The notes under the pieces were generated by a model. It was not told the DNA's origin, did no database searches, and saw nothing but the letters and a program-made list of their open reading frames with translations. Shown piece by piece: positions 1 to 64,000 of a stretch of DNA of 64,000 bases (positions are counted from its first letter, which is position 1; each line of letters opens with the position of its first letter). Origin of the DNA: Ruania zhangjianzhongii (GTDB lineage Bacteria > Actinomycetota > Actinomycetes > Actinomycetales > Beutenbergiaceae); the NCBI RefSeq assembly GCF_008000995.1, contig NZ_CP042828.1:682001-746000 (forward strand), written 5' to 3'. The position numbers were made by a program, and so were the translations under genes.

Positions 1-1
1 A

Positions 2-718
2 CTCCTTGGGGTTCTGGTCGCCAAACAAGGCGTGCCGATCCTCCCGGCGGTCCTCATCGTTCTCGTCGTTGGCACCTTGATCGGTGTCTTTGCCGGGATC
101 TTCCGGTCCCTGTTGAACGTGCCCTCCTTCATCGTCACCCTTGCGCTCTATCTGGGGTTGAAAGGGTTGGCCCTGTTCATCACGAACGCCTTCCCCAACT
201 CGATTTCGTCCGCGACTTTCAACTACTTCGGTGCCGGGTTCTTCTTCGGTATCCCCGTGCCCGCCCTTATTCTCTTCTTGCTGTTCCTGGTGTTCTTGTT
301 CATCAGCAGGAAGACGGCGTTCGGCAGGTCGGTCTACGCGGTCGGTGGTAATGCTGAAGCAGCCCGACTCTCGGGAATCAGTGTCGCCCGCGTGCGGATC
401 GTGGTGTTCACGATGACCGGACTGTTGGCCGCGCTGGTCGGCGTGCTGCTCTCTGCTCGGCTCTCGTCAGGAAACCCAGGCATCGGTACCGGGCTGGAGT
501 TCGACGTCATCGCGGCCGTGATCATTGGGGGAGCGAGCCTCGCCGGCGGCCGGGGCACGATGCTCGGCACCCTGCTCGGTGTGCTCTTCGTGACCGTTCT
601 GAGCAATGGTCTGGTACTCCTCGGTGTGAACGCCTACGTCCAGGACATCGCCAGCGGGGCGATCGTGCTGATCGCCGTCCTGCTCTCGTCGATCCGGAAG
701 GAAACTGAACATCGATGA
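2..718 (+). CDS. Sugar ABC transporter permease (RbsC type), 5' end outside window
   Basis: The frame is open from the window edge, so the N-terminus is missing; about 238 residues remain. They form several strongly hydrophobic segments and carry the cytoplasmic-loop signature of ribose/xylose-type ABC permeases (the GGASLAGGRGT stretch), which normally contacts the ATPase. The protein would sit in the inner membrane and import a sugar or sugar derivative. Its TGA overlaps the ATG of the next gene, so it is translationally coupled to the dehydrogenase/dehydratase genes downstream and probably imports their substrate. The ATPase and binding protein would lie upstream of the window. The substrate is not predictable from this fragment. 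Confidence 0.9.
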   Translation, partial: LLGVLVAKQGVPILPAVLIVLVVGTLIGVFAGIFRSLLNVPSFIVTLALYLGLKGLALFITNAFPNSISSATFNYFGAGFFFGIPVPALILFLLFLVFLFISRKTAFGRSVYAVGGNAEAARLSGISVARVRIVVFTMTGLLAALVGVLLSARLSSGNPGIGTGLEFDVIAAVIIGGASLAGGRGTMLGTLLGVLFVTVLSNGLVLLGVNAYVQDIASGAIVLIAVLLSSIRKETEHR

Positions 719-1476
719 ATACAGCATCTCCAGAAGCCACCGTGGTGATCGTCACCGGCGCCGCGAGCGGAATCGGTCACAGCATTGCGCTGCACCAGGC
801 GAGTCTTGGCCACACCGTGGTCGCCTTCGACCGTGAACCCACCCCAGAAGCGGACCGCATCGTCCCCGTTCGTGGCGACGTTCGCACGTCCGCGGACTGT
901 GAGCAAGCGGTCGAGACTGCCGCATCGCTCGGCCAGCTGATCGGACTGGTGAACAACGCCGGGGTCGAGCGGCACGGATCCGTGGTCACGATGGACTCCG
1001 ATACCTGGGACCTGATCATCGATGTGAACCTCAACGCGCACGCGCGAATGAGCCGGTTCGCCATCCCGGTGATGGCCGACGGCGGTGGTGGCTCGATCGT
1101 GAACATGGCATCGGCGCAAGGGTTGGCGACGCAGAAGAATGTCGCTGCCTACGCCGCAGCCAAGGGTGGGGTTATTGCGCTCACCCGCGCGATGGCCCTC
1201 GACCACGCCGATGACGGGATCCGCGTCAACGCCGTATCTCCGGGCACTATCGGTACCGACCTCGTGGTAGCGAACGCCGCCAGCCTCAATCCGCAGGACC
1301 CCCAGGGACAGCTGGCCCGCTGGGGCAACATGCACGCACTCCGCCGGGTCGGTACGCCGGCCGAGGTCGCCGAACTGGTCGACTTCCTGCTCAGTCCACG
1401 TGCCTCCTTCGTGACGGGAGCCAACTACCTCGTCGACGGCGGACTGCTCGCATCCTTCGGCGGACCAGACCTCTGA
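715..1476 (+). CDS. SDR-family sugar/alcohol dehydrogenase
   Basis: A 253-residue classical short-chain dehydrogenase. The Rossmann motif TGAASGIG is at residues 14-21, NNAG near residue 80, and the catalytic Tyr146-x3-Lys150 pair sits in an AAYAAAKGG context. The C-terminal FVTGANYLVDGG is usual for the family. It would oxidise a secondary alcohol or the anomeric carbon of a sugar with NAD(P). Position between the permease and an acid-sugar dehydratase suggests the first oxidation step (sugar to lactone or acid). SDRs of this type include sugar 1-dehydrogenases, but sequence alone does not fix the substrate. The start is fixed by the 4-bp overlap with the permease stop. Confidence 0.93.
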   Translation: MNTASPEATVVIVTGAASGIGHSIALHQASLGHTVVAFDREPTPEADRIVPVRGDVRTSADCEQAVETAASLGQLIGLVNNAGVERHGSVVTMDSDTWDLIIDVNLNAHARMSRFAIPVMADGGGGSIVNMASAQGLATQKNVAAYAAAKGGVIALTRAMALDHADDGIRVNAVSPGTIGTDLVVANAASLNPQDPQGQLARWGNMHALRRVGTPAEVAELVDFLLSPRASFVTGANYLVDGGLLASFGGPDL

Positions 1477-1523
1477 GGCTGACCAGCCTCCAACCACCCC
1501 TCGCGCTGCAGAAGAGGACCAAC

Positions 1524-2723
1524 GTGAAAATCTCTCGCATCGATGCCTACGCCGTCACCGTGCCGATCGAGGCGCCGATCAGGCACTCCTACGGAGTTCA
1601 CCTGGCATTCACCCGCACCATCGTCGAGCTGCACACCGACGAGGGCATCGTCGGACTCGCTGAGACGGCGGCCTCCCCGGAGCAGGTGATGAGTTCCGGT
1701 GGGGCAGCCATCGGTCTCAACCCTTTCGACCTCGAGGTGATCCGGCAACGTGTCAGTGGACGGTTCTACTGGAGCCAGGACCCGCTCGTCGCGGCGGCTG
1801 TGGAGATCGCCTGCGTAGACATCATGGGCAAAGCGCTCGGCGAGCCGGCGTACCGCATCCTTGGTGGCAAGGTGCGCGACGGCATGACCGTCGCGGCCTA
1901 CCTCTTCTACCGCTACGCCAGCGGGGGGCAGCCCGATGTCGGCACACCGGAGGAGATGAGCGACCACGCGCAGAGTCTGGTCGACCGGTTCGGGTTCGGC
2001 ACGGTGAAGCTCAAGGGTGGCGTGCTGGATCCGGAGATGGAGGTTCGTACCATCGAACGGCTCCGGGAAGACCTGCCGGAGGACACCAAGCTCCGGTTCG
2101 ATCCCAACGCCGCATGGGTGCCCGCCACGGCGACCCGGTATGCCCCACGGTTCGAGGCGGCGGGTCTGGAGTATTACGAAGACCCGGCGCCCGGCATCGA
2201 AGGTATGGCGACCGTGCGCTCGCGCACCAACCTGCCGCTAGCCACCAACATGTGCGTGGTGGACTTCCCCCAACTGGTTCCCGCGGTGCGCCGTGGCGCC
2301 ATCGACGTGGTCCTGTCCGACCCCTGGTACTGGGGTGGCCCCACACGTACCCGCACGTTGGCCCAGATGTGCCACACCCTCGGTATCAGCATGGGCATGC
2401 ACAGCAGTATCGAACTCGGTATCGGCATGGCCGTCATGGCCCACACCGGCGTGACCATCCCCAACCTCACCCTGGCGGCGGACGCGCACTACCACCACGC
2501 TACTGACGACATCATCGCCGGCGACATGCTGCTACCCAGCAACGGGATCGTCACACCGCCTGAGGGGCCCGGCTGGGGCGTGGAGCTCGACCCGGAGAAG
2601 GTCACGCGCTACCGGCGACTTCACGATGAAGGCAGCTACGCGAACGTGTACGTCGCCGCCGACAGCACCGCCGGTCCGGATGAGCGGCGGCCAGGTTGGC
2701 GACCGGTCATGCCGGCCTGGTGA
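1524..2723 (+). CDS. Enolase-superfamily dehydratase, glucarate-dehydratase-like
   Basis: 399 residues with the mandelate racemase/muconate lactonizing fold. The general-base K-x-K is Lys162-Leu-Lys164 within KLKGGVL, metal ligands include Asp193 (DPNAAW) and Glu219 (YEDP), ATNM supplies the Asn, and Asp266 with His293 form the His-Asp dyad. The K-x-K, Asn and His-Asp pattern and surrounding wording follow D-glucarate dehydratase more than mandelate racemase. It should remove water from an acid sugar to give a 3-deoxy-2-keto acid. Neighbouring dehydrogenases and an RraA-type aldolase complete an oxidise-dehydrate-cleave scheme. The true acid sugar is unknown; overall divergence from glucarate dehydratase is clear (different residues after the catalytic His). 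Confidence 0.88.
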   Translation: MKISRIDAYAVTVPIEAPIRHSYGVHLAFTRTIVELHTDEGIVGLAETAASPEQVMSSGGAAIGLNPFDLEVIRQRVSGRFYWSQDPLVAAAVEIACVDIMGKALGEPAYRILGGKVRDGMTVAAYLFYRYASGGQPDVGTPEEMSDHAQSLVDRFGFGTVKLKGGVLDPEMEVRTIERLREDLPEDTKLRFDPNAAWVPATATRYAPRFEAAGLEYYEDPAPGIEGMATVRSRTNLPLATNMCVVDFPQLVPAVRRGAIDVVLSDPWYWGGPTRTRTLAQMCHTLGISMGMHSSIELGIGMAVMAHTGVTIPNLTLAADAHYHHATDDIIAGDMLLPSNGIVTPPEGPGWGVELDPEKVTRYRRLHDEGSYANVYVAADSTAGPDERRPGWRPVMPAW

Positions 2724-2771
2724 CGGCGAGCGAAGACACATCCACTGACGAGAGAACTGTGAGGTCTCACG

Positions 2772-4007
2772 ATGCACCCTGGCTGGATCGGCAACGGACA
2801 GCACTCCCGATGGCTCGCGGCGCAGACCGACGCGCTGCTGACCTTCTACGCCCGCGGTTGCCCGGACACCGAGCACGGTGGCTTCTTCTGGGTCGACGGC
2901 AAGGGCGAACCGGTAGCGTCCGAGGGCAAGCAGCTCTGGATCAATGCCCGGATGACCTACGCGTTCCTGCTCGGCGACCTGCTCGGCATCCCTGGCTGTG
3001 CGCCGCGGGCTCAAGCGGGCCTCGACTACCTCCGCGAAGGACCGCTGCACGACACCGCGAACGGTGGATGGTTCTGGGCCGTTGACGCCGACGGCCGCCC
3101 GACCGACGACAGCAAGCAGGCCTACGGACACGCGTTCGTGATGCTGGCAGCGGCGGCCGGTCGAGCGGCAGGGTATGACACTCACGACCTGTGGACTGAG
3201 GTCACGGCACTGCTCGACAGCAAATTCTGGAACGAGGCCGACGGTCTGTTCGTCGATACCTGGGACGCCACGTTCACCGACCTCGAGGCCTACCGTGGTC
3301 AAAACGCCAACATGCACCTGGTGGAAGCGATGATGCTCGCCTGGGAGGTCTCGGGTGAGCCGGTCTTCCTGGACCGAGCGCAGAGCGTAGCCGAACGGCT
3401 GATCCATCGCCTGGCGGCAGGAAACGGGTGGCGGCTGCCCGAGCACTATGACGAGAGGTGGCACCCGGACCTGGACTACGGCAAGGGCCCGGACGCAGAG
3501 CTGTTCCGACCGTACGGATCAACGATCGGGCACTGGCTGGAGTGGTCGCGTCTGCTGCTGCAGCTGCACGGACTGGACCCGGCGCGCACCTCATGGGCAC
3601 CGGACGCCGCCACCACTCTCTTCGCCCGCGCACTCCAGGAGGGCTGGGATGAGGAGCGAGGAGGCTTCGCCTTCAGCACCGACTGGGACGGGCGCATCTG
3701 GGATGCGGACAGGTACCACTGGGTGATCGCCGAGGCGATCGGGGCCGCGGTAGCGCTGCGGGCGCACACCGGCGATCCCGAGTACGACCGTTGGTACCGC
3801 CGATTCTGGGAGTTCGCCGACGCCCACGTGATCGATGCTGAGAATCGCAGTTGGATCCACCAGCTCGACGGTGAGAACCAACCTAGCAGCGATGCTTGGG
3901 ACGGTAAGCCCGACCTCTACCACGCGTTGCAGGCGACGCTATTCGCCCGGGTACCTTTCGAAGGCAGTCTGGTCACCCGGGTCGCCGCCGGAGACGTCAC
4001 GGCGTGA
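2772..4007 (+). CDS. AGE-family aldose-ketose isomerase, YihS-like
   Basis: 411 residues of the N-acylglucosamine 2-epimerase (alpha6/alpha6 barrel) family. The wording follows YihS, the aldose-ketose isomerase that acts on sulfoquinovose and mannose: Trp56 and Arg60 in LWINARM, the NANMH motif with His182, Arg246 in FRPYG, GHWLEW with His254 and Glu257, and a late LYH His. These match the YihS catalytic His pair and the Arg positions that line its substrate pocket. It would interconvert an aldose and a ketose in the cytoplasm. The stop overlaps the GTG of the next gene. A YihQ-like glycosidase lies 3.8 kb downstream, which makes a sulfoquinovose-type substrate possible but not proven; mannose-type isomerases share much of this signature. 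Confidence 0.88.
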   Translation: MHPGWIGNGQHSRWLAAQTDALLTFYARGCPDTEHGGFFWVDGKGEPVASEGKQLWINARMTYAFLLGDLLGIPGCAPRAQAGLDYLREGPLHDTANGGWFWAVDADGRPTDDSKQAYGHAFVMLAAAAGRAAGYDTHDLWTEVTALLDSKFWNEADGLFVDTWDATFTDLEAYRGQNANMHLVEAMMLAWEVSGEPVFLDRAQSVAERLIHRLAAGNGWRLPEHYDERWHPDLDYGKGPDAELFRPYGSTIGHWLEWSRLLLQLHGLDPARTSWAPDAATTLFARALQEGWDEERGGFAFSTDWDGRIWDADRYHWVIAEAIGAAVALRAHTGDPEYDRWYRRFWEFADAHVIDAENRSWIHQLDGENQPSSDAWDGKPDLYHALQATLFARVPFEGSLVTRVAAGDVTA

Positions 4008-5020
4008 GCACCCCTCCAGTAACGATGCGAGCTGCAGTCCTACACGGGATCGGCGACCTACGCATCGAGGACCGCACCCGGCCCGCAGTGGGTGCGTCCG
4101 AGGTGTTGCTCCAGGTGATGGTGGTCGGCGTCTGCGGATCCGACCTGCACTTCTATGAGGAAGGACGCTCCGGGAGCGCCGTCGTGGCGGGACCGACTGT
4201 TCTCGGCCACGAGTTCTCCGGTCGGATCATCGGGGTGGGCACGGGTGTACCGACCAGTCGGATCGGCGAACGAGTCGCCGTAGAGCCGGGCACTCCCTGC
4301 GGATCGTGCCAGGCCTGCACGGTCGATGCGTACAACCACTGCGAGCGGATCCGGTTCGTGGGTGCCGCCACTATCGACGGCGCGATGCAGGAGTACATCA
4401 CCGTTCCAGCCGGAAGTGCCTACCCGGTGCCCGCTCCCGTCAGTGACGCGGCGGCAGCCATGATCGAACCACTCTCGGTTGCTGTGCACGCTGTAGGCAG
4501 GGCACCGATCGGTCCAGCACAGCATGTCCTCGTCAGTGGCGCCGGACCCATCGGTCACCTCGTCGCGCAGCTTGCACACCGACGCGGTGCAGCCTCGGTC
4601 TGGCTCGTCGACCCGAACAGGGACCGTCTTGCGCATGCCCACGACCCGATCCGGATCGCAACTCCGGACGAGTGGGCAGCAGGTGGCCGACGCGTCGACG
4701 TCGCCTTCGAATGCTCAGGCTCACCCAACGGGCTCACTGCCGCACTGACATCGCTTCGGTACGAGGCCTCGCTCGTCATCGTCGGAGTCGGACCGCGAAC
4801 CCTCGAGCTGCCGATGGACGCGATCCAGGAAGGTGAACTGACGATCACCGGCTCGCACCGGTACCGCCACACCTGGCCCGAAGCCATCCAGATGGTCGCC
4901 CGGGCCGACGTCGATCTGGACGCGCTGATTACGCACACCTTCCCGCTCGACGATGCCGCAGCCGCGCTTCGTGTGACCCGCACTGAGAATGCTGCCCTGA
5001 AGGCAGTCATCCGCCTCTAG
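4004..5020 (+). CDS. Zinc-dependent alcohol dehydrogenase (idonate/sorbitol dehydrogenase type)
   Basis: 338 residues of the medium-chain dehydrogenase family. The catalytic zinc site is seen in GVCGSDLHFYEEG and GHEFSG. The structural zinc loop C-x2-C-x2-C-x7-C is complete (PCGSCQAC to NHC). A GAGPIGHL motif marks the NAD(P)-binding Rossmann fold. The closest relatives by pattern are L-idonate 5-dehydrogenase and sorbitol/threonine dehydrogenases, which oxidise polyol or sugar-acid hydroxyls. The GTG start overlaps the stop of the AGE isomerase, so it belongs to the same operon. The protein is about 10 residues shorter than usual around the cofactor domain but has no missing motif. Confidence 0.9.
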   Translation: MSTPPVTMRAAVLHGIGDLRIEDRTRPAVGASEVLLQVMVVGVCGSDLHFYEEGRSGSAVVAGPTVLGHEFSGRIIGVGTGVPTSRIGERVAVEPGTPCGSCQACTVDAYNHCERIRFVGAATIDGAMQEYITVPAGSAYPVPAPVSDAAAAMIEPLSVAVHAVGRAPIGPAQHVLVSGAGPIGHLVAQLAHRRGAASVWLVDPNRDRLAHAHDPIRIATPDEWAAGGRRVDVAFECSGSPNGLTAALTSLRYEASLVIVGVGPRTLELPMDAIQEGELTITGSHRYRHTWPEAIQMVARADVDLDALITHTFPLDDAAAALRVTRTENAALKAVIRL

Positions 5021-5068
5021 ACCAGCGTCGCTCGACGCACTCTCTTCTGTGAAAGGAACCAGTCCAGC

Positions 5069-5746
5069 GTGACCGACCAGACCCAGCTTCCTACGACCGA
5101 TGCCGAGAAGTTCGCACTCATCCGTGACCGGCTCTATACCCCAGTCGTCGGGGACAGCCTCGATGCCCTCGGTTACTACCACCAGTTCCTGCCACCCGAG
5201 ATTCACGGGATCACTCGCGAGACACGGCTGGTGGGGCGGGCGATGCCAGTGCAGATCGCCGATGTGTTCGGCCCCCAGCCCCAACCATTCGGTCGGCTCA
5301 CCGAGGCCCTGGACCAGCTCGAGCCCGGTGAGATCTACATCGCTAGGAACGGGGAGCGGCCCACCTCAGCGTGGGGCGAAGTACTGACCGCCACCGCTAA
5401 AGCGCGGGGCGCCAACGGCGCGGTGCTCGATGGTTACCATCGGGACACCCCACAGGTTCTGGAGCAGAACTGGCCGGTATTCAGCTGGGGTCGCTATGCC
5501 CAGGACGCAGAGGTCCGCAAGGTGGTGACCGACTATCGCTGCCCGATCGAGATCGGCCAGGTCACCATCACCCCTGGTGACCTGATCTTCGGCGACTGTG
5601 ACGGTGTCCTTGTGGTGCCGCGCGCCATCGAGGACGAAGTCCTCCAACGAGCCCTGACCAAGTCCGCCGGAGAGAACAAGGTGCGCTCCGCCATCGAAGC
5701 GGGGATGTCATCCACCGACGCATTCCGAGAGTTCGGTGTGCTCTAG
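5069..5746 (+). CDS. RraA-family aldolase/decarboxylase
   Basis: 225 residues related to RraA and class II 4-hydroxy-4-methyl-2-oxoglutarate aldolase. The active-site Arg125-Asp126 pair is present in the LDGYHRDT segment, and [16 protein letters not shown] is the family C-terminal signature. RraA proteins that keep this Arg-Asp pair are usually metal-dependent aldolases or oxaloacetate decarboxylases rather than RNase E inhibitors. Here it ends a run of sugar-acid genes, so a role in cleaving the keto-deoxy product of the dehydratase is a reasonable inference. The GTG start at 5069 follows an AAAGGA ribosome-binding site 49 bp after the dehydrogenase. Confidence 0.85.
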
Positions 5747-5860
5747 ATGTACCCGGCCAGACGGCAGGCGTGCCTCGTCCCGTAGCGGCTGCACGCCTGA
5801 GAACCCGAAATTGCCGATCTCCTCTGGTCGGCGCGCAGCCGAGGCTGACAGGATGCAGGA

Positions 5861-6991
5861 ATGGCCCAGGATGCGAGCAGCGGAAATCAGCCCTTGCGGG
5901 TAGGAGTGGTCGGTCTGGGCTGGGCCGGTCAGCAGCACATGAATCGGTACGCGCAGCGGCCGGAGGTGCAGCTGGTGGGGATCGCCGGTCTGGAGGAGGA
6001 GCAGCGCGCCGAGCTGGCGCAGCGGTACGAGGTTCCGCTGGCCGTGGCGGACTGGCAGGAGCTGATCGCCCGCGGTGAGCTGGACGCGGTCAGCGTCGCC
6101 ACGCCGACCTTCCTGCACGCACCGGTCGCGATCGCTGCGCTGGAGGCCGGGGCGCACGTGCTCACCGAGAAGCCGATGGCCCGCACCAGCATCGAGGCAG
6201 ATGCGATGGTCGCCGCAGCCCGCTCCGCCGGGCGCGTGCTCCAGGTGGCCTTCAACTACCGCTACCGCGGGGACATCTCCGCCCTGGGTGAGCAGGTCGC
6301 CGAGGGAGTGCTCGGCCGCGTCTACCACGCCCGGGCGTGGTGGCTACGCCGGGCCGGCATCCCCACCCTCGGCAGCTGGTTCACCAACCGGGAGATGGCC
6401 GGCGGCGGGCCGCTGATCGACCTGGGCGTGCACGTGCTCGATGCGACGCTGCAGCTGATGGGCCGCCCGGAGGTAGCCGCGGTCAGTGCCCTCACCCACG
6501 CCGAGCTGGGCCAGCGGGGCCTCGGCGGCGCGAAGTCGCAGAAGCAGACGGTCGGCTCCGCGTACGAGGTCGAGGACCTGGCGGTCGTCCTGCTCCGGAT
6601 GACCAACGGCAGCTCGCTGGCCCTCGAGGCGTCCTGGGCCACCCATCGCCCACAGGGGGACGAGCTGGCGATCACGCTCTACGGCACCGAGGCCGGAGCC
6701 GACCTGAAGATCGTGGACTACGCACCCCAGACCACAGTGCGGATCTACAAGAGAGCGCCGGACGGCACCGAGGACGTGGAGCTGCCCGGGCGCCCCGGGA
6801 CCGGGCACACCGGAGTCGTCGACAGTTTCCTGGACGCAGTGGCCGACCCGTCCGGATGGCCTCAGCACGACGGTTCAGCTGCCGCCGAGCTGACCCGGGT
6901 GATCGAGGCCTGCTACCTCTCCGCCGACCTCAACCGCGAAGTGCAGCTGGCCGAGCTGAGCCAGGAGAACTCTCCGGGAGCAGCACGATGA
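5861..6991 (+). CDS. Gfo/Idh/MocA-family oxidoreductase
   Basis: 376 residues. An N-terminal NAD(P)-binding Rossmann fold begins [11 protein letters not shown], the EKPMA signature holds the conserved Lys near residue 105, and a C-terminal substrate domain ([12 protein letters not shown]) carries the catalytic Asp/His region. Such enzymes oxidise or epimerise sugars, inositols or glycosides, often at C3. It overlaps the ThuA gene by ATGA. Gfo/Idh plus ThuA pairs are common in sugar loci and have been linked to 3-keto-glycoside chemistry. A 114-bp gap separates it from the RraA gene and could hold an internal promoter, although no clear motif is visible. Confidence 0.9.
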
Positions 6992-7713
6992 TCCGGGTAC
7001 TGGTGTGGAACGAGAACTGGCACGAATCCGCTCAGCCACATGTGGCCGAGCTCTATCCCGACGGTATCCACGGCGCGATCGCGGCCGGGCTGACGGAACT
7101 GCTCGGTGACGAGGTCGAGGTTCGTACGGCCACTCTGGACGAGCCCGAGCACGGCCTGACCGAAGAGGCGCTCGCCGGTACTGACGTGCTGCTCTGGTGG
7201 GGGCACGTCAAACACGGGGACGTGGCCGATGAGGTAGCCGCCCGCGTGCACGAGCATGTGCTCGGCGGGCTCGGACTGATCGTGCTGCACTCCGGTCACT
7301 ACTCGAGAATCTTCAGGGCACTGATGGGTACCACCTGTGGGCTCTCCTGGCGTAACGAAGGGGAGAGGGAGATCGTCTGGACGATCGATCCCACCCACCC
7401 GATCGCCGTCGGGATCGAGCAGCCGTTCGTGATCGAGGCACAGGAGATGTACGGCGAGCACTTTGACGTGCCACCGCCGGAAGAGCTGGTGTTCGCCTCC
7501 TGGTTCGCCGGCGGCGAGGTGTTCCGGTCCGGGATGACGTTCCGCCGGGGCCGAGGCAAGATCTTCTACTTCTCTCCCGGGGACCAGGAGTACCCCGTGT
7601 ACCGCCACCCGCAGGTACAGCAGGTACTCGCCAACGCCGTGCGCTGGGCAGTGCCGGTACCCGGGGAGCGAACGGCCCGCGAGGCCCCGAACCAGCCCCG
7701 CACCTGGGCGTAG
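6988..7713 (+). CDS. ThuA-domain protein (trehalose utilization family)
   Basis: 241 residues from the ATG at 6988, which overlaps the upstream stop; an upstream open frame reading to 6337 is not used. It has the class-I glutamine-amidotransferase-like ThuA fold: WNENWHE at the start, LLWWGH, and GLIVLHSGH; the last occupies the nucleophile-elbow position but lacks the Cys of true amidotransferases. ThuA proteins act with Gfo/Idh oxidoreductases on disaccharides, possibly on keto-sugars; the exact reaction is not settled. Translational coupling to the oxidoreductase supports a shared substrate. Confidence 0.88.
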
Positions 7714-7762
7714 CCCAGCGGGGGTGGCGGTTGTGGCGTCCCGGCGCTGCGAAGATGAACCC

Positions 7763-10024
7763 ATGCCAGAGCCGCGCTCCCGACGGCGTCGCCTCGCTCT
7801 CGTAGCAGTCGTCGCCGTGCTCGCCCTGGTGGTCGGGTCCGGGGTGGTGACCTGGTGGCGGATCCCACGCGATGACGTGGAGATGCTCGCGGCGGGCAGC
7901 CTGCAGGTCAGCGAGGCCATCCCGGAGACCAGCACCGCCGACGGGGTCACCGTCACGATCAGCACCGACCCGGCCCCGCAGGTCACCGTCGATACCGAGA
8001 ACGGCACCGTCTGGAGCAGCGATGCCGGCCATGCCTTCCTCGGCGCCGGCCGCGGCGGCCTCGAGGTCGAGGAACACCGCGGCTACTTCTGGATGCAGAC
8101 CGAGCACGATCACACCTGGACCACGCAGACACTGGAGGCCGTGAGCACCGCGAGCGACGCCGTCGTGCTGAGCGGGCAGCTGCTGGACGCCGACGGCACC
8201 GCCGGGCCGACCTGGCGGGCCGAGCTCACCGCCACCGACCGGGGCGCGATGCTGCATGCGACCCTGACCGGCGACGGCGAGCCCACCTCGCTCGCCTTCT
8301 GGAGCGGGCGCTCCGACCGGTCCGCCGTGCACGGGTTCGGCGAGCAGTTCACCGACTTCGACCTGGACGGCCGGCTGCTGCCGATCCTGGTCCGCGAGCA
8401 AGGGGTGGGCCGCGGGGAACAGCCGCTCACCCTGCTCGCCGACGTCACCAACCACGGCGCCGGCGGTACCGAGGTGATGACCTACGCGGCGCAGGCCTCC
8501 TGGGTGACCGAGGATCTCCGCGGCGTTCGGCTCGATCCCGCACTGCCCGATTCGCACGCACCGGCAGTGGCCGACACCAGAACTGCAGGCCAGGTGGGTC
8601 TGGAGGTCCAGGCCACCAGGCTGCGCGCCGAGCTGGTCACCGCGGACACCCCCCTTGAGCTGATCGCACAGCAGCAACAGGGAACCGGCCGCCCGGAGCT
8701 CGCGAGCTGGACCGGCGACGGCGCGATCGTGGGCATCCAGGGCGGTACCGAGGAGGTGCGCAGCACTGTCGCAGCGCTCCAGGACGCCGGCACCGAGATC
8801 GCCGGGGTCTGGCTGCAGGACTGGACCGGACAGCGCACCACCTCCTTCGGCGAGCGGCTGTGGTGGACCTGGCAGCTCGACACCCAGCGCTACCCCGGCT
8901 GGCGCGACCTGGTGACCGACCTGGCCGCCGAGGACATCACGGTGACCACCTACGTGAACCCGTTCCTGGTGGACCCGGCGAACATGGACTCCGCGCCCTC
9001 GCGCAACCTGTTCGCCGAAGCCGCCGAGGCCGGCTACCTGGTCACCGACAAGGCCGGCGAGCCCTATGCCCTGGACCAGGGCGGGTTCGACGCCTACCTG
9101 GTGGACCTGACCCATGCGGCTGCCCGGGCCTGGTACGCGGAGGTGATTGCCACCGAGGTGCTGGCCGATGGGGTGCGCGGGTTCATGGCGGACTTCGCCG
9201 AAGGGCTGCCGCTGGACGCGTCCTTGGCCGACGGCGATCCGCAGCTGATGCACAACCGCTGGCCGGCGCTGTGGGCCGAGACGGTGCGGGAGGCGTGCGA
9301 ACGCGCCGAGCAGCCGGACTGTGTCACCTGGTTCCGCACCGGGGCACTGGGGATGGATGCAGAGACCCCGATGTTCTGGAACGGTGACCAGCTCACCTCC
9401 TTCGGTGCCGAGGACGGGCTCGCCTCCGTGCTGCTCGGCACCTTCTCCGCCGGGGTCTCCGGCTGGCCCCTGGTGCACTCCGACGTCGGCGGCTACACCT
9501 CGATCGACGCGAAGATCAAGAACTATGTGCGCTCTGAGGAGCTGCTCGCCCGCTGGGCAGAGCTCAGCGCCTTCGGGGTGATGATGCGCACCCATGAGGG
9601 CAATCGGCCGGCAGAGAACCTCCAGGTCGCCGACACCGCCGCGACCCGTGCGCAGTTCGCCCGGATGACCCAGATCTTTGCTGCGCTGAGCGACTACCGC
9701 GCCGAGGTGGTCACTGCCGCGACCGAGACCGGCGTGCCGGCGATCCGGCACGGCTGGTTGAACGCGCCGGGTACCGCGGCCGCCGAGGTAGATACCCAGT
9801 TCTTCTTCGGCCCGTCCATCCTGGTGGCCCCGGTGCTCACCGAAGGAGCGAGCGAGGTGGAGGTCACCTTCCCGCCAGGGCGCTGGCGGCATCTGCTCAC
9901 CGGCCAGGAGTACGACGGCGGAGCCTCCGTGGTCGTCCCCGCTCCAGTCGGTACGCCGGCCGCCTTCGTCGAGACCTCGGATCCGTGGGCGGATCGGCTC
10001 ACCGCGGCGCTGACGGGCCTGTAG
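7763..10024 (+). CDS. Membrane-anchored GH31 glycosidase with sulfoquinovosidase signature (YihQ-like)
   Basis: 753 residues from the ATG at 7763; an in-frame start at 7724 adds 13 residues without a better ribosome site. An Arg-rich head followed by about 20 hydrophobic residues (LALVAVVAVLALVVGSGVV) looks like a signal anchor. The GH31 barrel has the nucleophile Asp477 (FMADFAEG) and acid/base Asp542 (NGDQ). The residues that recognise the sulfonate in YihQ have counterparts: Gln352 in WLQDW, Arg365 and Trp368 in FGERLWW, and Tyr578 in GGYT, with spacing Gln+13 Arg and +16 Trp as in YihQ (Q288, R301, W304, Y508; catalytic D405, D472). It would release sulfoquinovose from its glycosides outside the cytoplasm. 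YihQ itself is cytoplasmic, so the anchor is unusual. Plain alpha-glucosidase activity cannot be excluded. Confidence 0.85.
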   Translation: MPEPRSRRRRLALVAVVAVLALVVGSGVVTWWRIPRDDVEMLAAGSLQVSEAIPETSTADGVTVTISTDPAPQVTVDTENGTVWSSDAGHAFLGAGRGGLEVEEHRGYFWMQTEHDHTWTTQTLEAVSTASDAVVLSGQLLDADGTAGPTWRAELTATDRGAMLHATLTGDGEPTSLAFWSGRSDRSAVHGFGEQFTDFDLDGRLLPILVREQGVGRGEQPLTLLADVTNHGAGGTEVMTYAAQASWVTEDLRGVRLDPALPDSHAPAVADTRTAGQVGLEVQATRLRAELVTADTPLELIAQQQQGTGRPELASWTGDGAIVGIQGGTEEVRSTVAALQDAGTEIAGVWLQDWTGQRTTSFGERLWWTWQLDTQRYPGWRDLVTDLAAEDITVTTYVNPFLVDPANMDSAPSRNLFAEAAEAGYLVTDKAGEPYALDQGGFDAYLVDLTHAAARAWYAEVIATEVLADGVRGFMADFAEGLPLDASLADGDPQLMHNRWPALWAETVREACERAEQPDCVTWFRTGALGMDAETPMFWNGDQLTSFGAEDGLASVLLGTFSAGVSGWPLVHSDVGGYTSIDAKIKNYVRSEELLARWAELSAFGVMMRTHEGNRPAENLQVADTAATRAQFARMTQIFAALSDYRAEVVTAATETGVPAIRHGWLNAPGTAAAEVDTQFFFGPSILVAPVLTEGASEVEVTFPPGRWRHLLTGQEYDGGASVVVPAPVGTPAAFVETSDPWADRLTAALTGL

Positions 10025-10082
10025 GCGGAGCGTGCGGTGCCCGGCTCAGCTGGGCAGCGCGGGCGGACCGAAGTGGCGTGGG

Positions 10083-11048
10083 TCAGTTGCTGCTAGCCAC
10101 AGCACCGTAGGCCGCGATGAGCTCGGCGCCGATGATCGCCAGCTCGCGGCGGACCGATTCCGGCTGGAGCACCTCGACCGTGGTACCCCAGCCGGCGAGC
10201 TGTTCCGCGATCGAACGGGCGGTGTGCGCCGCAACGCTCACCTCGATCCGACCGTCCTCGAGTTCGTCGACGTGATCCAGGTAGCTGCCGAAGTGATCGC
10301 GCAGCACCCACAGGTACCGGCGGGGAAGGCGCAGGGTGGCGCGCACCCGGGAGCGTTGGTCATCCACGAAGGCGGAGATCCGCTGCCACTCACGGTCCAG
10401 GTCGAAGTCCGCCGGCCGCTCGGCGGGCTCGGTGGTCACCTCGACGCTGCGGGTGCGGTCCATCCGGTAGGTCCTGGTCCCCTCGGTGCCGGCTCGCGTG
10501 GCCACCAGATACCAGTGGTTGCCCTTGACCACCAGGCCGAGCGGGCTGACCGTCGCCGTGCTGTGCTCGCCGGTCCGGCGGGTGTAGTCGAGCCGCACCT
10601 GGAGCTGGTCGACGATCGCCTGCTGCACCGACTCCACAGCCGCGGGGCGCTCGACCGCCAGCCCGCCCCAGCCCGCACCCTCCCGGCGGATCGCGGCAGC
10701 GGCAGCCTCGGCATCGCCACGAAACGGACCGGGCAGCGCCCGCACCAGCTTGCGCACCGCCGAGGCGGTCTCCGGCGAGGCATCCTCGGCGGCGCCGAGC
10801 AGCGAGAAGAGCGCTCGCGACTCACCCGCCGTCAAGCCGGTCAGGTCGGTGCGGGCGCCACCCACCAGGGACCACCCGCCCCGGCGGCCCGCCTGCGGGT
10901 AGATCGGCACCCCGGACATGGCCAGTGCCTCCAGGTCCCGCCGCGCGGTGGAGACCGAGATCTCCAGCTCGGCGGCCAGCTCGCCCGCCGTGATCCGGCC
11001 GCGGGACTGCAGCAGCAGCAGGGTGGAGATCATCCGGTCGGCGCGCAT
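10083..11048 (-). CDS. WYL-domain transcriptional regulator (YafY type)
   Basis: About 321 residues from the ATG at 11048 (an in-frame ATG at 11078 is less likely because it adds residues ahead of the usual MRADRMIS start). The N-terminal winged helix (LAAELEISVSTARRDLEAL) is followed by a WYL domain with NHWYLVA and a C-terminal WCX extension. WYL proteins bind DNA and sense small ligands or nucleic acid. It is divergent from the small gene at 11111, with an inverted repeat between them that may be its own operator. Confidence 0.9.
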   Translation of the reverse strand: MRADRMISTLLLLQSRGRITAGELAAELEISVSTARRDLEALAMSGVPIYPQAGRRGGWSLVGGARTDLTGLTAGESRALFSLLGAAEDASPETASAVRKLVRALPGPFRGDAEAAAAAIRREGAGWGGLAVERPAAVESVQQAIVDQLQVRLDYTRRTGEHSTATVSPLGLVVKGNHWYLVATRAGTEGTRTYRMDRTRSVEVTTEPAERPADFDLDREWQRISAFVDDQRSRVRATLRLPRRYLWVLRDHFGSYLDHVDELEDGRIEVSVAAHTARSIAEQLAGWGTTVEVLQPESVRRELAIIGAELIAAYGAVASSN

Positions 11049-11066
11049 GAAAGAAAGTCTGCCAAA

Positions 11067-11093
11067 CAAAGTGCTCATTCCGTGAACACTTTG
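11067..11093. promoter_or_regulatory. Inverted repeat between WYL regulator and divergent gene
   Basis: CAAAGTG and CACTTTG are exact inverted 7-bp arms separated by 13 bp, lying in the 62-bp gap between two divergent starts. The position fits an operator for the WYL regulator. Function is inferred from location only. Confidence 0.4.
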
Positions 11094-11110
11094 ACTGACA
11101 GAGTCGTCAT

Positions 11111-11452
11111 ATGGACGAAATCACCGCAACGGACTCCCGGCAGTGGGAGGCCTGGCTCGAGAGCCACTACGACACCGTCACGGAGGTGTGGATCCGGATC
11201 GCGAAGAAGTCCTCCGGCCGCGCGTCCGTCCAACCGCCTGAGGCCACCGAGGTGGCGCTGTGCTTCGGCTGGATCGACAGCCACCGCCGCGCCGGTGACG
11301 AGACCACCTACCTGCAGCGGTACTCCCCGCGCCGGCGGGGCAGCCGTTGGTCGGACCTGAACATCGCCGCCGCTCGGCGGCTGATCGCCGAGGGCCGGAT
11401 GCGCCCGGCCGGGCTGGCCGAGTTCGAGAAGCGCCCCGCCGACCGGGCGTGA
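11111..11452 (+). CDS. Short YdeI/OmpD-associated family protein
   Basis: 113 residues. The middle (VALCFGWIDSHRR, then YLQRYSPRRRGSRWS) is the core signature of the YdeI/OmpD-associated family. Family members are usually near 190 residues, so this one lacks the C-terminal half; it ends in-frame with a normal stop and no downstream remnant. The biochemical role of the family is not known. It is divergent from the WYL regulator and likely controlled by it. Confidence 0.75.
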   Translation: MDEITATDSRQWEAWLESHYDTVTEVWIRIAKKSSGRASVQPPEATEVALCFGWIDSHRRAGDETTYLQRYSPRRRGSRWSDLNIAAARRLIAEGRMRPAGLAEFEKRPADRA

Positions 11453-11536
11453 CGCCGGACCCCGCTCCGGCCTGAACCAGCCACCATCCCCGCAGATCGA
11501 CAACCCGTACCCCAGCCCCATCGACAGGAGATCACC

Positions 11537-11962
11537 ATGCTTCGCGGATTCACCACCATCAACTACTACGTCGACGATGTTGCCAAGGCCGCCGCCTGGT
11601 ACGCCGAGTTCCTCGGTATCGAGCCCTACTTCATCCGCCCGACGTCTCAGGACCCGGCCTACATCGAGTTCCGCGTCGGCGACTCGCAGGACGAACTCGC
11701 GCTGATCAGCAGCCGCTACCGGCCGGAGGGCTACCTGGTGGGGCAGCCCGCCGGTGCCGTCATGTACTGGCACGTGGACGATGTTCCGGCCACGGTCGCG
11801 CGTCTGGTCGATCTCGGGGCCACCCAGCTCGAGCCGCCGACCCAGCGCGGCGACGAGGGCTGGGTGACCGCCACTGTGGCCGATCCGTTCGGCAACGTGC
11901 TCGGGCTGATGTACAGCCCGCACTACCTCGAGCTTCTCGACCGGACGCGGGCACAGGCGTGA
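11537..11962 (+). CDS. VOC-family protein (glyoxalase/dioxygenase fold)
   Basis: 141 residues with the paired beta-alpha-beta-beta-beta modules of the vicinal-oxygen-chelate fold (VDDVAKAAAWYAEFLGIEPYF; VDDVPATVARLVDLGA; DPFGNVLGLMY). Single-domain members are resistance proteins, lyases or dioxygenases; nothing here fixes the substrate. GGAGAT at 11527 gives a good ribosome-binding site. It lies 84 bp after the YdeI-like gene and may be co-transcribed with it. Confidence 0.85.
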   Translation: MLRGFTTINYYVDDVAKAAAWYAEFLGIEPYFIRPTSQDPAYIEFRVGDSQDELALISSRYRPEGYLVGQPAGAVMYWHVDDVPATVARLVDLGATQLEPPTQRGDEGWVTATVADPFGNVLGLMYSPHYLELLDRTRAQA

Positions 11963-12404
11963 CCGCGTCGCACAGCACCCGGCGAAAACCCTGCTGGCCG
12001 ACGGCGACCACCGTCATATCGGCCCGGAGCCAAGCTGAGCGCGATGGCGGGACAATGCGCGATCATCCCTGCGGGTAGGGATCGGAGGTGCGTGATCTCG
12101 GGATTGCGAGCACGACACTGTCGATCTATTGCCACGTTTTCCACAACCCCTCCGTGGCCGGTGTCGGGTGTGCTATGGGTGTGGGCATCATGGTTCTGGG
12201 CGGGACTCGTAGGCGCCGACGGCGGCAATTCTGTGGGTTGTCTTCCGTTTCGTTCGCCAGGAAAACGGCTCCATCTGGTGAGTTGCTCAGTGCGGGCATC
12301 CTGCCGAGTAATTGTCGGTGGGAGGACGTAGTCTAGAAGCGGTACTCGAACATACGATCTATGACGGTTCGTCGTTGTTGATCGATGAATGGAGGTGAAC
12401 GAGG
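11963..12404. other. Non-coding gap of 442 bp
   Basis: No convincing gene is visible: open frames here have no family signature and are shorter than 100 codons. The last 60 bp hold a possible SOS box and the ribosome-binding site of the HNH gene. The rest is unexplained and slightly lower in GC than its surroundings. Confidence 0.6.
12346..12361 (+). promoter_or_regulatory. Degenerate LexA/SOS-box-like site
   Basis: TCGAAC-ATAC-GATCTA matches the actinobacterial SOS box TCGAAC-N4-GTTCGA in 6 of 6 left-arm and 4 of 6 right-arm bases. It lies 44 bp upstream of the TTG start of the DUF222/HNH gene. Several mycobacterial 13E12/DUF222 genes are known LexA targets, so the site is plausible, though degenerate. 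Confidence 0.45.
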
Positions 12405-13838
12405 TTGACGCTGATCACCGAGCCAACGGTGCCGGTCGCAGCTGATGAGTTGTGCGATCGGCTCGGGCAGGTCCGTGCTGAGCTGGCTGCGTTGGCCCAG
12501 TCCTCGTTCATGACCTTCTCCCAGGAGGAGGCCGCTAGCGTTGCCGGCGGTGTGGAGCAGGTGACTCGAGGGGTGGAGGCGCTGCAGTACCAGTGCGTCG
12601 GCGGAATCGAAGCCGGCCAGGCATGGAGCGCTTCCGGGTATCGCTCGTTCGCTCGCTGGTGGACCGTGCACACCCATCGCAAACAGCGCACGTCGAGCGC
12701 CGCACACCTACTGGCTCGAGACCTGCGCGACCGGCTGCCGCTGACCGCCGACGCTTTGCTGGAGGGCCGCCTGGGGATCGAGCACGCGAACGCGATGGCT
12801 GCTTTCACCAAGACCGAAGCCCATCGTCAGCAGCTCCTCGATGATGGGGTGGGGGAGGCGTTCCTGGTCGCAGAAGCAGCGAAGCTGGAGGCGGACGAGT
12901 TCGCCCGACTGGTCAAGGAGTGGGCCACCCGCACCGATCCGGGGGCGGCGGACCGGAGCTGGCGCGAACAGACCGCCCAGCGCGAGCTGTTCATCTCCCA
13001 GGTGCTGGACGGTACTGACATCCGCGGCTGGTTGGGTGCCGAAGAGGGTCAGCTGGTCAGCGAGGCATTGAGAGCGGTCATCGGGACTCCGAGTGTCGAT
13101 GATGAGCGGAGCCCGGCCCAACGCCGAGCCGATGCACTTGTGCAGCTGTGCCGCTCTCACCTGGACTCCGGTGACCTCCAGCCCGGAGCCCGGATCCGGC
13201 CGCATATCGCGATCACCGTGGACTATGCGACCCTCGAGCGCCTGATCAACGCCACCAGGACGGGTGGGACCGCCTGCTCCGGGGCTGATGCATTCGGCCT
13301 CCCGACCACTCCCGTGACACCCGGCAACGACGCCGGTCATGGTCCGATGATCCCGGCCGGTCTCGACTACGATCTGCTAGTCGGAGCGACGCCGGGGACC
13401 TTCGCGAATGGAACTCCGATCCCGCACGGCCAGTTGGCGAAACTGTTGTGCGATGGTGAGTTCCACCGGGTCGTCTTCGGTCCTGAAGGGGAGATTCTCG
13501 ACTCTGGACGGACCCAACGACTGTTCACCGCAGCGCAGACGCGGGCGATTATCGCCCGGGACCGGCACTGTCAGTACCCGGGCTGCACTGCGCCGCCCGG
13601 GATCGGTGAGATCCATCATTGTCTGTGGTGGTATCACCAGGGCGGCACCAGCACCGACAACGGGATTCTCCTGTGCTGGTGGCATCACACCGTGGTGCAC
13701 CAGCGTCACCTGACTATCACCCAGCAGCGGAATGGCCCGAGCTCGACAGGCTGGGTCTTCACCGACCTCGACGGACGGGATCTCGGCCCAGCCCCGCCGC
13801 CGGCCCCTGCTCTGCCGCGACCACCGCCGCGGGAGTAG
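12405..13838 (+). CDS. DUF222/HNH endonuclease-signature protein (13E12 repeat type)
   Basis: 477 residues. The N-terminal about 300 residues are the DUF222 (13E12) region; the C-terminus carries an HNH nuclease core: CQYPGCTAPP, then IHHCLWWYHQGG, then NGILLCWWHHTVVHQ. The TTG start follows GGAGG by 9 bp. These proteins occur in many copies in actinomycete genomes; nuclease activity is presumed from the motif but the role is unknown. A possible SOS box upstream suggests DNA-damage control. Pro-rich C-terminal tail. Confidence 0.9.
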   Translation: MTLITEPTVPVAADELCDRLGQVRAELAALAQSSFMTFSQEEAASVAGGVEQVTRGVEALQYQCVGGIEAGQAWSASGYRSFARWWTVHTHRKQRTSSAAHLLARDLRDRLPLTADALLEGRLGIEHANAMAAFTKTEAHRQQLLDDGVGEAFLVAEAAKLEADEFARLVKEWATRTDPGAADRSWREQTAQRELFISQVLDGTDIRGWLGAEEGQLVSEALRAVIGTPSVDDERSPAQRRADALVQLCRSHLDSGDLQPGARIRPHIAITVDYATLERLINATRTGGTACSGADAFGLPTTPVTPGNDAGHGPMIPAGLDYDLLVGATPGTFANGTPIPHGQLAKLLCDGEFHRVVFGPEGEILDSGRTQRLFTAAQTRAIIARDRHCQYPGCTAPPGIGEIHHCLWWYHQGGTSTDNGILLCWWHHTVVHQRHLTITQQRNGPSSTGWVFTDLDGRDLGPAPPPAPALPRPPPRE

Positions 13839-13897
13839 GGCTCGTTCCGGCGAACCTGAGAGGTAGCCTGTACCAGCTGGAGATCCTTGCCCATCCG

Positions 13898-14632
13898 CTA
13901 CGGCTGCGCCGCCGACCCGGGGGTCGATCCGGGCTTGCGGGCCCAGATGATCATGTTCGTGGTGAGGAACCGGCGCCGCCAGCCGACGTCGGTGAAGCCG
14001 ATCCCCTCCAGGGTTGCTGCGACCTGCTCCGGCCGGGCGAAGCCCAGCGAGGTTCGCGCCAGGTAGCTGTAGGCGGTCTTGTTCCCGGCCAGCAACCGCC
14101 CAGCGAGCGGGATCACCGTGCGCATCCCGAGTGCCACCGGGAGCTTGAGGATCCCGCGCGGGGGACAGGTCTCCAGCACCACGACGCGCCCACCCGGGCG
14201 CAGCACGCGGTACTGCTCGCGGAGCACGCCGGCCACGTCCTCCACGTTGCGCAGCAGGTAGCCCTGAGTGACGGCGTCGAAGGACTCATCGTCGAAGCGG
14301 AGGCTGTTCGCGTCCATCGGCTCCCAGGTGATGCTCTCGGCAGCGGGCCGCCGGGCGGCCAGGTCCAGCATTGCCTGGGAGAAGTCCCCGGCGGTGATCT
14401 GCGCCGAGGGGTAGAGCCGGCGTGCCGCCTGAGCGATCACCCCGGTGCCGGTGGCCAGGTCGAGCAGGTGGCCGTCGGCGGGAAGCTGGGCCCGCCGGGC
14501 CACCTCGGTGCACCATGCAGCGTGCCGGCCCAGGGTCATCACCGCGTTCATCCGGTCGTAGTCGGCGGTGATGGCGTCGAACATCTGGCGCACGTCCTCG
14601 CCGTGGGAGCTGGGCTCGGAGGTCGCGCTCAT
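13898..14632 (-). CDS. UbiE/MenG-family SAM-dependent methyltransferase
   Basis: 244 residues with the UbiE/COQ5 pattern: MFDAITADYDRMN, DLATGTGVIA as the SAM-binding motif I, and a late YSYLARTSLGFARPEQ segment that matches the family C-terminus. Family members methylate demethylmenaquinone at C2 in actinomycetes. There are no other menaquinone genes here, so it could be the menaquinone enzyme or a paralogue. It is transcribed alone, towards the HNH gene. Confidence 0.8.
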   Translation of the reverse strand: MSATSEPSSHGEDVRQMFDAITADYDRMNAVMTLGRHAAWCTEVARRAQLPADGHLLDLATGTGVIAQAARRLYPSAQITAGDFSQAMLDLAARRPAAESITWEPMDANSLRFDDESFDAVTQGYLLRNVEDVAGVLREQYRVLRPGGRVVVLETCPPRGILKLPVALGMRTVIPLAGRLLAGNKTAYSYLARTSLGFARPEQVAATLEGIGFTDVGWRRRFLTTNMIIWARKPGSTPGSAAQP

Positions 14633-14799
14633 CGACTGTCCCTTTCCGGTCGTGACGGCTGCTGCAGGTCAGTGGAGAGGCGCCGCCAGATCTCTCGCGC
14701 CCACAGATCGTAACCGGCCGCACCGGCTGGGCAGCCATCGTGGGTGGAGAAACAGGGGGGCGTCGTTGCCGGAGACCGCGGCCAGCTCCAGCTGCCGCC

Positions 14800-16797
14800 T
14801 CACGCCGCGTGGCGGATCCTGCTGACCCGCCACGTCACTGCCATCACGGCACTGATCGCGATCAGCGTGACTGTCAGGGCGAGCCAGCCGTACGCCGCAA
14901 GGTCGACGGCGGACGCCGGATTGCCGAGCAGGCCGATTCCCGCACCAGCCAGGGCCGGGACGACCGCCGCAGTGCCGATCACGAGCGCCGCGACGGTGAC
15001 GATCCCCGCCTCCACACCGGCGGTGGCCAGCAGCTGAGCCCGGGTCGCGCCGACCCGGTGCAGGAGTTGGAACTCGCTGCGCCGGCTACCGGTGAGCATG
15101 GCGAGCGTGTTCAGGGAGGCCAGTCCCACGAAGACCAGCAGCACCAGGGACAGGGTGGCCGAGAGCTGCTGCGAACCAGTGCCGGCTGCCGTGGCCTCGG
15201 CGGCGAACTCGGCCGGGTCCATCGAGGTGAGTCCCAGAGCGGCGGCTTCGGCCTGGATGTGGGACCCGGCGCCGGGAGCCAGCTCGATCAACGCGGTCGC
15301 GCCCGGAGCGGGGGCACCGATCTGCGCAGCGGTCGCCGCACCGACCAGATAGTCGCCGAAGCCCAGCCCGCGCCCGTGCACGGCGACGATCCGCAGTGCC
15401 TCCTCCTGCCCGGACACGCGCAGATCCACAGTTCCACCGAGGCCGTTCCCGGAGCCGGTGAGTACCTCCTCGCTGACGGCGACCGTGCCCGGTTCTCTCA
15501 GCGCGGACAGTGTCCCGGCGCTCACCTGGGGATCGAGAAGGAAGCTGCCGTCCGCAGCGGAGAGCGTGCGCACGGCTGTTGGCTCCCAGAGCAGCGAACC
15601 GAGGGCCTCGAGCTCCTCGTCCCGGTCGATCCGGGCCTCGGCCGGGAACGTAGCGGTGGCGGTCAGTCCGCTCACTCCCGGGGCACTGGCCAGCTGCGCT
15701 ACCTGGGCCGGGGTCAGACCGGCCACGGACGTGACCACCAGATCTGCCTGCACCCCCGTACGCAGCTGGACCTGCGCCGTCGCGAGCAGTCCGGCATTGA
15801 GCCCTGCCTGCACCGAGCCCAGGGCGAGGAGCAAGGCCAACGGGACGACCGCCGTCGTCAGCCGCCGGGAGAACCCCCGCGCATTGGCGACCGCGAGGAT
15901 CAGCGCCGGGCGGCGGGTGGGCCGGACCAGCCGGGCGGCCCACTGCGCACCCTGGTGCACCAGCAGCGGTCCGGCGAAGGCGGCGGCGGTGATCAGGAGC
16001 AGTGCTGAGGAGGCTCCAGGCGCGCTCCCGATGGTGCCGGGGAGTACGAGCGGTGTTCCAGCGCTGAGCAGCCCGGCGGCCGCGGTGACCAGGGCAGCGA
16101 TACGCCGCGGCCGGCTCAACACCGAGGCCTCCTGACCGGTGCTGCCCAGCGCCCGGACCGGGCTGGCCCGCAGGATCGGCCGGGTGGCCAGGCGGGCGGC
16201 GAGCAACCCGGTGGGCACCAGGATCGCCAGCACGGCCACGATCGACACGGCCGGGAATCCGACGGTGAACCCCTCGGGCACCAGCCTGCCGCGCTCCAGC
16301 AGCGGGGTCGCCAGCCGGGCCGCCAGTACCCCGGGGACGACTCCCAGTGGCGCCGCGACCGCGAACACCAGCAGGGTCTCGGCGCTGGTCTGGCGGCGAA
16401 CCTGCTCCGGCGTGGCGCCGAGCGTGCGCAACAGCGCGAACTCCTTGGCCCGCTGCCGCAACGCAGCCGCAAAGGTGCTGGCCACCACAAGGATGACGAT
16501 CAGCACTGTGGTACCCGCGAAAGAGGTGGCGATCGTGGTGAGGAACCCGGCCTGCGTGGCGCCGGCCGCGGAGGCGGCGATCCCGGTCTCGATCCAGGTA
16601 CCGGTCGCGGTCAGCAACGCGGTCGCGAGCCAGACGATGACGAAGGTGCCCGCCAGGCTCGAGCGATTCCCCCGGACCGCAGAGCGGGCCAGGGGCCAGA
16701 TAGTGCTCAGGTCTGCTGGTTGCGAGGGACGCTGTGGTGCCTCGCTCCGGTCCACCTGGTTCCTCGGCGTCCCTGCGCGAGGGCTCCGCACGTTCAT
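14800..16797 (-). CDS. FtsX-family ABC transporter permease
   Basis: 665 residues with the MacB/FtsX layout: a hydrophobic segment near residue 50, a second group of membrane segments around residues 90-230 and a further pair in the middle, a large extracytoplasmic domain, and C-terminal membrane segments ending in ITVAVMAVTWRVSR-like sequence. The stop of the ATPase gene overlaps its ATG (16794-16797). With the ATPase and the two-component system just upstream this forms an exporter or stress-sensing module for lipids, peptides or antibiotics; the substrate is not evident. Confidence 0.9.
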   Translation of the reverse strand: MNVRSPRAGTPRNQVDRSEAPQRPSQPADLSTIWPLARSAVRGNRSSLAGTFVIVWLATALLTATGTWIETGIAASAAGATQAGFLTTIATSFAGTTVLIVILVVASTFAAALRQRAKEFALLRTLGATPEQVRRQTSAETLLVFAVAAPLGVVPGVLAARLATPLLERGRLVPEGFTVGFPAVSIVAVLAILVPTGLLAARLATRPILRASPVRALGSTGQEASVLSRPRRIAALVTAAAGLLSAGTPLVLPGTIGSAPGASSALLLITAAAFAGPLLVHQGAQWAARLVRPTRRPALILAVANARGFSRRLTTAVVPLALLLALGSVQAGLNAGLLATAQVQLRTGVQADLVVTSVAGLTPAQVAQLASAPGVSGLTATATFPAEARIDRDEELEALGSLLWEPTAVRTLSAADGSFLLDPQVSAGTLSALREPGTVAVSEEVLTGSGNGLGGTVDLRVSGQEEALRIVAVHGRGLGFGDYLVGAATAAQIGAPAPGATALIELAPGAGSHIQAEAAALGLTSMDPAEFAAEATAAGTGSQQLSATLSLVLLVFVGLASLNTLAMLTGSRRSEFQLLHRVGATRAQLLATAGVEAGIVTVAALVIGTAAVVPALAGAGIGLLGNPASAVDLAAYGWLALTVTLIAISAVMAVTWRVSRIRHAA

Positions 16798-17549
16798 CGA
16801 GCCAGCTCCTCGAGGTGCCTGCGGATCTGGCCCGCTGAGGGTGCCTGCAGGTGGGAGACGAAGCTTCCGTCGGCAAGGAAGAGCACGTCATCGGCCATCG
16901 AGGCCACCTGGGCGTCGTGGGTGACCAGCACCAGGGTCTGGTCGAGCCGGCGGGCCGTGGTCCGCAGCACGTCCAGAACCTCAGCACCGGTCCGGGCGTC
17001 CAGAGCACCGGTCGGTTCGTCGGCGAAGACCACTGTGGGGCGCGCGATCAGCGCGCGGGCGATCGCCACCCGCTGGCGCTGCCCGCCGGACAGCTCGCTC
17101 GGGCGCCGCTGGGCCATCCCGTCCAGCCCCACCGCGGTGAGCAGGTACTGCTGCCACGCCGGATCTGGTCGCCGGCCGTCCAGCAGGAGCGGTAGGTGGA
17201 TGTTCTCGGCGACGCTCAGGTGCTCGATCAGGTTGTAGGACTGAAAGACGAAGCCCACCCGCGATCGGCGCAGCCGGGTCACCTGCTCCGGTGCCAAGGT
17301 GGTCAGGTCGGTATCGCCGATGAAGACCTGGCCGCTACTCGGCGTCTCGAGGCCGGCAGCGATGGTGAGGAAAGTGGACTTGCCCGAACCCGAGGGCCCC
17401 ATCACCGCAGTGCTGGAACCGGGCACGAGGGCGAGCGAGACCGAGCGCAGCGCCTCGATGGTGTCAGGTCCGTTCGGGTAGCGCTTGCGCACCTGCACGA
17501 GCCTGACGGCCGTGTCCAGACCGGTGGTGGCCGATGGGGCGATACTCAT
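16794..17549 (-). CDS. ABC transporter ATP-binding protein (LolD/MacB type)
   Basis: 251 residues with Walker A GPSGSGKST, the ABC signature LSGGQRQRVAIARAL, Walker B VVFADEPTGALD and the H-loop VTHD. The VFQSYNLIEHLSVAENI Q-loop is typical of the LolD/MacB/SalX group that pairs with FtsX permeases. It overlaps the permease start and drives export or substrate extraction from the outer leaflet. An inverted repeat 98 bp upstream may bind the neighbouring response regulator. Confidence 0.95.
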   Translation of the reverse strand: MSIAPSATTGLDTAVRLVQVRKRYPNGPDTIEALRSVSLALVPGSSTAVMGPSGSGKSTFLTIAAGLETPSSGQVFIGDTDLTTLAPEQVTRLRRSRVGFVFQSYNLIEHLSVAENIHLPLLLDGRRPDPAWQQYLLTAVGLDGMAQRRPSELSGGQRQRVAIARALIARPTVVFADEPTGALDARTGAEVLDVLRTTARRLDQTLVLVTHDAQVASMADDVLFLADGSFVSHLQAPSAGQIRRHLEELAR

Positions 17550-17646
17550 GCGATGTTCCCTCCGTCGCGGACGGGATCTCCGTCTCTCTTCGACGCTAGG
17601 GAGTGGCGCCCGAGGGTTCTAGCGGCCCCCGATGGCACTCATCAGA

Positions 17647-17664
17647 TTGCATCCTTTGATGCAA
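17647..17664. promoter_or_regulatory. Perfect inverted repeat upstream of ABC exporter
   Basis: TTGCATC-CTTT-GATGCAA is an exact 7-bp inverted repeat in the 119-bp gap between the response-regulator stop and the ATPase start. It is AT-rich relative to its surroundings and correctly placed to be a binding site for the NarL-type regulator. Confidence 0.45.
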
Positions 17665-17668
17665 CACC

Positions 17669-18358
17669 TCATCCCGGCGGCTCGGACGCACCGGTCGGCG
17701 CCGCGGTGACGATGTGGTTCTGATACGCCCACACCACCGCCTGGAGCCGGGAGCGCACCCCGATCTTGGGCAGCATCCGGGCCAGGTGGGACTTCACCGT
17801 GGCCACCTCCACCACCAGCGAACGGGCGATCTCCTCGTTCGACATCCCCTCGGCCAGGAGCAGCAGGATGTCCCGCTCGCGGTGGGTGAGCAGCTCGGCG
17901 CCACGCTGCGCCGTGACCGGCTGCAGGGACCGGCGCTGAGCGAACTCGCGCAGCACCCGGCGGGTCAGCGACTGGTCGATCGTGCCCAGGCCGGCGGCCA
18001 CCTGCCGCACCGCTGCCACGATGGTCTCCGGGGCGGAGTCCTTGAGCAGGAATCCCGAGACGCCGGCCTCCAGGGCCCCGAACACGTAGTCGTCCAGGTC
18101 GAACGTGGTCAGCACGAGAACGGGGATCGGGTCGGTGACCTCAGGCCCGCACAGCTCCCGGGCCGCGCTGATCCCGTCCCGGCCTGGCATCCGCACGTCC
18201 AGGCAGGCGACGTCGGGACGCAGTGACGTGGCCAGCTCGACCGCCTCGATACCGTCCGCAGCCGTGGCCACCACCTCGATGTCCGGTTCGGATGCGAGCA
18301 GGGCCTGGAGTCCGGCGCGGGCGAGGGCGTGGTCATCGGCGATGAGTACCCGGATCAT
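17669..18358 (-). CDS. NarL/LuxR-family response regulator
   Basis: 229 residues. Receiver domain with acidic pair Asp8-Asp9, phosphoacceptor Asp54 (ACLDVRMPG) and the conserved Lys in LLKDSAP; C-terminal LuxR helix-turn-helix (LTHRERDILLLLAEGMSNEEIARSL). It overlaps the stop of the kinase gene, so the two form a coupled pair. Its likely target is the adjacent exporter operon, which follows on the same strand after 119 bp. Confidence 0.95.
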   Translation of the reverse strand: MIRVLIADDHALARAGLQALLASEPDIEVVATAADGIEAVELATSLRPDVACLDVRMPGRDGISAARELCGPEVTDPIPVLVLTTFDLDDYVFGALEAGVSGFLLKDSAPETIVAAVRQVAAGLGTIDQSLTRRVLREFAQRRSLQPVTAQRGAELLTHRERDILLLLAEGMSNEEIARSLVVEVATVKSHLARMLPKIGVRSRLQAVVWAYQNHIVTAAPTGASEPPG

Positions 18359-19587
18359 GTCGCCTCCTGGGCGCTGGTGCGCGGGATGGTCAGCTCGACC
18401 TGCCAGCCGCCGTCGACCACCGGGCCGTAGCTGAGCTCTGCGCCGATCAGCTCGGCACGTTCATGCATCCCGCGCAGCCCGAAACCATCGCGGCCCGGCG
18501 GGCTGGCGGCCTCCGCCGGCCCGTTGCGCACGGTGATCACCACAGTGTTCTCACCGCGGTCGTCCAGCTCGACCGATCGAGCGGCGCCGGCGGCGTGCAG
18601 CTGGGTGTTCGCCAACGACTCCTGCACCATCCGGTAGCCGGTCAGGTGCGCGGCTGGGCCCAGGTCCGCACCGAGCATGCCGGCGTCCGGGGCGCGGACG
18701 GTCAGCTCGATCGGGTGCTCGGAGGTACTGAACTGCTGCACCAGCTCCGGCACCGCCGCGAGAGTGGCAGGCCCCTCGTCGTCGTCCTCCTCCCGCAGCA
18801 GGCCGACCAGCCGGCGCAGATCGTCCAGCACCAGACTGCTCTGCGCGCGGATCTGCTGCACCCCGGCTCGTGCGGCCGATGGATCGGTGTCGATCTGCAG
18901 GTCGACCGCTGCGGCCATCAGGGAGAGGCCGGAGAGGTGGTGCGCGGCAATGTCATGCAGCTCGCGGGCCATCGTGGTGCGCTGGGTGGCGATCGCGGCC
19001 TGGATGATCGCATCGCGTTCACCGGCGAGGGCGCGTAGCTCTTCGCGGTGTGCTTCACGGGCGGCGCGCCGGGCGGCCACCAGGAGAGCGATCACCAGGG
19101 GCCCGCCGACCACCAGCACCGCCTGCAGCAGCGCTGCGGCCACTGCCGGGCCCGGGCCGATGCCGGCCGGGTCGAGCAGCTGGTTCGCGGCGTAGCCGGC
19201 ACCGAACAGCAGCACTGCTGCGGTAAGTCCCGCGCGCAGCCGGGGGAGCGGGTGGGAGACGGCGGCGAGGTAGACGGTCACCATCACCGGTAACGAGGTG
19301 AGCCCGAACCCGTCCCCCCGGGCCAGCCAGACCGCCAACAGCGGAAGACCGGCCACCGCCAGTACCGCCACCACCGGGAACGAGCGTGCCGCAGCGACGG
19401 TGACCGACTGGAGTACGAACAGGGCGACCAGCCACCACCAGCCGGGCTCCGCCGGATGCGGGCTCGCCGTGTCTCCGGCCAGGGCGACCAGCACCGGCAG
19501 GACGAACAGCAGCACCAGGGTCACCAGCGCGGTGCCGAGGGCCGCGAAGGCGTCCCGCCGACCGACCACAGCGGCGAGCCGATGCAT
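18355..19587 (-). CDS. Sensor histidine kinase (HisKA_3, NarX/DesK-like)
   Basis: 410 residues from the ATG at 19587, which has AAGGGA 5 bp upstream; a GTG at 19602 in frame is a weaker choice. The N-terminal half has about six hydrophobic segments without a large external loop, as in sensors that read the membrane or a partner transporter. The dimerisation box TTMARELHDIAAHHLSGL holds the phosphorylated His, and the C-terminal HATPase has a GRDGFGLRGMHERAEL motif. It should phosphorylate the response regulator encoded by the overlapping downstream gene. Confidence 0.93.
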   Translation of the reverse strand: MHRLAAVVGRRDAFAALGTALVTLVLLFVLPVLVALAGDTASPHPAEPGWWWLVALFVLQSVTVAAARSFPVVAVLAVAGLPLLAVWLARGDGFGLTSLPVMVTVYLAAVSHPLPRLRAGLTAAVLLFGAGYAANQLLDPAGIGPGPAVAAALLQAVLVVGGPLVIALLVAARRAAREAHREELRALAGERDAIIQAAIATQRTTMARELHDIAAHHLSGLSLMAAAVDLQIDTDPSAARAGVQQIRAQSSLVLDDLRRLVGLLREEDDDEGPATLAAVPELVQQFSTSEHPIELTVRAPDAGMLGADLGPAAHLTGYRMVQESLANTQLHAAGAARSVELDDRGENTVVITVRNGPAEAASPPGRDGFGLRGMHERAELIGAELSYGPVVDGGWQVELTIPRTSAQEAT

Positions 19588-19711
19588 CGCAGATCCCTTC
19601 ACCTCGTGTCCTGGTGGGAGCCTATGCCACCGCTGTTCCGGCGGACTCGGGGCGGGGCTCGTGGCGCTTCGCCCGAGGTGGCCTGGCCGGCGTTCCCGGA
19701 CCGGCCGTGAA

Positions 19712-19731
19712 GGTCCTCCTCAGGGAGGACC
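19712..19731. promoter_or_regulatory. Short perfect hairpin in divergent intergenic region
   Basis: GGTCCTCC and GGAGGACC are 8-bp inverted arms around a TCAG loop, between the kinase start and the membrane-protein start at 19786. It could be an operator or a transcript hairpin; no T-tract follows. Confidence 0.3.
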
Positions 19732-19785
19732 CGGTCGGCCCACAGGGACGATGCCGTCGGCCGGCTCCGGCGGGAGGGTGAGGGC

Positions 19786-20388
19786 ATGCCCTCACCACGA
19801 GCAGAATCCCGGCGACGCCGACGGCGGTCGATCCGTTGGCCCGACACTGTGCCCGGCACTCCGCGTTGGGCCGTGCTGGCGGCCTACGCCGTGCCGCTTT
19901 GCATCCTGCCCTCAGCGCTCTGGCGCACGGTCGGGGCGCTCGACGGCAGCCTGTCCGTGGACGGCACTCCGCTCTGGTACGTGCTGATGCTCAGCGCGCT
20001 CTCCGTCGGCCTGGGGCTGCTCACCCTCGGCCTGGTCCATTCCTGGGGAGAGCGGGTGCCCTCGTGGGTGCCCCGCCTCGGTGGCCGGCGTGTGCCGGCC
20101 CGGGCGGCCGTGCTCCCAGCGGGCATCGGTGCGTTGCTGCTCGCTGGGATCATCGCCGTCGCAATCTATCGCTGGAACACCTTTGCGGCGATTGATCCGG
20201 ACTCACCCCTGACGTGGATGAGCGATCGAGACCTGATGACGGATCTGCGGCCGCTGTCCCAGCGGGAGGAGGCCGGCATCGTGCTCTGGACCTACGCCCC
20301 GATGATCGCCTGGCCGGTGTTGCTGGCGGCAGTGACCTGGGCCTACCGGTGGCGGCGTACCGGCGGTAGCCCGATGGTGAAGGGCTGA
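19786..20388 (+). CDS. Four-helix membrane protein of unknown function
   Basis: 200 residues. After an Arg-rich head (RRRRRRSIRW) there are about four hydrophobic segments. The stretch HSWGERVPSWVPRLGGRRVP followed by a membrane segment recurs in the next protein (YTWGQVFPRWVPFGGGRRVP), so the two genes are related by duplication. I recognise no functional family. Divergent from the kinase gene and 5 bp from the next start. Confidence 0.75.
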   Translation: MPSPRAESRRRRRRSIRWPDTVPGTPRWAVLAAYAVPLCILPSALWRTVGALDGSLSVDGTPLWYVLMLSALSVGLGLLTLGLVHSWGERVPSWVPRLGGRRVPARAAVLPAGIGALLLAGIIAVAIYRWNTFAAIDPDSPLTWMSDRDLMTDLRPLSQREEAGIVLWTYAPMIAWPVLLAAVTWAYRWRRTGGSPMVKG

Positions 20389-20393
20389 CGGCG

Positions 20394-21503
20394 GTGGTCG
20401 ACCTGTCGCCGGTGGATACTCCTGCCGCCTCGCCATTGTCACGAAAGGGCTGGCCGCACCGGATCCCGCGGGCGGGGGTGCTCTGGGCGGCGTGCTACGC
20501 GGCGGTCCAGCTGGTCTGGGTGATCAGCGGGACGGACGTGCCGTGGTCGCCACAGGTGTCCGAACCGTCCTGGCTGCTGCTCGTCCGCGGCCTGCTCGCC
20601 GTGCTCGCCGGAGCTGCCTGCCTGGCGGTCGCCCGACGGCGCAGCGTGGGCCGGCGCTGGTTCGTCCGGCCGGCGCTGCTGGTCGCCATCCCCGCGCTCG
20701 CCTCCGGGATGATCAGTCTTCCGGCCCAGCTGGTCACGGTGGCCGCCGGGGCCGGGGTGGACAGTGTCCCGGCCGCCGTCCAGGTGCTGCTCAGCACGAT
20801 AGGTCTGTGCCTGCTCGGACCCACTGTGCTGGTCTCCGAACGTGATGCGCGGGGAGCCTGCGCGCGTTGCGGCCGGCAGCACGCAGGTGAGGCGAACACG
20901 GTGCGGCACCCGAGCGCGACGCCCGCCTCGCGCAGGACCACAACCCTCGCTGGCATCCTGGCCGCGGGCCTGCTGCCCTGGGCACTGACGAAGACCGTCT
21001 GGTGGCTCGGCGGAACCATCTTGGGCGCACCTGCCGAGGCCTGGCGGGCCGCCAACTCGGCGGAGACTCCGGTCGTGGCAGCGCTCGGTGCCCTCGGTAT
21101 CGATGTGACGGTGCTGGCGGCCGGGGTTGCCGTGGTTCTGCTGCTGGCCCTGCTGTACACCTGGGGTCAGGTGTTTCCGAGGTGGGTCCCCTTCGGTGGT
21201 GGGCGTCGGGTACCGCGACTGACGGTACTGCTGCCGGCCTGGTTGTGCGGGTTCCCCCTGGCGACCTACGGCGCCGTCCTGGTGGTCTACGTCCTGCTGA
21301 TCGGCGCCGGTCTGCTGCCGGCGCCGGAGGTCTCCGCACCGTTCACCTCGACTGCCGGGGTGACCTGGATGACCCTTTTCGGCGGCCTCGCCTTCGGCGG
21401 ACTGGGTGGCGGTCTGCTCGTTGCCGCTCGCTCGTACGCACGCCGGACCCGCCCGTGGTGCGGACGGCCGGAAGGAGCGACCAAACGGGCTCTTCCCAGA
21501 TGA
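20394..21503 (+). CDS. Multi-helix membrane protein, C-terminus replaced by an IS end
   Basis: 369 residues from a GTG 5 bp after the previous stop, with about eight hydrophobic segments and a C-terminal half homologous to the upstream protein. An ISL3 terminal repeat begins at 21487 inside the gene, so the last five residues and the stop codon come from the IS; the native C-terminus is lost. Unknown function. The tail loss is short and beyond the last membrane segment, so the protein may still fold. Confidence 0.75.
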   Translation: MVDLSPVDTPAASPLSRKGWPHRIPRAGVLWAACYAAVQLVWVISGTDVPWSPQVSEPSWLLLVRGLLAVLAGAACLAVARRRSVGRRWFVRPALLVAIPALASGMISLPAQLVTVAAGAGVDSVPAAVQVLLSTIGLCLLGPTVLVSERDARGACARCGRQHAGEANTVRHPSATPASRRTTTLAGILAAGLLPWALTKTVWWLGGTILGAPAEAWRAANSAETPVVAALGALGIDVTVLAAGVAVVLLLALLYTWGQVFPRWVPFGGGRRVPRLTVLLPAWLCGFPLATYGAVLVVYVLLIGAGLLPAPEVSAPFTSTAGVTWMTLFGGLAFGGLGGGLLVAARSYARRTRPWCGRPEGATKRALPR

Positions 21504-21675
21504 GGGTGTAGGTCGGCCGGGCGCGTCGGTCCGCAGGTAGACGTCGAGGTCTCCCGACGATGGAGGTTCCTACGCCATCCATCCGAAAGACCTCGACGTG
21601 ACCGACGCTACCCCGCCGGCCGGCTTCGGCCGCCTTGACCTGAGCGCCTTCGCGTCTCATCCCAATCGACCCTGA
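21487..21675 (+). mobile_element. ISL3-family relic (left end and 5' start of transposase)
   Basis: From 21487 the sequence aligns with the left end of the complete ISL3 at 26526: terminal repeat GGGCTCTTCCC..GAGGGTGT, the hairpin at 21541-21599, and the first codons of a transposase (GTG at 21598, VTDATPP..). Similarity fades near 21660 and an in-frame TGA closes it at 21675. No right end remains. Confidence 0.85.
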
Positions 21676-21883
21676 TCGGGTCTGCTGATCCTCTCGACGA
21701 GAACGCAGCGACACATCACAGCCACCCGACCCCGACCGTCCGGGAAGCCGGGGCACGTCACATGGGCTGTGCTGCGGGCGTGTCGAGTGGGTAGTCCAGG
21801 GGCGACGCAGGAGCGTCGACGCGACGTGCTGAGAGGTGGTTCCAGTCGAGCACTAGGACACCGGCTACAGGCATGGCGATAGG
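21676..21883. other. Unassigned spacer between IS relic and GlxA-type gene
   Basis: 208 bp without a recognisable gene, RNA or repeat. It may be debris from the IS deletion. Confidence 0.5.
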
Positions 21884-22825
21884 TCAGGAACGGCGTCGCT
21901 CCCTGCGCAGGAGGGAGCGCAGAGTCTCGGCGTTTGCGTAGCCGACCCGTAGCGCGATCTCGGCGGAGGTGAGGTCCGTGGTTGCTGAGAGGTGTCGAGC
22001 TCGTTCGGTGCGAAGCCGTTGGACGAACCCGAGCGGAGTGAGGTTGAGCGCCGCACGGACTCGTCGTTCGAGGGTGCGCCGGCTGGTGCCGAGCGACTGC
22101 GCGACGAAGGCGACGTTGAACGGTTCGTCCAGGCGGGCGCGCACGAAGCGTTCGAACTCGACGACGATCGGGTCCTCGTGCCGGAGATGTTCGTAGGCGA
22201 CGAAGGCCGCCTGCGACGGGCGCTCGTCGATGATGAGGAGCTTGGCGACACGTTGGGCCAGGTCGGGGCTGATCGATCGCACGAGTGAGAGCGCGAGGTC
22301 GATGTGGGCGAACGCGGCGCCGGCGGTGACGAGGTTCCCGTCGACCACGACCATGGTGTCGAGATCGAGGGCGACGGTCGGATAGCGCTTCAGGAACTCC
22401 GGCCCCAGGAACCAGCTGGTCGTCGCCCGCCGATGATGCATCCGTCCGGTCTCGGCGACGGCGAACACGCCGGTGCACGCCGCGGCGATCCGGGTGGTCG
22501 CCTCGTCGAGGCGCCCGAGCGAGGCGATGACCGAACGAGCATCTCGGCTCTGGAGGGCGTCGTGGGTAGCGGCGGCCGTGAGGGTTCCAAGCGCAGGGAC
22601 GACGACCACGTCGAACTCTGCGGACTCCGACAGCGGGTGGTCCACCGACAGGGTCATCGATGTTGTCGTGGTCACTCGCCGTTTCGGTCCGAGGATGGCG
22701 AGTTCGATCGGGTCGATCCGCGGGTCGACATCGCTGCGGGCTCCGTCGGCCACCCGCACGATGTCGATGATCGACGCGACAGCCGAACCGAAGCAGCCGT
22801 CGATCGCGATCAGTCCGATACGCAT
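21884..22825 (-). CDS. GlxA/AraC-family regulator (DJ-1/PfpI plus AraC HTH)
   Basis: 313 residues from the ATG at 22825 (MRIGLIAIDGCFGS is the normal family start; frame extends upstream to 22918). The N-terminal half is a DJ-1/PfpI amidotransferase-like domain (TRIAAACTGVFAVAETG at the elbow). The C-terminal AraC double helix-turn-helix ends with DLTSAEIALRVGYANAETLRSLLRRE. It is divergent from the monooxygenase/GlcG-type genes and probably regulates them. Confidence 0.92.
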   Translation of the reverse strand: MRIGLIAIDGCFGSAVASIIDIVRVADGARSDVDPRIDPIELAILGPKRRVTTTTSMTLSVDHPLSESAEFDVVVVPALGTLTAAATHDALQSRDARSVIASLGRLDEATTRIAAACTGVFAVAETGRMHHRRATTSWFLGPEFLKRYPTVALDLDTMVVVDGNLVTAGAAFAHIDLALSLVRSISPDLAQRVAKLLIIDERPSQAAFVAYEHLRHEDPIVVEFERFVRARLDEPFNVAFVAQSLGTSRRTLERRVRAALNLTPLGFVQRLRTERARHLSATTDLTSAEIALRVGYANAETLRSLLRRERRRS

Positions 22826-22933
22826 GGCGTGAACAATAGCAATACTGTCGTATACGCCACTTCTCACATGCCCTTGCTCGTCATACGCTGAACTCGCTTC
22901 ACCAAGAAACCTCGACACCTAGGAGAACCCCTC

Positions 22934-23245
22934 ATGTCCACACCCGCATCACTTCCGTATGCCTTCGTCGCCAAGATCGTCGCGGCCGATGGACAGCACG
23001 ACGCGCTCGCCGATCTGCTCGCCGGCGCTGTCGCCCTCGCCAACGAAGAAGTAGGAACGATTGTCTGGTTCGCGGTCAGGACCCACGCCGACACCTTCTG
23101 GATCTTCGATGCATTCCCCGACGAGGCCGCTCGCGACGCCCACGCCAACGGCGCCATCGTCGCAGCCCTGACGGCCAACCAGCACCTCCTCGGCGCAGCA
23201 CCCGAGATCCTGCCGGCCGACGTCCTCGCGTCCAAGCTCCCGTAG
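22934..23245 (+). CDS. Antibiotic-biosynthesis-monooxygenase-like protein (ABM fold)
   Basis: 103 residues forming one ferredoxin-like ABM domain (FVAKIVAADGQHDALADLL .. TFWIFDAFPDEAARDAH). Such small proteins act as quinol monooxygenases or heme-handling enzymes, usually as dimers. Good AGGAGAACCCC leader before the ATG. It lies divergently from the GlxA-type regulator and upstream of a GlcG/HbpS-type gene. Confidence 0.85.
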   Translation: MSTPASLPYAFVAKIVAADGQHDALADLLAGAVALANEEVGTIVWFAVRTHADTFWIFDAFPDEAARDAHANGAIVAALTANQHLLGAAPEILPADVLASKLP

Positions 23246-23376
23246 TCCGCCCACGCACGTTCGCAACGCGAAGCACAACACGAGCGCTGTCGGTCACAAA
23301 CTCAACAGGCAAACCAACGGGCGGCTCTGGAGCGGCTCGAGCCACAAAGCGCACGCCACATTCGAAGGAGCAATTG

Positions 23377-23787
23377 ATGCTATCTATTCCTACATTGTCG
23401 TTGGACGACGCCAAACGTGTCATCGCGGCAGCAGAAGCTGAATCCAGCACGCAGGGTCAGCCCAGTAACATCGCCGTCGTCGATGCCGGCGGCAATCTCG
23501 TCGCTCACGTACGGATGGACGGAGCGTGGCTGGGCAGCATCGACATCTCGATCAACAAAGCCTTCACGGCCCGCGCGTTCGACACAGCCACCAAAGACCT
23601 CGGCGACCTCGCCCAACCCGGTGAGCAGTTCTACGGCATCCACGCCTCCAACGACGGTCGGGTGATGATCTTCGCCGGTGGCATCCCGCTCGAGCGCGAC
23701 GGCCAGGTCGTCGGCGCCGTCGGCGTCAGCGGAGGAACCGGTGACCAAGACCAGGCCGTCGCCGAAGTCGCCGCCAGCGCCTTCTGA
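23377..23787 (+). CDS. GlcG/HbpS-family heme-binding-type protein
   Basis: 136 residues starting at the ATG at 23377, placed 6 bp after GAAGGAG; the TTG just before it is unlikely. The pattern SLDDAKRVIAAAEAES, VDAGGNLVAHVRMDGA and a Gly-rich GAVGVSGGTGDQDQAVAEVA end is that of the GlcG/HbpS family, whose members bind heme or cobalamin in some cases. It belongs to the small operon under the GlxA-type regulator, cut off downstream by the IS3 element. Confidence 0.88.
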   Translation: MLSIPTLSLDDAKRVIAAAEAESSTQGQPSNIAVVDAGGNLVAHVRMDGAWLGSIDISINKAFTARAFDTATKDLGDLAQPGEQFYGIHASNDGRVMIFAGGIPLERDGQVVGAVGVSGGTGDQDQAVAEVAASAF

Positions 23788-23847
23788 GACCGACCCGCAC
23801 CGAACCCGGCCCCCGGCCGGCAGCCCACCCCCCGAAGGAGCCGCACC

Positions 23848-23872
23848 ATGCGTGCTCTCGTGTACCACGGTT
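23848..23872 (+). pseudogene. First eight codons of an alcohol dehydrogenase cut by IS3
   Basis: After a GAAGGAG site, ATG at 23848 begins MRALVYHG, the usual first residues of zinc-dependent alcohol dehydrogenases found next to such GlcG/GlxA genes. The frame enters the IS3 left end at about 23873 and the rest of the gene is not present in the window. Confidence 0.6.
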
Positions 23873-23927
23873 GTGAAGCGCCCCAGGTTTGATGCCGCTC
23901 CCTTCTGAGTCCAGGAGGATGAGCACC

Positions 23928-24227
23928 ATGCCGAAGAAGATCGATCCCGAGCTGCGTGAGCGCGCGGTGCGGATGGTGCGTGAGCACCAGCAGGACTACC
24001 CGTCGGTGACGGCCGCGTCGAAGGCCGTGGCCGAGCGGCTCGGATTGGGCCGAGAGAGCGTGCGTCGCTGGGTGGCCCAAGCCGAGATCGACGCGGGCGC
24101 CAAGCCGGGCGTGACGAGCGAGGAGCACGCTGAGATCAAGCGGCTCAAGGCCGAGAACAAGCGGCTGCGCGAGGACGTGGAGATCCTCCGCGCGGCAACG
24201 ACTTTCTTCGTGTCAATGTCAAAGTGA
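23928..24227 (+). pseudogene. IS3 orfA, disrupted by IS110 after codon 94
   Basis: Start ATG at 23928, 9 bp after AGGAGG. 94 codons encode the helix-turn-helix and leucine-zipper-like region of IS3 OrfA (MPKKIDPELRERAVRMV .. EIKRLKAENKRLREDVEIL) up to ATTFF. The frame then enters IS110 and stops at 24227. Joining base 24210 to base 25526 restores V-G-E-L-D-P-R-N-R and a stop at 25552-25554, giving the standard OrfA end and a 103-residue protein. Confidence 0.9.
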
Positions 24228-24444
24228 TCGTGCCCGATCGGGGTTCGCTCGTTTCTTCGCTGCCCCGGGTTACGAACGGCACTCGGTGGCTTCTCTCCGA
24301 TGTGCGGCCTCGGTCGGGCGCCCTGTCGGCAGCGGGTGCGTGGCTTGATAGGAGCCTGCCTGCGAGTTTCGCGCTGAATTGAGGCGTGCCCGCCTCGCTG
24401 CCGACAGGGCGCCCGAATAGCCCGTCGACGTAGGAGGTCCCTGG
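24212..24444 (+). ncRNA. Putative IS110 bridge RNA
   Basis: The leader between the IS110 left end and the transposase has two loops. The first (stem GTTCG 24243-24247 / CGAAC 24273-24277) contains TTTCTTCG at 24252-24259, identical to the 8 bases left of the insertion, and CCCCG at 24263-24267, the reverse complement of the 5 bases right of it. The second sits on a perfect 20-bp stem (24315-24334 / 24396-24415) and contains ATAGGAGC at 24348-24355, identical to the right end of the element (25517-25524), and ATTGA at 24378-24382, complementary to the left end (24213-24217). This is the bispecific guide layout of IS110 bridge RNAs. RNA ends are not mapped. Confidence 0.75.
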
Positions 24445-25515
24445 ATGGTCATGATCGGCACCGACTCGCACAAGCGCACCCACACGGTCGTGGCGCTCGA
24501 CGAAGTCGGCAGAAGACTCGGCACCAAGACGGTCCGGACCAACGCCGAGGGCCACCTCGCGCTGGTCGAGTGGGCCACACAGTTCGCCGACCACGACGAG
24601 CACGGCGTCAGGTTCGCCTTGGAGGACTGCCGCCACCTCACCCGCCGGCTGGAATCCGACCTCTTGGCTGCGGGTCAACGCGTGCTGCGGGTGCCGACTC
24701 GGCTCATGGCCGGTGCTCGCCGCAGCAGCCGCGAACCTGGTAAGTCCGACCCGATCGACGCCGAGGCCGTAGCCCTGGCTGCGCTACGTCACCCCGACCT
24801 TCCCGTCGCTGAGCTGGACGGACCTGCGCGTGAGGTCAAGCTTCTGTCTGATCACCGTCATGACCTGGTGGTTCAGCGGTCCCGCATCGCTCAACAGGTT
24901 CGCTGGCACCTCCACGAGCTGGACCCGGACCTGATGATCCCCAGCCGCGGCCTGCGACGCCAGAAGGTCGTACGTGAGCTGCTGGCGGAACTGGAACGCT
25001 TCGACGGCGTCGTGGCCAGGCTTGCCCGGCGACACCTGCTGCGCTGCCAGGAGCTGACTACACAGATCAACGACCTCGAGCGAGAGTTGCGGGACCTGGT
25101 TCGTCGGCTCGCTCCCTCGCTACTTGAGATCCCCGGCTGCGGCGTGCTGTCCGCAGCCGTGATCGTCGGCGAGACAGCCGGAGTGCACCGCTTCCGCGAC
25201 AAGGACGCCTACGCCCGCTTCACAGGCACAGCGCCGGTGCCGGTCTGGTCGGGATCCAGCGCGGGCAAGGTTCGGCTCAACCGAGGCGGCAATCGGTCCG
25301 TCAACTGCGCCCTGCACATGATCGCCGTGACCCAGGCCCGCGGCGTCGGGCCGGGCCGGCCCTACCTCGACAAGCAGTTGGCCCGCGGCAAGGACCGCGT
25401 AGCCGCCCTGAGGCTGTTGCGCCGGCGCCTTTCCGATGTCGTCTTTGCGGCTCTTCGCGCCGACCTACGTGCAGCCCAGCAGCCCGCCGCGTCGCCTGTT
25501 CAACTCGCGGCTTGA
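24445..25515 (+). CDS. IS110-family transposase (DEDD recombinase)
   Basis: 356 residues, apparently intact. The N-terminal RuvC-like DEDD domain has GTDSHKRTHT, the Glu-Asp of ALEDCRH, and KSDPIDAEAVA. The C-terminal Tnp domain has IPGCGVLSAAVIVGE and the SGSSAGKVRLNRGGNR segment that holds the catalytic Ser. The GTAGGAGG ribosome site precedes the ATG at 24445 or the ATG two codons later. It would act with the RNA encoded in the leader. Confidence 0.95.
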   Translation: MVMIGTDSHKRTHTVVALDEVGRRLGTKTVRTNAEGHLALVEWATQFADHDEHGVRFALEDCRHLTRRLESDLLAAGQRVLRVPTRLMAGARRSSREPGKSDPIDAEAVALAALRHPDLPVAELDGPAREVKLLSDHRHDLVVQRSRIAQQVRWHLHELDPDLMIPSRGLRRQKVVRELLAELERFDGVVARLARRHLLRCQELTTQINDLERELRDLVRRLAPSLLEIPGCGVLSAAVIVGETAGVHRFRDKDAYARFTGTAPVPVWSGSSAGKVRLNRGGNRSVNCALHMIAVTQARGVGPGRPYLDKQLARGKDRVAALRLLRRRLSDVVFAALRADLRAAQQPAASPVQLAA

Positions 25516-25550
25516 CATAGGAGCATCGGGGAGCTCGACCCCCGCAACCG

Positions 25551-26525
25551 CTGATCGCGGCGTTCATCGACGATCAGCGCTCCCAGGGGCACGCGGTCGA
25601 GTCGATCTGCCGGGTCCTGCGCGAGCAGGGCCTTCAGATCGCCGCGCGCACCTACCGGTCCTGGAAGCAGGCCGGCCGGACGGTCGCTGCTCGCACTGTC
25701 ACCGACGCCCAGGTGATCGACGCGGTCCGGGAGCTGGCGTGGACCATCGACGTCCACGGCCGGCGCCGGCTCGCGGCCGAAGGCCTCTACGGGCGGCGGA
25801 AGATGACCGCCCTGGTGCGCCGCACCGTGCTGCCCGAGGCTTCGGCGGGCGCGGTGGACCGGGCCATGCACACGTTGGGCCTAGCGGGGGTGCGCCGCGA
25901 CAAGGGCGTGCGGACCACGATCCCGGCCAAGGACGGCAAGCGGGCCGGTGACCTGCTGGACCGGGACTTCACCGCCGCAGCGCCCAACCGGACCTGGGTC
26001 ACCGACTTCACCTACGTCCGTACGTGGGCCGGGTTCGTCTACGTCGCCTTCATCGTCGACGTCTTCGCCCAGCGGATCGTGGCCTGGCATGTCGCCACGA
26101 CCAAGCAGACCGACCTGGTCATGGTGCCGCTGCGCATGGCGTTGTGGCACCGCGACCGCGAAGGACGTCCGACGGTCGTCGGGGAGCTGATCCACCACTC
26201 CGATGCCGGGTCCCAGTACACGTCCATCCGGCTCACCGAGCACCTCGAGCTCGAGGGCATCCGGCCCTCGATCGGATCGGTCGGGGATGCCTACGACAAC
26301 GCGCTGATGGAGACGATCAACGGCTTGTACAAGGCCGAGTGCATCCGCACCACCGTCTTCCACGACGGGCCCTACAAGACCATCGCCGACGTCGAGTACG
26401 CGACCGCCGGCTGGGTCGAGTGGTACAACAACAGGCGCCTGCACGGGACGCTGGGAATGATGACCCCAGTCGAGTACGAGCAGGACCACTACGCAGCCCT
26501 CAACCGAGAGCCGCAACCCGTATAG
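25551..26525 (+). CDS. IS3-family transposase OrfB (DDE integrase), frameshift product
   Basis: About 324 residues from the LIAAFIDDQR start that overlaps the orfA stop; an internal ATG at 25713 gives a shorter protein. It has the HTH_21 region and an rve DDE core: Asp in WVTDFTYV, Asp in HHSDAGSQY, Glu in YDNALMETINGLYK. In IS3 elements it is made as OrfAB by -1 frameshifting from orfA; here IS110 separates the two, so the normal fusion cannot form. The stop TAG lies directly against the ISL3 end. Confidence 0.9.
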   Translation: MIAAFIDDQRSQGHAVESICRVLREQGLQIAARTYRSWKQAGRTVAARTVTDAQVIDAVRELAWTIDVHGRRRLAAEGLYGRRKMTALVRRTVLPEASAGAVDRAMHTLGLAGVRRDKGVRTTIPAKDGKRAGDLLDRDFTAAAPNRTWVTDFTYVRTWAGFVYVAFIVDVFAQRIVAWHVATTKQTDLVMVPLRMALWHRDREGRPTVVGELIHHSDAGSQYTSIRLTEHLELEGIRPSIGSVGDAYDNALMETINGLYKAECIRTTVFHDGPYKTIADVEYATAGWVEWYNNRRLHGTLGMMTPVEYEQDHYAALNREPQPV

Positions 26526-26579
26526 GGGCTCATCCCGGTTGTGGGTGTAGCAGGCGTTGGCGTGGCGGTCCCGGGATAG

Positions 26580-26638
26580 ACGTCGAGGTCTCCCGAGGAT
26601 GAAGGCTCCTACACGCTCATCCTGAAAGACCTCGACGT
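26580..26638 (+). promoter_or_regulatory. Hairpin that hides the ISL3 transposase start codon
   Basis: ACGTCGAGGTCT (26580-26591) pairs with AGACCTCGACGT (26627-26638), whose last bases are the GT of the GTG start; an inner stem GGATGA/TCATCC lies within. The ISL3 relic has the same outer stem and a changed but still paired inner stem, GATGGA/TCCATC. Such a structure would limit translation from transcripts entering the element. Confidence 0.7.
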
Positions 26639-27968
26639 GCCCGACGCTACCGCCGGCGACCGCTCACGCGCGTTCGCCCACCCAGATCTGACCACCTTCT
26701 GCCGACTCGACGAGCTCGGCCTCGTCGTCACCGGCCAACGCCTCGAGTCCGACCGTGCGGTCGTCGCGTGCCGGGTCGCCGAAACCGACCAGTGGTGCCG
26801 CCGATGCGGCTGCGAAGGAACCCCGCGGGACACGGTCACCAGGCAGCTGGCCCACGAACCACTCGGCTGGCGACCTACCACGCTGCTGCTCACCATCCGC
26901 CGCTACCGATGCGCTGGCTGCGGGCACGTGTGGCGCCAAGACACCTCCCGGGCGGCCGAACCTCGGGCGAAGCTCTCGCGTCGCGGGCTGCGGTGGGCAC
27001 TTGAGGGGATCGTGATCGCTCACCTCACCGTCGCCCGGGTCGCCGAGGGTCTCGGGGTTGCCTGGGACACCGCTAACGACGCCGTCGTGGCCGAGGGCAA
27101 GCGGGTCCTGATCGACGACCCGGCACGGTTCGAGGGTGTCCGAGTCGTTGGCGTCGATGAACACGTGTGGCGCCACACCAGGCGTGGCGACAAGTACGTC
27201 ACCGTGATCATCGACCTCACCCCGATCCGTGATGGCACCGGCCCGGCACGGCTCCTGGACATGGTCGAGGGTCGCTCGAAGCAGGTGTTCAAGACCTGGC
27301 TCGCCACCCGGAGCGACACCTGGCGTGACGGCGTGGAAGTCGTCGCGATGGACGGGTTCAGCGGCTTCAAGACCGCCACCACCGAGGAGCTCCCCGACGC
27401 TGTCGCGGTCATGGATCCCTTCCACGTGGTCCGGTTGGCCGGCGACGCGTTGGACCGGTGTCGACGCCGGGTCCAGCAGGCCATCCACGGTCACCGCGGC
27501 CACAAGGGTGACCCGCTCTACTCCGCACGGCGAACGCTGCACACCGGTGCTGGGCTGCTCACTGACAAGCAGGCCAGCCGACTACGGGCACTGTTCGCCG
27601 GTGATGAGCACGTGCAGGTCGAGGCGACCTGGGGGATCTATCAGCGGATGATCGCGGCCTACCGCCACGAGGACCGACGCCAGGGCCGCGAGCTCATGAC
27701 CAAGCTGATCGAGTCGGTCAGCGACGGCGTCCCGGCCGCGCTGATCGAGGTCATCACGCTGGGCCGGACGTTGAAGAAGCGGGCCGCCGACGTGCTGGCC
27801 TACTTCGACCGCCCCGGCACCAGCAACGGGCCTACGGAGGCGATCAACGGCCGGCTCGAACACCTCCGCGGCTCAGCCCTCGGGTTCCGCAACCTCACCA
27901 ACTACATCGCCAGGTCCCTGCTCGAGATCGGCGGCTTCAGACCGCGACTACACCCTGGAATCGGATGA
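26637..27968 (+). CDS. ISL3-family transposase
   Basis: 443 residues, intact. N-terminal zinc finger (WCRRCGCEG .. CAGCGHVW), a helix-turn-helix (HLTVARVAEGLGVAWDTAND), then the DDE_Tnp_ISL3 core with Asp in VGVDEHVW, Asp in AMDGFSGFK and the C-terminal NGPTEAINGRLEHLRG Glu. The GTG start lies in the 3' arm of a hairpin. Confidence 0.95.
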   Translation: MPDATAGDRSRAFAHPDLTTFCRLDELGLVVTGQRLESDRAVVACRVAETDQWCRRCGCEGTPRDTVTRQLAHEPLGWRPTTLLLTIRRYRCAGCGHVWRQDTSRAAEPRAKLSRRGLRWALEGIVIAHLTVARVAEGLGVAWDTANDAVVAEGKRVLIDDPARFEGVRVVGVDEHVWRHTRRGDKYVTVIIDLTPIRDGTGPARLLDMVEGRSKQVFKTWLATRSDTWRDGVEVVAMDGFSGFKTATTEELPDAVAVMDPFHVVRLAGDALDRCRRRVQQAIHGHRGHKGDPLYSARRTLHTGAGLLTDKQASRLRALFAGDEHVQVEATWGIYQRMIAAYRHEDRRQGRELMTKLIESVSDGVPAALIEVITLGRTLKKRAADVLAYFDRPGTSNGPTEAINGRLEHLRGSALGFRNLTNYIARSLLEIGGFRPRLHPGIG

Positions 27969-28003
27969 GCCCTGAAACGTACCGCCAGCACGAGGGGGCG
28001 GGT

Positions 28004-28546
28004 TCAGCCGTCCTCGCTGAGCAGGTTCGCGATCGCCTCGGTAGCGGTCATCGCCCTCATGTCGACGGCCAGCGCCTGCAGCTGGACGATGAGCGCGCCG
28101 CGGGCGAGGAAGCCGGTGAGATCCTCGGCACTCGCCCCGGTGCGCTCCCGGACGGCGCTCAGCGTGGTGGCCAGCCGGCGCAGGTAGCGGGCGGCGATCT
28201 CCGGATCGGTGCGAGCAGCGGCCAACGCCTGGATGGAGAAGCTGCCGAGCGTCCCGTCCCCGACCAGACCACGGAACCGTGCCCCCAGCTCCTCGAAGGT
28301 CTCCTCGGACCGGGTCTCATCGCCGGTGAAGGCCTGGAGCTCCCGTGCCTCGAGCTCGTCCATACAAGCGAGGAAGAAGTCCCGCTTACCGCCGAACAGG
28401 CGGAAGATGTACGGCTGGGAGACACCGATCTCGGCCGCCACCTCGGTGATCGCTGTGGTGGTCAGGCCGTGCTCTCCGAACGCCCTGAGCCCGGCGTCCA
28501 CCGCTTGAGCACGCCGAACCTCCGCCGTCGACCTTGCTTCTGTCAT
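28004..28546 (-). CDS. TetR/AcrR-family regulator
   Basis: 180 residues from the ATG at 28546 (another in-frame ATG at 28555). The N-terminal helix-turn-helix is ITEVAAEIGVSQPYIFRLFGGKRDFF; the C-terminal ligand domain is not assignable. Divergent from the amidohydrolase gene with a 20-bp inverted repeat between them, so it probably represses that gene and itself. The ligand could be the amidohydrolase substrate. Confidence 0.9.
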   Translation of the reverse strand: MTEARSTAEVRRAQAVDAGLRAFGEHGLTTTAITEVAAEIGVSQPYIFRLFGGKRDFFLACMDELEARELQAFTGDETRSEETFEELGARFRGLVGDGTLGSFSIQALAAARTDPEIAARYLRRLATTLSAVRERTGASAEDLTGFLARGALIVQLQALAVDMRAMTATEAIANLLSEDG

Positions 28547-28564
28547 GCTGATCATACTAGCGTT

Positions 28565-28584
28565 GTTAGTGACTACTTACTAAC
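28565..28584. promoter_or_regulatory. Probable TetR operator
   Basis: GTTAGT-GACTACTT-ACTAAC: perfect 6-bp arms around an 8-bp centre in the 60-bp gap between divergent TetR and amidohydrolase starts. AT-rich against a GC-rich background. Confidence 0.6.
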
Positions 28585-28611
28585 TACTCGAGCAACGAGG
28601 TGCTGACCCGC

Positions 28612-30438
28612 ATGCCCGGACTTTTCCTGCTCCGCAGCGCCCACGTGGTCACCGGTGACGGCCGCGAGCTACCCGAGGCGGATGTGGTGATCGCGGACCG
28701 GCGGATCCTGCAGATCAGCGACCAGCGCCAGGAGGTGCCGGGGGCGGAGGTCATCGATGGCCGCGGCAAGACCCTCATCCCGGGATTGATCGATGCGCAC
28801 ACCCACCTGGATTTCCTCTCCGTGCGCAGCACCGTGCACAGCTGGATCCAGACCCGGTTCGTGCTGCCCCGCGCCCTGGCAGAGCTGGTCCGGCACGGCG
28901 TCACCGCTATCCGGTGCATGGCCGATCCGCTCACCCCGGTGCGGCGGGTGCGGCGCAGGATCACCGCCGGGCGCACCGTGGGCCCGCGGATGGTGATCGC
29001 AGGACCGGCGCTGACCGCCCCCGGTGGGCACCCCGAGGCCACCCTGGCCAAGGACAACCGGTGGTTGCAGGCCCGGATCGCCCGCCGGCTGGACGGCCCC
29101 GAGCAGGCACGCAGGGCGGTGCGTGAGCTGCACGCCGGTGGGGTCGACCTGATCAAGTTCGTCTACCAGGGCGGGGTCTACGGTCCGGACCGGGTCGCGC
29201 TGCAGCAGCTGTCGGTCGAGGTCGCCCAGGCGATCATCACCGAAGCCCACCGGCTGGGGCTGCCGGTCAGTGCGCACACGCACTACCAGGACGATGTGGA
29301 CACGCTGCTCGAGCTCGGGGTGGACAGCATCGAACACGGGGTGCTCGAGCACGACCTGGCCGAGAACGAGGGCCTACAGATGTGGTCGAACAGCGGGACG
29401 CCCCTGGTGCCGACGTTGGCGATCGCCGCGCTGTTCGCGGGCCCGGACGGCGAGCTCTACCTCGACCAGGCGAGCCGGAACCTCACCCGCGCACACCGGG
29501 CCGGGGTGCGGATCGTCGCCGGGACGGACTCCATGACTGGAGCGATGCCGGCGAACTCGATGCACGAGGAGCTCCGGCTGATGGTCGAGGCCGGGATGAC
29601 CGAGGCGGAGGCGCTCCGTGCGGCCACCACCGACGCCGCTGCGCTGCTCGGCCTGAACGATCGCGGCGGGATCGCTGAGGGTAAGGCGGCCGATCTTGTC
29701 CTGCTCGGCTCGAACCCGCTGGAGCGGATCGAGAACGTGGCCGATATCGACCTGGTGTTCGCAGGCGGGGTGCTCGTGCACCGGGCCCCGGATCGGCCGC
29801 GACCGCCGGAGCTGGCGGAGTACTCGGTCACCGGCCCGGACGTCCTGGAGTACATCGACCGCACCGAAGCGACACTGCCCGGCGAGGTGGTGCTGCGTTA
29901 CGACCGGAGCAGGTTCGCCGCCGAGGGGGTTCGCTCGCTCCTCGCCATCGCTGCCGACTCCGAGGTGCTGCGCACCGAGACCGTCACCTCCGGCACCGAC
30001 CTGGTCACGCAGGAGTGGACCTGCGAGATCCCGGCGGAGGAGACGAGCCTTCATGCCGTCGCCGGCGCCCGGCAGATCAGCCTGACCGGGACCCTGCGCG
30101 GGAAGCCCGTGACCCGGAGCTACCCGCTCCGCGGCCGGACCTGGATGCAGCTTCTTCAGTTCGACCCGGCCACGTTCATCACCTCGACCGAGCAGAGCCT
30201 GGCCCTGGTGTCCATCGGCGCCAGTGGCCGTGGTGCGCTGCAGCTGACCGACTTCGAGCTCACCAAGACCGGTCCCAGCAGACCGGACCCGGAGCAGGTC
30301 GAGACGGAGCTGGTCATGCCCCGGTGGCGCCGATTCTGGGGAGCAGTGCTGCGCCACGACGCCGGAACCGGCGATCTGCTGCACCAGCACGTCCGCGGGA
30401 AGGAAGAGCAGAGTCTCGAGCCGGCAGCCCGCGCCTGA
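28612..30438 (+). CDS. Amidohydrolase with extra C-terminal beta-rich domain
   Basis: 608 residues from ATG 28612 (GTG at 28600 also possible). The amidohydrolase barrel has GLIDAHTHLDF with the metal-binding HxH, a probable carboxylated Lys in DLIKFVYQGG, metal His residues in SAHTH and IEHGVL, and the catalytic Asp in GTDSMTG. It ends at about residue 400 with AADLVLLGSNPLERI. The remaining about 200 residues are Thr/Glu-rich, predicted beta strands, with no domain I recognise. The enzyme hydrolyses an amide, lactam or cyclic imide; the substrate is unknown. Probably repressed by the divergent TetR protein. Confidence 0.88.
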   Translation: MPGLFLLRSAHVVTGDGRELPEADVVIADRRILQISDQRQEVPGAEVIDGRGKTLIPGLIDAHTHLDFLSVRSTVHSWIQTRFVLPRALAELVRHGVTAIRCMADPLTPVRRVRRRITAGRTVGPRMVIAGPALTAPGGHPEATLAKDNRWLQARIARRLDGPEQARRAVRELHAGGVDLIKFVYQGGVYGPDRVALQQLSVEVAQAIITEAHRLGLPVSAHTHYQDDVDTLLELGVDSIEHGVLEHDLAENEGLQMWSNSGTPLVPTLAIAALFAGPDGELYLDQASRNLTRAHRAGVRIVAGTDSMTGAMPANSMHEELRLMVEAGMTEAEALRAATTDAAALLGLNDRGGIAEGKAADLVLLGSNPLERIENVADIDLVFAGGVLVHRAPDRPRPPELAEYSVTGPDVLEYIDRTEATLPGEVVLRYDRSRFAAEGVRSLLAIAADSEVLRTETVTSGTDLVTQEWTCEIPAEETSLHAVAGARQISLTGTLRGKPVTRSYPLRGRTWMQLLQFDPATFITSTEQSLALVSIGASGRGALQLTDFELTKTGPSRPDPEQVETELVMPRWRRFWGAVLRHDAGTGDLLHQHVRGKEEQSLEPAARA

Positions 30439-30451
30439 CCCACGAGCCGAG

Positions 30452-31570
30452 TCAGCCCCCCGCGAGGTCGCGGTAGTAGATCGTGCACAGCCGGTCCGCG
30501 TCCCCGCTCTCGTGCCCGCTGGTGGCGAACCCGGTGTACAGGCGTACCTGCTCCCGCCCGCCGTGCCCGCGTCCTCGTCCGCGCTCGGTGACGGCGACGT
30601 GCAGTCCCTCCGGCTCCCGGCGGTGATGGCCGAGCCCACTGGTCTCCAGCTTGTGCTTCTCCACCTCGCCGGTGCGCCAGTTCACCCGGGTGAGGTGGGC
30701 GTTCCCGCGGCCCTCCGGCGGGGGTGGGTTGTCCGCGTTGTGCGCGGTGCCGTCCAGCAGGTAGAGGTGATCACCGAGGGTGGCATACCCCTGGAAGACA
30801 TTGGTGGCCATCACTTCTGGAGTACCGACGTCGTAGAGCGGCTGGTAGCTGGTCTTCTCCTGCTTCACCACGTCCAGGTCGTACAGCGCCAGCCGGAACT
30901 CGTCCCCGGTCCAGTAGCGCATCGTCAGCGTGTGGTGCACCGGGTCGATGTTGCAGGTGTTCTGGGTGGAGTCCGGGATCAGGTCACGGCGCCACAGGGT
31001 GTCGTCGTGCTCAGCGTCCAGCAGGGCTCCGTCCTCGAACTGGAACCGGGTCAGCTTGGAGCCCCGGCCCTGACCGTCGGACTCCTTGGGCACGGAGTCG
31101 ATCTCGGTCCAGAACCACAGATCGTCACCGTCACGCTCCAGGGCCATCGATACGCCGTGGCCGAAGAACTTCAGGATCATGTGCCCCAGGCGCTCGCCAG
31201 CCAGGGTCATTTTCGTCAGCGTGAGGTCACCCCGGACCACGCGGCGGTCGTAGGCCTCGTCCCCCTCCTCATCGCCCGGCAGCGGCGTACCCGCCTGCAC
31301 GATCTGCAGCACGTAGAGGTGCTCCTTCTCCGTGTCGATCACGAACGACTGCATCGCCGTGCGGACCCAGGTCAGGTACTTGTTGGAGAGCAGCTCCCGC
31401 CCTGGCCTGGCCGGGTCGAACACCGGGTCCCGCCGGCCCGGACGGCGCAGCGGTGCCGCGGCAGCACCGGACTGGCCGACGCCCATGGCCACCACAGAGA
31501 GCGGCACCGCGCCGCTCGCCTGAAGGAACCGCCGCCGGCTCACCCTTCCCGATCGCGCGCGCTGTGCCAT
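30452..31570 (-). CDS. Tat-exported TagC/P68-RBP-like beta-propeller protein
   Basis: 372 residues from the ATG at 31570, 5-6 bp after GAGGAGAG; an ATG at 31588 is in frame. A Tat signal (VSRRRFLQASG) is followed by an Ala/Val segment ending in AAAAP. The mature part (TAMQSFVIDTEKEHLYVLQI, FFGHGVSMALERDGDDLWFWTE, FQGYATLGDHLYLLDG) matches the TagC-like/phage P68 receptor-binding-type beta propeller family common in actinomycetes. The biochemical role is unknown; a cell-wall or teichoic-acid link is only implied by the family name. It follows the phosphodiesterase gene by 105 bp on the same strand. Confidence 0.8.
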   Translation of the reverse strand: MAQRARSGRVSRRRFLQASGAVPLSVVAMGVGQSGAAAAPLRRPGRRDPVFDPARPGRELLSNKYLTWVRTAMQSFVIDTEKEHLYVLQIVQAGTPLPGDEEGDEAYDRRVVRGDLTLTKMTLAGERLGHMILKFFGHGVSMALERDGDDLWFWTEIDSVPKESDGQGRGSKLTRFQFEDGALLDAEHDDTLWRRDLIPDSTQNTCNIDPVHHTLTMRYWTGDEFRLALYDLDVVKQEKTSYQPLYDVGTPEVMATNVFQGYATLGDHLYLLDGTAHNADNPPPPEGRGNAHLTRVNWRTGEVEKHKLETSGLGHHRREPEGLHVAVTERGRGRGHGGREQVRLYTGFATSGHESGDADRLCTIYYRDLAGG

Positions 31571-31675
31571 GACTACTCTCCTCGTCATCGTGGATAGAAC
31601 GCACAGGAGAGTAGCGTGATCAGATCGTGACCTGGCCGGTCGTGCTCGGATGAGCGACTATCGACAGGACGGCGC

Positions 31676-33022
31676 TCAGACCTGTGCCGTCTGCCGGGTG
31701 GCTTCCGAGGCGGGTTCCTCGCGCGGCACGAGGACGTCGTGCAGCACCGCACCCTCGGCATCCGGCAGCGCCAGACCGAGCACGGCGGCGAACGTGGGTG
31801 CCTCGTCCAGCATGCTCCGCCGGCCCAGGTCCACGTCGGGGCGGAACGCCGGACCGGTAGCGATGAACACCGGCTGCCCGCCGTACCGCGGAGCGTGCCC
31901 GTGCGCGCCCACCGGCGCCGGGTAGTCAGCCTCCCCACGCACCAGCACCGGGCGGCGGTTCCAGAGCATCCCGACGATCACGCCGGGCTCGGACTCCACC
32001 ACCCATTCGAACGGGCCGTCCAGTCCGTAGTCCCGGCGAGCCTCGGCAGCGGTCCAGAACTTCTCGATCCGGTACGCCGGGTCCGCCTCGATCTCGGCCA
32101 GCAGCTCTTCCACCTGCGCGCGGCGCTCGGCGGTGATGCCCTCGGCGAGGAACAGCTGCCCGGACAGGCCTGCACCCAGGCAGAACACGTCGTAGTCGAT
32201 CAGCGAGCCGTCCTCGGCAGTGCGGAGGAACCCGCGCTCGGCGAAGACCGTGTTCAGGTTGGTGTGCTGCTCGGTGTCCAGGTGCCCATGGTCGGAGACC
32301 AGGACGATGTTGGTCCGTGCCAGGTCTCCGGTCTGCTCCAGCGCCGCGAGGTAGCTGCCGAGTGTGGCGTCCACTTCGCGCAGCGCCTGCTCCACGTGCG
32401 GCCCGTAGGACCCGTGGGCGTGCCGGGCGGTGTCCACCTCCACCAGGTGCACGAACATCATGTCCGGCCGCTCCTCGCGCAGGATCTGCGCGGAGACGTG
32501 GTTCACGAAGTCGAAGTACCGGCCCTTGCGTCCCGCCGGGTGCACCAGGTGCAGGTTCGGCAGGATGTACCGCTGCAGCGACTGCTCGTTCGTGGTCTGC
32601 CGGTACTGGTCCTCCAGCCCGTCGAACATCGGTGGGCCGGGGATCTCCGGAACCAGGTGGTCCACGTGCTGCTCGTTCGCGGTCACCGGCCACTGCACAG
32701 CGGCCGTGGTCAGCCCGGCCCGATTCGCCGCGGCGAAGATCGTCGGCACCCGGATCAGCCCGGCATCCCAGAACCATTCCGACGCATCCCCGCGACCCGG
32801 CTGGAACTGCAGGTTGTTGAAGATCCCGCTGGTGGCCGGCGGGCAGCCGGTGGTCTGCGCGGTGTGGTTCGGGTAGGTCACCGAGGGGTAGATCCCCTCG
32901 ATCTCGGCCACTGACGCGTGGCTGAGGATGCGGGAGAACGCAGGCAGCGTGCGGGCGAAGGGGATGTCGTCGGTGTGCATCGCGTCGATGGAGATGACCA
33001 GCAGCTTCTCGGGGGTAGGCAT
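31676..33022 (-). CDS. Alkaline-phosphatase-superfamily phosphodiesterase (NPP type)
   Basis: 448 residues of the nucleotide pyrophosphatase/phosphodiesterase family. VISIDAMHTDD supplies the first metal Asp, YPSVTYPNHTAQTTG the Thr nucleophile, VSDHGHLDTEQH the metal Asp/His cluster. It cleaves phosphodiesters or phosphonates with two zinc ions. No signal peptide is seen, so it is probably cytoplasmic and acts on imported substrate. It is the fifth gene of a Ugp-like operon; co-occurrence with a glycerophosphodiesterase suggests organophosphate scavenging. Confidence 0.9.
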   Translation of the reverse strand: MPTPEKLLVISIDAMHTDDIPFARTLPAFSRILSHASVAEIEGIYPSVTYPNHTAQTTGCPPATSGIFNNLQFQPGRGDASEWFWDAGLIRVPTIFAAANRAGLTTAAVQWPVTANEQHVDHLVPEIPGPPMFDGLEDQYRQTTNEQSLQRYILPNLHLVHPAGRKGRYFDFVNHVSAQILREERPDMMFVHLVEVDTARHAHGSYGPHVEQALREVDATLGSYLAALEQTGDLARTNIVLVSDHGHLDTEQHTNLNTVFAERGFLRTAEDGSLIDYDVFCLGAGLSGQLFLAEGITAERRAQVEELLAEIEADPAYRIEKFWTAAEARRDYGLDGPFEWVVESEPGVIVGMLWNRRPVLVRGEADYPAPVGAHGHAPRYGGQPVFIATGPAFRPDVDLGRRSMLDEAPTFAAVLGLALPDAEGAVLHDVLVPREEPASEATRQTAQV

Positions 33023-33095
33023 CAGGCCCTCTTTCTCTCGGAGTCGGTCTCGGAATCAGTAGCGGGTGTCCTCGGGGCGCTCCGGGACCACCCGA

Positions 33096-33800
33096 TCAGA
33101 CCTCAGCGCCGGCCAGGGCAGCCAGCCGCTCGCGGCACCACGCCGGGTCGTCGGCGGTGACCAGGTCCACACCGGCAGCCAGCGCCTGCGCCAGCTCGCC
33201 TTCGGTGCGCACCGGCCACCCGCACACCTGCACCCCGGCCGATTGCAGCCGGCCGGTGAGCTCCGGGTCCAGGTGCGCCGACCCGGCGGCCAACGCCGCC
33301 GCGTCCAACTGCCGCACCGCGGCCAGCGCTGCCGCCGTCGGCTCCGTGCAGATCACGCCGAGCCGGAGCCGGGTGCTGCGCCGGCGCACCTCGGCGAGGG
33401 CGCCGACGTCGAAGCTGGTCAGCATCACCCGGTCCTGCAGGTCCTCGCGCAGCACCAGCTCAGCGGCCTGCAGGGCGGCGGCGGGGTCCTTGATCTCCAC
33501 GTGCACCTCGGTGCGCACCACCCCCAGGGCCGCCTCCAGCGAGGGGATCCGCTGCCCCTCGCCCAGCTCCACCTGCTGCAGCTCGGCCCAGGTGAGCTCG
33601 GCGACCACACCCTGCCGGCGCCCGGCCACGGCGGTGCGATCCACGGCCGCATCGTGGATCACCACCAGCCGGGCGTCCACGGACAGACGCACGTCCAGCT
33701 CGATGGCGACTGCGCCGTCCCGGGTGGCCCGGTCGAACGAGGCGAGAGTGTTCTCGGCACAGACGGCCATCGCACCCCGGTGGCCGACGACCCCGACCAT
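33096..33800 (-). CDS. Glycerophosphodiester phosphodiesterase (UgpQ type)
   Basis: 234 residues, GDPD barrel. VGHRGAMAVCAENTLASF holds the catalytic His and the Glu-Asn pair; ELDVRLSVDARLVVIHDAAVDRT holds the metal-binding Glu-x-Asp and the second catalytic His. No signal peptide, so cytoplasmic like UgpQ. It splits glycerophosphodiesters to glycerol-3-phosphate and an alcohol. Its ATG overlaps the stop of the binding-protein gene by one base (TGATG). Confidence 0.93.
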   Translation of the reverse strand: MVGVVGHRGAMAVCAENTLASFDRATRDGAVAIELDVRLSVDARLVVIHDAAVDRTAVAGRRQGVVAELTWAELQQVELGEGQRIPSLEAALGVVRTEVHVEIKDPAAALQAAELVLREDLQDRVMLTSFDVGALAEVRRRSTRLRLGVICTEPTAAALAAVRQLDAAALAAGSAHLDPELTGRLQSAGVQVCGWPVRTEGELAQALAAGVDLVTADDPAWCRERLAALAGAEV

Positions 33801-35185
33801 CAGATCCCCAGGGCCTCGAGGTCTTCGCGGTTGTCCTCGAGCACGTCCTCATACGCCGCGCGCAGGGTGTCCATCGACGCCTGCACCTCACCGTTGTCCC
33901 CGGTGATCGTGCCGAACGACTCGGTGAGCGCGTTGACCCCGGACTGGAACCAGTTCACCGGCGCCACCGTCTGGGCGTTCTCCAGCTGCTCGAGGGCCAC
34001 AGTGAAATTCGGGTCCTCCTCGTGCAGGGCGACCACCTCGGGCTCGTCCCGGGCCGCCTCCACGATCGGCACATACCCGGAGTTGATGTGCCACCACCCG
34101 GACATCTCCGCCGAGCCGAGGAACTTCATCAGTGCCGCGGTGGCGTCCTGCCGTTCCTGTGACTCGGTCTTCACCAGGGAGAACCCGGACCCGCCGGTGG
34201 GCACCGACGGCGGCTGGTTGATCTCACCGGGCATGAACGCGGCGCCGAGCTCGAAGTCGACCGCTTCGGTCAGCCCGCGCATCGAGGCCGTGGAGCCGTG
34301 CACCGCAGCCACCAGTCCGGTCTGGAAGTCGGTGTGCGCCGACTGTGCGCTGTAGGCGTGGCCGTCCACGTGCACCCACTCCTTCGCGAACGTCATCAGC
34401 TCCCGGATCGGCTCCTCGTCGGGCATCACCTCGAAGCCGTTGGACCACTCGCCGTCGAACGCCCACAGCCATGCTGAGGCGTTCCAGGCGCCGCCGCCGC
34501 CGGCATAGGCGAAGGTCTTCACCGGCTGACCGGACGCGGTGGCCGAGGCGATCTCCGGGCCGAACTCGCGCAGCTGCGACCAGGTGTACTGCGTGTCCAC
34601 CGGCAGACCGAGCTCGTTGAACAGCGTCTTGTTGTAGTAGAACAAGGGGTTCGACCGGGCGAACGGCACCACGTAGGTCTCCTCGCCCGCCTTGCCTTCC
34701 TCCACGTAGGTCGGCAGGTAGATGTCGGTGTTCCACTCGTCGTCGAAGTGCGGGTCCAGCGGGGTGAGCGCCCCGGCGAAGTAGAACTGCAGCCACTGCA
34801 TCTCCGGGAAGCACACCATGTCCGGCACCGCCTTGGCCTGCAGTGCGGCGGTGAAGGCGGTGTTCAGGTCCGCGTAACCGCCCACGGACTCGATCGCCGC
34901 GTAGATGTCCTCCTGGGAGTCGTTGAACTTGGTGAACAGCTCGGAGACCGCCTCGAACAGGCCACCGGTCCAGGGCGCCCAGAACAGGATGTTCGTGCGT
35001 CCGGAGTACTGCGAGGGGATCTCGCCGAGTGCGGCTTGGCCCATGTCGTTGCGCAGGTTGCTGGTCTCGCCGCCGGAGTCGCTGTCGGCCGTGGCGAGCC
35101 CGGCGCAACCGGCCAGTGCGGCGGTACCGGCACCCAGCCCGAGGGCGGAGAGCAGGTGGCGGCGGGTGAGGGAAAGATCGTGCAC
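33800..35185 (-). CDS. Extracellular solute-binding lipoprotein (UgpB/MalE type)
   Basis: 461 residues from a GTG after GAAGGAGC. The signal has a twin-Arg (TRRHLLSALG) and a lipobox LAGC with Cys27, so a Tat-type lipoprotein is likely. The mature part is a family-1 binding protein (TNILFWAPWTGGLFEAVSELFTKFN .. WLQFYFAGALTPLDPHF). It binds substrate outside the membrane and hands it to the two permeases encoded upstream. The paired phosphodiesterases suggest glycerol-3-phosphate or glycerophosphodiesters as ligand, but sugar-binding proteins look alike at this level. Confidence 0.9.
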   Translation of the reverse strand: MHDLSLTRRHLLSALGLGAGTAALAGCAGLATADSDSGGETSNLRNDMGQAALGEIPSQYSGRTNILFWAPWTGGLFEAVSELFTKFNDSQEDIYAAIESVGGYADLNTAFTAALQAKAVPDMVCFPEMQWLQFYFAGALTPLDPHFDDEWNTDIYLPTYVEEGKAGEETYVVPFARSNPLFYYNKTLFNELGLPVDTQYTWSQLREFGPEIASATASGQPVKTFAYAGGGGAWNASAWLWAFDGEWSNGFEVMPDEEPIRELMTFAKEWVHVDGHAYSAQSAHTDFQTGLVAAVHGSTASMRGLTEAVDFELGAAFMPGEINQPPSVPTGGSGFSLVKTESQERQDATAALMKFLGSAEMSGWWHINSGYVPIVEAARDEPEVVALHEEDPNFTVALEQLENAQTVAPVNWFQSGVNALTESFGTITGDNGEVQASMDTLRAAYEDVLEDNREDLEALGI

Positions 35186-35263
35186 GACGGCGCTCCTTCA
35201 GTGGTCATTCATCGGTTGACGTGGTTTGTTCTCGAGTGGGGTGGGCGATCGCGCATCGGGGCG

Positions 35264-36217
35264 TCAGCCCTTCAGCGCACCGGCGGTCAGTCCGCCGATG
35301 ATCCGGCGCTGCGCGAGGAAGAACACCGCCAGCATCGGCAGGGCGACGATCACCGTGCCGGCCATCACCGGACCCCAGGAGTCGTAGCCCTCCTGGCTGC
35401 GCAGGAACATCAGCCCGATCGGCAGGGTGCGCATATCCGAGGTGGAGGTGACGATCAGCGGCCAGACGAAGTCGTTCCACTTGGCGATCAGCACGATCAG
35501 GGTGGCGGTGAGGATCATCGGCCTGCAGATGGGGATGATCACGGTGACCATCCGGCGGAGGTGACCTGCGCCGTCGACCATGGCTGCATCCACCAGCTCG
35601 GGCGGAACCTGCCGCATCTGCTGGTAGAGGAGGAACATCGCGAACGCCGAGCCGATCCCGGGCAGGATCAGGCCCTGGTAGGTGTTCAGCCAGCCCAGGT
35701 TGGACACGGTGATGTAGTTGACCAGCAAGGTGATGTGCCCGGGCAGCATCAGCGAACCCACCATCAGGGCGAAGACCAGCATCTTGCCCCGGAAGTACAC
35801 GAACGCGAACGCGTAGGCGGACAGCAGCGCCACCCCGATCTCCAGGGTGGTACCGGCGGTGGTGGTGATGATCGAGTTCTTCAGGAACGCGCCGAACGGG
35901 GCCGAGGTCCACGCCTCAGCGAAGTTCTGCCAGGCCAGCTCGCTCGGCAGCCAGGTGAGCGGGAAGGTGTAGATCTCGTTCTCCGGCTTCAACGCCGAGC
36001 TGAACAACCAGAAGACCGGCACGGCGAACACGGCGAACGTGAACGCCACCAGCACGTACAGCGCGATCGTGGCTGGCAGCGGGCGGCGCGGCCCGCCACC
36101 GGAGCGGCGGGAGGCGCTCCCGCGGCCCCGCGGTGGCCGGGCGCCGGTCGACGGCTCGGCGGTCTGCGCGCGGTCGGTGGCCGCGGGTGCGGTGGGCTTG
36201 GGGGCAGTCAGCGTCAT
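35264..36217 (-). CDS. Carbohydrate/organophosphate ABC permease, UgpE/MalG type
   Basis: 317 residues from the ATG at 36217, which overlaps the stop of the first permease; a long open frame to 37342 is an artefact of GC bias. After an Ala/Pro/Arg-rich cytoplasmic head of about 50 residues there are six membrane segments and the EAA loop (ELVDAAMVDGAGHLRRMVTVIIP). It forms the import channel with the partner permease. No ATPase gene is present, so a shared UgpC/MsiK-type ATPase encoded elsewhere is expected. Confidence 0.93.
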   Translation of the reverse strand: MTLTAPKPTAPAATDRAQTAEPSTGARPPRGRGSASRRSGGGPRRPLPATIALYVLVAFTFAVFAVPVFWLFSSALKPENEIYTFPLTWLPSELAWQNFAEAWTSAPFGAFLKNSIITTTAGTTLEIGVALLSAYAFAFVYFRGKMLVFALMVGSLMLPGHITLLVNYITVSNLGWLNTYQGLILPGIGSAFAMFLLYQQMRQVPPELVDAAMVDGAGHLRRMVTVIIPICRPMILTATLIVLIAKWNDFVWPLIVTSTSDMRTLPIGLMFLRSQEGYDSWGPVMAGTVIVALPMLAVFFLAQRRIIGGLTAGALKG

Positions 36218-37179
36218 GAGTAGTGCACCTGCTTGTTCGCGAATTTCACCTGGACGAGGGTGACGATGAGAAGGAGCACGAACATCACCGTGGCGGTGGC
36301 CGCCGAGGTGCCGATGTTGAAGTCGACGAACGCCTGGTCGTAGATCATCCACGGCAAGGTGGTGCTCGAGGTGCCCGGCCCGCCATTGGTGAGCGTGGCG
36401 ATGATGTCGAAGGTCTGTGCGGCGGCGATGATGCCAGTGACCACGAGGAAGAACGTGACCGGGCTGAGCAGCGGGAGCGTGAGGTGACGGAACAGCTTCC
36501 AGCCTCGTGCGCCGTCGAGCGATGCAGCCTCGTAGACGTCCTTGGGCAGGTCGAGGATCGCCGTGTAGTAGATGATCGCCACGAAGCCGAGCCGCTGCCA
36601 CGCGTAGGCGATGGTGATCGCCCAGAGGGAGAACTCCGAGGTGGTGGTCCAGTGCGGGGAGTCCATCCCGAACATCTCGAACAGCCAGCGGCTCAGCCCG
36701 TAGTTCGGGTCGAACATGAACAGCCAGAGCACACCGATCGCGGCGCCGGGCAGCATGTGCGGAGCGAACGCCATCGTGCGCACCAGACCGGTGAACCGCA
36801 GCTTCTGGGCGAGCAGAGCGCCGATCGCCATCCCGCCGAACAGGGTGCCGATCACGGCGACCAGCACGAAGATGGCGGTGTTGCTCAGCGCACCCATCAG
36901 CATCGAGCCGGGCTGGAACAGCTCGATGTAGTTCTCCAGCCCGACGATCACCGGGGCCGGCTGCACGAAGTCCCACTCGGTGAAGCTGAGCACGAAGTTG
37001 TACAGCGTGGGGTAGTAGCCGAATAGGATGATCGCCGCCAGGTTCGGGGCGATCAGCGCCCAGAACAGCAGACCTTCCTTCCGGTTCCGCCGGCTGATCT
37101 GTGCGGACTTGCGCTGCGGCACCTTGGCGCTGCCCTTGCTGGGCTGCGGCCGGCGTACCGGCTGCAGGAGCACGCTCAT
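36214..37179 (-). CDS. Carbohydrate/organophosphate ABC permease, UgpA/MalF type
   Basis: 321 residues from the ATG at 37179, preceded by GAGG; a longer frame to 37278 has no better start. Six to seven membrane segments and the EAA loop (DVYEAASLDGARGWKLFRHLTLPLL). First gene of the minus-strand operon permease-permease-binding protein-GDPD-phosphodiesterase. About 97 bp upstream lies an 11-bp-periodic array resembling a PhoP-binding PHO box. Confidence 0.93.
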   Translation of the reverse strand: MSVLLQPVRRPQPSKGSAKVPQRKSAQISRRNRKEGLLFWALIAPNLAAIILFGYYPTLYNFVLSFTEWDFVQPAPVIVGLENYIELFQPGSMLMGALSNTAIFVLVAVIGTLFGGMAIGALLAQKLRFTGLVRTMAFAPHMLPGAAIGVLWLFMFDPNYGLSRWLFEMFGMDSPHWTTTSEFSLWAITIAYAWQRLGFVAIIYYTAILDLPKDVYEAASLDGARGWKLFRHLTLPLLSPVTFFLVVTGIIAAAQTFDIIATLTNGGPGTSSTTLPWMIYDQAFVDFNIGTSAATATVMFVLLLIVTLVQVKFANKQVHYS

Positions 37180-37275
37180 GAGACCTCGTTTCCGTGGGCT
37201 CGGCTGGGGCGTTGCCCGGGTGCGGGCGGGCCCTGGTGGTAGACGTTCTCGGCCATCGCCTGTCAGTGAAGCGGG

Positions 37276-37330
37276 CACAGGTGAGCCGGCCGCGAGCAGC
37301 GCGTGACCTGTAGGGGACGGGTGGGTGAAC
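37276..37330 (-). promoter_or_regulatory. PHO-box-like array of five 11-bp repeats
   Basis: Read on the minus strand, five contiguous 11-mers occur: GTTCACCCACC, CGTCCCCTACA, GGTCACGCGCT, GCTCGCGGCCG, GCTCACCTGTG. All share TC at positions 3-4 and three have TCAC, as in the Streptomyces PhoP direct-repeat unit (G-K-TCAYYYR-S). It lies about 97 bp ahead of the Ugp-like operon. Confidence 0.6.
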
Positions 37331-37408
37331 GTCCGCCGTCACCGGTGGGCCGGGTGAGCATTACGCTGGCGGGATGGTCGGATCGTTCCGCGGCCGGGTC
37401 GGCCGACG

Positions 37409-38362
37409 ATGAGGCGCGTGCGCGCGTGGGTCGACCCGTTCGTGGTGATGATCCTGGTGGCGCTGGCGCTCGGGCTGGTGCTTCCGCTGCCGGACCCGGT
37501 GATCGGCGGGGTCGAGCGGGTCGGCGATGTGGCGATCTTTCTGCTCTTCTTGGTCTACGGCCTGCGGCTGTCCACCCGCGAAGTGCTCGGCGGCCTGAAG
37601 AACTGGCGGCTGCAGGGTGGCGTCTTCGCTTCCACGTATGTGCTCTTCCCGCTGCTCGGGCTGCTCATCGCGGCGGTCGCCGAACCGATGCTCGGTGCAG
37701 CGCTGGCTACCGGGATGCTCTATCTGACCCTGCTGCCTTCCACAGTGCAGTCCTCGGTGGCGTTCGTCTCGGTGGCCCGCGGGAACGTGGCCGGGGCGAT
37801 CTGTGCCGCCACCATCTCGAACGTGGCCGGGATGGTGATCACCCCACTGCTGGTGCTGTGGCTGATGGGGGCCTCCGGCACCCAGGGGATGGGCGGGATC
37901 CAGGCGGTGCTGCTGCAGCTGCTGCTGCCGTTCGTGGTGGGTCAGCTGCTGCAGCCGTTCCTCGGGAACTGGGTACGGGCGCACTCGGCGATCACCAAGG
38001 TGCTGGACCGGGGGACGGTGGTGCTGCTGGTGTTCGGTGCCGTGCTCTCCGCGACCGCCGACGGTGTCTGGCAGCAGGTGTCCCCGCTGATGCTCGTGGC
38101 CCTGCTCGGACTGAGCGGGGTGCTGCTCGCGGTGATGCTCGTGGTGACCTGGTACGGCGGTCGTGGGCTCGGCCTGGACCACGGTGACCGGATCGCGCTG
38201 CTGATGTGCGGGTCGAAGAAGTCCCTGGCTACCGGTCTGCCGATGGCGCTGGTGCTGTTCACTCCGGCAGTGGCGGCCACGATCGCGGTGCCGGTGATCG
38301 TGTTCCACCAGCTCCAGCTCGTGGTCTGCGCGGCCCTGGCGCGGCGGCTCGCCCGCGACTGA
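37409..38362 (+). CDS. Bile acid:sodium symporter family protein (SBF-like, YfeH type)
   Basis: 317 residues with about ten hydrophobic segments of the BASS/SBF-like fold (VYGLRLSTREVLGGLKNWRL, LLPSTVQSSVAFVSVARGN, CGSKKSLATGLPMA). The GSKKSLATG motif is typical of the YfeH/SLC10A7-like branch. Transported substrate unknown; relatives move organic anions with sodium. Divergent from the Ugp-like operon; the PHO-box-like array lies between them and could affect both. Confidence 0.88.
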   Translation: MRRVRAWVDPFVVMILVALALGLVLPLPDPVIGGVERVGDVAIFLLFLVYGLRLSTREVLGGLKNWRLQGGVFASTYVLFPLLGLLIAAVAEPMLGAALATGMLYLTLLPSTVQSSVAFVSVARGNVAGAICAATISNVAGMVITPLLVLWLMGASGTQGMGGIQAVLLQLLLPFVVGQLLQPFLGNWVRAHSAITKVLDRGTVVLLVFGAVLSATADGVWQQVSPLMLVALLGLSGVLLAVMLVVTWYGGRGLGLDHGDRIALLMCGSKKSLATGLPMALVLFTPAVAATIAVPVIVFHQLQLVVCAALARRLARD

Positions 38363-38387
38363 CCGCTACTGGGGCGGGCGGTGAGGG

Positions 38388-39359
38388 CTAGGGACCCTCC
38401 GGTGCAGCGCCGGCGGCACGTGCGTAGCGCACGCCCAGCGCCAGAACGTGATCGACCAGTTCCGGCGGGTCCAGAACGTCGAAGTCCACGCCGAGCAGTC
38501 CCAGGTACACCACAAGCGTGTCCAGCGAGCTGGCGCCGGTGCGGAACTCACAGTGGCCGGCGTCGATCGGTGCGATGGTGCCGATATTCGGGGTGACCCG
38601 CGCAGTCATCTCCGCGGCTGGGGCGTGCAGCCGGATTCGTGCCTGGTGTTCCCAGATCGCGGCTCCGGTGCCCGCACTCACATAGTCTGCGAGGTTCTCG
38701 GCAGGTGGCTCGCGGGGAATGAACCGCGGACCGGTGGGGACCTTCGGGTCGAGCCGGTCGGCCCGGAAGGTGCGCCAGCCGCTACGTTCGATGTCCCATC
38801 CCACCAGGTACCACCTGGCACCCGTGTGCACGAGGGAGAGCGGTTCGACCTCTCGCCGGGTCACGGAGTCGTTGTGGCTGGTGTAGTCGAACCGCAGCCG
38901 CTGGTGCTCGCGTGCGGCCGCGGCGATCACGGTGAGCACGTCCACAGTCACAGTGGGCTCCGTCGTCGGCACGGGCACCACGGCACCAGCGAGGTCAGCC
39001 ACCCGGTGCCGCAGCCGGCGGGGCAGCACCTGTTCGAGCTTGGCGAGTGCCTGGAGCGATGACTCTTCGATCCCGCGGACGGCGCCGGTGGCGGCCGAGC
39101 GTAATCCGACTGCGACGGCCACTGCCTCTTCGTCCTCGAGCAGGAGTGGCGGCAGGTTCGCTCCGGCGGCTAGCCGGTACCCACCGCTGCGGCCCGGCCT
39201 CGCGTCCACCGGGTAGCCCAGCTCGCGTAGCCGGCCGACGTCCGCGCGGATCGTGCGGCCGCTGACGGCCAGCCGTTCGGAAAGCTCGGCGCTCGACCAC
39301 GAACGATGCGTGTGCAGCAGTGAGAGCAGACGGAGCAGCCGTGCCGAGGTGGTGAGCAT
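38388..39359 (-). CDS. WYL-domain transcriptional regulator (YafY type)
   Basis: 323 residues from the ATG at 39359 (MLTTSARLLRLLSLL is the usual start; frame is open to 39401). Winged helix (LSERLAVSGRTIRADVGRL) followed by a WYL domain with ARWYLVGWD. Divergent from the epoxide hydrolase, with a 7-bp inverted repeat between the two starts. A second protein of the same family is at 10083-11048; the two share only the family pattern. Confidence 0.9.
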   Translation of the reverse strand: MLTTSARLLRLLSLLHTHRSWSSAELSERLAVSGRTIRADVGRLRELGYPVDARPGRSGGYRLAAGANLPPLLLEDEEAVAVAVGLRSAATGAVRGIEESSLQALAKLEQVLPRRLRHRVADLAGAVVPVPTTEPTVTVDVLTVIAAAAREHQRLRFDYTSHNDSVTRREVEPLSLVHTGARWYLVGWDIERSGWRTFRADRLDPKVPTGPRFIPREPPAENLADYVSAGTGAAIWEHQARIRLHAPAAEMTARVTPNIGTIAPIDAGHCEFRTGASSLDTLVVYLGLLGVDFDVLDPPELVDHVLALGVRYARAAGAAPEGP

Positions 39360-39377
39360 CCCCTGATGGTGGCACGA

Positions 39378-39402
39378 TATGCGGAAGGGAATCGGCCGCA
39401 TA
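39378..39402. promoter_or_regulatory. Inverted repeat between WYL regulator and epoxide hydrolase
   Basis: TATGCGG and CCGCATA are exact arms 11 bp apart in the 53-bp gap between divergent starts (outer bases GA/TC continue the symmetry in part). Placement suggests an operator for the WYL regulator. Confidence 0.5.
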
Positions 39403-39412
39403 GATCTCTACG

Positions 39413-40648
39413 GTGATGATCATGGAAACCCACACAGAGATCAGGCCCTCCCGCATCGACATCCCGCAGGCGGCACTCGACGACCTGCACGAGCGCCTCG
39501 CTCGCACCCGGTGGCCTGTCGCGCTGCCCGGCGTGGGCTGGGAACGCGGCACCCCGATCGGGTACCTGCGCGAGCTCGCGGACTACTGGCGTACCGGTTT
39601 CGACTGGCGTGCCGAGGAGGAGCGGTTGAACGCCTATCCGCAGTACACGACCGAGATCGACGGGCAAGAGATCCACTTCCTGCACGTGCGCTCGCCCGAG
39701 CCGGACGCACTGCCGCTGCTGATGAGCCACGGCTGGCCGAGCACCGCGGTCGAGTTCGAGAAGGTGATCGGCCCGCTCACCGACCCGCGCCGGCACGGCG
39801 GCAACCCGAGCCGGGCGTTCCATCTGGTGATCCCGAGCCTGCCTGGTTTCGGGCTCTCGCCCGAGGTTGTCACGACCGGCTGGGGCCTACCGCGCACCGT
39901 CGATGCGTACGCGGAACTGATGCGGCGCCTGGGTTACGACCGGTACGGCACGCAGGGCGGGGACATCGGAGCCGGGGTGGCCGGGATGCTCGCCGGTGCC
40001 GCCCCGGAGGCCGTAGTGGGGGTGCACATGAACGGACCGACGAACTTCACCAAGCCACAGGCGGGGCAGGAGTTCACCGAGCGGGAGCAGGAGCGGCTGC
40101 GGGTGGCGGAGGACTTCGGCACGAACGGCAGTGGATATCTGGCGCTGCAGAGCAATCAGCCGTCCACCATCGCGGTTGCGCTGACCGACTCACCGGTCGC
40201 GCAGCTCGCTTGGATCGTGGAGAAGTTCCAGGCGTGGACGGACCCGGCGAAGCAGTTGCCCGAGGAGGCCGTGGACCGGGACCAGTTGCTCGCCAGCGTC
40301 ACGGCGACCTGGTTCTCCCAGGGCGGCGCCGGTTCGGCGAACTTCGTCTACGAAAGCATGAACGGCGAGCTCGACTGGAGCCCGCCCGGCGCGGAGGATG
40401 ATCAGCGCCCCGACGCGGAGGAAGAGGACGGGCAGGGCCAGGGCGGAGAGGAGGCCGACTGGGCCGCAGGCCCGTCCGTGCCGACCGCTGTTGCCGTGTT
40501 CGCCGCGGACATGTCCGTGCGCGCGCTGATCGACAGCGGCCAGATCACCCGGTGGACCGAGTATGAGGTGGGCGGTCACTTCGCGGCGATGGAGGCTCCC
40601 GACGAGCTCGTCGGCGATATCCGCGAGTTCTTCGCCACCGTGCGTTGA
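39413..40648 (+). CDS. Epoxide hydrolase with an acidic insertion
   Basis: 411 residues. N-terminal EHN domain ([21 protein letters not shown]) followed by an alpha/beta-hydrolase fold: oxyanion HGWP near residue 104 and the nucleophile Asp in [10 protein letters not shown]. The C-terminal catalytic His is in GGHFAAME. Residues about 327-352 are a Glu/Asp/Gln-rich stretch ([16 protein letters not shown]) that most relatives lack. It hydrolyses an epoxide to a diol. ATG at 39413 or 39422. Probably controlled by the divergent WYL regulator. Confidence 0.9.
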
Positions 40649-40681
40649 GGCTGCGCTGCCGTCGGAGCACAGCTGGGCGTC

Positions 40682-40739
40682 AGCATCCGACTACGGATCA
40701 GAAGATCGGGGGCTCGAGCCCCTCCGTGCGCGCAGGAAG
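40682..40739 (+). pseudogene. Decayed tRNA-Arg 3' fragment
   Basis: The segment repeats the tRNA-Arg gene at 44843 from the end of the D-arm through the anticodon loop (GACTACGGATCAGAAG), T-arm and 3' end to GCGCAGGA beyond the gene, with a handful of substitutions. The 5' acceptor strand and D-arm are missing, so it cannot fold as a tRNA. It may be an old attachment-site copy or the remains of a duplicated gene. Confidence 0.85.
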
Positions 40740-40786
40740 CGATCGGGCCTCAGGCGACCGGGTCGTTGCGCACATCTGAGGTGAGG

Positions 40787-40802
40787 GCCCACGTTCGTGG
40801 GC
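40787..40802. promoter_or_regulatory. Short perfect inverted repeat upstream of MFS gene
   Basis: GCCCACG-TT-CGTGGGC, 150 bp ahead of the MFS start. No T-tract follows, so an operator or a transcript hairpin are both possible. Confidence 0.35.
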
Positions 40803-40950
40803 ACACCGAGATCAGGCGTAGAGTGCCACTGCCCGACGCCCCGACCCCAGCAGGTTCGTGTGCACGCGACGGCCACCGCGGTGACCGCCCGGGCAAGCCC
40901 CGATGGCGACCTACGCCTCGCAGGATGAACAGCGATGAACGAGGATGTGT

Positions 40951-42354
40951 ATGCCCGGAGCAGCCAGCTCCAAGCCAGTCAACCGCAACGTCGTCTTGGC
41001 AGTCCTCCTCTCCGGCGGCTTCATCGCGATCCTGAACCAGACGCTGCTGGCCACGGCCCTGCCGGTATTCATGCGGGACCTGGACATCACCGCGAACACG
41101 GCGCAGTGGTTGACCACGATCTTCATGCTCGTCAACGGGGTGATGATTCCGGTCACGGCCTTCCTCATCCAGAAGTTCACCACCCGGTCGCTGTTCCTCA
41201 CGGCGATGGGTCTGTTCACCGCCGGAACGGTGATCTGCATGCTCGCCCCGTCGTTCGCAGTGCTGCTCGCCGGGCGAGTGGTGCAGGCCTCCGGGGCGGG
41301 GATCATCATGCCGCTGATGCAGACGATCCTGTTCGCCATCTTCCCGGTGCACAAACGAGGCACCGTGATGGGCACCTTCGGGCTGGTGATCGCGTTCGCA
41401 CCGGCGATCGGGCCGAGCCTGTCCGGGTGGATCGTGGACCACTACCCGTGGCAGACGCTGTTCCAGATGATCCTGCCGTTCGCAGTGGTGGACATGATCG
41501 TGGCCTACTTCATCCTGCGGAACGTCACCGAGCGCACTTTCCCCAAGCTGGACGTGCCCTCGATCATCATGTCCTGCCTCGGTTTCGGCGGGCTGCTGTA
41601 CGGGTTCAGCATCGCGGGCGGGCTCGGCTGGTCCAGCCCCACGGTGTTGGTGGCCCTGATCGGCGGCGCACTCGTCCTCGTCCTGTTCATCCGGCGCCAG
41701 CTCCGGCTGAAGCAACCGATCCTGGAGTTCCGGGTGTTCCGGTACCGCATGTTCACCCTGAACACGGCGATCGGCATGGTGGTGTTCATCGTGATGATCG
41801 GCGGGACGACCGTGCTGCCGCTGTACATGCAGAACATGCGCGGGCTACCGGCGGTGGAGTCGGGACTGGTGCTGTTGCCTGGTGCGCTGGTGATGGGGTT
41901 GAGCTCGCCGATCACCGGGCGGGTGTTCGACGCGTTCGGCGCCAAGTGGCTGGCGCTGGGCGGCACCGTGATCGTGACGGTGACGACCTTCCTGTACACG
42001 GTGCTGACCGTCGACACGTCCTTCGCCTACCTCGCGATCGTCAACACGGTGCGGATGTTCGGCACGGCGATGGTGGTGATGCCGGTGACGACGGCGGCGC
42101 TGAACGAGCTGCCGATGTCCCTGATCCCGCACGGTACGGCGATGAACAACACGATGCGCCAGATCGCGGCGTCGATCGGCACTGCCGTGCTGATCACGGT
42201 GATGACCTCCACCGCACTCGATACCGGCGGAAAGGAGGGACTGGTGCACGGAGCGAACATCTCGTTCCTGGTCGCGGGGTGCATCGGTCTAGCCGGCGTC
42301 GTGATGTCCTTCTTCATTCGCAAGCTCGACGAGGCGCCGCGCGAACCGGCCTGA
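40951..42354 (+). CDS. MFS transporter, DHA2 (14-helix) drug:proton antiporter type
   Basis: 467 residues from the ATG at 40951, 6 bp after GAGG (an ATG two codons earlier is adjacent to it). About 14 hydrophobic segments; the N-terminal LNQTLLATALPVFMRDL segment and ASGAGIIMPLMQTI fit DHA2 exporters, and GLVIAFAPAIGPSLSG is motif C of antiporters. It expels drugs or metabolites using the proton gradient. Another long frame across the same bases is an overlap artefact. No dedicated regulator is adjacent. Confidence 0.92.
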   Translation: MPGAASSKPVNRNVVLAVLLSGGFIAILNQTLLATALPVFMRDLDITANTAQWLTTIFMLVNGVMIPVTAFLIQKFTTRSLFLTAMGLFTAGTVICMLAPSFAVLLAGRVVQASGAGIIMPLMQTILFAIFPVHKRGTVMGTFGLVIAFAPAIGPSLSGWIVDHYPWQTLFQMILPFAVVDMIVAYFILRNVTERTFPKLDVPSIIMSCLGFGGLLYGFSIAGGLGWSSPTVLVALIGGALVLVLFIRRQLRLKQPILEFRVFRYRMFTLNTAIGMVVFIVMIGGTTVLPLYMQNMRGLPAVESGLVLLPGALVMGLSSPITGRVFDAFGAKWLALGGTVIVTVTTFLYTVLTVDTSFAYLAIVNTVRMFGTAMVVMPVTTAALNELPMSLIPHGTAMNNTMRQIAASIGTAVLITVMTSTALDTGGKEGLVHGANISFLVAGCIGLAGVVMSFFIRKLDEAPREPA

Positions 42355-42358
42355 ACCG

Positions 42359-43681
42359 CTAGGCGAGCACCATCCGCACCACGCGGCGGGAGGCGAACGA
42401 GCCGAGCAGCACCAAGGCGCACGCCCCGAGCACGCTGAGCGCGAACTGCAGCCCCACCTCCGGTGAGGTCACCACGGCCATACCGAGCGCGGGCAGCAGG
42501 AACACCAGCGCCGCCCCGGTGGCGAGTGCGACCGCGGCCACCAGGGGCACTGCGGTCTCGCGCAGCCGGGCCTCGTCCAGCACCCGAAGGTCGGTGCCGG
42601 CCAGGTGTAGGGCCCGGTACTCGCTGCGCCGGTCGATCACGCCGCCGGCCTGCATCACCCCGGTGGAGACTGCGGCCACCACTCCGGCGATCGCCAGCGT
42701 GAGGAACCCGCCGGTGGCCATGTCGGTGAACAGCTGCGCCTCTTCCGGGCTGCTGGTGCCAACTGAGCTGAACAGCGCGACGGCGGCGGTCATCCCGGCG
42801 ATGAAGGTGGCCAGTGCGACTCCCCCCACGGAGCGCCAGGCGGTCTTCGGGGCGTCGATGATCCGCCGGCCGGCTACCAGCTGGGCGGCGGTCTTGGCGC
42901 GCCGGGCGCTCAGCTTCCCCACCAACGACATCACCAGCGGGCCGATGGCGTTCATCATGGCGAACCCGCCGGCCACCAGGAGCACCAGCACCATGATCCC
43001 GGCCTGCCCGTAGTTCCAGAGGATGGCGAACGCGGCGGCGAAGCCCACGATCGGCACCACCCGGGACCAGTGCAGCGGGTTCGGGCTGGTGCGCGCCGCC
43101 ACGCCGAGCGGGGTGATGGCGACCTTGCGCAGGCTCGCACCGGCGGAGACCAGCGCGATCGCGGTGACTGCACCGATCGTGGCCAGGTAGGTCCACCACG
43201 GCGGCAGCAGCTCGCCGTAGCTGAACGCGCGGCCCTGGAACTCGATCGGCAGCACCAGCGGGATCAGGGCGAACATCCCGGCGGCGCCGATCACCGCACC
43301 GGTCAGCGCCTGTACCGAGGCGTCCAGGATGGTGATCGTGGAGACCTGAGCCGGGGTCGCCCCTGCGAGCCGCAGCGCCGCGAGTCGGGCGTCCCGGCGG
43401 GCGACGGCGAGCCGGGCCGCTGCCCCACCAAGGGTCACCAGCGGCACGAGCAGCAGCACGGAGGCGGTGCCGGCGAGGAGTACGTAGAAGCCGTCGTCGT
43501 CGCTTGCACCCGGTGCCTGGGCACGGGCGGCGAAGGCGAGGAACCCGCCGACCACCACGAGCACCACGGCAGTGGTCACCGCGAACGCGAGGATCGCCAG
43601 GCCACCGGTGAGCCGGTGCGGGTCGGAGTCGGAGGAGCTGCGCCGGCGCAGCAGCAGCCAGAGGTCCAGGGCCGCCTTCAT
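42359..43681 (-). CDS. FtsX-family ABC transporter permease
   Basis: 440 residues with about eight to ten hydrophobic segments and no large external domain, the short FtsX form found in actinomycete antibiotic-type exporters. Its start overlaps the stop of the ATPase gene (43678-43681). It converges on the MFS gene with 4 bp between stops. Substrate unknown. Confidence 0.88.
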   Translation of the reverse strand: MKAALDLWLLLRRRSSSDSDPHRLTGGLAILAFAVTTAVVLVVVGGFLAFAARAQAPGASDDDGFYVLLAGTASVLLLVPLVTLGGAAARLAVARRDARLAALRLAGATPAQVSTITILDASVQALTGAVIGAAGMFALIPLVLPIEFQGRAFSYGELLPPWWTYLATIGAVTAIALVSAGASLRKVAITPLGVAARTSPNPLHWSRVVPIVGFAAAFAILWNYGQAGIMVLVLLVAGGFAMMNAIGPLVMSLVGKLSARRAKTAAQLVAGRRIIDAPKTAWRSVGGVALATFIAGMTAAVALFSSVGTSSPEEAQLFTDMATGGFLTLAIAGVVAAVSTGVMQAGGVIDRRSEYRALHLAGTDLRVLDEARLRETAVPLVAAVALATGAALVFLLPALGMAVVTSPEVGLQFALSVLGACALVLLGSFASRRVVRMVLA

Positions 43682-44592
43682 CGGGGCACCGCCTGGGTGT
43701 GCGTCGGGAAGGTGGGCGACGGCGCAGCCTGGCCGGGCCAGGTGTTCTCACCGTGGGTGGGCGCTCCCGCGGGAGCGTTCGACGGCGCAGCCTGGGGCGC
43801 GTAGGTGACCGCACCTGGGTGGGGCGCAGCCTGGGGCGCGTAGGTGACCGCACCTGGGTGCGGCGCACCCGGGTGAGTGGCTTGACCAGCGGCAGCTCCG
43901 CCGTCGGCGGTATCGGCTACGACCCGGCCATCGCGCATCTGCACAGTGCGTGAGCACCAGGCGGCCACCTGGGGATCATGGGTGACGATCACGAGAGCGG
44001 CACCGGTGGCCCGGGTGGCCTCGGTGAGCACCTGGAGCACCTCGTACCCGGTGTGCTGGTCGAGTGCGCCGGTGGGCTCATCGGCGAACACCACGCCGGG
44101 GGAGCCGACCAGGGCGCGCGCGATCGCGACCCGTTGTGCTTGTCCACCGGAGAGCTCGCCGGGGCGGCGGGTCTCCATCCCGGCCAGGCCGAGGTAGGCG
44201 AGCCAGCGGCGGGCGATGTCGGTGGCCTGGGAGCGCGAGGTGCCAGCGAGCATCAGCGGCAGGGCGGCGTTCTCGTCGGCAGGGAGCTCGGGGAGCAGCT
44301 GGCCGGACTGGAACACGAACCCGAAGTCCGTGCGGCGCAGCCCGGTGCGGGCGGTCTCGGACAGGCCGGTGAGATCCTGGCCGGCCCAGAGCACCTGCCC
44401 GCTGGTGGGCGGGAGTACGCCGGCCAGGCAGTGCAACAGAGTGGTCTTGCCGGAGCCCGAGGGGCCCATCACGGCGACCGACTCGCCCGGGTTCACTGCC
44501 AGGCTGACGCCGGCGAGTGCGGTGGTGAGCACCCCGGCGGTGCCGTAGGTCTTCACCAGGTTGTGGGCGGTGAGAGCAGATCGTGTGGTCAT
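43678..44592 (-). CDS. ABC transporter ATP-binding protein with repetitive Pro/Ala tail
   Basis: 304 residues from the ATG at 44592; the open frame reaches 44688. Walker A GPSGSGKTT, signature LSGGQAQRVAIARAL, Walker B VVFADEPTGALD, H-loop VTHD. After about residue 230 the fold is followed by about 70 Pro/Ala/Gly/Thr-rich residues that include two exact copies of HPGAVTYAPQAAP. The tail is not part of the family. Pairs with the overlapping FtsX permease. Confidence 0.92.
   Translation of the reverse strand: MTTRSALTAHNLVKTYGTAGVLTTALAGVSLAVNPGESVAVMGPSGSGKTTLLHCLAGVLPPTSGQVLWAGQDLTGLSETARTGLRRTDFGFVFQSGQLLPELPADENAALPLMLAGTSRSQATDIARRWLAYLGLAGMETRRPGELSGGQAQRVAIARALVGSPGVVFADEPTGALDQHTGYEVLQVLTEATRATGAALVIVTHDPQVAAWCSRTVQMRDGRVVADTADGGAAAGQATHPGAPHPGAVTYAPQAAPHPGAVTYAPQAAPSNAPAGAPTHGENTWPGQAAPSPTFPTHTQAVPR
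43784..43861 (-). repeat. Two tandem 39-bp repeats in the ATPase tail
   Basis: Two head-to-tail 39-bp units, each 13 codons (HPGAVTYAPQAAP), in frame; a third partial copy follows. Likely to vary in copy number. Confidence 0.85.
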
Positions 44593-44842
44593 GGCATCCA
44601 GCCTGCTCGGGTGCCGCCCATCTGGCGTCCGGCTACGGACTGGACCTGCCGACGGCGTGCTCCACCGGTGGGTGGGTGCGGTGTCCACCTGTGGTCGTAG
44701 CAGGCGTGGTCACTGCGAGGCTACGCGCGCGGATCTGGCTGGGTGCGGGAGGTGCGATCCGGCACACACTTGCCGGTTTCGAGCCCTGTGGATTGGTCAG
44801 CGCTGCCCGGAAGCGGGTACAGTGGTTCGCGGTCCAACACCG

Positions 44843-44915
44843 GCGCCCGTAGCTTAATGGATAGAGCATCTGACTACGGATCAGAAGGTTGGGGGTTCGA
44901 GTCCCTCCGGGCGCG
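44843..44915 (+). tRNA. tRNA-Arg (ACG)
   Basis: 73 nt without an encoded CCA. Acceptor GCGCCCG pairs with CGGGCGC; D-arm GCTT/GAGC; anticodon stem TCTGA/TCAGA with loop CTACGGA, giving anticodon ACG (reads CGT and, after inosine editing, CGC/CGA). T-arm GGGGG-TTCGAGT-CCCTC. Discriminator G. Confidence 0.97.
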
Positions 44916-44925
44916 CAGGAATCGG

Positions 44926-44956
44926 CCAGATCTTACCGGATCTGGTCGTTTTTCGT
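44926..44956 (+). terminator. Rho-independent terminator after tRNA-Arg
   Basis: CCAGATC and GATCTGG form a 7-bp stem with a 6-nt loop, followed by TCGTTTTTCG. It begins 11 bp after the tRNA. Confidence 0.85.
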
Positions 44957-45026
44957 TTCCGGGCCAAGGATTGCTGCCCAGGCGTCGCCGACCGATTCCG
45001 GAAGGTGCTGGTGCGACCTGTGCTGA

Positions 45027-45785
45027 CTAGGTGTTCGGATGCGAGGCGGGTGCGGTCCGCTGGCGCACTGCCGAGCGGATCATGTTCAGCCCGCGTCGGG
45101 CTCCGTCGACCTCGTGCTCCAGGCCTGCCTGGGAGACCAGGTGCAGCATATTTCCCAGGTAGGAGGCATCGCGCTTGGAGATCGTCTCGGCGCGCAGGTC
45201 GGCGGCGGACAGCAGCGAGGCCAGTACCGCGAAGTCTGCGGCGTGGCGCTGCGCGCCCGGGTCGATGAGAATCTCGCTGGTGGCTGCCTTGCCGACGAGT
45301 GCGCCGAGCAGGTTCGGCCGGCAGATCTGGCCCTCCTGGTCACCGACTCTCACCAGCACCTTCTCGGTGCGGTCCAGCGCCTGCTGGGTGCCGGGTGCCT
45401 CGATAGTCGTTGCGCCGGTCGCGCCTCGGCGCTTGGATGCTCGATCGCCGAGATGGCGCGGGATGAGGAGATCGAACTGGGCACCGTCTGGGCGTAGCCA
45501 GCGGTGTTCGTGACCCGCGGCGCTGCGGCCGGCGCTAGTGAAGCCGAGGTCGAGCAGTGCCTCGGTGAACTGCCGCAGCATCGATCGGTGTCCGCGGATG
45601 TCCAGAACCGTATCCAGATCAGTGGTGGGGCGGGTAGGGGACTGGCCCCGCTCCACGCAGTGCAGGTGCACAAGCTGGCCTCCGACCAGGGACCAGCCCA
45701 CGGGGATGCGTTGTGAGACTTCGAGTAGGGCGAGCCAGCCGGAGGTCTGTTTGGGGACCATGGGTGGCATGACGATGGCGTTCAT
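45027..45785 (-). CDS. Nucleotidyltransferase-like protein (AbiEii-type toxin candidate)
   Basis: 252 residues from the ATG at 45785, which overlaps the stop of the upstream partner. LVGGQLVHLHCVE .. RPTTDLDTVLDI is the G-G-x7-8-H .. T-x-D-x-D pattern of minimal nucleotidyltransferases, including AbiEii-type toxins; FDLLIPRHLG supplies a further Asp. The C-terminal part is helical. Together with the HTH-bearing partner it looks like a type IV-style toxin-antitoxin or abortive-infection pair. The upstream open frame to 46127 is not coding. Confidence 0.65.
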   Translation of the reverse strand: MNAIVMPPMVPKQTSGWLALLEVSQRIPVGWSLVGGQLVHLHCVERGQSPTRPTTDLDTVLDIRGHRSMLRQFTEALLDLGFTSAGRSAAGHEHRWLRPDGAQFDLLIPRHLGDRASKRRGATGATTIEAPGTQQALDRTEKVLVRVGDQEGQICRPNLLGALVGKAATSEILIDPGAQRHAADFAVLASLLSAADLRAETISKRDASYLGNMLHLVSQAGLEHEVDGARRGLNMIRSAVRQRTAPASHPNT

Positions 45786-46438
45786 GCGCGCCCGAGTAGG
45801 TGCATGGCTGCCTGGGTCTCCCGAGGGCCGCCGTGGTCGATCAGGTCGGCCGCGCTGAGCAGGCGGGGTGTCGGGTTCGAGGGTGTGTCGACTACGTGCA
45901 GGAAGACGTTGGGTCGCTCGTGCTCGGCCTCCAGGTCGAGGAAGTGGTCGTCGGCGAAAACGGCTAGGTCGGTGCGTGCGATATACCCCTCGGCGACCGC
46001 AGCCGCCGCGAGGTCGGTCCGTGGATCGCTGAGTCCGGAGGGGAGCAGTCTGGAGTCCTCCCGGATCGATGTGATATCGGCCGGTGCTACCTCGACTCCG
46101 ATCGCAGCAGCCCGTGAGGCCATCCATGCGCGGATGAGGTCGACCACCTCCTCAGCCGGCCTGGTGGCGATAACGGCGGACTTCGTGCGCAGGCGCGACA
46201 GTTGGCTGGCGAAGAGGCCTTCGGGTCGGCGATCCTCGATGATCTCAGCCAGGGCCAGGGCCATCGCTGCTGACATCGGTCGGGTACGACGAGGAGAAGT
46301 GAGGCTTGATGAGTCCACGAGCCAAGAGTGTCTCGATCGCTCGCCCCTGACCGATCCGTCGCGCAGTCTGGCGTAGACGCGGTAGCGCGAAACGCCGAGC
46401 CGGCGCGCGGCTTCGGACACGCTGATCATCTCCGCCAT
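45782..46438 (-). CDS. HTH-domain protein, likely antitoxin partner of the nucleotidyltransferase
   Basis: 218 residues from the ATG at 46438. The N-terminal helix-turn-helix is ISVSEAARRLGVSRYRVYARLRDGSV, excisionase/MerR-like. The rest is an unassigned helical region with FADDHFLDLEAEHERPNVFLHVVD. Probably leaderless: a TATAGT -10 element lies 6 bp upstream. A perfect 16-bp inverted repeat overlaps that promoter, consistent with autorepression. Its stop overlaps the toxin start. Confidence 0.65.
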   Translation of the reverse strand: MAEMISVSEAARRLGVSRYRVYARLRDGSVRGERSRHSWLVDSSSLTSPRRTRPMSAAMALALAEIIEDRRPEGLFASQLSRLRTKSAVIATRPAEEVVDLIRAWMASRAAAIGVEVAPADITSIREDSRLLPSGLSDPRTDLAAAAVAEGYIARTDLAVFADDHFLDLEAEHERPNVFLHVVDTPSNPTPRLLSAADLIDHGGPRETQAAMHLLGRA

Positions 46439-46446
46439 AACAGAAC

Positions 46447-46462
46447 TATACACGATTGTATA
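46447..46462. promoter_or_regulatory. Operator overlapping the promoter of the toxin-antitoxin candidate
   Basis: TATACA-CGAT-TGTATA, perfect 6-bp arms, overlapping the TATAGT -10 of the minus-strand operon and 9 bp from its start codon. Confidence 0.6.
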
Positions 46463-46533
46463 TAGAAGTGTTAGAAGGGGTGCAAGTTCGGAGTGTGTCG
46501 GCGCGCTCCACCCCGCCGCCTGCTGCCCAACGC

Positions 46534-47166
46534 CTACGCCTCCTGCTCGACCGCGATCGTCGCCGCGGCGCCGCCCGCGGCCAGCAGGTAGCGACCGGCG
46601 AAGCGTTCGACCGTCCGGCTCGGCGCGGACACCTGGTCTAGCAGGATTCCGTCGACCACCGCGCAGACGAAGCGGGCTGCGGCCGCCGAGCTCGGACCGG
46701 GGAGCGACTCGGCCACCTGGGCGACGAGCCGGTCGCGTGCCGCAGTGACCAGGGCCTGCCATCGCGGGTGGCCGGCCGCGTGCAGGTACAGGTGCAGCCG
46801 GGCGCGCACGTAGTCGGGTTGGGCCAGCATCTCTTTCGCGACCTGCTGGGCGTGCCGGAGCAGGATCTCTCCCGCACCCTTCTCAGCGGCCTCCCGTTCG
46901 GCCGGGGACACGGTGAGCACGAGCGGCAGGCTCTGATCTGCCAGGTGCTGCAGGATGCCCTCGACCAGCGCGTCGGAGGATCCGAAGTAGTACTTGACCG
47001 ATCCTTGCGCGAGCCCGGCGCGCTGCTCCACCTTGCGATGGGTGAGCCCCGGGACCCCAGCGCTGGAGAGTTGCAGCACCGCAGCCTCAAGGAGTCGGCT
47101 CACGGCGGCCTGTCGTTGTTGGGCGCGCCCGGTTCGACCTGTCCGGGCTGGTGCGATATCTTCCAC
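46534..47166 (-). CDS. TetR/AcrR-family regulator of the P450 gene
   Basis: 210 residues from a GTG at 47166. Helix-turn-helix GLTHRKVEQRAGLAQGSVKYYFGSSDALVEG; the rest resembles TetR_C ligand domains. Its first five codons are the mirror image of the first five codons of the divergent P450 gene, because both starts lie at a 34-bp palindrome. Only 4 bp separate the start codons, so no normal leader exists. Likely represses itself and the P450. Confidence 0.88.
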   Translation of the reverse strand: MEDIAPARTGRTGRAQQRQAAVSRLLEAAVLQLSSAGVPGLTHRKVEQRAGLAQGSVKYYFGSSDALVEGILQHLADQSLPLVLTVSPAEREAAEKGAGEILLRHAQQVAKEMLAQPDYVRARLHLYLHAAGHPRWQALVTAARDRLVAQVAESLPGPSSAAAARFVCAVVDGILLDQVSAPSRTVERFAGRYLLAAGGAAATIAVEQEA

Positions 47167-47185
47167 AGTTATGGAAGATATCGCA
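47152..47185. promoter_or_regulatory. Perfect palindrome spanning two divergent start codons
   Basis: TGCGATATCTTCCA (47152-47165) and TGGAAGATATCGCA (47172-47185) are exact 14-bp arms around CAGTTA. It contains the start codons of TetR (GTG) and P450 (ATG), which therefore both begin Met-Glu-Asp-Ile-Ala. Almost certainly the TetR operator. Confidence 0.8.
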
Positions 47186-48505
47186 TTGTGTCGCTCTCGG
47201 CCCGGAGATTGGTTGGTGCGGCGGGCGGCGCGCGGTGACTCGGTGGTCCGCCTCCGGCTCGGTCGGCAACGACTGGTCTATCTGCTCGGGCCGGAGGCGA
47301 ACGCCGCAGTGTTTCGCCACGACGAGCGGTTCCGGGCTCGGGAGGCGTTCGCCGCATTGGAGATCGTGGACGGACCCACCTCCGTGGTGCTCTCCGACGG
47401 TGCGGATCATGCTCGCCGTCGCGGTCTGATCCGGCCGGCAGTAGCGCCGCGCCGAATCGACGGTTACCTGCAGACGATGGGCGAAGCTGCGGACGAAGGC
47501 CTCGACGAGGTCGTACCAGGTTCCTCCTACGACGCCTATGCGCTGTTTCGCCGGGCGGTGCGCCGCTCGACCCTGCGAGTGCTCTTTGGCGCGGAGCTGG
47601 CGCGCCGCGCCGATGAGATCGGCACCATGCTGCAGCCGCTGCTCGACCTCACCGACAAGCTGCCGCAGGTGCTGGACTGGCACCGGCGGTTGCGTACCCC
47701 GGCCTGGCGGCGGGCCGCCTCTGCGCGGGTTGCCATCGATGCGTTCGTGAACGACCAGATCGCATCGCAGCGCGAGCGCCCGAGCGAAACGGGAGCAGCG
47801 CAGGGATCCGGGCCGATGCTCCCGCTGCTGGTGCACGGCCGGGACGGTGCGGGCTCCGGCCTCGATGATCAGGAGATCCGGGACCAGGCGATCACCATGA
47901 TCGCGGCCGGCTACGAGACGACCGGTGCCGCGATGGGCTGGATCGTCTACCTGCTCGGGGCCCACCCGCACTGGCAGCGCCGCGCGCGTGAGGAGGTCCG
48001 CACCGTGCTCGGAGCGCGCGCGCCGGCTCCGCCGGACTTGGAGCACCTGTCCTTGCTGCGCGCGATCGTGACCGAGGCCCTGCGGCTCTATCCGCCGGCG
48101 ATGATCTCAGCGCGCTACACCGTCGAGGGCTTCGACCACGACGGCCATCGGATCCGGCCGGGTGACCTGGTGATCTTCAGCGCGTACGCGACGCACCGGG
48201 ATGCACGCGTCTACGACGACCCACTCCGGTTCGACCCCGGCCGGTGGGTGGATCAGCCCCGCCGCCGGCCGGAGGAGTTTCTCCCGTTCGGGGGCGGTAA
48301 GCATCGATGCCTCGGGTCCGGGCTGGCGATGACCGAGCTGACCGTGATGCTGAGCCGGTTGCTGGCGCGCGGGGAGTACATCCTCGACCGGCCACCGGTG
48401 CGAGCGCGCGGATTTGCGGCCATGGCGCCGGAGCCCGGCGTGGTGATTACCCACCGGGATGAGAGCGGCAGGGCCGCCGGCCCCACCCGACTCGCGGGAG
48501 CCTAG
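47171..48505 (+). CDS. Cytochrome P450
   Basis: 444 residues from the ATG at 47171. I-helix AAGYETTGAAMGW holds the oxygen-activating acid-Thr pair, K-helix TEALRLYPP the E-x-x-R, and FGGGKHRCLGSG the heme Cys380. The N-terminus is about 40 residues shorter than in many relatives and has no membrane anchor. It hydroxylates an unknown substrate and needs a ferredoxin partner from elsewhere. Probably repressed by the divergent TetR protein through the palindrome that spans both starts. Its stop overlaps that of the convergent hypothetical gene. Confidence 0.92.
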   Translation: MEDIALCRSRPGDWLVRRAARGDSVVRLRLGRQRLVYLLGPEANAAVFRHDERFRAREAFAALEIVDGPTSVVLSDGADHARRRGLIRPAVAPRRIDGYLQTMGEAADEGLDEVVPGSSYDAYALFRRAVRRSTLRVLFGAELARRADEIGTMLQPLLDLTDKLPQVLDWHRRLRTPAWRRAASARVAIDAFVNDQIASQRERPSETGAAQGSGPMLPLLVHGRDGAGSGLDDQEIRDQAITMIAAGYETTGAAMGWIVYLLGAHPHWQRRAREEVRTVLGARAPAPPDLEHLSLLRAIVTEALRLYPPAMISARYTVEGFDHDGHRIRPGDLVIFSAYATHRDARVYDDPLRFDPGRWVDQPRRRPEEFLPFGGGKHRCLGSGLAMTELTVMLSRLLARGEYILDRPPVRARGFAAMAPEPGVVITHRDESGRAAGPTRLAGA

Positions 48506-48945
48506 GCCTCGAGCGGTTCGTAGTCGCTGTTCGCGTATCCGGTCGGGCCGCCGTCGAGATGGTTGTGGATCAGCAGCGCCAGGGCCCCGGAGAGGCGGAC
48601 CTGGCCGGCGAACTCGGCGGAGGGCTCGGCGTCGCCGTCCACCTCCAAGGTCTCCAGATCGTCCAGGCGGAGCTCGGTCTGCGCGGTCAGGTGTGGCTCT
48701 TCGGACGGGTCATCGTCAGAATCCAGCTCCAGAGCCCAGCCAGTGGCCGTAGCCAGGTGCACGACCGAGGACTCGATCCAGAACACCTCGAAGGCGAGGT
48801 AGGGCAGCCCGCCCCGCGAGGAGTCCTCGACGCAGCGGAGGAAGGTGGTGGCCGGAAGGTCGAGCTGGGTGATCCCGTCCTGCGTGCGGGCCCAGTAGCT
48901 CAGTGGGCGCCAACCGGTCGGGAGTACAAGCGGAGCATCAGCCAT
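48502..48945 (-). CDS. Hypothetical protein
   Basis: 147 residues from the ATG at 48945 (MADAPLVLPTGWRPLSYW); the open frame extends to 49050. Acidic, predicted mixed alpha/beta, no membrane segment, no family I recognise. It converges on the P450 with a 4-bp stop overlap, and codon use looks like that of its neighbours. Confidence 0.65.
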   Translation of the reverse strand: MADAPLVLPTGWRPLSYWARTQDGITQLDLPATTFLRCVEDSSRGGLPYLAFEVFWIESSVVHLATATGWALELDSDDDPSEEPHLTAQTELRLDDLETLEVDGDAEPSAEFAGQVRLSGALALLIHNHLDGGPTGYANSDYEPLEA

Positions 48946-49060
48946 AGTGGCGAGCGTACTGGTCGGTGCAGTGGAGCGTGCCGCTGCGCCTGGTGCGCGG
49001 GTGCAGGAGTCGCTACCTTCTCCAGATGGGGTCGCGCGCCACAGCGCCATTTACCTGAAA

Positions 49061-49076
49061 TGTGAAGCACTTCACA
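49061..49076. promoter_or_regulatory. Perfect inverted repeat between two hypothetical genes
   Basis: TGTGAAG-CA-CTTCACA in the 175-bp divergent gap, 45-60 bp from the start at 49121. Candidate operator for an unknown regulator. Confidence 0.45.
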
Positions 49077-49120
49077 CTAGATTGGCATGACAGGTCACAA
49101 CCTGAACAGTCGTACCGGGT

Positions 49121-49528
49121 GTGGGTGGAGTGGAGTATCTGCGGACGGCCGATGATGCGGCCAAGCTGACCGACCGGCTGGGCGCCGGTCGGCGCGATGG
49201 CGCCGTGGTGGTGGTCGTGAGCATCGCGCGGGTCACCGGGCGTTCCTATGTCGACGAGCTCCGACTCGAGGCGGCGGTGGGGGAGCGCGCCGACCTCTAC
49301 GTCGTCAGCCCGGACGTGAGCCGCCTGCTCCGGACCGCAGTTCCTGCCCTCCGGCACGTGTTCGGCGGGGCCGCCCAGGCTTTCGCACCGGTCGGCCCGG
49401 GGCGACCGCTGGCCAGCCGACCGCTGCGGGTGGCGTTCGGGCCCGCGGACGTGGACCGGATGACCGAAGAGCTGATCGCCGACGTCCGCGCCCTGACCGC
49501 GGGTCCGGCAGCTCCTGCCGATGACTGA
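49121..49528 (+). CDS. Hypothetical protein
   Basis: 135 residues from GTG 49121 (GTG 49130 also possible). Alternating strand/helix pattern with VVVVVSIAR, DELRLEAAVGERADLYVVS and a Pro/Ala-rich end; reminiscent of a small Rossmann-like fold but without a recognised signature. Divergent from the other hypothetical gene, with an inverted repeat between them. Confidence 0.55.
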   Translation: MGGVEYLRTADDAAKLTDRLGAGRRDGAVVVVVSIARVTGRSYVDELRLEAAVGERADLYVVSPDVSRLLRTAVPALRHVFGGAAQAFAPVGPGRPLASRPLRVAFGPADVDRMTEELIADVRALTAGPAAPADD

Positions 49529-49536
49529 CCACGGCG

Positions 49537-49553
49537 CGAATCGAAACGATTCG
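49537..49553. promoter_or_regulatory. LacI-operator-like inverted repeat
   Basis: CGAATCG-AAA-CGATTCG, 72 bp upstream of the sugar isomerase gene. The internal TCGAAACGAT is close to LacI/GalR operators. Confidence 0.5.
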
Positions 49554-49624
49554 TGCGCTGCGCCGTCGTGCTTGTACTCTGACCGAGCACGGCAGCCACT
49601 ACTCATGCGCTGAGGAGCATTCAC

Positions 49625-50365
49625 ATGACCGGAGCCGAGATCTCCGTCCAGCTGTACTCCGTCCGAGAGGCGATCGCCGACGATCTTCCCGCCGCGATTG
49701 CCCGGATCGCTCAGTTGGGCTTCACCCACGTGGAGCCCTGGGGCTTCGTGGACAAGGTGGACCAGTTTCGCGAGGCCCTGACCCAGAACAACCTGACCGC
49801 ACCCTCGGCGCACGCCCGCCTGGTCACCGCCGAGGAGGTGCAGCCCACCTTCGCCGCTGCCGCTGCCCTCGGCGTACGTACCCTGATCGACCCGATGGTC
49901 CCGGCTGAACGCTGGACCACCCGCGAGGATGTGCAGGCCACCGCCGACCGGCTCGCCGAGCTGGCCGGCCCGGCAGCGGAGCACGGCCTGACCATCGGCT
50001 ACCACAACCACTCGTGGGAGCTCGCGGAGCAGGTCGAGGGGCGCCCCGCGCTGGAGGTCTTCGCCGACCTGCTCGACGAGCGCGTGGTGCTCGAGGTGGA
50101 CACCTACTGGGCCGCCGTCGGCGGGGTGCCTGCACCTGAGCTGCTCGCGCGGCTGGGCGAGCGGGTGAAATTCCTGCACGTCAAGGACGGCCCGATCACG
50201 GACGACCCGAAGGCACAGCTGCCCGCAGGGACGGGTGCGATGGACGTGCCGGCGGTGCTCGCCGCGGCGCCGGACGCCCTGCGCGTGATCGAGTTCGATG
50301 CCTACGCCGGCGACATCTTCGAGGGCCTGGCGGCGAGCCTCGCGTACCTGCGGGGGCTCGCGTGA
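49625..50365 (+). CDS. Sugar phosphate isomerase/epimerase (xylose-isomerase-like TIM barrel)
   Basis: 246 residues. SVQLYSVREAIADDLPAAIARIAQLGFTHVEPW and GYHNHSWELAEQ are typical of the AP_endonuc_2/IolE-IolI-like barrel; VLEVDTYWAAVGG and KFLHVKDG supply metal ligands. It isomerises or dehydrates a sugar or inositol derivative. ATG is preceded by AGGAG. The GTG of the Gfo/Idh oxidoreductase overlaps its stop, so the two act together. Confidence 0.9.
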   Translation: MTGAEISVQLYSVREAIADDLPAAIARIAQLGFTHVEPWGFVDKVDQFREALTQNNLTAPSAHARLVTAEEVQPTFAAAAALGVRTLIDPMVPAERWTTREDVQATADRLAELAGPAAEHGLTIGYHNHSWELAEQVEGRPALEVFADLLDERVVLEVDTYWAAVGGVPAPELLARLGERVKFLHVKDGPITDDPKAQLPAGTGAMDVPAVLAAAPDALRVIEFDAYAGDIFEGLAASLAYLRGLA

Positions 50366-51492
50366 GCGCGAGGAGCCCCCGCGGAGGGCACAGCGCGAGC
50401 ACGAAAGTGGGCGTCGGCATCATCGGCGCCGGGGTGATCAGCAGCCAGTACCTGACCAACCTCACCACCTTCGCTGATCTCGACGTGCTCTTCATCGCCG
50501 ACCTGGACACCGACCGGGCCCGCGAGCGTGCCGAGGAGTTCGGGATCCCCGGGCATGGCACCGTCGCCGAGCTGCTGGCGACGGCGGAGGTCGAGGTGGT
50601 CGTGAATCTCACCCTCCCGTCGGTGCACGTGGAGGTCGGCGAGCAGATCGTCGCCGCCGGCAAGCACGTGTGGAGTGAGAAGCCGCTCGCCCTGGACCGG
50701 GAGAGTGGCCAGGCGCTGCTGCAGGCGGCCGATGCGGCCGGGGTACGGGTCGCCTGTGCCCCGGACACGATGCTCGGCGCCTCGTTCCAGACGGCGCTGC
50801 GCACGGTGCGCTCCGGCCGGATCGGGGATGTGCTGAACGCCCTGGTGCTGCTGCAGAGCCCCGGGCCGGAGGCGTGGCACCCCAGCCCGGAGTTCCTCTT
50901 CGACGTCGGTGCCGGGCCGCTGTTCGATATCGGCCCGTATTACCTGACGGCGTTGGTCCACCTGCTCGGCCCGGTCGCCCGGGTGAGCGCAACCTCCTCC
51001 ATCGCCCGGCCGACCCGGGTGATCGGATCCGGACCGAAGGCCGGCACCGAGTTCCCGGTCAACGTGCCCACTCACCACGCGGCGCTGATCGAGTTCGCCG
51101 GCGGCGGTGCAGCGCAAGCGGTATTCAGCTTCGAGTCCTCGATCCGGCGCACGCTGCTGGAGCTGACCGGTACCGCCGGTTCGATGGCGGTGGCCGACCC
51201 GAACGGCTTCGACAAGCCCAGCGACCTCTGGGAGCTCGGTGCCACTGAGGCCGAGGTCATCGAGGCGTCCGGATCGAGCGCCACCCGCGGGGTCGGCGTG
51301 GTGGAGCTCGCCCGGGCGATCCGCGCCGGAGTGCCCGAGCGGGCCTCAGGTGAGCTGGCCTACCACGTGCTGGACGTGATGATCTCGATCTCCGAGGCCG
51401 CCGAGACCCGCCAAGCGGTGGGGCTGGCGAGCACGGTGGAGGTACCGCCGTTGCTACCCGAGGACTGGGACCCGGCCGCCGCCACGCTCTGA
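50362..51492 (+). CDS. Gfo/Idh/MocA-family oxidoreductase
   Basis: 376 residues from a GTG overlapping the isomerase stop. A 17-residue Ser/Gly/Arg-rich head precedes the Rossmann motif GIIGAGVISSQY. EKPLALD holds the conserved Lys; FDIGPYYLTALVHL is the substrate-domain signature. It oxidises or epimerises a sugar or cyclitol with NAD(P). The isomerase/oxidoreductase pair resembles cyclitol or rare-sugar modules. No transporter is adjacent. Confidence 0.9.
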   Translation: MSARSPRGGHSASTKVGVGIIGAGVISSQYLTNLTTFADLDVLFIADLDTDRARERAEEFGIPGHGTVAELLATAEVEVVVNLTLPSVHVEVGEQIVAAGKHVWSEKPLALDRESGQALLQAADAAGVRVACAPDTMLGASFQTALRTVRSGRIGDVLNALVLLQSPGPEAWHPSPEFLFDVGAGPLFDIGPYYLTALVHLLGPVARVSATSSIARPTRVIGSGPKAGTEFPVNVPTHHAALIEFAGGGAAQAVFSFESSIRRTLLELTGTAGSMAVADPNGFDKPSDLWELGATEAEVIEASGSSATRGVGVVELARAIRAGVPERASGELAYHVLDVMISISEAAETRQAVGLASTVEVPPLLPEDWDPAAATL

Positions 51493-51509
51493 ACGGGAGC
51501 CGCTAGCCG

Positions 51510-51568
51510 CGCGAGGGTGGCCTCGATGTCGTTTCTGGCCGCAGAACGACATCAAGGCCACCCTCGCG
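51510..51568. terminator. Long hairpin after Gfo/Idh gene
   Basis: Two 24-nt arms (51510-51533 and 51545-51568) pair around an 11-nt loop with one C/A mismatch (G-U on the other strand). It starts 18 bp after the stop and has no T-tract; probably a bidirectional intrinsic-type terminator or transcript-end hairpin. Confidence 0.6.
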
Positions 51569-51724
51569 GCGTTCCGAGGGGTGCTGCGCCGGCGACATGT
51601 CCACTATGTGGACGGTTGAGGGGGGTCTCTGCGGGGGCAGGGTGTGGCGTCGGATGATAGGCGCTGCCCAAGGCCGCGGATCGTTGATGCGATCGGTGGC
51701 CGCCGCGCGCGAGAAAGGCCCACC

Positions 51725-53092
51725 GTGTCCGCCGACACGTCTACCAAGCGCAAGCTGCGCTTCCCCTCCTTCAGCGTCCAGATCCTCCTTGGCCTCGTCA
51801 TCGGCGTCGCTCTCGGCTACCTGGCCCTGCGCCTCGGCCCGGTCGACGAGGAGACGGAGAACTGGCTCACCGTCACGCTGGACACCATCGGGTCCTCGTT
51901 CGTCGGTCTGCTCCGCGCGATCGTGCCGCCGTTGGTGTTCACTGCCATCGTCGCCTCGATCGCGAATCTGCGGAAGGTCACCAACGCCGCCCGGCTGGCT
52001 GGCCAGACCCTGCTCTGGTTCGCTATCACCGCGGGCATCGCGGTAGCGATCGGCATGGCGCTGGGTCTGATCACCCGGCCCGGGGAGAACACCTCCATCG
52101 GTGCCGAGCACGCCGAGGCCCCCGGCCGCACCGGTAGCTGGGTGGACTTCCTCACCGGCCTGCTGCCCTCGAACTTCCTCGGAATCGAGGCCTCACTGCG
52201 TGGCGACAGCGTCTCGCTGGGCTTCAACGTGCTGCAGATCGTGGTGATCTCGCTGGTGATCGGCATCGCCGCGTTGCGGGCCGGAAACAAGGCGGAGCCG
52301 TTCCTCAGCTTCAACGCCTCGGCGCTGTCGATCATCCAGAAGGTGCTCTGGTGGGTCATCCGGCTCGCCCCGATCGGCACCCTCGGACTGATCGGGAACG
52401 CTGTGGCCACCTACGGCTCGGATCTGTTCGCCCCGCTGGCGACCTACACGGCCGCGATCTACATCGGCCTGGTCCTGGTGCTGTTCGTGGTCTACCCGAT
52501 CCTGCTGCGCAGCCACCGACTCTCCATCCTGCAGTACTTCCGCGGCGCGTGGCCGGCGATCCAGCTCGCGTTCGTCTCCCGGTCCTCGATCGGCACGCTG
52601 CCGGTGACCGAGCGGGTCACCGAACGCAACCTCGGTGTCCCGCGCGCCTACGCCTCGTTCGCCGTGCCGCTAGGTGCCACCACCAAGATGGACGGCTGCG
52701 CCGCGATCTACCCGGCCATCTCTGCGATCTTCGTGGCCCAGTTCTACGGCATCGACCTGCAGATCACCGACTATCTGCTGATCGCCTTCGTCTCCGTGGT
52801 CGGCTCGGCCGCCACCGCTGGGATGACCGGGGCCGTGGTCATGCTCACCCTGACGCTGTCCACCCTCGGGCTCCCGCTGGAGGGTGTGGGCCTGCTGCTG
52901 GCCGTCGACCCGATCCTGGACATGGGCCGCACCGCGGTGAACGTCGCCGGACAGGCGCTGGTGCCCACCATCGTGTCCAAGCGCGAGGGCATCCTGGATC
53001 AGGAGCGCTACGACGCCGGAAACGCCGAGCACCTGTTCGACGACGATGAGGCAGGCGCGGTAGCCGACGAGGAGCTGGCCACCGCCCGCTGA
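51725..53092 (+). CDS. Dicarboxylate/amino acid:cation symporter (DAACS)
   Basis: 455 residues from GTG 51725 with AAAGG upstream; the open frame from 51644 adds no membrane sequence. About eight membrane segments plus two re-entrant hairpins: SRSSIGTLPVTERV is the Ser-rich hairpin HP1, and TTKMDGCAAIYP corresponds to the NMDG-type motif that binds cation. It imports glutamate, aspartate or C4-dicarboxylates with protons or sodium. Confidence 0.93.
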   Translation: MSADTSTKRKLRFPSFSVQILLGLVIGVALGYLALRLGPVDEETENWLTVTLDTIGSSFVGLLRAIVPPLVFTAIVASIANLRKVTNAARLAGQTLLWFAITAGIAVAIGMALGLITRPGENTSIGAEHAEAPGRTGSWVDFLTGLLPSNFLGIEASLRGDSVSLGFNVLQIVVISLVIGIAALRAGNKAEPFLSFNASALSIIQKVLWWVIRLAPIGTLGLIGNAVATYGSDLFAPLATYTAAIYIGLVLVLFVVYPILLRSHRLSILQYFRGAWPAIQLAFVSRSSIGTLPVTERVTERNLGVPRAYASFAVPLGATTKMDGCAAIYPAISAIFVAQFYGIDLQITDYLLIAFVSVVGSAATAGMTGAVVMLTLTLSTLGLPLEGVGLLLAVDPILDMGRTAVNVAGQALVPTIVSKREGILDQERYDAGNAEHLFDDDEAGAVADEELATAR

Positions 53093-53107
53093 GCCCTGCC
53101 GCCGGGG

Positions 53108-53171
53108 CCGTGCGGGTGGTCTGAGCGTCGCGCTTCGCAACGAGGTCGCGGCCCTCGGGCAACCCGCACGG
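53108..53171. terminator. Possible terminator after DAACS gene
   Basis: CCGTGCGGGT and ACCCGCACGG are exact arms 44 nt apart, 15 bp after the stop. The long interior makes termination uncertain. Confidence 0.35.
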
Positions 53172-53286
53172 TGCTGCCTGCGGGGGTGGCCAAAGGCTGT
53201 TTGCGGGCGTGGCCAACGCCCGGAGGTACGCGAAAATTCCAGGCTGATCGGGGAACTATTTGACCGGTGCGCGCGTTGGGCTGGGT

Positions 53287-53835
53287 GTGAGCATGATCGA
53301 CGAGGACCTGAGCCGAGCGGCCGCCCTCCTACCCGGCGCCGTGCACGAGATCGGCCCGAGCAAAGTTCGTGAAGCCGTGCCGACCACCGCTGTCGGAGAG
53401 ATTCTCGGGCTCGCGGACGAACTCACCCGGATCGGCTCCGCAGGTACCCAGCTCGCCCGCCGGATCGAGTCCGTGACCGGTCTGCGTGGCGGCGAGGTGC
53501 AGGTGCTCGCTGCGGTCGACGCCGGCTCGGTCCATGCCCGCGGCATTGCCGAGGTGATCGGACAGGTGGTTGAGGCCGCCGAGGCGACGGTGAACGCACT
53601 GGTAGAGCGCGGACTGCTCGACCGGCACGCGCACACTTCCGACCCGGCCGGTGAGCTCGCACTGGTGCACCTGACCGCACCGGGCCGAGCGGTGCTCGAG
53701 CAGGTGGAGGCGGTGCAGATCCGGTTGGCCGACGCGCTGGCCACCACGCTGGGAGCCGAGCAGACCCGCACTCTGCGCAGCACGCTGGGCACGGTAGCCG
53801 ATGTGCTCGACCGGCCCGCACTGCCGGCCGACTGA
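53287..53835 (+). CDS. MarR-family regulator
   Basis: 182 residues from GTG 53287 (ATG at 53293; the frame is open from 53260). Winged-helix pattern: GLRGGEVQVLAAVDAGSVHARGIAEVIGQVVEAAEATVNALVERGLLDRHAH, with a GELALVHLTAPGRAVLEQ wing. A leading extension of about 60 residues is longer than in most family members. Ends at a perfect 48-bp palindrome. Target unknown; transcribed alone. Confidence 0.8.
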   Translation: MSMIDEDLSRAAALLPGAVHEIGPSKVREAVPTTAVGEILGLADELTRIGSAGTQLARRIESVTGLRGGEVQVLAAVDAGSVHARGIAEVIGQVVEAAEATVNALVERGLLDRHAHTSDPAGELALVHLTAPGRAVLEQVEAVQIRLADALATTLGAEQTRTLRSTLGTVADVLDRPALPAD

Positions 53836-53866
53836 TTGCTCCCTCCCAACCCCCACCCCCACCTCA

Positions 53867-53914
53867 GGTCGTCATGTCAGGGGTGCGCTATAGCGCACCC
53901 CTGACATGACGACC
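53867..53914. terminator. Perfect 48-bp palindrome
   Basis: Two exact 24-bp arms (53867-53890 and 53891-53914) with no spacer, centred on GCTATAGC. It lies 31 bp after the MarR stop and 34 bp before the riboswitch. As RNA it folds into a very stable hairpin on either strand; no T-tract. Likely terminates MarR transcription and insulates the rib operon. Confidence 0.65.
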
Positions 53915-53947
53915 CATGTGGCACACTGGCGGGGTCGAACTGAAGTT

Positions 53948-54076
53948 CGCGCACTCCGGGGTCGGTGTAATTCCGAACCGGCGGTAATAGTCCGCGACCC
54001 GACCGCAGCCAGCGGCCGGTTGACCAGGTGGAACTCCTGGACCGACGGTGAAAGTCCGGATGGGAGGTAGTGCGCG
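53948..54076 (+). ncRNA. FMN riboswitch (RFN element)
   Basis: P1 arms CGCGCACT (53948-53955) and AGTGCGCG (54069-54076) enclose the conserved core: TCCGGGGTCGGTG, CCGAACCGGCGGT, AGTCCGCGAC, a variable arm, then GGAACTCCTGGACCGACGGT, GAAAGTCCGGATGGGAG. It binds FMN and turns down the riboflavin genes that follow. About 97 nt separate it from ribD, enough for the expression platform; no T-tract is present, so control by ribosome-site masking is more likely than termination. Confidence 0.97.
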
Positions 54077-54173
54077 CACGGCGGTCGGCGCCGGGTCGCC
54101 ATCCGTGGCCGGCCGGGCGTGCGGTCGTCGTCGCCGTCCCCGGGGCTTGCGCCCGAGCGCATGAGGAGACCCG

Positions 54174-55370
54174 GTGGCGATTCCCGACGGCGGAGCAACT
54201 GTTGCTCCGTCCGGTGACCTGGATCGTGTGGTCGGCGCGCTCCGGCGGGCCATCGAGCTGAGTGCCCGCGGGCTCGGCCGGACCAGTCCGAACCCGGCGG
54301 TCGGGTGCATCCTGCTGGATCCTGCGGGCGAGGTGGTCGGGCACGGCTGGCACGAGCGCGCCGGCGGGCCGCACGCCGAGATCGCCGCCCTGGCCGACGC
54401 CTCGGTCGATGCACCGCCGCGGGCTGTGGCCGGCGGGACCGCAGTGGTCACCCTCGAACCCTGTGCACACGCCGGCCGCACCGGCCCGTGCACCCAGGCG
54501 CTCCTGAACGCGGGCATCGCGCGGGTGGTCTACGCCGTGGCCGACCCGGTCTACGGCGGCGGAGCCGAGGCGCTCCACCAGGCAGGCGTCCAGGTGCACG
54601 GACCCGGCAGCCGCTTGGTCCCCGACACCCTCGCCACTGAGGCCGCCGCGATGAACCAGGCCTGGTTGACGGCGCAGCGCACCGGCCGCCCGCACGTCAC
54701 CTGGAAGTTCGCCGCCACTCTGGATGGTCGGTCGGCCGCTGTCGACGGCACCAGCCGATGGATCACCGGCGAGGCGGCCCGCGCCGATGTGCACCGTCTC
54801 CGGGATACTGCGGACGCTGTGCTCGTCGGCGCCGGCACCCAGCGCGCCGACGACCCGCAGCTGACCGTCCGCCCCGCTCCGGCCGACGGCCGCCAGCCGC
54901 TCCGAGTCGTGCTCGACCCCACCGGAGGAACCCGGCCCGGCGCCCGCGTCCTCGACCGGTCCGCGCCGACGATGCTCGTTCTGGCTGCCGGCGCGAGCCC
55001 GCTGGGCCTGCCGAGCCACGTGCTGACCGAGCAGGTCCCGCGCCGCGCACCAGGGGCGCTCGACCTGGAGGCCGTGCTCGCCCTGCTACACGAGTGCGGC
55101 ATCCGTTCCGTGCTCCTCGAGGGCGGTCCGCGCCTGGCCGGTGCCTTCCTCGCCGCCCGCCTGGTCGACCGGGTGGTGGCCTACCTCGCACCCGCACTCC
55201 TCGGTGCTGGACCCGCGGCGCTGGCCGAGGCCGGTGTCGGCACCATTGCGCAGGCCCATCACCTGGAACCGACCGACGTGCGCGTGCTGGGGCCCGATGT
55301 CCGGATCGCCGCCCAGGTCCGAGCGCAGGAAGACCAACCGACCACTGCGAAAGGAACGACTCGTGACTGA
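54174..55370 (+). CDS. ribD: Bifunctional riboflavin deaminase/reductase RibD
   Basis: 398 residues from GTG 54174 after GAGGAG. The deaminase half has the zinc-binding HAE (GGPHAEIAAL) and PCAHAGRTGPC; the reductase half starts near residue 165 (RPHVTWKFAATLDGRSAA) and has RVVLDPTGGTRPGARVLD. It converts the GTP-derived pyrimidine to 5-amino-6-ribitylaminouracil phosphate in two steps. First gene after the FMN riboswitch; overlaps the next gene by 8 bp. Confidence 0.97.
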   Translation: MAIPDGGATVAPSGDLDRVVGALRRAIELSARGLGRTSPNPAVGCILLDPAGEVVGHGWHERAGGPHAEIAALADASVDAPPRAVAGGTAVVTLEPCAHAGRTGPCTQALLNAGIARVVYAVADPVYGGGAEALHQAGVQVHGPGSRLVPDTLATEAAAMNQAWLTAQRTGRPHVTWKFAATLDGRSAAVDGTSRWITGEAARADVHRLRDTADAVLVGAGTQRADDPQLTVRPAPADGRQPLRVVLDPTGGTRPGARVLDRSAPTMLVLAAGASPLGLPSHVLTEQVPRRAPGALDLEAVLALLHECGIRSVLLEGGPRLAGAFLAARLVDRVVAYLAPALLGAGPAALAEAGVGTIAQAHHLEPTDVRVLGPDVRIAAQVRAQEDQPTTAKGTTRD

Positions 55371-56814
55371 GGTGACCCGCGCCGTCGCAGCGATAGCGGC
55401 TGGTCGGATGGTGATCGTCACCGACGACGCCGACCGGGAGAATGAGGGCGACCTGGTGGCCGCGGCTGATGCGGTCACGCCCGAGATCGTGGCGTTCATG
55501 GCCACCCACGGCCGCGGACTGATCTGCGCGCCGATCACGGCCCAGACCGCCGGCCGGCTCGACCTGCCACCGATGGCCCGCCGGAACACCGAGGCCCATG
55601 GCACTGCGTTCACCGTCTCCGTGGACGCTGCGGCGGGGATCAGTACCGGGATCAGCGCCGCCGACCGGGCTCGGACGATCCGACTGCTTGCCGACCCGGC
55701 GACCGGTCCGGCGGATCTCGCCCGGCCCGGGCACGTCTTCCCGCTGGTCGCGCACCCGCGCGGTGTGCTCGGCCGGACCGGCCACACCGAAGCGGGTGTG
55801 GATCTGGCCCGTATGGCCGGGCGTGCACCGGCTGCTGTGATCTGCGAGATGCTCACCCCCGACGGCGTCCCGTACCGGGGCGAGCAGCTGCGTACCGTGG
55901 CAGCGGGGCACGGGCTGCCGCTGGTCAGCGTCGCCCAGCTGGTGGCCTACCGGTCGGCCGGATCTGGCGTGGCCGACGGGATGCCCGCACGGCTCGACGG
56001 GATGCCCGCACGGCTCGACGGGATGGCCGCACGGCTCGACGGGATGCCCGCACGGCTCGACGGGATGGCCGCCCGCGGTGACGTGATGGCGGCCGGTGGT
56101 ACCGCGAAGCCGGGAGGGGCCGGTGGGGGCGAAGCTCTACCGCCGAGAGCGGAGCGAGTACCGGCAGGTCGAGTACAGCGGGAGGCGGTTGCCCTCCTGC
56201 CGACCCCCGCCGGGAAGTTCCGGGCGATGGTGTTCAGCGACGAGGCCGGCACCGAGCACGTGGCGCTGTGCCTAGGCCTCGATGGCGGCGACCGCTTCTC
56301 CGGCGGCGCGGACGTGCTGGTGCGGGTGCACTCCGAGTGCCTGACCGGTGAAGCATTTGCCTCGCTGCGCTGTGACTGTGGGCCGCAGCTGGCCGATGCG
56401 CTGGCCCGGATCGCCGCCGTAGGTCGCGGGGTAGTGGTCTACCTGCGCGGCCATGAAGGCCGCGGGACCGGACTGAGTGCCAAGATCCGCGCCTACGCCC
56501 TGCAGGAGCAGGGCCGGGACACTGTGCAGGCCAACCTCGAACAGGGGCTGCCGGCCGATTCCCGCGACTATGCTGCCGCCGGCGCGATCTTGCTGGACCT
56601 GGGCGCCGGTGCGGTGCGGTTGCAGTCGAACAACCCGGCAAAGTCCGAGGCCCTGACCCGCGCGGGTGTGCTGGTGCGCGAGCGCGTCCCGGCACCGGCG
56701 CCGATCGGTGCCGACAACCTGCCCTACCTGCGCACCAAAGCTGAACGGTTAGGGCACCTGCTGCCCTGGCTTCCGGCCCGGACCCACCCGACCACTCAGG
56801 AGACCCGCCGATGA
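55363..56814 (+). CDS. ribBA: Bifunctional RibBA: DHBP synthase/GTP cyclohydrolase II
   Basis: 483 residues from GTG 55363 with AAAGGA upstream; the frame open from 55141 is antisense-free artefact within ribD. RibB half: [35 protein letters not shown]. RibA half: [23 protein letters not shown] with three zinc Cys, and [12 protein letters not shown]. Between them, around residues 205-239, are 7-residue tandem repeats (DGMPARL). The two enzymes make both precursors of lumazine. The stop overlaps ribH by 4 bp. Confidence 0.96.
55975..56079 (+). repeat. Tandem 21-bp repeats in the RibB-RibA linker
   Basis: Four close copies and one diverged copy of a 21-bp unit encoding DGM(P/A)ARL, in frame with ribBA. 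Copies differ by one codon (Pro or Ala). Confidence 0.95.
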
Positions 56815-57314
56815 GCACCACTGCGACACCGACCACCCCCGCCCCGCACACCGGACCACAGCTCCCGGTGCCTTCAGGGAGCCACCTGCGCGTCGCCGTC
56901 GTGGCCGCGTGCTGGCACGAGGAGATCACCACGGCCCTGCTCGATGGAGCGCTCCGGGCCTTGACCGAGGCGGGGATCGGCCGGCCGCAGGTAGTGCGGG
57001 TCCCCGGGAGTTTCGAGCTGCCGGTGGCCGCTGCCCGGCTCGCCCGCAGCGGCATCGACGCGGTCGTGGCACTCGGGATGGTGCTGCAGGGCACCACTGC
57101 GCACTTCGAGTACGTCTGCCAGGGGGTGACGACCGGGCTCACCCAGGTCGCGACCTCGACCGGTGTCCCGGTTGGGTTCGGGGTACTGACCGTCGCGGAC
57201 GAGGCGCAGGCTCAGGACCGTGCCGGGCTGCCGGGATCGCGTCAGGACCTCGGCTACGAGGCGACCGTGGCAGCCCTGACCACGGCGGTTGCGCTCGCCG
57301 ACGCCGGCGTCTGA
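56811..57314 (+). CDS. ribH: Lumazine synthase RibH
   Basis: 167 residues. [61 protein letters not shown] and PVGFGVLTV are the family signatures; the His of TAHFEY acts as the proton carrier. It joins ribitylaminouracil and dihydroxybutanone phosphate. About 20 residues of Pro/Thr-rich head precede the fold. Last gene of the rib operon; no ribE (riboflavin synthase) is in the window. Confidence 0.96.
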
Positions 57315-57392
57315 ACGCTCAGGATGGCACAGGAGCGAGCCACTGTGAGGTGCGGCTGATCGTGGTGGGAGCCTGCTGAGTCGGGCGGACGT

Positions 57393-57701
57393 TCATCGCA
57401 CGGACGTGTTCGGACTACCCGCCTCGATCACCGCGAACAACTCACTGGGGCGCAGGCCGAACGCCTGCGCCAACTTCACGACCGAGTCCAACGTCGGATT
57501 TCCGGGACCCGGCCGACCCGACGAGTCACGCTGGTTGTTCCGCGCATGCTCGATGTTCTGGACCTGATTCCGGCTGAGCTGGGTGCGTTCAGCGAGCTCC
57601 TCCTGCGTCCATTCCCGCTCTTCGCGAAGGGTGCGGATGTGGTTCCCGAACCGCACGGCGATGTGCTCCGGATCCCAATGGAAATCGGGATTCGGCGGCA
57701 T
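57393..57701 (-). CDS. XRE-family DNA-binding regulator of the defence locus
   Basis: 102 residues from the ATG at 57701 (a GTG at 57710 is also in frame). FGNHIRTLREEREWTQEELAERTQLSRNQVQNIEHARNN is a Cro/C1-type helix-turn-helix; the segment QRDSSGRPGPGNPTLDS is a longer than usual loop before the last helices. Divergent from the SNF2 helicase with 66 bp between starts. Likely controls the helicase and perhaps the other genes that share the ATTGGG element. Confidence 0.88.
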   Translation of the reverse strand: MPPNPDFHWDPEHIAVRFGNHIRTLREEREWTQEELAERTQLSRNQVQNIEHARNNQRDSSGRPGPGNPTLDSVVKLAQAFGLRPSELFAVIEAGSPNTSVR

Positions 57702-57743
57702 GCGATCCACTGTGTCGCCGGGCGTCGATAGAGTCCGCACAAC

Positions 57744-57751
57744 ACATTGGG
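57744..57751. promoter_or_regulatory. ATTGGG element in XRE/SNF2 promoter
   Basis: CATTGGGC-type half site (ATTGGG at 57746-57751) just before the helicase start. The same core occurs near the starts of the HNH and DUF1156 genes. Confidence 0.5.
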
Positions 57752-57767
57752 CAACATGGAGGATGCT

Positions 57768-60700
57768 GTGCAGCTCGAGGATCTGGCCGCCGGTCAACGC
57801 GTGAGCGGTGTCCGCCCGGGGGAATCGGTGACCGTGGTGGCGGTGACCTGGCACGGAACCGGCGCCGTCGAGCTGGTCTACAAGGCTGGTGCTGCCCTTG
57901 GCCAAGCGGTGCTCTATCGCGACCACGAGGAAGCCCTCGCGCTCGCGGACGACGCCTCGCGAGGGTTCACGGCGGAGGCAGCCCGGTTCAAGCTCGTGGC
58001 CGAGGCGCAACGGATCCGCCTTGCCGGGGCATTCGACCCCATGCTGGCCGTGGCCACCAGCGCCGTGGAGCCGCTGCCGCACCAGATCCGGGCTGTGTAC
58101 GGGGAGATGTTGCCGCGCACCCCGCTGCGCTTCCTGCTTGCCGATGACCCAGGCGCCGGGAAGACGATCATGGCGGGCCTGTACATCAAGGAACTGCTGC
58201 TGCGCGAGGACGCTAAGCGGGTGCTGATCGTCGCGCCCGGCGGATTGGTCGAGCAGTGGCAGGACGAGCTGTTCGAGAAGTTTGGGATGCGGTTCGCGCT
58301 GCTCACCTCGCAGAGCGCCGAGTCACGGGTGGGTGGATCGGTGTTCGACGATCAGCCGCTGCTCATCGCCCGGATGGATCAGCTGGCCCGGAACGAGGAG
58401 CTCCAGGCGCAGCTCGCCGACTCCCACTGGGACCTGGTGGTGGTGGACGAGGCGCACCGGATGGCGGCGCACTACTTCGGGCACAAGCTGGAGAAGACGC
58501 GTCGCTTTCACCTGGGCGAGTTGCTTGGCCGGTGCGCCCGCCACCTGCTGCAGATGACGGCGACTCCGCACTCCGGCAGTGACGAAGACTTCCAGCTGTT
58601 CCTGAGTCTGCTCGACCGGGATCGATTCGAGGGCAAGTTCCGGCGCGGGGTGCACTCGCCCAGCTCCGAGGGCCTGATGCGCCGGATGGTGAAGGAGGAC
58701 CTGCTCACCTTCGAGGGGCGGCCGCTGTTCCCCGAGCGGGTGGCCGAAACCGTGCCGTATCACCTCACCGACGCCGAGGCGCAACTGTACGAGCAGGTCA
58801 CCGACTATGTGCGGCACGAGATGAACCGAGCGCAGAAGCTCGACGGCAAACGCCGCAACACGGTGGGCTTCGCGCTCACGGTGCTACAACGGCGGCTGGC
58901 GTCCAGCCCGGAAGCGATCTACCGATCGTTGGTCCGCCGTGCCGAACGGCTGGAGCGCCACAAGGACGCCGTACTGGACGGGGTCGACCCATGGACACCA
59001 GCGGGCGACGCCTGGATCGACGAGGTGGACGAGCACACGGCTGCCGAGATCGAGGAGGTGGAGGAGGAGCTTGTCGACGCCGCCACCTCAGCACGGACGG
59101 TGGCCGAGCTGGACGCGGAGCTGGCCGTGCTCGCCGGGCTGATCCAGTCTGCCAAGCGGGTGCGAGACCTTGGCACCGACCGTAAGTGGTCCGAGCTGCG
59201 CACGATCCTGGAAGGCCACGCCCTGGCCGCGGGCGACGGTCAGCGGCGCAAGCTGATCATCTTCACCGAGCACCGGGACACGCTGTCGTACCTGGAGTCG
59301 CGTATCCGGACCCTGCTCGGCCGGGCGGAGGCGGTGCGGTCGATCCACGGCGAGGTGAAGCGTACCGATCGTCGTGAGATCACCGAGGAGTTCACGAAGA
59401 ACCCGGACTGTCAGATCCTGCTCGCCACCGATGCCGCCGGAGAGGGGCTCAACCTGCAGGCGGCGCACTTGATGGTCAACTACGACTTGCCCTGGAATCC
59501 GAACCGGATCGAGCAGCGATTCGGTCGCATCCACCGCATCGGGCAGACCGAGGTGTGCCGGTTGTGGAATCTGGTGGCCACCAACACCCGCGAGGGCGAG
59601 GTGTTCACGAAGCTGCTGGCGAAGATCGAGGAGCAGCGCGTTGCCTATGGGGGCAAGGTGTTCGATGTGCTCGGCGGAGCGTTCCGGGAGAAGCCGCTGC
59701 GGGACCTGTTGCTGGAGGCCATCCGGTACGGCGACCAGCCCGAGGTCCGGGCCCGGATGGGGCAGGTGATCGACGACCAGGTGGCCGAAGGGCTGCGGGA
59801 GACGCTCCAGGAGCGCGCGTTGGCCACGGAGACCCTCGCGGCCCAGCAGCTGGAGGAATTGCGCGCACGGATGGACGACGCGCGTGCCCGGCGGCTACAG
59901 CCGCACTACATCGACCTGGCGTTCCGGGCGGCGTTCGCCGCGCTCGGTGGCCGGCTACGCCGTCGGGAGAAGGGGCGGTACGAGATCACGAACGTACCAG
60001 CCGCTGTGCGGCAGCGCGGCGGGCACGCTCCGGTGGCCACGCGGTACGAGCGGGTCACCTTCGAGCTGGAGCGGATAGAGCACGACGGCGGCCCTTCCGC
60101 TGATCTGCTGGCTCCCGGTCATCCGTTGCATGACAGTGTGATGGACGAGGTGGTCGAGCGGTGGGGATCCGTGCTGGCGGAGGGTGCGGTGCTGGTGGCC
60201 TCCGATCTGGAGGAACCGCACCTGCTGCTCGGTGTGGTGGAGGAAGTGGTGGACGGTCAGGACCGGGCTGTGGCGCGCCGGTTCGGCTACGCGTTGGTGG
60301 ACTCTTCTGGCGAGGTGCGCGACGCCGGCCCGGCGCCCTACCTCGATGTGGTGGCGGCTCCTGAGTCCGCCGCTGAGAAGGCGCGGAGACTGCCCTGGCT
60401 CGGGCAGGCAGAGGAGGCTGGCACGAGCTGGATCATCGCCCACCGATTGCCCTCGTTCCTCACCGAGACCCGGGCGCGCCGACTACCCGAGCTGTTCCGC
60501 ACCCGCGAGGCGGTGCGGCACCGGTTGACGCAGGAGTCCAACCGGCTCGCGACGGAGGCTCTGGCGGCCAGCGAGAAGCAGGCACGCGGAGAGCGGCTGC
60601 GCGAGTCGCCGGAGACGCTGGAACGCCGGTCGGAGGAGCTGCAGGTGCGGATGGAGACCCGGATGGCTGAGCTGGATGTGGAGGCGCAGATGAGCACGCG

Positions 60701-61178
60701 CCCGGTGCAGGTGACTGCGGCCGCGGTGGTGCTTCCGCTGAGCCAGGTGGAAGGCGACCTGCCTGCCGAGGCGCCGATCCGGGCGGTGGCCACCAAGGAG
60801 GTGGAGCGGCGCGGTGTGGAGGCGGTGCTGGCCGCGGAGCAGGCGCTGGGGCGCCGGCCGATCGAGCAGGCATTCAACAATCCCGGTTACGACGTGCTCT
60901 CCGAGCGGGACGACGGCTTGCCGCTGCGGATCGAGGTGAAGGCGCGGCTTGCTGGCGCGGACGACTTCTTCGTCACCCACAACGAAGTGCTGATGGGGCG
61001 GAACATGGCGCCCGACTACCGGCTGGCGCTGGTGCGGGTAGATCCCGACGGTCCCCAGGGCGACCAGGTGCGCTACCTCGACAACCCGTTCGTCGGAACA
61101 GAACTAGGCTCATTCATCTCCACCGGGATCAAGGGGAACTGGCCGAAGATGTGGGCGCGGGGGCGGGAGCCGTTCTGA
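57768..61178 (+). CDS. SNF2-family helicase with C-terminal DUF3883 (DrmD-like)
   Basis: 1,136 residues from GTG 57768, placed 5 bp after GGAGG; ATG 57756 and TTG 57747 are in frame. Helicase motif I DDPGAGKTIM near residue 128, motif II VVDEAHR, motif III MTATPHS, and the C-terminal lobe with TDAAGEGLNLQAAHLM and QRFGRIHRIGQ. The last about 110 residues (NNPGYDVLSERDDGLPLRIEVKA..) are DUF3883, a nuclease-like domain. The length, start (LEDLAAGQRVSGVRPGESVTVVAV) and domain order match the SNF2-like helicase DrmD of class 1 DISARM. It would translocate on DNA as part of an anti-phage complex. The expected partner methyltransferase lies downstream. Confidence 0.9.
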   Translation: MQLEDLAAGQRVSGVRPGESVTVVAVTWHGTGAVELVYKAGAALGQAVLYRDHEEALALADDASRGFTAEAARFKLVAEAQRIRLAGAFDPMLAVATSAVEPLPHQIRAVYGEMLPRTPLRFLLADDPGAGKTIMAGLYIKELLLREDAKRVLIVAPGGLVEQWQDELFEKFGMRFALLTSQSAESRVGGSVFDDQPLLIARMDQLARNEELQAQLADSHWDLVVVDEAHRMAAHYFGHKLEKTRRFHLGELLGRCARHLLQMTATPHSGSDEDFQLFLSLLDRDRFEGKFRRGVHSPSSEGLMRRMVKEDLLTFEGRPLFPERVAETVPYHLTDAEAQLYEQVTDYVRHEMNRAQKLDGKRRNTVGFALTVLQRRLASSPEAIYRSLVRRAERLERHKDAVLDGVDPWTPAGDAWIDEVDEHTAAEIEEVEEELVDAATSARTVAELDAELAVLAGLIQSAKRVRDLGTDRKWSELRTILEGHALAAGDGQRRKLIIFTEHRDTLSYLESRIRTLLGRAEAVRSIHGEVKRTDRREITEEFTKNPDCQILLATDAAGEGLNLQAAHLMVNYDLPWNPNRIEQRFGRIHRIGQTEVCRLWNLVATNTREGEVFTKLLAKIEEQRVAYGGKVFDVLGGAFREKPLRDLLLEAIRYGDQPEVRARMGQVIDDQVAEGLRETLQERALATETLAAQQLEELRARMDDARARRLQPHYIDLAFRAAFAALGGRLRRREKGRYEITNVPAAVRQRGGHAPVATRYERVTFELERIEHDGGPSADLLAPGHPLHDSVMDEVVERWGSVLAEGAVLVASDLEEPHLLLGVVEEVVDGQDRAVARRFGYALVDSSGEVRDAGPAPYLDVVAAPESAAEKARRLPWLGQAEEAGTSWIIAHRLPSFLTETRARRLPELFRTREAVRHRLTQESNRLATEALAASEKQARGERLRESPETLERRSEELQVRMETRMAELDVEAQMSTRPVQVTAAAVVLPLSQVEGDLPAEAPIRAVATKEVERRGVEAVLAAEQALGRRPIEQAFNNPGYDVLSERDDGLPLRIEVKARLAGADDFFVTHNEVLMGRNMAPDYRLALVRVDPDGPQGDQVRYLDNPFVGTELGSFISTGIKGNWPKMWARGREPF

Positions 61179-61241
61179 CCGTGGACATCGTGACTGCTTG
61201 CGAGACACGTCTCCGGCCAGATGACCAGGGTCGCTAGAATT

Positions 61242-61679
61242 TCAGCCGCGCCGTGGCTGGAGTTCCTGCATTCTGCTCCGCGTCACCGTGTAGATGAACG
61301 GCCCCGGCCGCTCGTGGAGTGCCTCGATCCGTCGCCAGTGCCGCATCACGATCTCGAGCTGGCTCCAGGTACTGATGCCTTCATTGCCCGAGATCGTGAT
61401 TTGGCGGCCACCGTGTCCGAAGACTGCCTGCGTTTCCCAGGGGCGGCGGGAGATCTTGCTGTCGCGCGTGATGGCGATCCAGTGCTGCTGGGCAACGAGG
61501 GGAATCCACTCAGAGTCGCGGGTCGACGGCTCCGCGATGAGACAGGCTGGGCGCATCCGACCCTTGATCACACCACCAGGATCACCGGGGTATGTGCAGT
61601 CCGGTCGTAGCCGGCACACGGTGTGGGCAAGTCCGAGCACGTCGGCGTCGAAGTAGAACCTGACGGCCGCCGTGCGCAT
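61242..61679 (-). CDS. PIN-like toxin (VapC45-type)
   Basis: 145 residues. RFYFDADVLGLAHTVCRLRPD supplies the first acidic cluster, YPGDP, DSEWIPLVAQQHWIAITRD the central Asp, and STWSQLEIVMRHWRRIE the family end. It should be a metal-dependent RNase. It starts 3 bp after the stop of the DUF433 gene, the usual antitoxin-toxin order. Confidence 0.8.
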   Translation of the reverse strand: MRTAAVRFYFDADVLGLAHTVCRLRPDCTYPGDPGGVIKGRMRPACLIAEPSTRDSEWIPLVAQQHWIAITRDSKISRRPWETQAVFGHGGRQITISGNEGISTWSQLEIVMRHWRRIEALHERPGPFIYTVTRSRMQELQPRRG

Positions 61680-61682
61680 TGC

Positions 61683-62363
61683 TTATGCGGCCTGGATGGT
61701 GTTCTCGAACGTGATCGCCCAGGAAACGTCTGACTTCGACAACGCGTACTCCTCGGCAATCTCCGCCTCGGTGTATCCGTCCTCCGAGTACTCCCACAGC
61801 ACCTCGGTGCTGATGCCGTGTACGGACGGCCGCCCGAAGCGGCGGTCTGGGTCAATGACCACGGGCGAGTCCGATTCCGGATCGGGGCGCCATCGAGCGG
61901 CGACATCGTTCTCCCAGTCGACGCGGTCGAGAAATTTCTGTCCCGGTGGCAGCAGCACTTGCTGGCCGCCGACGGGTGCGTAGACCCAGAGATCGTCGGG
62001 CAGACCGGACCGGTCTTGCGCCTCGATCACCAACTTCTTCTCCACCGACCAGGGCCGGAAGGTGGCGAGCGGCGACGGTACGCCGAGCTCGTCCCGGAGG
62101 ATGGCGATGAACTGCCGGAGTTCTGGCATCGGGACGCGTAGGTCGCGTCGGTATTGGCGCAGGAAGCCGGCCTCCACGAACTCGGCCCAGGTCACCGTGC
62201 GGGTGTCGGTGGGTTCAGGCCGCAGGACAGGGAGGTAGGTCGTACCGCGTCGCGTGCCGCCTTCGAGCCAGTAGTGCAGGGTGCTCGGAGGCACACGGAG
62301 GAGCCGGGCGGCCTCAGCCTCGGTATACATCTCCCGTTCGAGCAGGGACACAGACGCGATCAC
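61683..62363 (-). CDS. HTH/DUF433 antitoxin
   Basis: 226 residues from GTG 62363 (GTG 62351 and ATG 62330 also in frame). The N-terminal MerR-like helix-turn-helix is YTEAEAARLLRVPPSTLHYWLEGG; the C-terminal DUF433 is PDRRFGRPSVHGISTEVLWEYSEDGYTEAEIAEEYALSKSDV. DUF433 proteins pair with PIN-like toxins. A perfect inverted repeat lies just upstream, suiting autoregulation. Confidence 0.82.
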   Translation of the reverse strand: MIASVSLLEREMYTEAEAARLLRVPPSTLHYWLEGGTRRGTTYLPVLRPEPTDTRTVTWAEFVEAGFLRQYRRDLRVPMPELRQFIAILRDELGVPSPLATFRPWSVEKKLVIEAQDRSGLPDDLWVYAPVGGQQVLLPPGQKFLDRVDWENDVAARWRPDPESDSPVVIDPDRRFGRPSVHGISTEVLWEYSEDGYTEAEIAEEYALSKSDVSWAITFENTIQAA

Positions 62364-62365
62364 AT

Positions 62366-62378
62366 TGTCAGTCTGACA
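62366..62378. promoter_or_regulatory. Operator of the DUF433/PIN pair
   Basis: TGTCAG-T-CTGACA, perfect 6-bp arms, 3 bp from the antitoxin start codon. Confidence 0.55.
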
Positions 62379-62442
62379 GAAGGAGCCTGGAAGGTCGCCG
62401 CGATATCCACAGCCTGTTCGTGCGCAGTGGCGGTGACCGTCA

Positions 62443-63336
62443 TTACCGCAGGAACACCTCGTCCATGTGCCACGTCACCGCATCTGGCTCGGGCCGATCC
62501 GCTCGCTTCGCCGGCACCGCGATCGGCTCCCCGGCCCGCGCGTAGAACTCGGTCCCGTTTCCGAACTCGGTGCGCAACTTTGGACTCACGTGCAGCCGGT
62601 GCTTCTCGTCGATGCCAAGGTAGCCCTCGTCGAACAGCGTGTGTACGTCCGATCGCAGCAGCAGCCCGTTGCTCACCCGGTGCTTGCCCTCCCGTGAGAT
62701 CGGCCGGATGTGCGCCGCCTGCAGTACCGGTCGGATCCGATCGCCGGTGATCGCGCACCGCCGCTGGTAGGCGTCGAGCACGAGCCCACGGAATGCGATC
62801 TGCCCGACCCGCGGCACCATCAGCCTCGGGTCTCCGTACGTGGGGGAGTCCCCGCCCCGCGGGAGCGACCGTGCCAGTAGCGCGACCATCGCCTCCTCGA
62901 TGGTGCTCCCGTCGGCTGCGTACGACTTCCACTGCACGATGTTCTTGGCGAAGTCGGCCGGGCCGTCGAGCTCGGTACCTTCCCGCGCGAAGAACAGGTC
63001 GCGCAGCAGCAAACACCCGATCAGTGGGTCCGGGTCCCGGTCCTTGCGATAGGCGGCGATCGCCCGCAGCAGATCCGCGTGGCTCTCGACGCCGTTCCCC
63101 TCCCCGAAGAGCTCCCACGCCTCGCTCACCCGCAACTGGGCGTAGCCACTGACGAACCCGCCGCCGACGAGTTGGTTCGCCGGCCAGTGCGTCTTGAACA
63201 AGAACGCTGACCCTTGGTCGGCCACCCGCCACGTCGCCCGCGGCCGTGGCACCCAGAAGTTCGCCTCCGTCAGATGGGGCCGGTCGCGGAGGTAGGCGGC
63301 CCAGTTGGCATCCGTCACTCCGATGGCTGCCTTCAT
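62443..63336 (-). CDS. HNH restriction-type endonuclease
   Basis: 297 residues from the ATG at 63336; the frame is open to 63417 but a TATTAT -10 element 6 bp ahead of this ATG suggests a leaderless start. C-terminal HNH: RCAITGDRIRPVLQAAHIRPIS followed by VSNGLLLRSDVHTLFDEGYLGID. The N-terminal about 180 residues (ANWAAYLRDRP .. DLFFAREG) are of the type found in HNH-type restriction enzymes and may read DNA. Encoded opposite to the helicase and methyltransferase genes; likely an effector or a restriction component. Confidence 0.85.
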   Translation of the reverse strand: MKAAIGVTDANWAAYLRDRPHLTEANFWVPRPRATWRVADQGSAFLFKTHWPANQLVGGGFVSGYAQLRVSEAWELFGEGNGVESHADLLRAIAAYRKDRDPDPLIGCLLLRDLFFAREGTELDGPADFAKNIVQWKSYAADGSTIEEAMVALLARSLPRGGDSPTYGDPRLMVPRVGQIAFRGLVLDAYQRRCAITGDRIRPVLQAAHIRPISREGKHRVSNGLLLRSDVHTLFDEGYLGIDEKHRLHVSPKLRTEFGNGTEFYARAGEPIAVPAKRADRPEPDAVTWHMDEVFLR

Positions 63337-63380
63337 GGCCGTATAATAGGCGTCCGTTCCGAAGGCCGGCAGCCCTCTGC

Positions 63381-63386
63381 ATTGGG
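63381..63386. promoter_or_regulatory. ATTGGG element upstream of HNH gene
   Basis: Core ATTGGG in the context GCATTGGGCA, 45 bp upstream of the HNH start, in the -35 region of its presumed promoter. Confidence 0.45.
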
Positions 63387-63566
63387 CATCCGGCGACGGC
63401 GTCCCGTGCGTGATCACGTTTACTCACCGTGCGCTGGTCGCATCGCGATGGCGGTTCGGGTGCCGGTTTGACGCACCAGGTGCCTCGGAATCGCACCCGA
63501 ACCACGAGAGGCCGACGACCGCATCTATGCACCGGATGTCGGTGTCCTCTGCGATAGTGGACACGT

Positions 63567-63647
63567 GCCCAATGGAGTGGGCGCGCTGAGGTGTCACGTC
63601 ACGAGTTGGTAGGCGTTCGTGCGCGCATCGAAGCCCAATACATTGGG
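63567..63647. promoter_or_regulatory. Paired CCCAAT/ATTGGG elements upstream of DUF1156 gene
   Basis: One CCCAAT at 63567-63572 and a perfect CCCAAT-AC-ATTGGG inverted repeat at 63634-63647, 20 bp before the GTG start. The rest of the 330-bp gap from 63337 shows no gene. Confidence 0.55.
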
Positions 63648-63666
63648 TGTTGAAGGAGTAGTACGG

Positions 63667-64000
63667 GTGGAGCCGAAGCGGAAATTGATCGAGGTCGCAC
63701 TACCGCTGGAGGTGATCAACGCCGAGTCGGCTCGGGAGAAGTCGATCCGGCATGGGCACCCCTCCACACTGCACCTGTGGTGGGCGCGGCGCCCCCTTGC
63801 GGCAGCCCGCGCCGTGCTGTTCGCTCAGCTCGTCGACGACCCGTCCGCTCACCCGGACCGTTTCCCCACCGCAGAGGAGCAGCAGGTTGAGCGGAACCGG
63901 CTCCACGACATCATCGAGCGGTTGGTGGTCTGGGAGAACGTCAGGGATGAGAAGCTGCTTGCCGAGGCACGGGACGAGATCATGGCGTCCACTCGCGGGA
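63667..64000 (+). CDS. DUF1156 DNA methyltransferase, cut by window end
   Basis: The first 111 codons from GTG 63667, about 9 bp after [27 protein letters not shown] and [30 protein letters not shown] are the DUF1156 signature, found at the N-terminus of large adenine-specific DNA methyltransferases in anti-phage loci. The catalytic region lies beyond the window. With the SNF2/DUF3883 helicase it marks a DISARM-related or DUF499/DUF1156-type defence system. Host-DNA modification is the expected role. Confidence 0.88.

What the first reader, a model, noticed from the sequence alone, without database searches (positions are those of the whole stretch)
24212..24444. Readable bridge RNA with guides matching both target and donor ends
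Four guide segments are found in the expected order. Target loop: 8-nt identity to the left flank and 5-nt complement to the right flank. Donor loop, on a perfect 20-bp stem: 8-nt identity to the right end of the element and 5-nt complement to its left end. An 8-nt match in about 230 nt is expected by chance well under 1% of the time; two with paired complements is strong. The target loop appears compact, with both guides in a single hairpin loop, which differs from the larger internal loop of IS621.
Basis: partly seen in the sequence, partly recalled or inferred. Interest (0 to 1): 0.75.

Follow-up and report, generated by a model that had tools for sequence, protein, structure and literature searches.

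The report
Bridge RNA of an IS3-hitting IS110 element

Summary
Real, but one of four guides was misplaced. Window 24213-25527 is an IS110-group element (DEDD-Ser transposase) lying at the orfA/orfB junction of an IS3-family element. Its 232-nt leader encodes a bridge RNA with two internal loops, like IS621. Of 114 sequences scanned, 53 distinct elements of its subfamily were parsed. The 'compact hairpin' is rejected. Of 51 copies, 48 have IS3 homology on at least one side. Unlike IS621, target and donor core bases are never equal (0 of 46); the bases after each right guide largely fit the partner DNA instead, an extended 'handshake'. A sister branch enters promoters with leaderless layout. IS110 elements aimed at IS3 are known (ISEc21), so this is a new variant of a known kind. 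Nothing was tested at the bench.

The parts
24213..25527 (+). IS110-group element, 1315 bp (left end TCAATG..., right end ...ATAGGAGCATC)
   Evidence: ends fixed by relatives and by three close uninterrupted IS3 sites
24203..24212 (+). left target TTTCTTCG plus target positions 8-9 (TG), end of interrupted IS3 orfA
   Evidence: sequence; orfA homology
24220..24225 (+). -10 hexamer CAAAGT of the promoter that joined ends would form
   Evidence: 17 bp from TTGACA across the joined ends; A at 2 and T at 6 in 43 of 45
24232..24248 (+). target-binding loop, outer stem 5' arm
24252..24259 (+). left target guide (LTG) TTTCTTCG
   Evidence: covaries with left flank, 0 of 20000 shuffles
   Evidence: pairs with 24284-24290 (T24287 bulged)
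24284..24290 (+). inner stem 3' arm
24294..24298 (+). right target guide (RTG) TCTCC, pairs with GGGGA (one G-U)
   Evidence: covaries with right flank, 30 of 20000 shuffles on Watson-Crick pairs
24299..24302 (+). core/handshake bases GATG, complement of donor end CATC
24304..24319 (+). target-binding loop, outer stem 3' arm
24314..24334 (+). donor-binding loop long stem, 5' arm (first 6 nt compete with the target-loop stem)
   Evidence: 21 bp perfect with 24396-24416
24348..24355 (+). left donor guide (LDG) ATAGGAGC
   Evidence: identical to right end; variant ATAGAAGC matched in four plasmid copies
24378..24382 (+). right donor guide (RDG) ATTGA
   Evidence: 52 of 52 rows pair with left end, five variants
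24383..24386 (+). core/handshake bases GGCG, complement of target CGC(C)
24396..24416 (+). donor-binding loop long stem, 3' arm
24445..25515 (+). IS110 transposase, 356 aa; D7, E60, D102, D105 and S269
   Evidence: Pfam PF01548 and PF02371; IS621 match E 1.1e-10; conservation
25512..25517 (+). -35 hexamer TTGACA in the right end
   Evidence: 44 of 45
25517..25527 (+). left donor ATAGGAGC and donor bases CATC (positions 6-9)
25528..25532 (+). right target GGGGA
23931..24212 (+). interrupted IS3 orfA (HTH_Tnp_1)
   Evidence: Pfam PF01527 (searched as 23931-24224)
25528..26525 (+). interrupted IS3 orfB (rve domains; searched as 25713-26522)
   Evidence: Pfam PF00665, PF13683, PF13333

Best explanation
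The leader of this IS110-group element encodes a bridge RNA. When the element is excised as a circle, TTGACA of the right end and CAnnnT of the left end are joined 17 bp apart into a promoter that transcribes the leader and the transposase. The RNA folds into two stem-loops with internal loops. [quoted passage not shown] In the second, LDG ATAGGAGC and RDG ATTGA recognise the element's own right and left ends. The transposase cuts the top strands just after positions 8-9 and exchanges them. Target and donor have different bases at 8-9, and the bases after the RTG (GATG) and RDG (GGCG) fit the incoming partner strand better than their own, so pairing favours the exchanged state. The guides aim the subfamily mainly at the conserved orfA/orfB junction of IS3 elements. 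Shown by sequence: element ends, guide-site covariation, RNA covariation, promoter parts, targets. Inferred: transcription, circle, binding, cutting and order of steps.
For: Guides against sites, permuted over distinct combinations (53 elements): LTG 139 of 168 Watson-Crick pairs, 0 of 20000 shuffles reach it; RTG 74 of 115, 30 of 20000; RDG 52 of 52 rows and 5 of 5 types perfect, 176 of 20000. RNAalifold finds the two internal loops unprompted, 16 of 30 pairs changed on both sides; target-loop stems 96.9% paired against 86.1% shuffled, 0 of 500; the window's loop folded alone takes the same shape, with four extra weak pairs inside the loop. Promoter parts: TTGACA 44 of 45, A2 and T6 43 of 45 at 17 bp, at most 2 of 45 at 15, 16, 18 or 19 bp. 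IS3 homology on both sides 32 of 51, one side 16, none 3. Core bases differ in 46 of 46; the four bases after the RTG fit the donor by Watson-Crick at 13, 12, 12 and 11 of 14 distinct combinations; a complement running across the right-end/target junction is seen in three subfamilies, 0 of 20000 permutations. Catalytic residues in 39 open proteins: DEDD 39 of 39, Ser 37 of 39. Mechanistic frame from PMC11208160 and PMC11208158 (passages and one section).
Against: No transcript, circle or transposition was observed, and the element is a single copy in its genome. Some relatives do not obey: L005 inserts 4 nt, not 2, after the guide match; L021 has TTTCACCG against guide TTTCTTCG and no IS3 homology; L007 and L008 have RTG CGTCC against GCCGA (1 of 5); L049 and L052 have unmatched right flanks; L034 misses two LTG bases. 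For RTG, counting G-U weakens the test (396 of 20000), and the number of fully paired combinations is not above chance (5 of 23; 3,548 of 20,000). LDG covariation is weak (1,144 of 20000; seven types; L025, L028, L029 and L036 have an extra base in it). Guide and end of L019 were entered by hand. Permutations do not remove common descent. The handshake bases hardly vary inside the window's subfamily; donor-loop position 9 fits the donor (13 of 14), not the target (3 of 14), against the handshake reading. In one search an element's own junction was best of its row in only 8 of 26. The whole-leader minimum-energy fold shows the compact hairpin.
Confidence: 0.88

Rival explanations
1. One reading: the target loop is one compact hairpin (GGGGU/GCCCC) holding both target guides, with CCCC(G) as right target guide.
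For: Letters fit in the window; the whole-leader minimum-energy fold contains this hairpin; 92.8% of cells pair in the alignment.
Against: 0 pairs with change on both sides, no better than shuffles (375 to 500 of 500 reach each measure). The supposed guide does not follow the right flanks: 19,171 of 20,000 shuffles do as well for CCCCG and at least 13,186 of 20,000 at seven neighbouring placements; L122 keeps CCCCG against CAAGG. L016 and L030 lack CCCC but sit at the same kind of site.
Confidence: 0.03
2. The leader is only a structured 5' untranslated region or attenuator; target choice is made by the protein, and guide matches are by-products of descent.
For: The leader is strongly structured (z -3.96) and directly precedes the transposase gene; 22 of 51 rows share one LTG and one site, so matches could be inherited.
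Against: Guides change together with their sites: TATTTCG with TATTTCG, ATAGAAGC with ATAGAAGC, TCCTT with AAGGA, TCCCC with GGGGA, ACAAC with GTTGT, ATAGA with TCTAT.
Confidence: 0.04
3. The cores are in fact shared as in IS621; donor TC or target CN is misassigned, or the ancestral IS3 sites carried TC that was lost.
For: TC stands at both ends of the inserted element (left end TCAAT, right end CATC), as a duplicated core would.
Against: Homologous uninterrupted IS3 sites in the same genomes have no TC (L015/L110, L022/L115, L035/L109), and two extra bases would shift the orfA frame. Bases 8-9 on the left follow the target: L021 and L024 carry the same guides but have CC and CG.
Confidence: 0.1

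Closest known systems
IS621 and its bridge RNA (PMC11208160, PMC11208158; PDB 8wt6)
   Same: DEDD-Ser recombinase, bridge RNA in left end, two internal loops, guides of similar length in the order LTG-RTG-LDG-RDG, promoter formed across the joined ends, handshake bases after the right guides
   Different: IS621 has a CT core shared by target and donor; here 0 of 46 share the two core bases, and the handshake spans up to four bases; target is an IS3 junction, not REP elements
ISEc21 (PMC11187229)
   Same: IS110-type element with upstream non-coding region whose target lies inside IS3-family elements; no duplication of target bases
   Different: ISEc21 hits the codons round the second D of DDE in the IS3 transposase; this subfamily hits the orfA/orfB junction, mostly in actinobacteria
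ISCro4 transposase (PDB 9t56)
   Same: sequence relative, E 2e-10
   Different: its RNA and target were not compared here
IS900 (IS110 family by PMC8141618, passages; its target is recalled)
   Same: relevant to the sister subfamily only: recalled to insert next to start codons; no flanking target repeats (PMC8141618)
   Different: recalled target is ribosome-binding site plus start codon, not a -10 box plus start codon

Membership tests
IS110 family, IS110 group | DEDD RuvC-like domain plus Tnp domain with catalytic serine | tested here: met
   PF01548 E 5.4e-22, PF02371 E 2.5e-17; D7, E60, D102, D105 39 of 39; S269 37 of 39
IS110 family, IS110 group | long non-coding left end and short right end | tested here: met
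   left end 24213-24444 (232 nt), right end 25516-25527 (12 nt after the stop codon)
IS110 family, IS110 group | bridge RNA in left end with two internal loops carrying four guides | tested here: met
   by sequence and covariation only; LDG test weak
IS110 family, IS110 group | sigma70-like promoter reconstituted at the joined ends | tested here: met
   sequence parts only: 44 of 45 and 43 of 45
IS110 family, IS110 group | no terminal inverted repeats | not tested
   no formal search made
IS110 family, IS110 group | circular intermediate | not testable with these tools
   needs PCR or sequencing
IS110 family, IS110 group | insertion without duplication of target bases | tested here: met
   three close occupied/empty pairs out of nine comparisons; the other six were too distant
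IS621-type with shared CT core | identical core dinucleotide in target and donor | tested here: not met
   0 of 46
IS621-type with shared CT core | target loop is an internal loop with guides on opposite sides | tested here: met
Rfam family | match at gathering score in the leader | tested here: not met
   only FMN riboswitch and tRNA elsewhere in window

The most novel reading that the evidence does not exclude
In this branch of IS110 the shared core of IS621 is gone. Each loop's right arm is written as the complement of the recombinant top strand: about five bases for its own DNA, then up to four (window subfamily) or five to six (sister subfamily) for the partner's. Mismatched cores plus this long handshake make pairing itself drive the exchange in one direction, and the core bases of the product follow the top strand. 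With it, branches have been aimed at functional landmarks of other DNA: the orfA/orfB junction of IS3 elements, and promoters of leaderless genes (-10 box by LTG, start codon by RTG), where the right end then supplies AGGAG ahead of the start codon.
Probability: 0.52. Interest if true: 0.75.

Novelty: new variant of a known kind. Interest (0 to 1): 0.56.

Why it matters
It gives a natural series of guide-target re-programmings in one narrow family, with guides readable and some empty sites at hand. It makes an open question of bridge recombination directly testable: is a shared core needed, or can handshake pairing replace it? If it can, programmable recombinases need not keep a fixed core in the target.

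Tried and rejected
Rfam search of the window: nothing in the leader at gathering score. Other copies in the own genome: none found for either element. A search of 394 genomes of the class with a strict donor-loop pattern found only the window, so I turned to the protein (17 of 396 genomes of the order at E 1e-60). Viral contigs gave one weak hit, not used. The first parsing script matched nothing because of a wrong pattern, corrected. Considered and rejected: compact hairpin, attenuator, protein-only targeting, shared core. Papers: searches; passages of PMC12500396, PMC2516522 and PMC8141618 did not describe an IS110 aimed at the IS3 orfA/orfB junction or at leaderless promoters, nor did the listings; most subscription papers are not held and ISfinder could not be searched. 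No structure prediction was made.

Rows dropped: one search scanned 114 sequences (80 loci, 21, 12 plasmid loci, the window); 59 entries fitted the text pattern of the main subfamily. From then on I left out 7 as second fetches. One search shows that six were (same guides and flanks as a kept row) and that L090 was not; it was dropped by mistake. One search repeats the guide tests with L090: 53 elements, 52 with a left flank, 47 with a right end, 46 with both. lack L090 (52, 51, 46 and 45). changes no conclusion. Subfamilies 2 and 3 were read by other anchors. Alignment A1 holds 38 chosen rows, not all.

Partial calls: one search kept the best 80 of 168 relatives; 12 of 27 plasmid hits were fetched; two searches gave the best 12 loci each. 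In one search only one strand was scanned; one search repeats it on both. In one search the left flank of L093 was misread by the script, and 3 of the 13 rows (L038-L040) have other targets. L127 scored low because my anchor was off.

Full report
What is there. ORF 24445-25515 is an IS110 transposase (Pfam DEDD_Tnp_IS110 and Transposase_20; solved relatives IS621 and ISCro4). It is preceded by a 232-nt leader and followed by a 12-nt right end. Left of it lies IS3 orfA, right of it IS3 orfB, so the element is nested in an IS3 element. One match of each was found in the own genome.

Relatives. A scan of genome contigs kept the best 80 of 168 relatives, a search of 396 genomes of the order gave 17 with a strong match, and 12 of 27 plasmid hits were fetched. 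Reading leaders and ends side by side fixes the element as [TCAAT...ATAGGAGCATC]. Of 114 sequences scanned, 59 entries fitted the main subfamily's pattern; 53 are distinct.

Guides (first done on 52). LTG with left flank: 52 rows, 21 combinations, 0 of 20,000 shuffles reach the observed pairing; 38 of 52 rows pair over all eight bases when G-U is allowed, 49 over seven or more. RDG with left end: 52 of 52 rows, five kinds (TCAAT/ATTGA, TCAGT/ACTGA, TCTAT/ATAGA, GTTGT/ACAAC, TTAAT/ATTAA), 176 of 20,000. LDG with right end varies little, so its test is weak (1,144 of 20,000), but 40 of 47 rows pair fully and four Rhodococcus plasmid copies have ATAGAAGC in both places. RTG: the five bases before the constant GATGTGC pair with the first five of the right flank; 23 of 47 rows pair fully and 36 of 47 at four or more (kinds: TCCGC/GCGGA, TCGGC/GCCGA, TCCTT/AAGGA, TCCCC/GGGGA, and TCTCC/GGGGA with one G-U, the window among the last). 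30 of 20,000 shuffles reach it on Watson-Crick pairs, 396 when G-U is counted; the number of fully paired combinations alone is not above chance (3,548 of 20,000).

Rows that disobey are real: L005, L007, L008, L021, L034, L049, L052. L021 has the same guides as L024 but sits at a poorer match without IS3 homology, which looks like an off-target insertion.

Structure. RNAalifold on 38 chosen leaders finds, unprompted, an outer stem, an internal loop and an inner stem, and the same again for the donor part. In the target loop 14 of 20 pairs have changes on both sides; one pair is G-C in 21 rows and C-G in 17. The compact hairpin has none. Folded alone, the window's loop takes the IS621-like shape with four extra weak pairs; folded with the whole leader it does not, since GGGG can also pair with CCCC and the donor stem borrows six bases.

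Promoter. Joining right end and left end puts TTGACA 17 bp before CAnnnT (44 of 45 and 43 of 45; at other spacings at most 2 of 45). Transcription would begin about where the target-loop stem begins (24232); this start is inferred.

Target. Of 51 elements with a left junction (L090 not included), 32 have IS3 homology on both sides, 16 on one, 3 on none (L010, L021, L126); some contigs end before the other side. A pattern for uninterrupted junctions was found in 9 of 30 genomes searched, ten places, of which L111 and L112 are one place under two handles; nine of the ten have the spacing TTCTTCG-NNNN-GGAG. Of nine occupied/empty comparisons three were close (L015/L110 72 of 80 left and 90 of 110 right; L022/L115 72 of 80 and 101 of 110; L035/L109 67 of 80 and 78 of 110), and in them nothing is duplicated or lost at the junction.

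Core and handshake. In IS621 the top strands are cut just after a CT core common to target and donor, and bases after RTG and RDG ('handshake guides') pair with the partner's DNA after exchange (PMC11208158, passages). Here the junction follows target bases CG, CC, GG, CT, CA, TG or GC, and donor TC (43 of 46); they agree in 0 of 46. The four bases after RTG, GATG, pair with the donor by Watson-Crick at 13, 12, 12 and 11 of 14 distinct combinations (positions 9, 8, 7, 6), against 3, 1, 0 and 11 with the target (plus 14 G-U at position 7). The four after RDG, GGCG, pair with the target at 3, 10, 14 and 10, against 13, 1, 0 and 10 with the donor (plus 11 G-U at position 8). So the handshake is not perfect: position 9 of the donor loop fits the donor, not the target. 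Within the subfamily these bases hardly vary. Across subfamilies they do: GGGTAT with ATACCC, GCGTTT with AAACGC, GTAG with CTAG at three of four, and the complement runs on into the target (26 junction types, own mean 6.96, others 6.28, 0 of 20,000 permutations; own best in its row in 8 of 26).

Sister subfamily. In 11 relatives (46-52% identical) the right flank begins at ATG (10) or GTG (1), six bases after AGGAG of the right end; in the ten whose left junction is in the fetched DNA, TAnnnT stands a few bases before the left end (read by eye). Of 24 orthologous loci fetched for two such genes, 2 are the occupied copies, 18 were located uninterrupted, and 18 of 18 read TAnnnT-N6/7-ATG; 4 could not be located at 30 of 42 (loci, one genus). 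That is the layout of leaderless genes (recalled). LTGs follow left flanks (13 rows, 0 of 5,000). This was an excursion; it bears on the handshake reading and is listed under things noticed.

Prior work. Bridge RNAs, their guides, promoter and handshake are known (PMC11208160, PMC11208158; passages and one section). ISEc21 is an IS110 element that targets IS3 elements at another place (PMC11187229; passages and one section). The listings showed no description of an IS110 family aimed at the IS3 orfA/orfB junction. PMC11208160 analysed 5,511 targets, which may include members of this family unnamed.

Verdict. By sequence a genuine bridge RNA; three of four guides as read, the fourth relocated, compact loop rejected; new variant of a known kind by its unmatched cores.

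Noticed in passing
L093-L100, L102, L103, L105 (related loci): Sister subfamily of IS110 elements inserts between a -10-like box (TAnnnT) and a start codon; uninterrupted orthologues of two target genes show TAnnnT-N6/7-ATG in 18 of 18 located. Guides follow the -10 variant, and the right end supplies AGGAG six bases before the start codon.
   Followed up: partly
L123, L124, L125, L128 (Rhodococcus plasmids): Third subfamily with right end CAGAGGAG matched by LDG GAGAGGAG; three of four have a left flank like CACCGTTA and donor end CTAG.
   Followed up: partly
L117-L119, L122, L127: Right targets AAGGAG or GGGGAG resemble a ribosome-binding site at the start of the interrupted orfB, and RTG TCCTT resembles an anti-Shine-Dalgarno sequence.
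   Followed up: no
window 24203-24228: The insertion leaves orfA almost whole, ending soon inside the left end (ORF to 24227), while orfB loses its junction; whether truncated OrfA has an effect is unknown.
   Followed up: no
window 26637-27968: 443-aa ORF directly after the IS3 remnant looks by eye like another transposase (ISL3 type, recalled, not searched), so this may be a cluster of mobile elements.
   Followed up: no
window 53947-54077 and 44843-44915: FMN riboswitch and a tRNA.
   Followed up: no
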